Origin: Burkholderiales bacterium
GTDB lineage: Bacteria; Pseudomonadota; Gammaproteobacteria; Burkholderiales; Burkholderiaceae_D
NCBI GenBank assembly: GCA_003136595.1
Contig: PLEY01000187.1
Coordinates: 27,758-68,939, forward strand
DNA length: 41,182 nucleotides
Reading direction: 5' to 3'
The notes beneath the pieces are model-generated. The model was given only the letters and a program-made list of their open reading frames with translations, made no database searches and had not been told where the DNA came from. Positions 1-41,182 of this stretch are shown piece by piece (position 1 is the first letter of the stretch; every line of letters starts with the position of its first letter). Position numbers and translations under genes: made by a program.

Positions 1-193
1 AGGATTGACATTGGATGGCGGGACTCTATATTGTGGGCACCGAAATAGACAGCTCGATGCGCAGGTCGCCGTTCCATTTCCGTGCGATCGCATGTTGGCT
101 TTGGTGGGTTGTACGACGCCCTGCAGAACGCGCGGTTTATTCCGCTATAGGCTCTGTGAGCGGCATCTACTGGGCGCTTCAGCATAGCTGGAG

Positions 194-1546
194 GTGAAGA
201 TGTTATTGGAGATGGCAGTTGCTGAAGACCCATCTATCGAGAGCCAGATCGAACGAATTCTGCACAGCGAAGAGTTGCGCGGATCTGAGGTCTTGCGGCG
301 GCTGCTGCGTTTCCTCGCGGACAAGTCCGCATCCGGTGAAGCGGATGATTTGAAGGAATATATTGTTGCGATTGATGGCCTCGGAAAGCCGGCCACCTAC
401 GACCCTCGCTACAACTCCGCCGTACGCATCCAGGTTGGCAGACTGAGACAGAAGCTGGCTGACTATTACCGGGCAGAAGGGCTGGATGACCCCATCGTCA
501 TCGATCTGCCGAAGGGCCGATTCAAGCTCAAGTTTACTTATCGATCGGTCCCGGGGACCGCGTCCGCGCCTGTAGAGACTTCTCCATACGCTGCTTCCCA
601 AGCTCCGGCTGAAACGGTCCCAGACCGGCAGAAGAGGAGCTTACGCGAGACAATCACGGACCTGCGTATAGCTATTCCCGTAATCGCCGCCGTTGCCATC
701 GCGCTCGCCCTGGGGGTTACAGCGTGGACGAAGTCGTCCAGCGCCAACTCCATAAGTTCAGCCTATCCGGCTGGGTGGGATTCGGACATGGAGGATCTGT
801 GGCGACCATTCATCGAGACCAAGCGCCCGCTGATTCTGGCGATCGAAGATCCCCTGTTTGCGGAGTTGAACGGGACAACAGAGACCTACTTTCGCGACCG
901 GACGCTGAACAATTGGAATGACATTGCGTCCTCGCCAACGGTCGCGGCGTTGCGCAACGTGTTGAAGAGCTCAGCTATCCAGCCAAGCCGGCACTTCACC
1001 TCGTTTGGCGAGGTAGACGCCTCATTCATGATCGCCAAGTTGCTCGGACCGCGGGAGCAGAGTCTTTCCGTGGTGAGAACAAGCGACTTTCCCCTGCGAT
1101 TGCTCTCCGACAATAATGTGCTGTTTGTCGGCGTTGAGAATCTGTTCTTCAACGACGAGACCCAGGCGATGCCTATCGAGGTTGAGCTTCAGCCGGTCCG
1201 CGAGGGCATCCGCAATCTGCATCCTGCTGCCGGAGAGCCACCGCTCTTCGTTGACCAGTACTCCACTGCGCCGAGCGAAGAAGGAACTGCCTATGCTCTG
1301 GTAACGCATCTTCCCGGCCCACTGAGAGACAGTGATGTGGAGAGCTTTACCAGCAGCCGGTCTGCCGGGTATGTGGGCGCGGTCAAAGCCTTTACAGATC
1401 CGGTCTTTGTACACAGCCTTGTAGGCCACCTGAAGCAGCTGGACGGCGGCCGAATGCCTCGCTACTACCAGGTTTTGCTAAGGGTGCGGTTCGAAAAGGA
1501 GATGCCAACCGAGATCACCTACGTGCTGGCGCGAGAGCTGCACTAG
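194..1546 (+). CDS. Membrane-anchored winged-helix (ToxR/CadC/OmpR-type DNA-binding) regulator
   Basis: N-terminal motif PATYDPRYNSAVRIQVGRLRQKLADYY..IVIDLPKGRFKLKF is typical of winged-helix regulators common in Acidobacteriota; single hydrophobic TM stretch IAIPVIAAVAIALALGVTAW. Confidence 0.75.
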   Translation: MKMLLEMAVAEDPSIESQIERILHSEELRGSEVLRRLLRFLADKSASGEADDLKEYIVAIDGLGKPATYDPRYNSAVRIQVGRLRQKLADYYRAEGLDDPIVIDLPKGRFKLKFTYRSVPGTASAPVETSPYAASQAPAETVPDRQKRSLRETITDLRIAIPVIAAVAIALALGVTAWTKSSSANSISSAYPAGWDSDMEDLWRPFIETKRPLILAIEDPLFAELNGTTETYFRDRTLNNWNDIASSPTVAALRNVLKSSAIQPSRHFTSFGEVDASFMIAKLLGPREQSLSVVRTSDFPLRLLSDNNVLFVGVENLFFNDETQAMPIEVELQPVREGIRNLHPAAGEPPLFVDQYSTAPSEEGTAYALVTHLPGPLRDSDVESFTSSRSAGYVGAVKAFTDPVFVHSLVGHLKQLDGGRMPRYYQVLLRVRFEKEMPTEITYVLARELH

Positions 1547-1757
1547 ACAGCAACTTGTTTCTGAAGCAGCGTGGCATAATCTGTTGAGCCTCGCACCAGA
1601 CCCGTATCCGTTGTATCCATGCAAAGCATACATGTGACTAACCGGTTCCCGCTGCAATGGCAGCAGGCGATCCTTTATGCTCTATCGGTCTTGAAATCTC
1701 CCCCTCGGGAGGTCCTGGACAAGCTAAATCTTTGCAACGGCCGAGAGGTGCTGTTCT

Positions 1758-3431
1758 GTGCGTATGCAGTGGTTCCATAACTACTCGGCGGTCGGCAACA
1801 GCCTGGGGCTAACTGCCCTGGTGGTATCCATACCCATTGTCTTTCTGTTCTGGGCTCTTTCCGTAAAACGGATGAAAGGCCATTTGGCTGGACTGCTGAC
1901 GCTGATCCTGACCATCGGCGTGACTACCATTACCTACCGGATGCCCGTACAGGTTGCAGTATCAGCAGCGGTTTTGGGCATGCTGAATGGGTTGGTCCAG
2001 ATCGGATGGATCATTCTGGCCGCGGTATTCCTTTACAACCTCACGGTGGAATCGGGGCAGTTAGAGGTCATCAAGAGCTCCATCTCGTCCATCTCAACGG
2101 ACCGTAGAATCCAGGCGCTGCTGATCGCGTTTTGCTTCTCAGCCTTTATGGAGGGCACCGCAGGTCTGGGTGCACCCGTCGCGGTTTGTGCGGCGATGCT
2201 CATCGGCATCGGCTTCCCTCCTTTCGCGGCTGCGGTCCTCTGCCTGGTCGGTAACACTCAGCCGGTTCCGTTTGGACCGTTAGGCGTGCCGACGCTGATG
2301 ATGGCCAGCGTGACCAGAATTGACGATCGCCTGCTGGCGCGAGCCGTCGGAAATGACATGGCCGTCCTGGCCCTGCTCATCCCGATCTTTATGCTGGTCG
2401 TTCTGGCAGGCTGGAAGAGTGCCATGGAAGTGTTGCCCGCCGCGCTGGTGGCCGGAGGAAGTTACGCAGTCACCTGCTTTCTTGTCACCAGGTTTCTGGG
2501 TCCCGAGCTGCCCGCAATCGTATCGTCCTTTGTCTCGATTGCAAGCCTGGTGATATTTCTGCGCTTCTGGAAGCCGGCCTCGCTGTGGCGATTCCCTGGC
2601 GACCCGGACGTCGCAAGCGAGACCAGAACTCAGTACTCAGCTCGTCAAGTGGTGTTGGCCTGGACACCATTCCTGATCCTGATGGTCGTGATATGCACGT
2701 GGAGCATACCGGCTTTCAAAGCGTGGCTCCTCAACATAACCCATTGGGTCGTGAACATTCCCAGTTGGCCGCTGTTGGACGGCATCGTCTATAGGACTTC
2801 GCCCATTGTTGCCAAGCCGACTCTGTACGCCGCATCGTACCGCTGGGAGATCTGCACGGCTGCGGGCACCGCAATCTTTTTGGCGTCCCTGCTTTCGATG
2901 ATGGTGCTAAGAATCAGCCCAGTGCGAGGAGCGAGGGTGTTCTACAAGACCCTGCATCAGATGAGGTTTGCTCTCTTCACACTGGCATGCGTCGTGGGCA
3001 TCGCCTACGTCGCAAACTACTCCGGCATGTCTTATACGCTGGCACTGGCACTGGCCTATTACACGGGCAAGTTGTTTCCGGTATTTTCTCCGGTAATCGG
3101 CTGGCTCGGAGTCTTCCTCACCGGCTCGGTGACCTCTTCGGCGGTGTTGTTTGGCAAGCTGCAGCAGGTAACCGCGCTACAGATCGGCGCCAATCCGGTC
3201 CTGACAACCTCGGCGAATCTTGCCGGCGGCGTGACCGGGAAGCTGATCTCTCCACAATCGCTGGCGATTGCCTGCGCAGCCACGGGGATGGAGGATCGAG
3301 AGACCGACATCTTCCGGAAGACCTGGAGGTATTCAGTGATGCTGCTCGCCTTCATGATCGTGGTGATCGTGCTGCAGGCGTATGTCATTCCCGGCGTTGT
3401 CCCGCAGGCGGCGCATGGACTGGCTCCATAA
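1758..3431 (+). CDS. L-lactate permease (LctP/LldP family)
   Basis: Multi-TM protein with LctP-like FSAFMEGTAGLGAPVAVCAAMLIGIGFPP and NTQPVPFGPLGVPTL motifs. Confidence 0.88.
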   Translation: MRMQWFHNYSAVGNSLGLTALVVSIPIVFLFWALSVKRMKGHLAGLLTLILTIGVTTITYRMPVQVAVSAAVLGMLNGLVQIGWIILAAVFLYNLTVESGQLEVIKSSISSISTDRRIQALLIAFCFSAFMEGTAGLGAPVAVCAAMLIGIGFPPFAAAVLCLVGNTQPVPFGPLGVPTLMMASVTRIDDRLLARAVGNDMAVLALLIPIFMLVVLAGWKSAMEVLPAALVAGGSYAVTCFLVTRFLGPELPAIVSSFVSIASLVIFLRFWKPASLWRFPGDPDVASETRTQYSARQVVLAWTPFLILMVVICTWSIPAFKAWLLNITHWVVNIPSWPLLDGIVYRTSPIVAKPTLYAASYRWEICTAAGTAIFLASLLSMMVLRISPVRGARVFYKTLHQMRFALFTLACVVGIAYVANYSGMSYTLALALAYYTGKLFPVFSPVIGWLGVFLTGSVTSSAVLFGKLQQVTALQIGANPVLTTSANLAGGVTGKLISPQSLAIACAATGMEDRETDIFRKTWRYSVMLLAFMIVVIVLQAYVIPGVVPQAAHGLAP

Positions 3432-3439
3432 ACTCGCCG

Positions 3440-4288
3440 CTAGTGATCCGTTACCGCGACCCTCCTTTCGTCCCGCAACAGCGGCGCCCGCTCACGCGCG
3501 GGTAGAAACGGCCAGATAAATACCTGGTAGGCACCGCCACCGACGAGACCTCCAAGCAGCGGAGCTACGATGGGAATCCACCAATAGCTGTTCGGCGAAG
3601 GCAGCGCCGACGATCCCCAGCCTGTGAAGTAGCAGAAGAGCCTGGGACCAAAATCGCGCGCTGGGTTAAGAGCCCACGCCTCCAGATAGCCCATGGACGC
3701 GCCGATCAATGCGACCAGCAGACCGATAATGAGAGCGCCGGCGTTCGCGCCCGGCGCCATCTCGTTGAACTTCTCCGTTATGGCAAAGATGCCGAAGATG
3801 AGGAACGCGGTGAGGATGATCTCGTCCAGGAAGGCGTGCATTGGCGTAATCGCCAGACCGGGATGCGTGAAGAAGACGCCGGAAGCGCCGCCCGTCGCGC
3901 GAACAAAATGGTTGGCGAGATTGAAGCTGTCTATGACCGGAGCGAAGAGGAAGTACACCAGCGCCGCGCCCAGAAATGCACCCACCACCTGTGCGAACCA
4001 GTAGGGCAGCACCTTCCGCCAGGAGAATTTGCGATATACCGCCAGCGCAAGGGTGACGGCTGGATTGGCGTGGCATCCGCTGACCGAGGCCGTCGTATAG
4101 ATAGCCAGCGTCACCGCGAGGCCCCATGCGATGCAGACGCCCCAGTAAGCCTGTTGATAGGGACTGGGGTTGTAGAGCGTATACATGGCTGCGACGGAGT
4201 CACCAAAGGCGATGATGATGAACATCGCTATGGCCTCCGATATCATTTGCCCGACTAATTCTCGTCTCACAGATCGATCTCCCATCAT
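3440..4288 (-). CDS. glpF: MIP/aquaporin family channel (probable glycerol facilitator)
   Basis: Two NPA-type motifs (GCHANPAVTLALAVY; ALNPARDFGPRLF) and multi-TM; next to glpD/glpK. Start chosen at the internal ATG; the longest ORF extends to 4420. Confidence 0.85.
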   Translation of the reverse strand: MMGDRSVRRELVGQMISEAIAMFIIIAFGDSVAAMYTLYNPSPYQQAYWGVCIAWGLAVTLAIYTTASVSGCHANPAVTLALAVYRKFSWRKVLPYWFAQVVGAFLGAALVYFLFAPVIDSFNLANHFVRATGGASGVFFTHPGLAITPMHAFLDEIILTAFLIFGIFAITEKFNEMAPGANAGALIIGLLVALIGASMGYLEAWALNPARDFGPRLFCYFTGWGSSALPSPNSYWWIPIVAPLLGGLVGGGAYQVFIWPFLPARERAPLLRDERRVAVTDH

Positions 4289-4353
4289 CCCAAGGTCAAA
4301 CTTTCGAACTACTGCATCCAGCGACTGCGTAAGACGCAGGCTTCCGGATGACT

Positions 4354-5925
4354 CTACTCCTCTGCGTAGATGTATCTCCTTGCTACTGTCAGGAAACGCT
4401 CCAGATCCTGCTTCATCCACTCTTCACTACGTTTCAATTCGCCGGCCAATAGTCGCACTACGGAAGGCGTGGCTTCGATGGTGGCACGAGCATTGAGAAA
4501 CAGTGCGTGCGTCCGGCGAGCCAGCACATCCTCCACGGTGCGGGCCATCTCGTAGCGCGCTGCCCACACCACCTCACGACGCCTGTACGGAAGCAACGGA
4601 TGCAGCAGTTCGTTCAACTCAGGATGCCCTGCTGAGAGCTGATGCATCAGAGCCGCATCTGTTCCGTAGACCAGTTCCCATTCCGAGGTTGACTCAGGAT
4701 GCGGCTCCATCCAACCATGCAGCTTCAGCTCCACCGTACGCGACGGGCTCGTGGCCAGCGAAGCGACCTCTGCGGCGCGGTCGATGGTGTCCTGTCCCAT
4801 GCGTCTGTAGGTCGTCCACTTCCCTCCTGTAATCGTCACCAGACCCGAGGCCGAGACCAGCACGCGATGGTCGCGGGAGAGTTGCGATGTCTTCCCTGCA
4901 CCGCTGCGAACCAGAGGGCGCTGGCCTGACCAGACGCTCTGAATCTCGCCGGCTGCTGGCCTGCGTCCGAAGTAGCGGGCGATGTGGTCCAGCAGAAAGC
5001 TCTTCTCCTTAGGCAGCGCCCGCGGTTCCTCGGAGGCGTGATCGACCGGCTCGTCTGTGGTTCCGATGAGGGTCGAGCCATGCCACGGAATCGCGAACAG
5101 AACGCGGCCATCCGACGTCTTCGGAATCATCAAGGCCGTCTTGCCCTGAAGAAACGCGCCGGGCAGAACAAAGTGCGTGCCCTGGCTCACTGCGAGTACC
5201 GCCTTATGCTCAGCACTGTCCATGGACAGAACGCTCTCTGTATTAGCTCCGCTCGCATTGACCACTACCTTTGCCAACAGGTCGAAGAACGAGTCATCTT
5301 CCGTGTCTCTCGCCGAGATACCGATGGTCTTGCCGTTGCGCTGCAGAAGACCTGTGGCTTCCACGTAGTTGATGGCTGTTCCGCCGAGATCCTGGAACGT
5401 GCGCAACAGCGATATCGCGTAACGCGCGTCGTCAAACTGGCCGTCGTGATACAGAACGCCGCCGCGCAGGCCTTCGCGCGAGATCGCTGGCAGCAACTGC
5501 AGCGTTCGCTCGCGCGAGAGAAACTTTGAGCGGCCGAAGGAGTGCCTGCCGGAGAGCCGCTCATACACCTTAAGGCCCGCTCCGTAGTAGGCGAGCGAAA
5601 GTTTGCTGTACGCCGGGACCACGAAGGAGAGATCGTGCACCAGGTGGGGCGCGTTCCGCAGCATGTGACCGCGCTCGCGGAGAGCGTCCAGCACCAGCGT
5701 GAAGTTCATCTGCTCCAGGTACCGCACTCCGCCATGCACCAGCTTGGTGCTGCGGCTGGATGTGCCCTTGGCAAAATCAACGCGCTCCACGAGCAGGGTG
5801 CGGTAGCCTCGCGCAGCCGATTCTACCGCTGCGCCGAGGCCGCTGGCGCCTCCGCCGATCACCAGCACATCCCATGGACTTCCCTGCTCACCTAACTGGC
5901 GGAGAATGTCTGCTCTCTCCGTCAT
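4354..5925 (-). CDS. glpD: Glycerol-3-phosphate dehydrogenase
   Basis: [49 protein letters not shown] is the GlpD FAD signature; start overlaps the glpK stop by 4 bp. Confidence 0.93.
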
Positions 5926-7409
5926 GCGTGTAGTTCCCAGTCGCGAGCGCGGTCCACGGCGCGATGCCAGATGGAGCGCACCCGGCGGCGCTCGGCGGCG
6001 TCCATCGCCGGCTCGAAGACACGGTCGATCTGCCACTGTTTGCCGATCGACTCGGCGTCCTTCCAGTAGCCGACCGCGATTCCGGCGAGGTACGCAGCGC
6101 CCATCGCGGTGGACTCAGCGTTCTTCGGACGCACGACGCTGATGCCGAGGACGTCCGCCTGAATCTGCATGAGCAGATTGTTGGCGGATGCGCCGCCATC
6201 GACACGAAGTTGCGAGAGCGCCAGACCGGAGTCCAACTGCATCGCCTCCAGAACGTCTGCCACCTGCAGCGCAATTCCCTCCAGCGCCGCGCGGGCGATG
6301 TGGGCCCGCGTGGTTCCACGGGTCATGCCGACGATGGAGCCGCGGGCGTACTGGTCCCAGTGCGGCGCGCCGAGCCCGGCAAACGCCGGCACCAGAACAA
6401 TGCCGTTCGACGTCGGCACCGACGCAGCGAGCGCTTCGATCTCCGCCGAGGAGCGGATCATCTGCAGCTCGTCGCGCAGCCACTGCACGACGGCGCCGGC
6501 CATCAACATGCTGCCTTCCAGCGCGTACTCCACGCGTTTTCCGATCTGCCACGCGATGGTGGTGAGCAGCTGGTTCTTCGACGTGACCGGCTTCTTGCCA
6601 GTGTTCAGCAGCATAAAGGCGCCGGTGCCGAAGGTGCACTTCGCCATGCCGGGCGAGCTGCACATCTGGCCGAAGAGCGCTGCCTGCTGGTCGCCGGCGA
6701 TTCCAGCGATGGGGATACCGTCGAGGATGCCCTTCGTCACCGCGCAGCGTCCGCTGGAGGCTACGACCTGCGGCAGCACCGAGGCGGGAATGTCGAACAG
6801 CTTCAGCAGCTCCTCGTCCCACTCCAGCGTGTGGATGTTGAAGAGCATGGTGCGGGAGGCGTTGGTCACGTCCGTGATGTGCGTTTCGCCCTGCGTAAGC
6901 TTCCAGATCAGCCAGGTGTCTACTGTGCCGAAGGCGAGCTTGCCGGCGTTGGCGCGCTGGCGAGCGCCTTCGATGTTGTTGAGCAGCCAGTTCAGCTTGC
7001 TCGCGGAGAAGTACGCGTCGGGCAGAAGGCCGGTCTTTGCCTGGATCATCGGCGCATCGCCGCGTGCACGAATCGCATCGCAGAATTCGGCGGTGCGCCG
7101 GTCCTGCCAGACGATGGCGTTGTAGACGGGCTCACCGGTCTCGCGGTCCCACAGGATGGTGGTTTCGCGCTGGTTGGTGATGCCGATGGCGGCCAGGTCT
7201 CGGGCGCTGAGCCTGGCATCGCGCAGCGCCACGCGCGCGCAATCGAGCTGGGTGTTCCAGATCTCGATCGGGTCGTGCTCGACCCAGCCCGGTTGCGGAT
7301 AGATCTGCCGTATCGGCTGTTGGGCGAGCGCGCAAAGCGCGCCGCTTTCGTCAAAGACGATGGCTCGGGAACTGGTGGTTCCCTGGTCGAGTGCGAGTAT
7401 GAAGGACAA
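5922..7409 (-). CDS. glpK: Glycerol kinase
   Basis: [49 protein letters not shown] and [18 protein letters not shown] motifs. Confidence 0.96.
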
Positions 7410-7482
7410 GGTGTCTCCCCGAGTCGTGGGACTGCCGTGGTTCTGGGTCGCGCACTCCTGCGGCAGCAGCAGGGCATGGCGT

Positions 7483-7488
7483 TATAAT
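7483..7488 (+). promoter_or_regulatory. Possible -10 element (TATAAT) upstream of alaS
   Basis: Exact TATAAT 56 nt before the alaS ATG; no convincing -35. Confidence 0.4.
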
Positions 7489-7543
7489 CCAAAGTCTCCC
7501 ATTCATGCAACCGTCCTGCCCAACCGATGCATCAGTCCACTCG

Positions 7544-10183
7544 ATGAAAGCCGCCGACATCCGCGAGAAGTTCCTGCGCTTTTTCGAATCCAAGGGTCAC
7601 ACCGTCGTGCGCTCCTCGTCCCTCGTGCCGGCCAACGATCCGACGCTACTGTTCACCAACTCCGGGATGGTGCAGTTCAAGGACGTGTTCCTCGGAACCG
7701 AGCAGCGCGGCTATGTCCGCGCCGTCTCCGTACAGCGCTGCCTGCGCGCCGGCGGCAAGCACAACGACCTGGAAAATGTCGGCTACACCGCGCGCCACCA
7801 TACGTTTTTCGAGATGCTTGGCAACTGGTCCTTTGGCGACTATTTCAAACATGATGCCCTCGTCTGGGCCTGGGAACTGCTCACGCAAGTGTACCGCCTT
7901 GACCCGGCCAAGCTCTGGGCCACCGTCTACCAGACCGACGACGAATCCTACCGGATCTGGACCGAGGTCATCGGCCTGCCGGCCGAACGCGTGGTGCGCA
8001 TCGGGGACAACAAGGGGGAGCCCTTCGCCTCGGACAATTTCTGGCAGATGGCCGACACCGGGCCGTGCGGGCCGTGCTCTGAGATCTTCTACGACCACGG
8101 CCCCGAGGTATGGGGCGGTCCCCCCGGCAGTCCCGATGCGGATGGCGACCGCTATATAGAGATCTGGAACAACGTTTTCATGCAATTCGACCGGCAGATC
8201 GATCCCGCCACGGGAGAGGCGGTGTTCCACCCCCTGCCCAAGCCTTGCGTCGATACCGGCATGGGCCTCGAGCGGCTCGCCGCGGTCCTGCAAAAGGTGC
8301 ACAGCAACTACGAGATCGACCTGTTTCAGCGCCTGCTGGCCGCGGCGGCCCGGGTCACCCACACCACCGATCTGGCCGACGACTCCCTGAAGGTGATCGC
8401 CGATCACATCCGGGCGTGCTCCTTCCTCGTCGTCGACGGTGTGATTCCGGCCAATGAGGGGCGCGGCTACGTGCTGCGCCGGATCGTGCGGCGCGCCCTG
8501 CGCCACGGCCACAAGCTCGGCCAGAACCAGCCGTTCTTCTACAAGCTCGTCGACGACCTGGTGCAGGAGATGGGCGCCGCCTACCCTGAACTGGCACAGG
8601 ACGCGGTACGCGTCGCCCAGGTGCTGCGTCAGGAGGAGGAGCGCTTCGCGGTGACGCTCGAGCATGGCATGAAGGTGCTCGAGGCGGCGCTCGCAGCGAT
8701 GCCAGCGGGCGCGTCGAGTGTACTGGACGGTGAAACCGCGTTCACGCTCTACGACACCTATGGCTTTCCCGTCGATCTGACCGCGGACATCGCGCGCGAG
8801 CGCGGGCTCGTGGTCGACATGGCCGGATTCGACGCGGCCATGGGCCGCCAGCGGCGCCAGGCCCAGGCTGCCGGCAAGTTCAAGGCGCAGGCCAGCCTCG
8901 ACTACTCCGGCGCGAGGACGCGGTTTGTCGGCTATGAGCAGCTGCGCGCCGAGGGCCGCGTGGTCGCGCTCTACGTCGGTGGTGCGAGTGTGCCGCAGCT
9001 CCTCGAAGGTGAGGAGGGCACCGTTGTGCTCGACACCACGCCGTTCTATGCGGAGTCCGGCGGACAGGTCGGCGATTCGGGCCGGCTGGTCGGACCGCTC
9101 GGCTCGTTTGCCGTCTCCGACACGCAGAAGGTACAGGCGGACGTGTTCGGTCATCAGGGCACGCAGGTCGCAGGCGAACTGCGCCTGGGCATGGTTGTCG
9201 ATGCCCAGGTCGACAGCGCGCGGCGCGCGCGCTCGATGCGCAATCATTCGGCCACGCACCTGATGCATAAGGCCCTGCGGGAGGTGCTGGGCAGCCATGT
9301 CCAGCAGCGCGGCTCGCTCGTCGACCCGGACAAGACCCGCTTCGACTTCGCCCACGACCAGCCGCTTTCGGCCGCCCAGATCCGGCGCGTGGAGGATCTG
9401 GTGAACGCTGAAATCCTCGCCAACGTCGCGACCCGGGCACAGGTCATGTCCTATGACGAGGCGGTTGCCGGCGGGGCCGTGGCTTTGTTCGGCGAGAAGT
9501 ACGGCGATCGGGTGCGGGTGCTGGACATCGGCAGCTCGCGCGAGCTGTGCGGGGGCACCCATGTGTCGCGCACCGGCGACATCGGCCTGTTCAAGGTGAT
9601 CGCCGAGGGCGGGGTCGCATCGGGCGTGCGGCGCATCGAAGCCGTGACCGGGGAGGGGGCTCTCGCCCTGGTGCAGGATCTCGATGCATTGGTGCAACAG
9701 GCCGCCTCGGCCTTGAAGACGCAACCCGGCGAACTGGGGTCGCGTATCGGGCAGGTCCTCGACCATGTGAAGTCACTCGAACGGGAACTGTCCCGAGCGC
9801 AGTCACGCCTTGCGGCAGCCCAGGGCAATGAGCTGCTCGAGCAGGCGGTCGATGTCAAGGGCATCAAGGTCCTGGCCGCGACGCTCGACGGCGCGGATGT
9901 GAAGACGCTGCGCGAGACGATGGATCGTTTGAAGGACAAGCTGAAGACGGCAGCCATCGTGCTGGGTGCCGTCAACGACGGCAAGGTGTCGCTGATCGCG
10001 GGTGTCACGGCCGACTCGGTGGGCCGGATCAAGGCGGGTGATCTCGTGAACTTCGTCGCCCAGCAGGTGGGCGGCAAGGGCGGGGGCAAGCCGGACATGG
10101 CTCAGGCCGGTGGCAGCGAGCCGGCCAAGCTCGGCGCTGCCCTGGCGAGTGTGCCGCAGTGGGCTCTGGCCCGGCTTGCATGA
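7544..10183 (+). CDS. alaS: Alanyl-tRNA synthetase
   Basis: [51 protein letters not shown] and [15 protein letters not shown]; full length. Upstream in-frame codons from 7505 judged untranslated. Confidence 0.97.
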
Positions 10184-10210
10184 CGGGCCGTCCTGCGTGC
10201 GCGGGGGCGC

Positions 10211-10750
10211 GTGGCTGAGTTCGAGATCCGCCGCGTCGAGCCTGGCGATGCGGCCGGGCTCGCCCGCGTGCACGCATGCCCCAAGGTCATGGCGAACACG
10301 CTGCAGGTGCCGTATCCGAGTGCGGCCAGCTGGACTGAGCGCCTTGCCCGCTTCGGGCCAGAGGATGTGCTCCTGGTCGCCGTCGTCGGGGGCGAGCCGA
10401 TCGGCGCCGCCGGGCTGCACCTGAATCCGGGGCGGCGGCGCGCCCACGCTGCCGGCCTTCATGTCGGTGTTGCCGATGACCACCAGGGCCGGGGCATCGG
10501 CAGCGCGCTCGTTGCCGAACTCGTGCGGATGGCCGACGGCTGGCTGAACCTGCTGCGCATCGAGCTTACGGTGTTCGAGGACAACCTGCCGGCGCTGGCA
10601 CTTTACCGGCGGCACGGCTTTGTGATCGAGGGGACGCACCGTGGCTTTGCGTTTCGCGACGGACTGTATGTGGACGCCCTGGCCATGGCCCGGCTGCATC
10701 CGCGCATGAAGAAGGAACTGCGCCCCACCTCTCTGGATTCCGGATCATGA
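10211..10750 (+). CDS. GNAT-family N-acetyltransferase (YhhY/AaaT-like)
   Basis: GVADDHQGRGIGSALVAELV..NLLRIELTVFEDNLPALALYRRHGFVIEGTHRGFAFRDG; GTG start. Confidence 0.85.
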   Translation: MAEFEIRRVEPGDAAGLARVHACPKVMANTLQVPYPSAASWTERLARFGPEDVLLVAVVGGEPIGAAGLHLNPGRRRAHAAGLHVGVADDHQGRGIGSALVAELVRMADGWLNLLRIELTVFEDNLPALALYRRHGFVIEGTHRGFAFRDGLYVDALAMARLHPRMKKELRPTSLDSGS

Positions 10751-10974
10751 ACTGCAGCGGCCTTCACGTCTCGCGCGGCTGGCTGGTCTTGGCACTCGTC
10801 CTGCCGGCCTGCGCCGGCTGCGGGACCGTCATCGCGGCGGCCGATACCGTGGGAACAGTGGCCGTGGGGGCGGCGGGACTTGCGGCTGATGCGGCCATCG
10901 GCACGGCGCGGGTGGCCGGCAAGGTGATCGGCCGGGCGACCGATGCCGTGCTCGACGACACTCCCAGCCACTAG
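10747..10974 (+). CDS. Small Cys-containing putative lipoprotein
   Basis: Signal-like N-terminus with candidate lipobox (LPACAGCG) and Ala/Gly-rich tail; overlaps the preceding stop by 4 bp. Confidence 0.6.
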   Translation: MNCSGLHVSRGWLVLALVLPACAGCGTVIAAADTVGTVAVGAAGLAADAAIGTARVAGKVIGRATDAVLDDTPSH

Positions 10975-10985
10975 GCGCCCGGTCC

Positions 10986-11540
10986 ATGTCCAGCGGCGAC
11001 GACTACCGCTTCTGCCCGCGCTGCGCGACCCCCTTGGTGGAGCGGGAGCATGCCGGGCGCAAGCGCAGCCTGTGCGCGGCCTGCGGCTGGGTGCATTGGG
11101 ACAATCCGCTGCCGGTGCTGGCCGCGCTGGTCGAGTACGAGGGCCGGATCCTTCTGGCGCGTAACGCCGCCTGGGTGGAGGGTATGTTCGCGCTCATCAC
11201 CGGTTTCATGGAGCGTGGCGAGACACCCGAGGCGGGTGTGGCGCGCGAACTCAAGGAAGAGACCAGCCTGGACGTCGTGCGCGCCGATCTCATCGGCGTC
11301 TACGAATTCACCCGCAAGAACGAATTGATCATCGCCTATCACGTGGAGGCGACCGGGACGGTACAATTGAGTGAGGAGTTGGTCGACTACCGGCTGGTTG
11401 AGCCTGAGCGCTTGAAGCCCTGGAGGACGGGCACCGGTCTGGCCATGGCAGATTGGATGCGCGCGCGCAATCTGCCGGTGGATTTCATCGATCTACCGGC
11501 CCGTATCGCCCGGCCCGCAGCCGGGGGCGGGCAAGCCTAG
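10986..11540 (+). CDS. NUDIX hydrolase with N-terminal zinc ribbon
   Basis: Zinc ribbon CPRCATPL..CAACGWVHWDNP and Nudix box GFMERGETPEAGVARELKEETSL. Confidence 0.87.
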   Translation: MSSGDDYRFCPRCATPLVEREHAGRKRSLCAACGWVHWDNPLPVLAALVEYEGRILLARNAAWVEGMFALITGFMERGETPEAGVARELKEETSLDVVRADLIGVYEFTRKNELIIAYHVEATGTVQLSEELVDYRLVEPERLKPWRTGTGLAMADWMRARNLPVDFIDLPARIARPAAGGGQA

Positions 11541-11562
11541 CGCAAGCACAAGGGACAAAGAC

Positions 11563-11799
11563 ATGCCGGTGATTGAGTTTGACAAGGAAGTCGATGCCAC
11601 CGGGCTCAATTGCCCGCTGCCCATTCTGCGCGCCAAGAAGGCCCTGTCCGACATGGAAAAAGGCCAGGTGCTCAAGGTGATCTCGACCGATCCGGGATCG
11701 GTGCGGGACTTCCAGGCTTTCGCCCGACAGACGGGCAATGAGCTGCTGAAGCAGGTGGAGGCCGAGGGCGGCTGGGTGCACGTGCTGCGGCGCCGCTAG
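11563..11799 (+). CDS. tusA: TusA-family sulfurtransferase
   Basis: DATGLNCPLPILRAKKAL motif with CPxP signature; about 78 aa. Confidence 0.88.
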   Translation: MPVIEFDKEVDATGLNCPLPILRAKKALSDMEKGQVLKVISTDPGSVRDFQAFARQTGNELLKQVEAEGGWVHVLRRR

Positions 11800-11823
11800 C
11801 CGCCCGCGGCCACCTCGTTCCGG

Positions 11824-14664
11824 CTAACCGCAGCCGAGCTTGGTGGCCTGCTCGCGCAGCTGGAGCTCGCTTGCGCGGAACTGGGCGAGCCGGGCCCGCT
11901 CCTGCGCGACCACCGGGGCAGGCGCCCGGTCGACGAACGCCGGATTCGCGAGCTTGGCTTCGGCCCGTTGGATCTCGCCGGCGACGCGCGCCAGTTCACG
12001 TCCGACACGCTCGCACTCGGCCCGGATGTCAATCGCGACGTCGAGCATGAGACTGAAATCCTGGACGATCTGCACCGGGGCGTGGCTGCCTGCCGGGAGG
12101 GTCGGCAGCGCCGTCACGTCGGAAAGCCGCGCCAGGGCCTTCAGGTAAGGTGCATATCCCGCCACCCGATCGCGTGCTGCGGCAGTGGCCGCAGCGACCA
12201 CGAGCGGCACGCGCTCGGCCGGGGAGAGATGCATCGCACCGCGCAGGTTCCGGGCCGCATCGATCAGGATCTTCAGCTCGGCGATCGTCTCCTCCGCGCT
12301 CGGGTCGAGCCGGCCAGGATCGGCCTCTGGATACGGCTGGATCATGATCGAGTCGCCGCCCGCGGCCAGTGGCTTGCCGGCAAGCGGCGCGACCTTCTGC
12401 CAGAGTTCCTCGGTGATGAAGGGGATGATCGGGTGGGCGAGCCGCAGCACGGTCTCGAGGACGCTTAACAGCGTGCGGCGCGTGGCGCGCTGCTGTGCGG
12501 CGCGGCCGCCCTGGAGCTGCACCTTGGCGAGTTCCAGATACCAGTCGCAGTACTCATCCCAGACGAACTGGTAGATGGCCGTGGCGACATTGTCGAAGCG
12601 ATAGTCCGAAAAGCCCGTCGCGACCGCGGCTTCGGCGCGCGCGAGGCGGCTCTCGATCCAGCGATCGGCGGCAGAGAACTCGAGCAGCTCGCCCGGCACG
12701 GCCGCGCCCGTGCCACAGTCGTGGCCCTCGCAGTTCATGAGGACAAAGCGCGTCGCATTCCAGAGCTTGTTGCAGAAATTCCGATAGCCCTCGCAGCGGC
12801 CCAGATCGAAATTCAGCGTACGCGCAAAGGTCGCAAGCGATGCATAGGTGAAGCGCAGTGCATCGGCACCGAACGAAGGGATGCCCTCCGGAAAGTGGGT
12901 GCGGATGTACTTGGCCACCTTGTTGCGGTGACTCTCGAGCATGAGACCGCGTGTCGACTTCTCGAGGAGCGCGTCGAGCGTCGTGCCATCGATCAGGTCG
13001 AGCGGATCGAGCGTGTTGCCGCGGGACTTGGACATCTTCTGCCCTTCGGCGTCGCGTACCAGGGCATTGATGTAGACGTCCCGGAACGGTACCTGATCGG
13101 TGAAGTGCAGGGTCATCATGATCATCCGGGCGACCCAGAAGAAGATGATGTCAAAACCCGTCACCAGTGCCGATGAGGGGAGGAACAGCTTCAGCTCAGG
13201 CGTCTCAGCGGGCCAGCCCAGGGTGCTAAAGGGCACGAGCGCGGAACTAAACCACGTGTCAAGCACGTCCGGATCGCGGGCCAGCGGCCCGGCGTCCCCG
13301 GCCTGGGCAGCGAGCGCCTGGGCATCCGCCGCGCTGCGCGCAACGTAGAGGTTGCCCGAGGGACTGTACCAGGCGGGAATCTGGTGACCCCACCACAACT
13401 GGCGCGAGATGCACCAGTCCTGGATGTTCTCGAGCCAGTGGTTGTAGGTGCTGGTCCAGTGCTCCGGATAGAACCGGATCTGACCCTGGGCCACCGCATC
13501 GAGCCCGCGCGCGGCGAGTGCCTCCATCTTCACGAACCACTGGTCGGTGAGCATCGGCTCGATGATCTCGTCGGTCCGCTCCGAGCGCGGTACCTTCAGC
13601 CGGTGCGGTTTGACCGACACAAGCAGGCCCTGGGCGTCCAGATCGGCGACGACCTTCTTGCGGGCCTCGAAGCGATCCAGACCCTGGTAGGCGGCGGGAG
13701 CCTGATCGTTGATGCGGGCCTCGAGTGTCAGAATGCTGATCGGCTCAAGCCCATGGCGCTGACCTACCGCCCAGTCGTTCAGGTCGTGGGCGGGGGTGAT
13801 CTTGAGGCAGCCGGTGCCAAACTCAGGATCGACGTACTCGTCGCCGATGACGGGGATGGTGCGCTCCGAGAGCGGCAGCTTCAGGGACCGGCCGATGAGC
13901 GCCTGGTAGCGGCTGTCCTCGGGATGGACGGCGACCGCGGCGTCGCCCAGCATCGTTTCCGGCCGCGTCGTGGCCACCACCAGTGAGCCGGTGCCGTCGG
14001 CGAACGGATAACGGATCTCCCACAGCCAGCCCTCTTCCTCTTCGCTTTGTACCTCGAGATCTGAGACGGCCGTGCCAAGCTTCGGATCCCAGTTCACAAG
14101 GCGCTTGCCGCGGTAGATGAGGCCCTGCTCGTAGAGCCGCACGAACACCTCCACCACCGCCCGCGAGAGGTTGGCGTCCATGGTGAAGTAGCCGCCGTGC
14201 AGCCCCTCGGTGTCGGCGAACTCCCAGTTGCAGGAACTGCCCAGCCGTCGCAGCTGGCCTGTGATGGTCGACCCCGACTCGTGCTTCCACTCCCAGACGC
14301 GCTTGACGAAGGCCTCGCGACCCATGGTGCGCCGATCAAGGCCGGCATCACGCAGCTGGCGCTCGACCACGATCTGCGTGGCGATCCCGGCATGGTCCGT
14401 ACCGACCACCCAGTTGACGTTCTCGCCTTTCATGCGGTGGTAGCGTATCAGCGCGTCCATCAGGGTCTGCTGAAACGCGTGGCCCATGTGCAAAGTGCCC
14501 GTGACGTTGGGGGGCGGCAGCTGGATACAGTAGGCCGGCCGGTCCGAGGCGGTCGTGGAGCGGAAGTAGCCGCGCGCCTCCCAGAGGGGATACCAGCGCG
14601 CCTCGATCGCGTGCGGCTCGAAACTCTTCGGCAGTTCGGACAGGGGATTCGGGATTGCAGCCAT
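11824..14664 (-). CDS. valS: Valyl-tRNA synthetase
   Basis: [31 protein letters not shown] and [16 protein letters not shown] signatures; start at [17 protein letters not shown]. Confidence 0.97.
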
Positions 14665-15356
14665 GCGGCGGACATCGTTTCGGTGGGACGGGTTGTTCCA
14701 TTCTAAAGGAGAACCCCGCCCTGCCAAAGGCGCCGGTGTCTCTCGGGGTGCCTGCCGAGGCGCCTGAGCGCAGCGGCTGCGCCCGGAGCGGCGGCTTTGC
14801 GCAATGCGGCTGTAGAGCGATCCGCATGCGGAGGCGAATTAAGATCGTGCAGCACCAAAGACGGCGCTCGATCCCGAAAATGGCACCAAGGTGTCATGGC
14901 AGGCATCCTTGTGGCCTGTGAGAATACACAAGGTCCGGACGCCCGATAACGGAGCGAACGCCGTGGCTGCCGCCCGCGGACTCTCTCCGGCTCGGGGCTG
15001 GATGGCCCAGTGCGGCCACTGACCCGCGGCGATGAAGCAGAGGCACGAAGGCGCGCGGGCGCTTCGGTCCGCGCAAGATCGAACGGGTCTGATGCAGGGT
15101 CGAGGGGAGGACGCCGAAGGCCGCTGCTGGCAGGGTCTGCGGCATGGCGGCAGGCCAGCGGGCCCGTATCGATCGAAGGCCCGTTGATCGAGAAATTGAG
15201 TATCCGGGTATCCGGATATCCGGGTAAGTACTTGAGCATCTGAGTTGGCTTGATTCGAAAGGGGTGCGCGTCCAGGCAACAAGCCAAAGTCCCGATAGCC
15301 CAGCTGTCGGCGCTCTGCCTCCCCGGGCAGGTTACGGGGTCTGTCGCGCGAATCGG

Positions 15357-16853
15357 ATGAGTGGAACGAACAGGGCGGACGCTGCACGGGGCGCGACGCG
15401 CGACTCTGGCCGGACCCATGAGATCGAGGCCGGAGGACGCCTTGCCTTGCGCGAGCGCTGGGTGGGCGCCGCCGAAGCGGCGCTGGATTTGCGGACCGCG
15501 CGTCATTTCATGGAGTGGCTGCACAAGTTCGTGCAGCCGGTACTGCAGTTCCAGATGGTCGCGTGTGGGACGGGACTGTTTGCCCCGCGCACGGTGCAGA
15601 TGGACCGCCTCCTTGTGCGCGGATTCCCGCGCCAGACCATCGAGGCGTGGCGCAATCCGCACGGCGTGATCGTCCTGCCGCGTGCGGTGAGGCGCCGGGA
15701 CGGGCTTGTGTATCCGGTCGAATTCAGAGTCCCGAGGCAGGGATCGACCCGGGGCGGCCCACCGGGTCCTGAGGGGGCCGCAGGGCCGACGGGCCGTCTG
15801 GCGGCGCTCGACCGGGTCGAGATCGGCTGCGGGATCGGCAGCTATTTCCTGTTCGGCAGCTTCGGGCAGGCGCCCGGTCCCGAGCAGCACTATCTGGCGG
15901 CCATCCTGGCACCGATCCTTCACGCCGTCCTGACGCAGACCCTGAATGCCGATGTGCGCCTGCGTCCTCCGGCGCCTCTCGGCGTGCACCTGACCCGCCG
16001 CGAACTGGAACTGCTCCACGAACTGGTCGCCGGGCACACCTCGCAGCAGATCGCCGCGGCGAGCCAGCGCAGCCGGCACACGGTCAAGAACCAGATCCGT
16101 GCCATCCTCATCAAGCTCGAGGCGCGCAACCGGCCCGAGGCGATCGCGACCGCCCTGGGGCTTGGACTCATCCGGCTGCAGCGGCGTCCTGCGCCGACCC
16201 ATATCGTGGCCGCGCAGCCCCGCGCACGCTATATCGTGTCAGGGAGCGCGACTCGGATGACGAAAGCAGACGGGAGCATGGTCGTTGACCACTCCGACCG
16301 CCTGCAGGTAGGCATAGACAATCGTCGAGCCGACGAAACGAAAGCCGGCTCTCTTCAGATCCTTCGAGATCCGGTCGGACAACGGGGTCGTGGCCGGAGC
16401 GCCCGTCGCGGCGGCCCAGTCCCCGAGAACCGGTTGGTCGGCCACGTAGGACCAGAGGAAGCGGTCAAGACCACCGACCGCCTCGCACAGGACGAGATAG
16501 GCGCGGGCATTGGCGATGGCTGCGGCGATCTTCAGGCGGTTGCGGATGATCCCGGGATCGGCAAGCAGGCGTGCGACCTTGCGTTGGTCGTAGCGTGCAA
16601 TCCGCTCGGCGTCCCAGTTGTCGAACACCTCGCGGTAGTGGGCACGCTTGTTCAGTACCGTCTCCCAGCTCAATCCCGCCTGGGCACCCTCGAGGTTCAG
16701 CATTTCGAAGAGTTGCCGTTCCTCATGGCACGGCTGGCCCCATTCGCTGTCGTGGTAGGCCACATAGAGGGGATTGGCAAGGTTGACCCACCGGCAGCGC
16801 CCGACCCCGGCGGCGATGGACCCTCCGCCCTGCCCGCGTGTCAGCATGCCTAG
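15357..16853 (+). CDS. LuxR-family regulator (EpsA-like) with anomalous C-terminal read-through
   Basis: C-terminal LuxR HTH LTRRELELLHELVAGHTSQQIAAASQRSRHTVKNQIRAILIKLEARNRPEAIATAL. N-terminal FMEWLHKFVQPVLQFQMVACG resembles the EpsA regulators linked to PEP-CTERM/exosortase systems. The recognisable domain ends near 16190; the rest is antisense to tag. Confidence 0.6.
   Translation: MSGTNRADAARGATRDSGRTHEIEAGGRLALRERWVGAAEAALDLRTARHFMEWLHKFVQPVLQFQMVACGTGLFAPRTVQMDRLLVRGFPRQTIEAWRNPHGVIVLPRAVRRRDGLVYPVEFRVPRQGSTRGGPPGPEGAAGPTGRLAALDRVEIGCGIGSYFLFGSFGQAPGPEQHYLAAILAPILHAVLTQTLNADVRLRPPAPLGVHLTRRELELLHELVAGHTSQQIAAASQRSRHTVKNQIRAILIKLEARNRPEAIATALGLGLIRLQRRPAPTHIVAAQPRARYIVSGSATRMTKADGSMVVDHSDRLQVGIDNRRADETKAGSLQILRDPVGQRGRGRSARRGGPVPENRLVGHVGPEEAVKTTDRLAQDEIGAGIGDGCGDLQAVADDPGIGKQACDLALVVACNPLGVPVVEHLAVVGTLVQYRLPAQSRLGTLEVQHFEELPFLMARLAPFAVVVGHIEGIGKVDPPAAPDPGGDGPSALPACQHA
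16239..16847 (-). CDS. tag: DNA-3-methyladenine glycosylase I
   Basis: YVAYHDSEWGQP, FEMLNLEGAQAGLSWETVLNKRAHYREVFDNWD and GFRFVGSTIVYAYLQAVGVVNDH motifs. Confidence 0.93.
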   Translation of the reverse strand: MLTRGQGGGSIAAGVGRCRWVNLANPLYVAYHDSEWGQPCHEERQLFEMLNLEGAQAGLSWETVLNKRAHYREVFDNWDAERIARYDQRKVARLLADPGIIRNRLKIAAAIANARAYLVLCEAVGGLDRFLWSYVADQPVLGDWAAATGAPATTPLSDRISKDLKRAGFRFVGSTIVYAYLQAVGVVNDHAPVCFRHPSRAP

Positions 16854-17282
16854 AGTTTCTGTGCGCGGATCCGGGAGATCTCCTGTGCGACCGCCCTCTG
16901 CACGACATCGCGCAGGGCCTCGCGTACCGAGACCTTCAGGTCTGCATGCAGTCCGGCGAGCGATTTTTCGAGACCCTGGGCAACCGTTTCTCGTAGCCGC
17001 TGATCGATGGTGCTTTCGATGCGGCCCTGCAGGTTCTTCAGGACCCGCTCGTAGACCTCGTTCTCGACAGCGGCCCAGGGCGAACCCGGCAGCGCTCGTT
17101 CGACGGCCGAACCCCCGGGGCCCGGTGCCGTGCGCATGCCGCTTGTCATCCCCATGGGCGCAAGCGCCGGAGTCGGGAGCGGGGGCGCGGGAGCCGTCAC
17201 GCCAGTGGGCAATTGCCCGGGCACCAGAATGTCCGTGAGGACGGGCAATTCGTCGGCCGCATTGTTGGTCGTAGGGCTCAAG
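16850..17282 (-). CDS. Conserved hypothetical protein following holC
   Basis: ORF with amphipathic coiled-coil-like C-terminus (NLQGRIESTIDQRLRETVAQGLEKSLAGLHADLKVSVREALRDVV). Suggested TTG start overlaps the holC TGA; start uncertain. Confidence 0.55.
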
Positions 17283-17706
17283 CGCGTGCTCCGGTGATGT
17301 CGAAAGATGTCAGGGCGTAGCCCCGTTCCTTGTAGAACTTCCAACGCTGCCGGGCCGCCTGCCTGTCCTCGTCAGCGCTCGTGACCACTTCGATGAGTCG
17401 CTCGAAACGGCTGAAGAACTCGCAGCAGTCCGTATCGAGATTCACCAGGACCTCGTGGTGGAGAGGCACCTCGTTTTCACGCGTGAGGAGAATCGGCGTC
17501 TCCGCAGCCAGGGGATCGCTCGCGAAGCAGTGCGGCAGGAAGTCCTGCGTCGAAAAGCTCCACAATTGCCGGTCGAGTTCGGTGAGCAGTCCCTGATCGC
17601 GCCCGAAAATGACGAGCCTGCTTCCGGCTGCGTGCGCCTTGCGGGCGAGGCGGCAGGTGTAGGCGACCTTGTCGGACGCGTTGAAGTGGAAATCGATCCG
17701 GGTCAT
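17278..17706 (-). CDS. holC: DNA polymerase III subunit chi
   Basis: MTRIDFHFNASDKVAYTCRLARKAHAAGSRLVIFG..LDRQLWSFSTQDFLPHCFA; canonical position between pepA and valS. Confidence 0.92.
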   Translation of the reverse strand: MTRIDFHFNASDKVAYTCRLARKAHAAGSRLVIFGRDQGLLTELDRQLWSFSTQDFLPHCFASDPLAAETPILLTRENEVPLHHEVLVNLDTDCCEFFSRFERLIEVVTSADEDRQAARQRWKFYKERGYALTSFDITGARA

Positions 17707-17819
17707 GGACGAAGTCCTGGACGCAGTCCCGCACCTGGCGCTGACTCGGAGTGCTGCATCGAGGTGTCCGATCCGGCGTCGATCGCCACGGGGCTTGTCC
17801 TTGAGATTCCAGATTCCCG

Positions 17820-19301
17820 CTAGTGTGCCCGATTCTTCAGGAATTCCGTGAGAAGCGGTACCGGGCGACCCGAACCTCCCTTGGCGGTGCCGCTCTTCCA
17901 GGCGGTCCCTGCGATGTCCAGATGCGCCCAGGTATAGGCCTTGGTGAAGCGCCACAGGAAGCACGCAGCCGAGATCGCCCCACCGGCCCTGCCACCGATG
18001 TTCGCCATGTCCGCAAAGTTGGACTTCAGCAGGTCCTGATACTCCTCCTCGACCGGCAGGCGCCAGGCGGGATCCGCCGCGCGCCGGCCCGCCCCGAGCA
18101 GTTCCTCGGCAAGCGCATCGTCCGGAGAGAACAGGCCCGAGTTGACATGTCCGAGCGCCACCACGCAGGCGCCCGTCAGCGTCGCGATGTCGATGACGGC
18201 GGCCGGTTTGAAGCGTGCCGCGTAGGTGAGCGCATCGCACAGGATGAGGCGACCCTCGGCATCGGTGTTGAGGATCTCGATGGTCTGGCCCGACATGCTG
18301 GTCACGATGTCGCCCGGTTTGATGGCGACGCCCGAGGGCATGTTCTCGCAGGTGGGGATGATCCCGACAACATTGATCTTCAGCCCGAGTTCTGCAATCG
18401 CCCGCAGCGTGCCGAGGACCGAGGCCGCACCGCACATGTCGTATTTCATCTCGTCCATCGCCTCGCCGGGCTTCAGCGAGATGCCGCCGGAGTCGAACGT
18501 GATGCCCTTGCCGACCAGCGCGATCGGGGCGTCCTTGGCGGCCGCACCCTCATAGTGGAGCACGATGAGCTTCGGGGGTTGTTCCGAACCCTGTGCGACG
18601 GCGAGGAACGATCCCATCTTGAGCGCCTGCATCTGTTTGCGCTCGAGCACCTCGACCTTCATCTTCCAGTCGCGACCGAGCTTCTTTGCGGTGGTGGCAA
18701 GATAGGTCGGCGTGCAGATGTTGCCGGGCAGGTTGCCAAGCGTCTTGGTCAGTTCGACCCCGTTGGCGAGCGCCGAGCCCTCGGCGAGCCCCGCCTGGGT
18801 CTCCTTAGTCGAGGCCTTGTCAACCGGGAAGACGATGCGCTCGAGCCGGATCGGGTCTTCCTTCTTGCTCTTGAGTTCATCGAAGCGGTAGGCGAACTCA
18901 CGCGCAAGGAGCACGGCGGTGCGCACGTTCTCGGCGAGACTGCGATTCGGGACCGCCGCTTCGGCGAGCGTGAAGGTCAGCTCCACCGCGCCGCTTGCGC
19001 CGACGCCACGCAGCGCCGCACGCACGGCTTCAGCATAGGCCTTGTCGTTGAATTCAGCCTGTTTGCCAAGACCCACGAGGAGCACGCGCTCGGCCTGAAC
19101 ACCGGCTAAGCCTGTCAGCAGCGTTGCGCTACCGCGCACGCCGCGCTGGTCGCCACGCTTGATCGCCTTGGTGAGACTGCCCTGCGACGCCGCGTCGATG
19201 GTGCTGCCAGCGGGGGTCAGCTTCGCATCACTGTAGACACCAACCACAATGCAGGAGGTCTTGAGTTTTTCCGGGGATCCTGCTTTTGTGCTAAATTCCA
19301 T
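17820..19301 (-). CDS. pepA: Leucyl aminopeptidase
   Basis: M17 signature [50 protein letters not shown]. Confidence 0.95.
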
Positions 19302-19418
19302 TGAGTTTCCAAAGAAGACGATGTGTCCGCGGATTATCTTTGATGCGCGACCCGTAAGTCAAAGCTTGCAGCCCGTCTTCGCATTTCCGGGACAGACCCC
19401 CAACCGAAGCGCGGGCCT

Positions 19419-20534
19419 ATGATCTTCAAACGCTCGCTGGTGCGTGAACTGGCCAACGCAGCCAGCGCCATATTCATCACGCTGCTCACAATCGTGCTGA
19501 CTTTTGCGCTGGTGCGCCTGTTGGGCCAGGCGGCATCGGGACAGGTCGCCAACGAGTCCGTGCTTGCGCTCATCACGTTTGCGGCGCTGAACAATCTGCC
19601 AGTCCTGCTGCAGTTGACCGTTTTCATCTCGATACTGCTGGCCTTCACGCGCAGCTACCGCGATTCCGAGATGGTGGTCTGGCTTTCCGCAGGACTCGGA
19701 CTCACGCGCTGGCTTGGACCGGTGTTCCGCTTCACCGCACCCGTCGCCGCGATGGTCGCCGTCCTGTCGCTCCTCGTGACGCCCTGGGCGAACCGGCAGT
19801 CGAGCGAATTCCGCGCACGCTTTGAACAGCGCACCGACGTCGCCCGCGTCGCACCCGGCCAGTTTCGCGAGTCGGCCGATGGCGACAAGGTCTATTTCAT
19901 CGAGGGCTACACCGGTGACCGGGGCACCGTGGGTAACATCTTCGTGAGCTCCCTGCAGCACGGCCGGCTCGGCGTCATGGTTTCCCAGACCGGCAACATC
20001 GAACATGCGCCGAACGGCGACGAGTTCCTCGTGATGCGCAATGGCCGCCGCTATGAAGGCACGCCGGGTCAGAGCGACTACAAGGTCATGTCCTTCGATC
20101 GCTATGGCGTACGCATCGAATCCCAGCCGGTGGATTTCAATACCGACGACTCCATGAAAATCCGCTCGACGCTTGAGCTGATCGCCCTGCAGTCGCCACG
20201 CGCCCTGGGTGAACTGGTCTGGCGCATCGGCCTGCCGCTTTCGGTATTCTGTCTCGCGCTCCTCGCGATACCGCTGTCGTTCGTCAATCCGCGGGCTGGA
20301 CGTTCGGCCAATCTCATGATCGCGCTGCTGGTCTACTTCACCTACACCAACGGCCTGACGCTGGTCCAGAACTACACGACTCAGGGGCGCCTCGGATTTC
20401 CGGTGGCCTGGTGGCTGGTGCATGTGATCGTGCTGTGCATCGCCCTGTTCATGCTCGACTGGCGTAACCGGCTGCATCGGCCCTGGCGCGCGTGGCTTGC
20501 CCTGACCATGGCGCGCTGGCGGCAAGCGCAATGA
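19419..20534 (+). CDS. lptF: LPS export permease LptF
   Basis: MIFKRSLVRELANAASAIFITLLTIVLTFALVRLLGQAASG; LptF/LptG pair divergent from pepA. Confidence 0.93.
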   Translation: MIFKRSLVRELANAASAIFITLLTIVLTFALVRLLGQAASGQVANESVLALITFAALNNLPVLLQLTVFISILLAFTRSYRDSEMVVWLSAGLGLTRWLGPVFRFTAPVAAMVAVLSLLVTPWANRQSSEFRARFEQRTDVARVAPGQFRESADGDKVYFIEGYTGDRGTVGNIFVSSLQHGRLGVMVSQTGNIEHAPNGDEFLVMRNGRRYEGTPGQSDYKVMSFDRYGVRIESQPVDFNTDDSMKIRSTLELIALQSPRALGELVWRIGLPLSVFCLALLAIPLSFVNPRAGRSANLMIALLVYFTYTNGLTLVQNYTTQGRLGFPVAWWLVHVIVLCIALFMLDWRNRLHRPWRAWLALTMARWRQAQ

Positions 20535-21658
20535 AGGTGCTGATCGTCCAGCGCTACCTGGCGCGCGAGATCCTGGTGGCCGTCATCTTCGTCCTGATCG
20601 CCTTCCTGGGACTGTTTGCCTTCTTCGACCTGGTGGCTGAACTGAGCGATGTCGGCAAGAACGGCTATCGCATCGAGCAGGCCGCCGTGATCGTGCTCCT
20701 TGGCCTGCCCGGGCGCGCCTACGAGCTCGTGCCGATCGCATCCCTGATCGGGACCATCTACGCATTGGCCCAGCTCGCCTCCCATTCCGAATTCACCATT
20801 CTGCGCGTGGCGGGCCTGTCCACCAGTCATGCTGCGCGCATGGTTCTCGCGCCGGGTCTCGCGCTCGTGCTCCTGACTTACATCCTGGGTGAACTGGTCA
20901 CCCCGCGGGCCGAGACCGAGACCCAGCGCTTTCGCGCCACGATCGCGCGGGGCACGCTCGCGCAGGGCTTTCGCAGCGGTCTGTGGGTCAAGGATTCCGG
21001 GACGGCAGTCGATGGTTCGAAACTGGTGCGTTTCGTGAACATCGGCGAGGTTCGCCCGGACAACAGCCTGTCGCGCGTCAAGATCTACGAATTCGACACG
21101 GCGCTGCGTCTGCAGTCGATCAGCTTCGCGGCGCTCGGCGAGTATCTGCCTCCGGCCGCGTGGCGATTGAAGGACGTGGTCGAGACGCACTTTCTGCGGG
21201 ACGGACCGAGCGACACGCCCGACCGGATCGAGGTGGTGAGGGACCCTGAGCGCGTCTGGCGTTCCGAGCTCAATCCGGCCATCCTGGGCGTGCTGCTGGT
21301 GGCGCCCGAACACATGGCCGCACTCGATCTGGACCACTACATCCGGCATCTCGAGGACAACAAGCAGACTGCGAATCGCTACCAGATCGCCTTCTGGAAG
21401 AAGATCATCTATCCGTTTGCCGTGCTCGTGATGATGGCTCTTGCCCTGCCTTTCGCCTACCTGCACATCCGGGCGGGTGGCGTGAGCCTCAAGATCTTCT
21501 CCGGGATCATGATCGGCATCGGCTTTTACCTCCTGAACAGTCTGTTCTCGCACCTCGGGTTGCTCAACACCTGGCCGCCGATCCTGTCGGCCGCGCTGCC
21601 GAGTGCGGTCGCGCTGGCCGCGGCGCTGGTCGCGCTGCGGCTCGTCGAGCGCACTTAG
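20531..21658 (+). CDS. lptG: LPS export permease LptG
   Basis: MKVLIVQRYLAREILVAVIFVLIAFLGLFAFFDLVAEL; 4-bp overlap with lptF. Confidence 0.93.
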   Translation: MKVLIVQRYLAREILVAVIFVLIAFLGLFAFFDLVAELSDVGKNGYRIEQAAVIVLLGLPGRAYELVPIASLIGTIYALAQLASHSEFTILRVAGLSTSHAARMVLAPGLALVLLTYILGELVTPRAETETQRFRATIARGTLAQGFRSGLWVKDSGTAVDGSKLVRFVNIGEVRPDNSLSRVKIYEFDTALRLQSISFAALGEYLPPAAWRLKDVVETHFLRDGPSDTPDRIEVVRDPERVWRSELNPAILGVLLVAPEHMAALDLDHYIRHLEDNKQTANRYQIAFWKKIIYPFAVLVMMALALPFAYLHIRAGGVSLKIFSGIMIGIGFYLLNSLFSHLGLLNTWPPILSAALPSAVALAAALVALRLVERT

Positions 21659-21671
21659 GCACGGCCCGCTC

Positions 21672-22061
21672 GTGAGCCAGGCCCTCGTGCTTTTTGCCCA
21701 TGGCGCGCGCGATCCGCGCTGGGCTGAGCCGTTTGTGCAGCTGCGTGCGCGGCTTCTCGAGCGACGGCCCGGTCTTCCCATCGAACTCGCATTTCTCGAG
21801 CGGATGCAACCCGATCTCGCCACCGCCTGTGCGACGCTCGCAGCCGCTGGCTGCACCGACATCCTGATCGTGCCGGTATTTCTCGGGCAGGGAGGCCACG
21901 TGCGCATTGACCTGCCCGCCCAGATCGAGGCGGTGCGCGCGGCCCACCCGGGAGTCCGCATCCAGGCGTGTGGCGCCGCGGGTGAGGATGCGTCCGTCAT
22001 CGATGCGCTCGCTGGCTTTTGCATCGCGCAGCTCGCGCCTGTCAAGACGGATCTTCCCTAG
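21672..22061 (+). CDS. CbiX/SirB-type sirohydrochlorin chelatase-like protein
   Basis: ALVLFAHGARDPRWAEPFVQL..LAFLERMQPDLATACATLAAAGCTDILIVPVFLGQGGHVRIDLPAQI; GTG start. Confidence 0.83.
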   Translation: MSQALVLFAHGARDPRWAEPFVQLRARLLERRPGLPIELAFLERMQPDLATACATLAAAGCTDILIVPVFLGQGGHVRIDLPAQIEAVRAAHPGVRIQACGAAGEDASVIDALAGFCIAQLAPVKTDLP

Positions 22062-22128
22062 TCCGGGCGGTCCTCGCGTGCCCCTTTTTCGTGCTCGTCT
22101 CTTTGGCATGTCTTGGACAACAAATTTC

Positions 22129-22157
22129 TAGACGGAGCCTAAATGATCCGCTAATAT
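22129..22157 (+). promoter_or_regulatory. Candidate sigma70-type promoter (TAGACG-17 bp-TAATAT)
   Basis: Motif reading only; sits just upstream of a structured intergenic segment. Confidence 0.35.
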
Positions 22158-22234
22158 CGGCACACTTTTGGCGCGCTGATCGATAAGGGTTGCACCCGCA
22201 TAGTGCGCGCCGTGGCAGGACACGGAGGAGGAGG

Positions 22235-22257
22235 GGCGGCAATTGCCGCCGCTTTTT
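22235..22257 (+). terminator. Intrinsic terminator 1
   Basis: GGCGGC-AATT-GCCGCC followed by GC and TTTTT. Confidence 0.7.
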
Positions 22258-22258
22258 G

Positions 22259-22289
22259 GGCGCGCAGCGTAAAATCTGCGCGCCTTTTT
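22259..22289 (+). terminator. Intrinsic terminator 2
   Basis: Perfect 9-bp stem GGCGCGCAG / CTGCGCGCC with 8-nt loop followed by TTTTT. Confidence 0.85.
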
Positions 22290-22445
22290 CTTTGTGGGTT
22301 CCGGGCGGATACGCTGCACACCGTGGCCCAACGTCTCGCCTAAAACGACCCGATCCTAAGCAGGCCGCAGGGTTGCCCGGTTTCAGGATGATGAGCGAGT
22401 CGCGTCAGGCATCCGCGCCGGCAACCCGTCTCCCGACCTTTGGAG

Positions 22446-22901
22446 CTACTCGTGCTTGGTGCGGAACGCGTCGTGACACTCCTTGCAGGTCTTGGCCACA
22501 TCGCCAAAGGCGGCTTTCACGGCGCTCGCGTCGCCGTCCTTGGCGACGGCAGCAAGCTTGTCGGTCTGGGTCTGCAGGCGTTCGGCGAGTTCCTTGAACG
22601 CGTCGGCCTTCTTCCAGATCTCGGGCTTCGCATGGGAGTCGGAGGTGGTTGAGCCGACCGGGAAGGCACCCCAGGGCAACTTTGCAAGGCGCGCCACCAG
22701 ATTGGCGTTGGCGCTCACCTCCTCGGTCTTGAAAGGGATCTCGCCTTTCAGTGCCCGGCTGATGAGGCCGAAGTGGTGGGACATCACGGTGAAGACGCCC
22801 TGGCGATATTCCACGGCATCGCCGGACTTGGTGAACTGCGCGTAGGCGGGCACGACCAGCATCAGGCAGGCGAGAGGGGCGATGTACGACAGTCTCTTCA
22901 T
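22446..22901 (-). CDS. Cytochrome c' (class II c-type cytochrome)
   Basis: Signal peptide MKRLSYIAPLACLMLVVPAYA and C-terminal CKECH heme motif; four-helix-type sequence. Confidence 0.87.
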   Translation of the reverse strand: MKRLSYIAPLACLMLVVPAYAQFTKSGDAVEYRQGVFTVMSHHFGLISRALKGEIPFKTEEVSANANLVARLAKLPWGAFPVGSTTSDSHAKPEIWKKADAFKELAERLQTQTDKLAAVAKDGDASAVKAAFGDVAKTCKECHDAFRTKHE

Positions 22902-22975
22902 GTAGGGCTCATCCTTTACTTGGCGATAAATTCGGAAACTCGGGGACGCGGCCGTAGCGCCTGCCGGTCGGTCCG

Positions 22976-24472
<1,497 letters not shown>

Positions 24473-24514
24473 CTATACTCTGGGCCGCCCGCGGTCGCCG
24501 CGCGCACCCACGTA

Positions 24515-24562
24515 GGTTCCCGTTGGGGCTCCCGTTGAGGCTTCCGTTAAGGCTCCCGTCGG
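24515..24562. repeat. 12-bp imperfect tandem repeat, about 4 copies
   Basis: ggttcccgttgg/ggctcccgttga/ggcttccgttaa/ggctcccgtcgg in exact 12-bp register. Confidence 0.85.
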
Positions 24563-24618
24563 GGCCCCGTTCTCCTCCAACCTCCTCTCCCACTGCAGAT
24601 CCTGCAGCGCCCACCTTG

Positions 24619-25227
24619 ATGAAACTGATCGGATCCCTTAGCAGCCCATTCGTGCGCAAGGTGCGCGTCGTCATGGCAGAGAAAAAGATCGACTACCAGC
24701 TCATTCTCGAGGATGTCTGGTCGGAGTCAACGAAGATCTCCGACTCCAATCCCCTGGGCAAGGTGCCGACCCTCATCATGGAGGACACGGCAGCGGTATT
24801 CGATTCGCGCGTCATCGTCGAATATCTCGACACCCTGACACCCGTGGGCAAGCTGATCCCCGCCTCCGGCCGCGAGCGCGCCGAGGTGAAGTGCTGGGAG
24901 GCGCTTGCCGACGGGTTGCTCGATGCCGCAATCCTGGTCAGGCTCGAGCATGGACAGCGCGAGGAGGCCAGCCGGAGCGCAAGCTGGATCGCCCGCCAGA
25001 ACGGCAAGGTCGATGCGGCCCTAGGCGCCATGGCGCAGGGGTTGGGCGAGAACACCTGGTGTACCGGTACGCACTACACGCTTGCCGACATCGCCGTCGG
25101 GTGTGCGCTCGGATGGCTCGAGTTCCGCTTCCCCGCGAATGCCTGGCGCCGCGATCATCCGAACCTCGCGCGCCTCGCGGACCGGCTGGGGGAGCGGGCG
25201 TCGTTCAGGGAAACCGTGCCACGCTAG
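24619..25227 (+). CDS. Glutathione S-transferase
   Basis: MKLIGSLSSPFVRKVRVVMAEKKIDYQLI..NPLGKVPTLIMEDTAAVFDSRVIVEYLD; GST N- and C-domains. Confidence 0.92.
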   Translation: MKLIGSLSSPFVRKVRVVMAEKKIDYQLILEDVWSESTKISDSNPLGKVPTLIMEDTAAVFDSRVIVEYLDTLTPVGKLIPASGRERAEVKCWEALADGLLDAAILVRLEHGQREEASRSASWIARQNGKVDAALGAMAQGLGENTWCTGTHYTLADIAVGCALGWLEFRFPANAWRRDHPNLARLADRLGERASFRETVPR

Positions 25228-25264
25228 ACAGGCCGGCCCGTCCTCGGGCGAACAGCAAAGGGGC

Positions 25265-26893
25265 CTAGTGCGCCGCGAGGAAGCTGTCGGCGCGCGCCAT
25301 TGGCCAGTAGCGCTCGAACACCGTCTGCTCGAAGCGCCCCTCGAGAAGACTGCCCGGCTTGACGAATGCGGCGAGCGTGGAGAGCAGCCGCACCTCGTGC
25401 TGGCTGACGCGGCGCACGATATGGTCCGGACTGATTTCCCTCGGATGCGTAAGACCCGCGGCTGCGACCAGTTCGGCCAGAGCGGACATGGTCTGGCGGT
25501 GGAACTGGTAGACCCTCTCGGCCTTGTCCGGCACCACCAGGGCCCGCTGGCGCAGCGCGTTCTGGGTGGCCACCCCCGTTGGGCAGCGATCCGTATGACA
25601 GGACTGTGACTGGATGCAGCCGAGCGCGAACATGAAGCCTCGGGCCGCGTTGCACCAGTCGGCTCCCATCGCCATGGTGCGGGCGATGTCGAACGCCGAG
25701 ATGATCTTCCCCGAGGCCCCGAGATAGACCTGATCGCGCAGATTCAGGCCAACGAGCGTGTTGTGGACCAGTTGCAAGCCCTCGGCGAGCGGCGTGCCGA
25801 CGTGATCGGTGAATTCGACGGGCGCGGCGCCGGTGCCTCCTTCCTTGCCGTCAACGACGATGAAGTCGGGCGTGATGCCTGTCTCGAGCATGGCCTTGGC
25901 AAGTGCGAAGAACTCCCACGGGTGACCGATGCACAATTTGAATCCGACCGGCTTGCCCCCCGACAGGCGCCGCAGGCGCTCGATGAACTGCATCATCTCG
26001 ATCGGCGTGGAAAACGCGCTGTGCGCCGACGGCGAGATGCAGTCCTGGCCGACGGCCACGCCGCGCGCCTCGGCGATCTCGGGCGAGACCTTGACGCCCG
26101 GCAGGACTCCGCCATGGCCGGGCTTGGCGCCCTGGGAGAGCTTGATCTCGATCAGCTTGACCTGCGCGAGTGCGGCATTGTGCGCGAAGTGCTCTTCAGA
26201 GAAGGAGCCATCTGCATGGCGACATCCAAAATAGCCCGAGCCGATCTCCCAGATGAGGTCGCCGCCGTTCTCGCGGTGGTAGCGACTGATGCTGCCCTCG
26301 CCGGTGTCGTGGGCGAAGCCCCCGCGCCGGGCACCCTCGTTAAGCGCCATGATCGCGTTGGCCGAGAGCGCGCCGAAACTCATCGCGGAGATGTTGAAAA
26401 CCGAGGCCAGGTAGGGCTGAATCACGCCCGGCTTGGGCGCGCCGCCCGGGGTCGCACCAATCAGATTGCGAAAGTCCGAACTGCCCACCCGGGTCGGCGA
26501 CATCGAGTGGTTCATCCATTCGAATCCGGACTGGTAGACGTCGTTCTGGGTGCCGAACGGGCGCTTGTCGAGCTGCTGCTTGGCGCGCTGGTAGACGATC
26601 GAGCGCTGATTGCGCGAGAACGGCATCGCCTCGGTGTCGCTCTCGATGAAATACTGGCGGATCTCCGGCCGGATATACTCGAAGAAGAAGCGGAAATGCG
26701 CGAGGACCGGGTAATTGCGGCGGATCGCGTGCTTTTCCTGCACGAGGTCCCAGAGGCCCACGCCGGTCAGTGCCGCTAAGACCAGACTGATCGGCAGCAT
26801 CCACCAGATGAGCGGTGTGGCACAGGCTGCCGCGACACAACCGAGCGCGCAGATCGCAAGGGCCAGGAAGCGGGACGGAATGTATGCGCTCAT
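25265..26893 (-). CDS. FMN-binding glutamate synthase-domain protein with N-terminal TM segments
   Basis: GltB central/FMN features: SPSAHSAFSTPIEMMQFIERLR, GKPVGFKLCIGHPWEF, VVDGKEGGTGAAPVEF, CHTDRCPTGVATQ. Confidence 0.9.
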   Translation of the reverse strand: MSAYIPSRFLALAICALGCVAAACATPLIWWMLPISLVLAALTGVGLWDLVQEKHAIRRNYPVLAHFRFFFEYIRPEIRQYFIESDTEAMPFSRNQRSIVYQRAKQQLDKRPFGTQNDVYQSGFEWMNHSMSPTRVGSSDFRNLIGATPGGAPKPGVIQPYLASVFNISAMSFGALSANAIMALNEGARRGGFAHDTGEGSISRYHRENGGDLIWEIGSGYFGCRHADGSFSEEHFAHNAALAQVKLIEIKLSQGAKPGHGGVLPGVKVSPEIAEARGVAVGQDCISPSAHSAFSTPIEMMQFIERLRRLSGGKPVGFKLCIGHPWEFFALAKAMLETGITPDFIVVDGKEGGTGAAPVEFTDHVGTPLAEGLQLVHNTLVGLNLRDQVYLGASGKIISAFDIARTMAMGADWCNAARGFMFALGCIQSQSCHTDRCPTGVATQNALRQRALVVPDKAERVYQFHRQTMSALAELVAAAGLTHPREISPDHIVRRVSQHEVRLLSTLAAFVKPGSLLEGRFEQTVFERYWPMARADSFLAAH

Positions 26894-27010
26894 GGTGCCC
26901 AATCCGGGTTTGAGTGCCCGCGGTGCGGACGATGCGCGAAGCCTATCACCGCACTGGCGAGGCGCAAAGGAGTCCGGGTGGCGCCATTTCGGCCTTCTGG
27001 ATCGAGCGGC

Positions 27011-28144
27011 CTAGGAGGCAAGCGCTCCCCGGGGCGCGAATTGCTGCAGGGCGCTGGTCGCCGCGATGAGTCCGCCCCCAAGGCAGAGATCACCCTCATA
27101 GATGACCGCGGATTGTCCCGGGGTCGCAGCCCATTGCGCGCGCTCGAAGTCGAGCCTGAAGCCCTCACCCTCGAGGCCGATCCGGCAGGCGGAATCGGCC
27201 TGCCGGTACCGGGTCTTGGCCGTGTAGCGGCCAGGCGGGGGCGGCGAGCCTGCGATCCAGCTGGCGCTGTCGGCTTCGATGCTGGCCGACAGGAGTGCCG
27301 GGTGCCCGTGGCCCTGCGCCACATAGAGGGTGTTGTTGGCCATGTCCTTGTGCGCGACGAACCAGGGGGGACTCGTGCCATCGGCCTGCTGACGCCCGCG
27401 CTGACCACCGATACCGATACCCTTGCGTTGTCCGAGGGTATAGAACGCCAGTCCGATGTGCTCGCCAAGGAGTTCACCGTCGACGCTGCGCAAGGGGCCC
27501 GGCCGGGTCGGCAGGTAGCGCCCCAGAAACTCCCGGAAAGGACGCTCGCCGATGAAGCAGATCCCGGTGGAGTCCTTTTTCTGCGCGTTGTGCAAGCCGA
27601 TGCGCGCGGCCAGCTCGCGCACGGCCGTCTTGTGCAGTCCGCCCAGTGGAAACAGTGTGCGCGAGAGCTGTGACTGGGTCAGGCGATGCAGGAAATAGCT
27701 CTGATCCTTGGTGCCGTCGATGGCCCTGAGCAGCTCGCGGCGCCCATCGACCTCGCGCACGCGCGCGTAATGGCCGGTGGCGATCAGCGAGGCGCCGAGC
27801 GCCAGGGCGTGATCGAGAAAGGCCTTGAACTTGATCTCGGCGTTGCACAGCACGTCCGGGTTGGGCGTGCGCCCCGCGCTGTATTCGCGCAGGAAATCCG
27901 CGAACACCCGCTCGCGGTATTCCGCCGCGAAATTCACCGCTTCGATCTCGATACCGATGACATCGGCCACCGAGCTTGCGTCGATCAGATCGGAACGGCT
28001 CGAGCAGTACTCGTCGTCGTCGTCATCCTCCCAGTTTTTCATGAACAGGCCGATCACCTCGTAGCCGGCCTCCTTCAGGAGGTAGGCGGCCACGGAGGAA
28101 TCGACCCCGCCCGACATGCCGACCACCACGCGTGTCCGGGCCAT
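27011..28144 (-). CDS. mnmA: tRNA 2-thiouridylase MnmA
   Basis: [72 protein letters not shown]. Confidence 0.96.
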
Positions 28145-28146
28145 GG

Positions 28147-28647
28147 TCAGATCCCGCCCAGGGAGGCGGCCCCGAGGGCACTCGGATCCGTGCTGAGCAG
28201 CTCCAGTGAACTGGGGACGCGCCGCGCCCGGTGGTCCTCGATGCAAGTCATGACGAGCGGGCTGCGGTGCTGCGCGCGCAGCGCCACGATCTCGGCGGGG
28301 GTCAGCCAGAGCGCCCTGACGATACCTTCGTCGAGCGCGCGCCCGGGGAGCGTGGGCCCAACGCGACCGACAAAGGCGAAGCGCAGATAGGTGACGTCGG
28401 TGCCGCTCGTGCTCGAGCGCGAGCGGGCGAGGTAGACGCCCTGCAGTCCCTCGGGGACGAAGTCGCGCGCCGTCTCCTCGAGGGTTTCGCGGATCGCGGC
28501 GGCGACCAGGGACTCGCCAGGGTCCAGATGCCCGGCCGGCTGATTGTAGCGAATGCCTTCGCGGGTCTGCTCCTCGACCATGAGGTAGCGTCCGTGCTCG
28601 CACACGATTGCAGCGACGGTGACGCTCGGTTGGAAGGTGCGCGACAT
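28147..28647 (-). CDS. NUDIX hydrolase (NudJ-like)
   Basis: Nudix box [22 protein letters not shown]; directly upstream of mnmA. Confidence 0.88.
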
Positions 28648-28822
28648 CCCCTTATTTTACCGCTCCGCGCGAAGCCCTGCCCGCGCCGGTTCGGCTTCCG
28701 CAGGCGTCGATCGTCTGTAGGGGCTGTGATAACATCGAATGATTTTTTGCAAGACGCGCTATTGATGCGCCCTGCCCGGGCTGCGCTGCCTCGCAGCGGG
28801 GCGTGAAATTCAGGAGAAGTGG

Positions 28823-29968
28823 ATGAAAATCGGCGTCCCGAAAGAGAGCCGTCCCGGGGAAACTCGCGTCGCGGCCACGCCCGAGACCGTCAAGAAACTG
28901 GTGGCTGCCAAACACGAGGTGTTCGTCGAGAGCGGCGCCGGAGTATCGAGCAGCGTCGTCGACGCGGCCTACGAGGCGGTCGGTGCACGCATCGTGTCCC
29001 AGGCCGAGGCCCTGGGCACTGAACTGGTGCTGAAGGTGCGGGCGCCGGACGCGGGCGAGCTTGCCCTCATGAAGCCGGGTACAGCCTTGATCGGCATCCT
29101 CGATCGCTTCGACGTGGCCGGCCTCGAGCGGCTCGCCCAGGCCAAGCTCATCGCCTTTGCCCTCGAGGCGGCGCCACGCACCACCCGGGCGCAGTCCATG
29201 GACGTCCTGTCGTCGCAGGCCAACATCGCCGGGTACAAGGCGGTGATTCTCGCGGCGAACGTGTATCAGCGCTTCATGCCGATGCTGATGACCGCGGCCG
29301 GAACCGTGAAGGCGGCCCGTGTGGTCATCATGGGTGCCGGTGTCGCCGGTCTGCAGGCGATCGCAACGGCCAAGCGCCTGGGTGCGGTGATCGAAGCCTC
29401 CGACGTCCGGCCGGCCGTCAAGGAACAGATCGAATCACTGGGCGCGAAATTCATCGACGTGCCATTCGAGACCGACGAGGAACGCGAGATCGCCAAGGGG
29501 GTGGGCGGCTACGCGCGACCCATGCCCGAGACCTGGATGAAGCGCCAGAGCCTGGCGGTGGCCGAGCGCGTCAAGCAGGCCGACATCGTCATCACGACGG
29601 CCCTCATTCCCGGGCGTCGCGCGCCGGTCCTCATCACGGAGGAGATGGTGAAGTCCATGAAACCGGGCTCGGTGATCGTCGACCTCGCCGTCGAGCAGGG
29701 GGGCAATTGCCCCCTCTCCGAACTGGGCAAGACCGTGACCAAGTATGGCGTGCACATCGTAGGCGAGGCCAATCTCGCCGCGGCCGTGGCAGCCGATGCC
29801 TCGTCTCTGTATGCGCGCAACGTCCTCGATTTCCTGAAGCTCATCGTCGACAAGGATGCGAAGCTGGTCGTGCCGATGGACGATGACATCGTCGCGGCCT
29901 GCCTCATGTGCCGGGACGGCAGCCTGAAGGGTAGCGAGGCGCCCAAGCCTGCGCCCGGCGGCGCCTAG
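28823..29968 (+). CDS. pntAA: NAD(P) transhydrogenase alpha subunit, part 1
   Basis: MKIGVPKESRPGETRVAATPETVKKLVAAKHEVFVESGAG and VIMGAGVAGLQAIATAKRLGAVIEASDVRPAVKEQIESLGAKF. Confidence 0.95.
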   Translation: MKIGVPKESRPGETRVAATPETVKKLVAAKHEVFVESGAGVSSSVVDAAYEAVGARIVSQAEALGTELVLKVRAPDAGELALMKPGTALIGILDRFDVAGLERLAQAKLIAFALEAAPRTTRAQSMDVLSSQANIAGYKAVILAANVYQRFMPMLMTAAGTVKAARVVIMGAGVAGLQAIATAKRLGAVIEASDVRPAVKEQIESLGAKFIDVPFETDEEREIAKGVGGYARPMPETWMKRQSLAVAERVKQADIVITTALIPGRRAPVLITEEMVKSMKPGSVIVDLAVEQGGNCPLSELGKTVTKYGVHIVGEANLAAAVAADASSLYARNVLDFLKLIVDKDAKLVVPMDDDIVAACLMCRDGSLKGSEAPKPAPGGA

Positions 29969-30092
29969 GTGATGCGCAGGTGGCGCTAGAGTCGCGCCCG
30001 GCGCGCGCCCTTTTCATTTTTCAGACGCCGTACCAGCTGGCCGGTGCACGCCTGGATCCAACCGTTTTGATGCACCGTACAAGGAGCAGAGC

Positions 30093-30392
30093 ATGATTGA
30101 CCCGACCATCCAGAATCTGACCATTTTCGTTCTGGCGATTTTCGTGGGCTACCACGTCGTCTGGACCGTGACCCCCGCGCTGCATACGCCCCTGATGTCG
30201 GTGACCAATGCGATCTCGGGAATCATCATCGTGGGCGCGATCCTGCAGACCGTCGATCTCGACGGGCCGATCAGCCTGACCAGCATCCTCGGAGCGCTTG
30301 CCGTGATGCTGGCCTCGATCAATATCTTCGGGGGCTTTCTCGTCACCCAGCGAATGCTGGAGATGTTCAAGAAGAAAGAAAAGAAAGCGTGA
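30093..30392 (+). CDS. pntAB: NAD(P) transhydrogenase alpha subunit, part 2 (membrane)
   Basis: [31 protein letters not shown] and [22 protein letters not shown]. Confidence 0.95.
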
Positions 30393-30402
30393 GGATTGAT
30401 CC

Positions 30403-31782
30403 ATGACGCCACTGCTCGCCAATCTCACGCAGATCACCTATCTCGTCTCTGCGGTCCTGTTCATCCTCGCCCTAAAGGGCCTGTCCTCGCCCGTGACCTC
30501 GCGGCGCGGGAACCTCTTTGGCATGGTCGGCATGCTGATCGCCGTGGTCACGACGCTGTTCGTGGCCGAGCATCCCGTCCCATGGCTGATCGGCGCAGCG
30601 ATGCTGGCGGGCGCCGTGATCGGCTCGTTCGCCGCGCGCCGCGTGCAGATGACGCGCATGCCCGAACTGGTGGCGCTCATGCACTCCCTGGTCGGCCTGT
30701 CGGCGGTGCTGATTGCAGTCGCCTCGCTGTTTCATGCCGGCGAAGGACATACCGGCGCGCAGAAGGTGGAACTGTTCATCGGCGCCTTCATCGGGGCGAT
30801 CACCTTCACCGCATCGGTCATCGCCTATGGGAAGCTGTCCGGCAAGGTCTCGGGCAAGCCGGTCCTGTTCGGCGGCCAGCACCTCTTGAATCTCGTGCTC
30901 GCCTTGTCGATGGTGGGTTTTGGGCTGACCTACTTTCTGACCGACAGTCCGGCCGCGTTTCTGACCATGCTGGCCATCGCGCTCGTGCTCGGAGTCACAC
31001 TCATCATCCCGATCGGCGGTGCCGACATGCCGGTGGTGATCTCGATGCTGAACAGTTATTCCGGATGGGCTGCGGCGGGGATCGGCTTCACGCTGAACAA
31101 CTCGGTCCTCATCATCGCGGGTTCCTGCGTCGGCTCATCGGGCGCCATCCTGTCCTACATCATGTGCACGGCGATGAACCGCTCGATCGTCTCGGTGCTG
31201 CTGGGCGGCTTTGGCGCCGACGCGGCAGCGACAGCGGGAGAGGATTCGGGGCCGAAGAACTACAAGACCGGCAGCCCGGATGACGCCGCCTTTCTCATGA
31301 CCAATGCCGATACCGTCATCATCGTGCCGGGCTACGGCCTGGCCGTGGCACGCGCCCAGCACGCCTTGAAGGAGCTGTCGGCGAAACTGACCGAGCACGG
31401 CGTGACGGTGAAATACGCGATCCATCCGGTGGCAGGGCGGATGCCCGGGCATATGAATGTCCTCCTGGCCGAGGCCGAGGTGCCCTACGACCAGGTGTTC
31501 GAGATGGAGGACATCAACAGCGAATTCGCCCAGGCCGACGTGGCCCTGATCCTCGGGGCCAATGACGTGGTCAACCCGGCCGCGAAGAACGATCCGAAGT
31601 CGCCCATCGCGGGCATGCCGATCCTCGAGGCCTACAAGGCCAAGACCGTGATCGTCAACAAGCGCTCCATGGCCGCAGGCTACGCCGGGCTCGACAACGA
31701 GCTGTTCTACATGGACAAGACGATGATGGTCTTTGGCGATGCCAAGAAGGTCATCGAGGACATGGTCAAGGCGGTCGAGTAG
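30403..31782 (+). CDS. pntB: NAD(P) transhydrogenase beta subunit
   Basis: GADMPVVISMLNSYSGWAAAGIGFTLNN; IIVPGYGLAVARAQHALKEL; AIHPVAGRMPGHMNVLLAEA. Confidence 0.96.
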   Translation: MTPLLANLTQITYLVSAVLFILALKGLSSPVTSRRGNLFGMVGMLIAVVTTLFVAEHPVPWLIGAAMLAGAVIGSFAARRVQMTRMPELVALMHSLVGLSAVLIAVASLFHAGEGHTGAQKVELFIGAFIGAITFTASVIAYGKLSGKVSGKPVLFGGQHLLNLVLALSMVGFGLTYFLTDSPAAFLTMLAIALVLGVTLIIPIGGADMPVVISMLNSYSGWAAAGIGFTLNNSVLIIAGSCVGSSGAILSYIMCTAMNRSIVSVLLGGFGADAAATAGEDSGPKNYKTGSPDDAAFLMTNADTVIIVPGYGLAVARAQHALKELSAKLTEHGVTVKYAIHPVAGRMPGHMNVLLAEAEVPYDQVFEMEDINSEFAQADVALILGANDVVNPAAKNDPKSPIAGMPILEAYKAKTVIVNKRSMAAGYAGLDNELFYMDKTMMVFGDAKKVIEDMVKAVE

Positions 31783-31784
31783 CG

Positions 31785-31799
31785 GGGGCCTGTGGCCCC
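31785..31799. terminator. Weak hairpin after pntB
   Basis: GGGGCC-TGT-GGCCCC shortly after the stop; no T-tract. Confidence 0.3.
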
Positions 31800-31936
31800 A
31801 CCGGCAAGGGTGCGGGGGCGACACGCTACGGCTTTCTTGATCGTGGCGGGCGCGACGTCATCGGGGGGGAGCCCTGTCACGAGTGTGGCGCAGGCCCGTC
31901 CCGCCGGTTTTGCCCACCGACGCCAATGAAACGTGC

Positions 31937-33709
31937 CTAGGCACGACCGTCGCGCAGCATCTCGCGCGCAGCGTTGCGTCCCGGAATCCCGGTCACACCG
32001 CCACCAGGGTGCGCCCCGGCCCCGCACAGATACAGGCCCTTAAGCGGCGTGCGATAGTCCGCATAACCCAGGATCGGACGCGCCGAGAACAGCTGGTCGA
32101 GAGCGAGAACGCCGTGGAAGATGTCGCCATGGGTCAGGCCGAACTTGCGTTCCAGATCGAGCGGCGTGTGGATCTGGCGCGCCACGATGAGTGAGGCGAA
32201 GTTGGGCGCAAAGCGGGTCACGGTGGCAATCGCTGCGTCGGCGGCCGCCTCGCGCGCGCCATCCCAGCCGCCAGGATGGCGGGTGGCATCAAGATCCGGG
32301 TCGAAGTGCTGGCAGAACAGGCTCGCCACATGCTGACCAGGCGGTGCCAGGCTCGGGTCTACGGTGCTTGGAATCAGGATCTCGACGACCGGCTCGCGGC
32401 TCCATCCGAACTCGCGCGCATCCGCCCAGGCGCGCTCCATGTAGGCCAGCGAGGGGGCGAGGATGATCCCCGAGGCGTGGTGGGGTGCGGCGCTTGTGCC
32501 GGGCAGGGCGCTGAAATCAGGCAGGCCCGAGAGCGCGACATTCATGCGCAGTGTCCCCGAGCCACTGCGGTACTGTCCGATGCGCGCACGAAACGCTGCC
32601 GGCAGATGCTCGGCGCCCACGAGCTTCTCAAAGAGCACAGTCGGGGTGACATTGGCCGCGACGCGTCCGGCAAAGAATTCGCTGCCGTCCTCGAGGCGGA
32701 CCCCGACGGCCCGGCCGTCTTCGACGAGCACGTGGGCCACGGGAGCGTCGACCGAGAGCAGGACCCCGCGCCGGCGCGCCTCGGTTGCCATCGCCTCGGT
32801 GATGGCGCCCATGCCGCCGAGTGCGTGGCCCCAGATACCTGGCTTGCCGTTGACGCCTCCGAACACATGGTGCAGCAGCACGTACGCCGAGCCCGCCGCA
32901 TAGGGACTGGCGTAGTTTCCGACGATCGAATCGAAGCCGAGCGTGGCCTTCAGTGCCGCCGATTCGAACCATCCGTCGAGCAGGTCGCCGGCGCTGCGTG
33001 CGAAGAGCGCGAGCAGGTCGCGCTTGTCCTCGAGATTCACGTGGGCGAGCTGGCGGCCAAGGCGCAAGCCGGCGATCCAGTCGCGCAGCGAGGCGAGACC
33101 CCGCGCGCCCACGTTCGGCGGCGTCCGGGCGAGCAGTGTGCGCAACAGCGTGACGGCGCGCTCGAGCATCGCGTAATACTGCGGAAGGCGCTCTGCGTCA
33201 CGGCGGGAGAACTTCGCGACCTCCCTTTGCGTCTCCTCGAGCGAGCCCCCGAGCTTGAGAAAGCGACCGTCGGGCAGCGGTACGAAATTCGAGAAGGGGC
33301 GCTCGACAATCCGCAGTCCATGCTCGGCGAGATGCAGGTCACGGATCACGTCAGGATCCAGCAGGCTCACGGTGTAGCTTGCGGTGGAATTGCGAAAGCC
33401 GGGCGCGAATTCCTCCGTCACGGCGGCGCCACCCAGCACGCTGCGGCGCTCCAGCACCCGGACCGACCAGCCGCGTGCGGCCAGATCGCAGGCGCATACC
33501 AGCCCGTTATGGCCGCCGCCGATGACGATCGCGTCGGTGCGCGTTGGGGCGGCGCCTGGGTCGGGCAACAATTGGTGCGGGCTCACTGGGGCGGGAACGG
33601 AAAAGGGAGGGGTGACAGCGGGTGGCGGACGGCGCGGGCCCGGATGGACACGGCAGGCGCGGCCGCAACGCCTGATGGTACACGAGCCCCGGTGATGGGT
33701 CCAAAGCAT
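31937..33709 (-). CDS. FAD-dependent oxidoreductase (phytoene desaturase/PYROXD2-like)
   Basis: DAIVIGGGHNGLVCACDLAARGWSVRVLERRSVLGGAAVTEEFAPGF; C-terminal GLYLCGAGAHPGGGVTGIPGRNAAREML. Start uncertain. Confidence 0.85.
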   Translation of the reverse strand: MLWTHHRGSCTIRRCGRACRVHPGPRRPPPAVTPPFSVPAPVSPHQLLPDPGAAPTRTDAIVIGGGHNGLVCACDLAARGWSVRVLERRSVLGGAAVTEEFAPGFRNSTASYTVSLLDPDVIRDLHLAEHGLRIVERPFSNFVPLPDGRFLKLGGSLEETQREVAKFSRRDAERLPQYYAMLERAVTLLRTLLARTPPNVGARGLASLRDWIAGLRLGRQLAHVNLEDKRDLLALFARSAGDLLDGWFESAALKATLGFDSIVGNYASPYAAGSAYVLLHHVFGGVNGKPGIWGHALGGMGAITEAMATEARRRGVLLSVDAPVAHVLVEDGRAVGVRLEDGSEFFAGRVAANVTPTVLFEKLVGAEHLPAAFRARIGQYRSGSGTLRMNVALSGLPDFSALPGTSAAPHHASGIILAPSLAYMERAWADAREFGWSREPVVEILIPSTVDPSLAPPGQHVASLFCQHFDPDLDATRHPGGWDGAREAAADAAIATVTRFAPNFASLIVARQIHTPLDLERKFGLTHGDIFHGVLALDQLFSARPILGYADYRTPLKGLYLCGAGAHPGGGVTGIPGRNAAREMLRDGRA

Positions 33710-33736
33710 CCCGCCTGCGTGTCCGAGCGTTGGGAC

Positions 33737-34465
33737 TTAGCGCGCGAGGAGCCCGATCAGAAGTGGCGTCATGGCCGCCGTCAGAAGGCCGTTCAGACCC
33801 ATCGCGAGTCCGGCGAAAGCGCCCATCTCCTCGCTGACCTGGAAAGCGCGCGCGGTGCCGATGCCGTGGGCGGCACAGCCGAGCGCGAAGCCGCGGATCC
33901 AGTGGGCATCGATGCGCAGCAAGCCGACCAGCAGAGGACGCGCCATCATCGCACCGGATATGCCGGTCAGGATGACAAGGACTGCCGTGAGCGAGGGCAG
34001 CCCGCCGATCTTCTCGGAGATCCCCATGGCGATCGGCGTGGTCACCGACTTGGGCGCGAGCGAGAGGATCGTCAAGCGCGAGGCGCCTAGCAGATAGGCA
34101 CAGGCGACGCCTGAGCCGATCGCGGTCACCGCCCCCGCCGCAAGACCTGCGAGGAGCGGCAGGGCGAGCCGTCGCAAGCGCTCCCATTGGAGGTAGAGCG
34201 GCACGCCCAGGGCGACGGTCGCGGGTCCCAGCAGGAAGTGCACGAATTGCGCACCCGAGAAATAGGTCGAGTAGGGCGTATGGGTGAGCCAGAGAATCGC
34301 CACCAGGAGCGCCACGGCCATCGCTACCGGATTGGCGAGGGGGCTAAAACCGCTGCGCGCGTAGACGAGGTAGGCAAGCTGGTAGGCGAGCAGAGTGATG
34401 GTGAGGCCGAGGAGCGGCGTGGCCGCAAGATAGACCCAGATCTGGTTGAGCTGGGGTGTGATCAT
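33737..34465 (-). CDS. lrgB: LrgB/CidB-family membrane protein
   Basis: LSLAPKSVTTPIAMGISEKIGGLPSLTAVLVILTGISGAM and GCAAHGIGTARAFQVSEEMGAFAGLAMGLNG motifs. Confidence 0.92.
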   Translation of the reverse strand: MITPQLNQIWVYLAATPLLGLTITLLAYQLAYLVYARSGFSPLANPVAMAVALLVAILWLTHTPYSTYFSGAQFVHFLLGPATVALGVPLYLQWERLRRLALPLLAGLAAGAVTAIGSGVACAYLLGASRLTILSLAPKSVTTPIAMGISEKIGGLPSLTAVLVILTGISGAMMARPLLVGLLRIDAHWIRGFALGCAAHGIGTARAFQVSEEMGAFAGLAMGLNGLLTAAMTPLLIGLLAR

Positions 34466-34836
34466 TCTTCCCTCGCCCGCCGGGCTGCGCTGCGGCTCTC
34501 GATCCAAGCGTTGACCTTCTTGACCGTCAGGGCCGTCACCACCAGCGTGAGCGCCGTGCTGGTCAGGATCGCGACGACGATCGGCAGCCACTCGTCGCGG
34601 ACCCGGTCTGCGTAGAGCATGATACCCACCCCGGCCGGGACGAACAGTAAGGAGAGATGGCGCAACAGTTCCTGGGCGGTGCCCTTGAGCTCTTCAACTT
34701 CGCCCGGTCGGCTAAGGAGATAGGCGACCAAGAGCACCATCCCGAAAACCGGTCCGGGGATCGGGATGCCAAGGCCAAAGGAGATCGATTCGCCCAGCAG
34801 CTGGAAGACGAGCAGCGTGGTCAGGGCACGGATCAT
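34462..34836 (-). CDS. lrgA: LrgA/CidA-family membrane protein
   Basis: LLVFQLLGESISFGLGIPIPGPVFGMVLL..LLRHLSLLFVPAGVGIMLY; 4-bp overlaps with both glcF and lrgB. Confidence 0.93.
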   Translation of the reverse strand: MIRALTTLLVFQLLGESISFGLGIPIPGPVFGMVLLVAYLLSRPGEVEELKGTAQELLRHLSLLFVPAGVGIMLYADRVRDEWLPIVVAILTSTALTLVVTALTVKKVNAWIESRSAARRAREE

Positions 34837-36119
34837 GCGCGGTCTTGGAGGCTCGCGGCCCGGTCTGGCGGTGCGGCCGGGGCACTGGCAAGGTGTGCAT
34901 CCACGAGTTCGATCCAGTGCCCGATGGGCGTGGTGGTGCCGCTTTGCAGGTGCGTGAGGCATCCGATGTTGGCCGAGACGAAGCGTTCGGCGCCGGTGGC
35001 CTCGAGAGCCCGCAGCTTGTTGTCGCGCAGCTGCCGCGAAAGCTTCGGCTGCAGGACCGAATAGGTGCCTGCCGATCCGCAGCATAGATGGCTGTCCGCG
35101 CAGAGCCTGACCTCGATCCCGAGCGACTTCAAGAGATCCTCGACCACGCCTTGGATTTTCTGGCCGTGCTGCAGCGTGCAGGGGGGATGAAAGGCGACGC
35201 GCCCAGCCTGACTGCGGGCCTTGGACCCGAGCCCGGCGAGAGCCGGACCCTCGGCGGCGAGCACCTCGCAGAGATCGCGTGCGGCGCTCGCGACGCGCTG
35301 GGCGGCCTCTGCGTACCCGGGATCGTCGCGCAGCAGATTGCCATAGTCCTTGACCTGTACCGCGCAGCCCGAGGCATTGACGATCAGCGCTTCGGCGCCC
35401 GCGTCCAAAAGCGGGATCCAGGCGTCGATGTTGCGACGCATCTCGACCTTCGAGCCGGCCTCGTCCTCCAGGTGATGGCGCAACGCCCCGCAGCAGCCGC
35501 TCGACGGCGCCTCCAGCACCTCGATGCCGAGCGCGTCCAGGACCCGGGCGCTCGCCGCGTTGATGTTCGGTGCGAGCGCCGGCTGCACGCAGCCCGTAAG
35601 CAGGATCATCTTGCGCGCGTGCGTGCGCCGCGGTCGCACGCCACTGGCCTGGCGGGGGGGGATCTTGTCTTTCAGGGCTGCCGGCAGAAGAGGCCTGAAC
35701 AGGCGGCCTGCGGCGAGCGCGGGCCCGAACCAGGCCCGCCGCGTGAGGCCCTCGCGCAGGAGGTGGCGCAGGACCCGCTCGCGCCAGGGCCGCTGTGCGC
35801 CCACCTGGTGCTCGACGACCTGTCGGCCGATCTCGAGCAGCCGTCCATAGCGAACGCCGGACGGGCAAGTCGTCTCGCAGTTGCGACACGTCAGGCAGCG
35901 GTCGAGGTGCTGCTGCGTGCGGGTGGTGGCGCGGGTGCCCTCGAGGACCTGCTTTATCAGATAGATGCGTCCGCGCGGTCCGTCGAGCTCATCGCCCAGC
36001 AGCTGGTAGGTCGGGCAGGTCGCGGTGCAGAATCCGCAGTGCACACAGGCGCGCAGGATCGAATCGGCCTCGGCCCCCTCGGCGCTGTTGCGGATGAAAT
36101 CAGCCAGATGGGTTTCCAT
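34833..36119 (-). CDS. glcF: Glycolate oxidase iron-sulfur subunit
   Basis: Two 4Fe-4S motifs CVHCGFCTATCPTY and CLTCRNCETTCPSGVRYG; CCG/Fe-S C-terminal HLCCGSAGTYSVLQPKLS. Confidence 0.95.
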   Translation of the reverse strand: METHLADFIRNSAEGAEADSILRACVHCGFCTATCPTYQLLGDELDGPRGRIYLIKQVLEGTRATTRTQQHLDRCLTCRNCETTCPSGVRYGRLLEIGRQVVEHQVGAQRPWRERVLRHLLREGLTRRAWFGPALAAGRLFRPLLPAALKDKIPPRQASGVRPRRTHARKMILLTGCVQPALAPNINAASARVLDALGIEVLEAPSSGCCGALRHHLEDEAGSKVEMRRNIDAWIPLLDAGAEALIVNASGCAVQVKDYGNLLRDDPGYAEAAQRVASAARDLCEVLAAEGPALAGLGSKARSQAGRVAFHPPCTLQHGQKIQGVVEDLLKSLGIEVRLCADSHLCCGSAGTYSVLQPKLSRQLRDNKLRALEATGAERFVSANIGCLTHLQSGTTTPIGHWIELVDAHLASAPAAPPDRAASLQDRA

Positions 36120-36180
36120 GGGGGCTCAGGGTGCGCTCGGTGAGGAAAGGATGCTGCCTGGCATCGGCACCCGCAGGGAC

Positions 36181-37260
36181 TCAAGCCGCATCGACACGCC
36201 CCTGGTTGAAAATGCCCTGCGGATCGAAGGCCGCCTTCAGGCGGCCTTCGATGGCGGCGACGCTCGCGCTGCGGCGCGTGAAGACTCCGGATCTGGCCTT
36301 GTCTTCAGGGCTGGCCCGAAACAGGGTCGCATGCCCGCCCAGTTGCGCGCTGGCGGCGCGGATCACAGTGCCAGGCAGATCGCTCGTCAGCCAGCGCAGG
36401 GTGCCGCCCCATTCGAAGCACTGCGTCCCGGCGAGCTCGAGGGGAGGCCTGCCTGCAGGCAGGGTGATTCTCCAGAGCGGGCCGGGCGCGGCGAAGGCGG
36501 CAGCGCGCTGGTCGCGCACATCAGCCCAGAGGGCATCGGCCTGCGTCGGCGCGAGCACCTCGCCGCCCAGACTCGCGGCCGCTGCCCGCACCGGCGCCAG
36601 TGAGCCCGACAGGCGCACTGCGAGCGTACCCGCGCTCCATGCCGTGGCGCTGATCGGTAGCGGCCGCCCGGCCCACCCCGTGACACGCTCCAGAGCGGCA
36701 GCCTCTTCAAGCGCAAAGCAGTGTGTGGCCGAGGTCTGTGGCCGGGGTAGAACCTTCAGTGAGACCTCGAGGATCACCCCGAGGGTTCCCAGCGAGCCCG
36801 CCAGGGTCCGTGCGACATCAAAGCCCGCCACGTTCTTCATGACCTGTCCGCCAAAGCGCAGGACCTGTCCCCGGCCGTCGAGCAGCTGCGCCCCCAGGAC
36901 GAAATCGCGCAGGCCACCGCGCGCCTGGCGCGCCGGACCTGACAGGCCGCAGGCCACCACGCCGCCGAGCGTCGTGCCCCCGCTGAACTGGGGTGGCTCG
37001 AACGGCAGGAACTGGCCGGAGCTGGCGAGTCTCGCCTCGAGATCGGCCAGCAGCGTGCCGGCCCGGGCCGTCACCACCAGTTCGCTTGGGCTATAGGCCA
37101 GGATACCCGCGAGGCTGCGCGTATCCAGTATCTCGCCGCGTAACTCGCGGCCATAGAAGTCCTTGGTACCGCCGCCGCGGATGCGCAGCGCGCGTCGTGC
37201 CGCTGCGGCCTCACGGACCTGCTCGACCAGGAGGTCGACTCCTGCAAGGTTGCCCGTCAT
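36181..37260 (-). CDS. glcE: Glycolate oxidase FAD-binding subunit
   Basis: RGGGTKDFYGRELRGEILDTRSLAGILAYSPSELVVTARAGTLLADLEA; between glcD and glcF. Confidence 0.94.
   Translation of the reverse strand: MTGNLAGVDLLVEQVREAAAARRALRIRGGGTKDFYGRELRGEILDTRSLAGILAYSPSELVVTARAGTLLADLEARLASSGQFLPFEPPQFSGGTTLGGVVACGLSGPARQARGGLRDFVLGAQLLDGRGQVLRFGGQVMKNVAGFDVARTLAGSLGTLGVILEVSLKVLPRPQTSATHCFALEEAAALERVTGWAGRPLPISATAWSAGTLAVRLSGSLAPVRAAAASLGGEVLAPTQADALWADVRDQRAAAFAAPGPLWRITLPAGRPPLELAGTQCFEWGGTLRWLTSDLPGTVIRAASAQLGGHATLFRASPEDKARSGVFTRRSASVAAIEGRLKAAFDPQGIFNQGRVDAA
36225..36250. repeat. Perfect 11-bp inverted repeat with 4-nt loop inside the glcE 3' end
   Basis: CGAAGGCCGCC-TTCA-GGCGGCCTTCG. Confidence 0.8.
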
Positions 37261-37265
37261 CACCT

Positions 37266-38783
37266 TCAGAAGCGTTCCAGATCGGAGAAGGGCACGCGAC
37301 CGTGATGCACCTTCATGGCGCCGTATTCGGCGCAGCGATGCGGGGTCGGGATCAGCTTGTCGGGGTTCAAGAGGCCCGCGCGATCGAAACAGCGCTTCAG
37401 GCTGGCAAAGGCATCCAGCTCGGGCCGGCCGAACTGGACGCACATCTGGTTGATCTTCTCGATGCCCACGCCGTGCTCGCCGGTGATGGTGCCGCCCATC
37501 GCGATGCACAGCTCGAGGATCTCGGCGCCAAACGCGTCGGCCCGCTCGAGCTCGCCCGGCTGGTTGGCGTCAAAGAGGATGAGCGGGTGCAGATTGCCAT
37601 CGCCGGCATGAAACACGTTCATGCAGCGCAGTGCGTAGCGCTCTTCCATCAGGGCGATGGCGCGCAGCACCTCGCCGACCCGGCTGCGCGGGATCGTGCC
37701 GTCCATGCAATAGTAGTCCGGCGAGACGCGCCCGGCTGCCGGGAAGGCGTTCTTGCGTCCGGCCCAGAAGCGCAGACGCTCAGCCTCGTTCTCCGAGACC
37801 TGGCAGCGCGTCGCTCCGGCTGCCTTGAGCACGGCCTCGATGTGCGCGATCTCGTCTTCGACCTCTTCGGGCGTGCCATCGGACTCGGCGAGCAGGATCG
37901 CCTCGGCGTCCACATCGTAGCCCGCCTTGACGAAGGGTTCCACCGCACGGGTGGCGGCTTTGTCCATCATTTCGAGGCCTGCCGGGATGATGCCGGCTGC
38001 GATGATGCTGGCGACCGCGTTGCTCGCGGCCTCGACGTCATCGAACGAGGCCATGACGACGCGCGCGAGCACCGGTTTCGGGATCAGCTTGACCGTCACC
38101 TCGGTGACGACCAGCAGCATGCCCTCCGAGCCGATCACGAGCGAGAGCAGGTCAAGGCCCGGCGTATCGGGCGCCGCCGACCCCAGCTCGACGATCTCGC
38201 CCTCGCTGGTCACACCGCGTACCGCGAGGACGTTGTGGACGGTCAGTCCGTACTTCAGGCAGTGCACGCCGCCCGAGTTCTCGGCGACGTTGCCCCCGAT
38301 GGTGCAGGCGATCTGCGAGGATGGATCGGGTGCGTAGTACAGACCATGCTCCCGGGCGACATCTGAGATCGCCAGATTGCGCACCCCGGGTTGAACACGC
38401 GCCGTGCACGCCCTCGCATCGAGCTCGACGATCCGGTTCAGGCGCGCGAGGCTTAGCACCACGCCGCGCGCGTGCGGCATGGCACCGCCCGACAGACCGG
38501 TGCCCGCGCCGCGCGCCACCACCGGCAGCCTGTGCTCGTGGCAGATCCTAAGCGTAGCCACGACCTCGTCCTCGGTCTCAGGCAGGACGACGGCCAGAGG
38601 CAGCTCCCGGTACATGGTCAGGCCATCGCACTCGTAGGGCCGGGTGTCCTCCTCTGCAACGAGCACCGCGTGGGTGGGGAGACTCGCCTGCAGAGCGGCA
38701 AGGGCGCGCTCGAGGCTCAGGCGCTCAAGGTTCGGGGGGGTGTCCGCTGCGCGCTCGTGCGGAATCTCGTGTGGGGCGTTCAT
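37266..38783 (-). CDS. glcD: Glycolate oxidase subunit GlcD
   Basis: VVARGAGTGLSGGAMPHARGVVLSLARLNRIVELD; ITGEHGVGIEKINQMCVQF; clustered with glcE/glcF. Confidence 0.94.
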   Translation of the reverse strand: MNAPHEIPHERAADTPPNLERLSLERALAALQASLPTHAVLVAEEDTRPYECDGLTMYRELPLAVVLPETEDEVVATLRICHEHRLPVVARGAGTGLSGGAMPHARGVVLSLARLNRIVELDARACTARVQPGVRNLAISDVAREHGLYYAPDPSSQIACTIGGNVAENSGGVHCLKYGLTVHNVLAVRGVTSEGEIVELGSAAPDTPGLDLLSLVIGSEGMLLVVTEVTVKLIPKPVLARVVMASFDDVEAASNAVASIIAAGIIPAGLEMMDKAATRAVEPFVKAGYDVDAEAILLAESDGTPEEVEDEIAHIEAVLKAAGATRCQVSENEAERLRFWAGRKNAFPAAGRVSPDYYCMDGTIPRSRVGEVLRAIALMEERYALRCMNVFHAGDGNLHPLILFDANQPGELERADAFGAEILELCIAMGGTITGEHGVGIEKINQMCVQFGRPELDAFASLKRCFDRAGLLNPDKLIPTPHRCAEYGAMKVHHGRVPFSDLERF

Positions 38784-38921
38784 GGGAGGCAAGGTAGCAC
38801 GCGCTGCGCAAGCCGCAAAGCGCCAACCCTGAAAAACTCCTGGGACGAGAAGTTAAAGGCGCCGGGCAGCTCCGTGCCTATCGGGGTGATCTCGGGGTCG
38901 CTCGCGTGCGGCGCCCGCAGG

Positions 38922-40376
38922 CTAGTCGAGCGCCACGATCTTGCCCGGATTCAGCAGGTTCTTCGGATCGAAGGCCCGCTTTAGCGAGCGCATCAGGTCG
39001 AGCGCATCCTCACCATGCTCCTCCCTCAGGAAGTCCATCTTGTGCAGGCCCACGCCGTGCTCGCCGGTGCAGGTTCCGTCCATCTGGATGGCGCGCGAGA
39101 CCATGCGCTGGTTGATGGCCTCGGCTTCCTCGTGATCCTCGGGCCGCTCGGGATCGACGAGCAGCATCACATGGTAGTTGCCGTCGCCGACGTGTCCGAC
39201 GATCATCGAGGGCAGGCGCGAGGCATCAAGTTCCTCGGTGGTCGTGCGGATGCTCTCGGCCAGGCGGGAAATCGGCACGCACACGTCGGTGGTGATGGCG
39301 CGTGTGCCGGCTTTCATCTGCAGTCCGGCGAAATAGGCATTGTGGCGCGCCGTCCAGAGCTTCGTGCGGTCCTCGGGATTGGTGGCCCACTGGAAGTCCA
39401 TGCCCCCGAATTCCTGGGTGATGGCCTGGACCCCTTCGGCCTGCTCGCGTACGCCGGCCGGAGAGCCGTGGAATTCGAAGAGCAGCAAGGGGGTCTCGTG
39501 CAGGCCGAGCTTGCTGTGCGCGTTCAGGGCCTTCACGCATGCGGCGTCGAGAAACTCGACACGGGCGACCGGGATGCCCATCTGGATCGTGGCAATCACG
39601 CTCTCGACAGCCGCCTCGACGCTCGGAAAGTTGCAAACGGCCGCCGAGATCGCCTCCGGCTGCGGATAGAGCCGCACCGTGACCTCGGTGATGATGCCAA
39701 GCGTCCCCTCGCTGCCTACGAAGAGGCGCGTCAGATCGTAGCCCGCCGACGACTTGCGCGCCCGCCGCGCAGTCCTGACGACCTTGCCGGCGGCGGTGAC
39801 CACCGTGAGCGCGATCACGTTCTCACGCATCGTCCCATAGCGTACGGCGTTGGTGCCCGAGGCGCGGGTCGCGCTCATGCCGCCAAGGGAAGCGTCGGCA
39901 CCGGGGTCGATCGGAAAGAAGAGGCCCGTGTCCTTGATGGCCTGATTGAGTTGCTTGCGGGTGACGCCCGCCTCGACGGTTGCGGTCAGATCCTCCGGAT
40001 TGATCGCAAGGATGGCGCTCATCTGCGACACGTCCAGACTGATCCCTCCGGTCACGGCGAGCAGATGACCCTCGAGGGAGGAGCCCGATCCGTAGGCAAT
40101 GAGGGGTACCTCATAGGTGTCGCAGAGTTGCATGGTGGCGACCACGTCATCGGTGCTGCGGGCGAAGACGACCGCATCGGGGAGCATCGGCTGGTAGGCC
40201 GATTCGTCACGCCCGTGATGCTCGCGCACGGCAAGCTTGGTGGAGAAACGCTCGCCGAAGCGCTCTGCGAGGGCGGCGAGGAAGGCTTCCGGAAGCGGCC
40301 GCCTGAGGGCGACGGTGTCTGGTGCGGGATGGTTCACGGAGTGGTCTCCCCGGACCCGGGTTGGCGCCGGATCCAT
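38922..40376 (-). CDS. FAD-binding oxidase, D-lactate dehydrogenase/GlcD-type paralogue
   Basis: [68 protein letters not shown]. Confidence 0.9.
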
Positions 40377-40460
40377 CTGTTTTGGCTCTCTAGGCGCTCA
40401 GTGTAAAACGATTCGCCCCTCGACTGCGCGGGCCCTCAGGAAGCGGCAGCCCCGCGCCCC

Positions 40461-40495
40461 GGCCCGAGGGTCCGGAATGCGGGGACCCTCGGGCC
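40461..40495. repeat. Perfect 13-bp inverted repeat, 9-nt loop
   Basis: GGCCCGAGGGTCC / GGACCCTCGGGCC directly abutting the FNR-like box. Confidence 0.85.
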
Positions 40496-40509
40496 TTGAT
40501 CTGGGTCAA
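40496..40509 (+). promoter_or_regulatory. FNR/Anr-type binding site
   Basis: TTGAT-CTGG-GTCAA, near-consensus to TTGAT-N4-ATCAA; 57 nt upstream of the bchE-like ATG. Confidence 0.65.
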
Positions 40510-40566
40510 AACTGGCACAGCTCGCGCCAGATAGCCTTCCCTTCACCAGCCCAGCGGAGAAGCGGT

Positions 40567-40650
40567 ATGCGTATCTTGCTCGTGCACCCCAACCATCATT
40601 CGGGTGGGGCCGAAATCGCGGGAAACTGGCCGCCGGCATGGGTGGTGTGA
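40567..40650 (+). pseudogene. bchE: Truncated bchE-like 5' fragment (27 codons)
   Basis: [26 protein letters not shown] matches the BchE N-terminus as I recall it; reading stops at TGA formed at the IS boundary. Confidence 0.65.
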
Positions 40651-40955
40651 ATTTGCGGGCACATAGAGCCATTCGAGTTGCGGCCAGATGAGGCCACCTG
40701 ATTTGCGGCCAGATGAGGCCAGTGGAATGAGGTTGTAGCGGTCTTGGACTTTCTGATCGCGTTACCTTTCGGGATTTCCCCGGGGGAGCGCGATGGCATA
40801 CAGGAGGTTCGAGATGTTCGAAATAAGGCAGGTCATTCAGCGCCTGAGGCTTGGCGAATCCACCCGGCAGATCAGTCGATCCCGGCACCTGGGGCGAGCG
40901 ACGGTGGCATCGATTCACGCGGTGGCGCCACGCTTGGACCTGCGCCGGGAGCGGC
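40646..40955 (+). mobile_element. istA: IS21-family insertion sequence, truncated left end with istA 5' fragment
   Basis: IstA-like start at 40793: MAYRRFEMFEIRQVIQRLRLGESTRQISRSRHLGRATVASI; multiple terminal repeats upstream; reading frame lost after about 40927. Right boundary approximate. Confidence 0.75.
40653..40721. repeat. Three IS21-end repeats at exact 25-bp spacing
   Basis: TTGCGGGCACATAGAGCCA (40653), TTGCGGCCAGATGAGGCCA (40678), TTGCGGCCAGATGAGGCCA (40703). Confidence 0.85.
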
Positions 40956-40959
40956 ACCT

Positions 40960-41168
40960 TTCTCGCCTCTGGAGGGCAGCCGGTGCGGCTTGGCATCGCT
41001 GGCAGTCCCCTGTGCCGCGATCTCGTCGCCCAGGGTCCAGCCTGCGACTACTACGCGGCAGCCTTCGAGGTTCTCTTCAGGACGCTGGTCCATCCCAACG
41101 CACGGCTCAGAGAGACGCTATGCGAGGCCAGTGGGGCGCGTGGCTGCGTCTTCGAGATCAGCTGGTAG
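40960..41168 (+). pseudogene. bchJ: 3' fragment of a V4R-domain protein, probably bchJ
   Basis: In-frame GQPVRLGIAGSPLCRDLVAQGPACDYYAAAFEVLFRTLVHPNARLRETLCEASGARGCVFEISW* resembles a V4R/BchJ C-terminus; no N-terminal part present. Confidence 0.55.
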
Positions 41169-41182
41169 GGCCCTGGCCCTGG

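Follow-up and report, generated by a model that had tools for sequence, protein, structure and literature searches.

The structure at the right end of the analysed DNA can be read, with a probability of roughly 0.9, as a dead bchE-bchJ operon, inactivated by insertion of an IS21-type element and a subsequent deletion, in a lineage that has kept AcsF and most of the photosynthesis pathway. BchE forms ring E of bacteriochlorophyll without oxygen, and AcsF performs the same step with oxygen. The window, i.e. the whole stretch of 41,182 nucleotides analysed (G000:C115:27758-68939), originates from a draft genome (196 contigs, 94.36% complete). Its right end lies directly at an NN assembly gap, which begins 14 bp past the stop codon of bchJ. 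The scar is composed of five elements, in the following order: an FNR box, the bchE 5′ stub, an IS21 left end, a 5′ fragment of istA and a 3′ fragment of bchJ (Table 1).

Table 1. Features of the bchEJ scar and of the neighbouring gene (positions in the window)
Feature	Position	Strand	Basis and remarks
GlcD-like gene for an FAD-linked oxidase, transcribed divergently from the scar	38922..40376	-	Pfam FAD-oxidase_C and FAD_binding_4; sister-genome synteny
FNR-type box TTGATCTGGGTCAA	40496..40509	+	single occurrence in the window, against 0.01 expected; putative relic of an oxygen-regulated bchE promoter
bchE 5′ stub, 26 codons and one base	40567..40645	+	TIGR02026 positions 1-32; 24/26 residues as in Rubrivivax BchE
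IS21-type left end, three terminal repeats 25 bp apart	40646..40813	+	layout and TGTGAATTT start as in the intact IS21 of L097
istA 5′ fragment, about 37 codons, ends at the junction	40814..40925	+	alignment to IstA residues 1-40
istA/bchJ deletion junction, placed to within a few bases	40922..40929	.	IstA-like until 'IHAVA', BchJ-like from 'RHAWT'
bchJ 3′ end: about 80 codons (of ~200) plus the stop codon	40926..41168	+	TIGR02019, V4R, alignment with 12 BchJ proteins

Fragments of bchE, bchJ and an IS21-type element

The 26-codon BchE-like N-terminus proposed in the earlier note was recovered in a whole-genome search with the BchE model TIGR02026, which matched the stub exactly at the locus of the ATG at 40567 (E 2.6e-10). 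The stub shares 85-92% identity with the first 26 residues of the BchE proteins of 12 intact loci, i.e. those of a Rubrivivax MAG (L048, JADCGP010000003.1) and 11 other genomes of the order, which constituted our comparison set. It represents a BchE pseudogene: the equivalog model is matched over the retained stretch, only 26 of about 550-580 codons are left, and the B12-binding/radical-SAM remainder required for a working enzyme is absent.

The V4R-type C-terminus had likewise been assigned correctly to BchJ. The fragment corresponds to positions 111-188 of TIGR02019 (E 7.9e-19), matches Pfam V4R (E 9.6e-13), and aligns with intact BchJ proteins through to the stop codon at 41168. Its score of 68.2 bits is below the curated cut-off of 74.3 bits set for the complete protein of ~200 aa, and model positions 1-110 are missing. 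Matches of the two fragments to non-photosynthesis families had been named in the earlier note as grounds for abandoning its reading. A generic radical-SAM/V4R origin was rejected, since the stub fits the BchE model and the 12 BchE proteins, and the tail scores best with the BchJ model among those of NCBIfam.

A search of the 16 kb surrounding the scar (L004) yielded no additional bchE, bchJ, istA or istB sequence. The genome contains a single other BchE-like match (101 bits vs. a cut-off of 481); this protein is of the general radical-SAM type, and the sister species has one like it. A profile search revealed no second true BchE in this genome, a draft in which an intact copy could sit in a gap.

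At 38 positions that are invariant in the relatives, the stub and the tail together show 2 departures, and working genes span 0-5. The stub differs from its relatives in 13-18 codons, only 2-4 of which change the residue. Since the fragments still obey the constraints of working genes, the inactivation is probably recent in comparison with the divergence from the bchE-bearing relatives.

As the earlier note had described, the bchE stub runs directly into an IS21-type end: TGTGAATTTGCGG, at 40646, is the start of such an element. It is followed by TGCGG repeats at 40654, 40679 and 40704, with a spacing of exactly 25. The repeat layout and the text preceding istA are those of an intact IS21 of Paraburkholderia (L097). 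This IS, located on a plasmid of Paraburkholderia fungorum, has in common with the scar element (i) the 25-bp repeat spacing, (ii) the TGTGAATTT start and (iii) the context of the istA start. It differs in being intact, whereas the scar retains only the left ~280 bp, without istB and without the right end. By its terminal repeated motifs and istA start the scar element belongs to IS21, of which, lacking istB and the right end, it is a remnant.

The istA fragment comprises 40 aligned IstA residues from the start codon (E 4.8e-6). The 38-residue fragment gave no match to NCBIfam models, and its identity is based on alignment. The frame is open from the ATG at 40814 to the junction, i.e. istA is truncated without a frame shift. 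The earlier note was thus right in placing a truncated IS21 between the two stubs; its suggestions that both IS ends persist and that the istA frame was lost did not hold, as only the left end is present and istA reads through to the break without interruption. With the right IS end missing, no target-site duplication can be recognised.

The scar copy of the IS is unique in the genome, the best other matches being 72-78% identical over 78-134 bp. Two more relic IS21 left ends, showing 72-78% identity to that of the scar, were observed at L005:2531-2608 (G000:C189:29530-29607; 78% identical to the scar end) and L006:2441-2574 (G000:C147:32440-32573). No istA was recognised beside either of them. 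The 20-bp IS repeat had no match among viral contigs, nor did the scar IS DNA have one among plasmids.

Intact bchEJ operons and the proposed history of the scar

The earlier note had described bchE and bchJ as neighbours in the photosynthesis clusters of purple bacteria such as Rhodobacter, and they are adjacent throughout the comparison set, where bchJ follows bchE directly and on the same strand in 12/12 intact loci. Measured from the ATG of bchE to the stop codon of bchJ, these loci span 2246-2410 bp, the scar 602 bp. Roughly 2 kb of the operon must be missing, since about 280 of the remaining 602 bp are IS sequence.

The upstream region of the operon also appears to have survived. TTGATCTGGGTCAA, a perfect match to the FNR box TTGATNNNNRTCAA, starts 71 bp upstream of the ATG of the stub. 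The exact box TTGAYNNNNRTCAA is located 77-91 bp upstream of bchE in half of the intact loci (6/12), and at 71-98 bp the other six have a box that deviates by one or two bases. The bchE promoter of Rhodobacter sphaeroides is bound and activated by FnrL, and substitutions in its TCAA half-site at -57 cut the activity by about 90% (PMC4263372). From this similarity we infer that the box of the scar is a surviving relic of the bchE promoter, which would have acted in the same way as in R. sphaeroides.

A search of the genome contigs with the BchJ tail identified a single locus, L048 of the Rubrivivax MAG. This locus resembles the scar in gene order, protein identity, the presence of an upstream FNR-like box, and the location of acsF elsewhere in the genome. 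Similarly, in Rhodoferax antarcticus the bchEJ genes lie apart from the main cluster, which contains acsF (PMC5374385). Both genes are intact in these two organisms, whereas the scar has only their 5′ and 3′ ends around the IS21 piece. The earlier note had described the scar as that of a photosynthesis gene cluster. By comparison with the Rubrivivax MAG and R. antarcticus, bchEJ probably formed an operon of its own, separate from the main cluster.

The proposed history has two steps, for which we infer the order insertion first, deletion second. The IS21 element would have inserted at codon 27 of bchE, i.e. after codon 26. A later single deletion, extending from inside istA to inside bchJ, would have taken away about 2 kb of the IS, i.e. 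all of the element to the right of the retained piece, and about 2 kb of the operon, comprising bchE from the insertion site onwards and roughly the first 60% of bchJ. An IS21 insertion followed by an adjacent deletion had been postulated in the earlier note, and the identity and order of the fragments, with an IS21 piece between them, support it in outline. The deletion does not start at the IS end, the right part of the element being gone as well; it need not, therefore, have been made by the IS.

Distribution of BchE and AcsF in the family

Reaction-centre genes were detected in 23 of the 394 family genomes. AcsF is encoded in 21 of these 23, and the two without it are drafts. True BchE was found in 0/394; at E 1e-60 or better only one match was obtained, from a non-phototroph and 41% identical. 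Two BchE hits, both in genomes with no reaction-centre match, were set aside: that of G143 has a different start (MKNRVLLINPPHTAIG) and was not retained at the E 1e-60 threshold vs. true BchE, and that of G127 is only 41% identical to true BchE. In the phototrophic family drafts G256 and G237, neither AcsF nor BchE was detected, probably as a result of assembly gaps. Among the 23 phototrophic genomes of the family, a bchEJ remnant was seen in this one only.

The genes flanking the scar on both sides are syntenic with those of a sister genome (G010), with 75-80% identity; for the GlcD-like gene, DNA of 80% identity occupies the equivalent place. The corresponding interval of the sister genome contains glcD, MAPEG-like, OsmC-like and metalloprotease-like genes and pduO (gene names assigned by eye). 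MAPEG-like and OsmC-like genes are located at L046:5011-6009, where the genome under study has the bchEJ scar. No trace of bchEJ was found in the sister species at the place equivalent to the scar. This species possesses pufL, pufM and acsF, and lacks bchE.

It is possible, though doubtful, that bchEJ was gained by transfer and not inherited from the family ancestor, and was inactivated afterwards, a variant compatible with our main explanation. It would agree with the absence of BchE from all other sampled family members, phototrophs included, and with the presence of MAPEG-like and OsmC-like genes but no bchEJ trace at the site in the sister species. Repeated loss from a common ancestor, however, explains these data equally well, and a tree able to decide would need longer fragments. 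Returning to the inactivated operon as such, we tentatively suggest that BchE may have been lost late and separately within the family, that one genus may have kept or regained an FNR-controlled bchEJ until recently, and that the switch to the oxygen-dependent enzyme could have occurred several times in parallel.

Photosynthesis genes kept in the genome

The genome encodes a full-length, stop-free AcsF (479 bits vs. a cut-off of 192.5), as well as PufL, BchY and BchZ, all of full length and above the curated cut-offs. The genes bchH, bchB, bchN, bchF, bchL, bchM, bchG and puhA were matched without internal stops, some of them being cut by contig ends. PufM was not found in the assembly; the contig carrying pufL ends 185 bp past this gene, so that an absence cannot be claimed. 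The gene set is that of an aerobic anoxygenic phototroph, with PufL and AcsF present, BchE absent, and PufM beyond the contig end.

The anaerobic cyclase is gone, the aerobic cyclase is kept, and phototrophy has not been lost. The earlier note had left two alternatives, loss of phototrophy or loss of the anaerobic cyclase only, with AcsF retained; the presence of AcsF, PufL, BchY, BchZ and other bch genes decides in favour of the second. It is highly improbable that the lineage is losing phototrophy altogether, with bchEJ merely the first genes to go. The broken bchE and bchJ and the failure to find pufM would be expected in that case, but the four proteins named above are complete, the other pathway genes are free of internal stops, the pufL contig simply stops, and the sister species, also devoid of bchE, has pufL, pufM and acsF.

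Judged by its gene content, the lineage most likely depends on oxygen for making bacteriochlorophyll, like aerobic anoxygenic phototrophs. Most of the latter are without bchEJ in the cluster or the genome, which has been tied to life with oxygen, and retention of AcsF in the absence of bchEJ is typical of them (review PMC12654162). The genome resembles the described aerobic anoxygenic phototrophs (PMC12654162; Bradyrhizobium PGC2, PMC10569730) in keeping its photosynthesis genes while bchE and bchJ are non-functional. They are described as lacking bchE/bchJ, whereas this genome still shows what is left of both genes and how they were probably lost. The loss of bchEJ in such bacteria is therefore already known; the novelty is that a fairly recent fossil of it can be read. 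Elsewhere apparent mostly from the missing genes alone, this loss can be followed here along its route from the promoter, the start codon, the IS21 end and the bchJ end. We found no comparable physical remnant of bchEJ reported in the papers searched, which came mostly from outside subscription journals. Intact or half-broken bchEJ, which would help to date the change of lifestyle, should be sought among the relatives of this species.

An assembly error or contamination, with intact bchEJ existing in the organism, is very unlikely: the draft does contain NN gaps, one of them close to the bchJ stop codon, but inspection of region 40500-41182 revealed zero N, nothing else in the genome is nearly identical to the IS, which makes a false join at a repeat unlikely, both flanks are syntenic with the sister genome, and no family genome encodes true BchE.

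Two-base NN runs were observed as fillers in the assembly at L004:4941-4942 and in L098 (G000:C111). On C111, a pucC-like gene appeared to be frame-shifted, but the position of the shift coincides with the NN filler, and it was rejected. To the right of the gap adjoining the scar, an open frame (L004:5365-6090) contains a zinc-protease-like HELGH motif, which is conserved in the sister genome.
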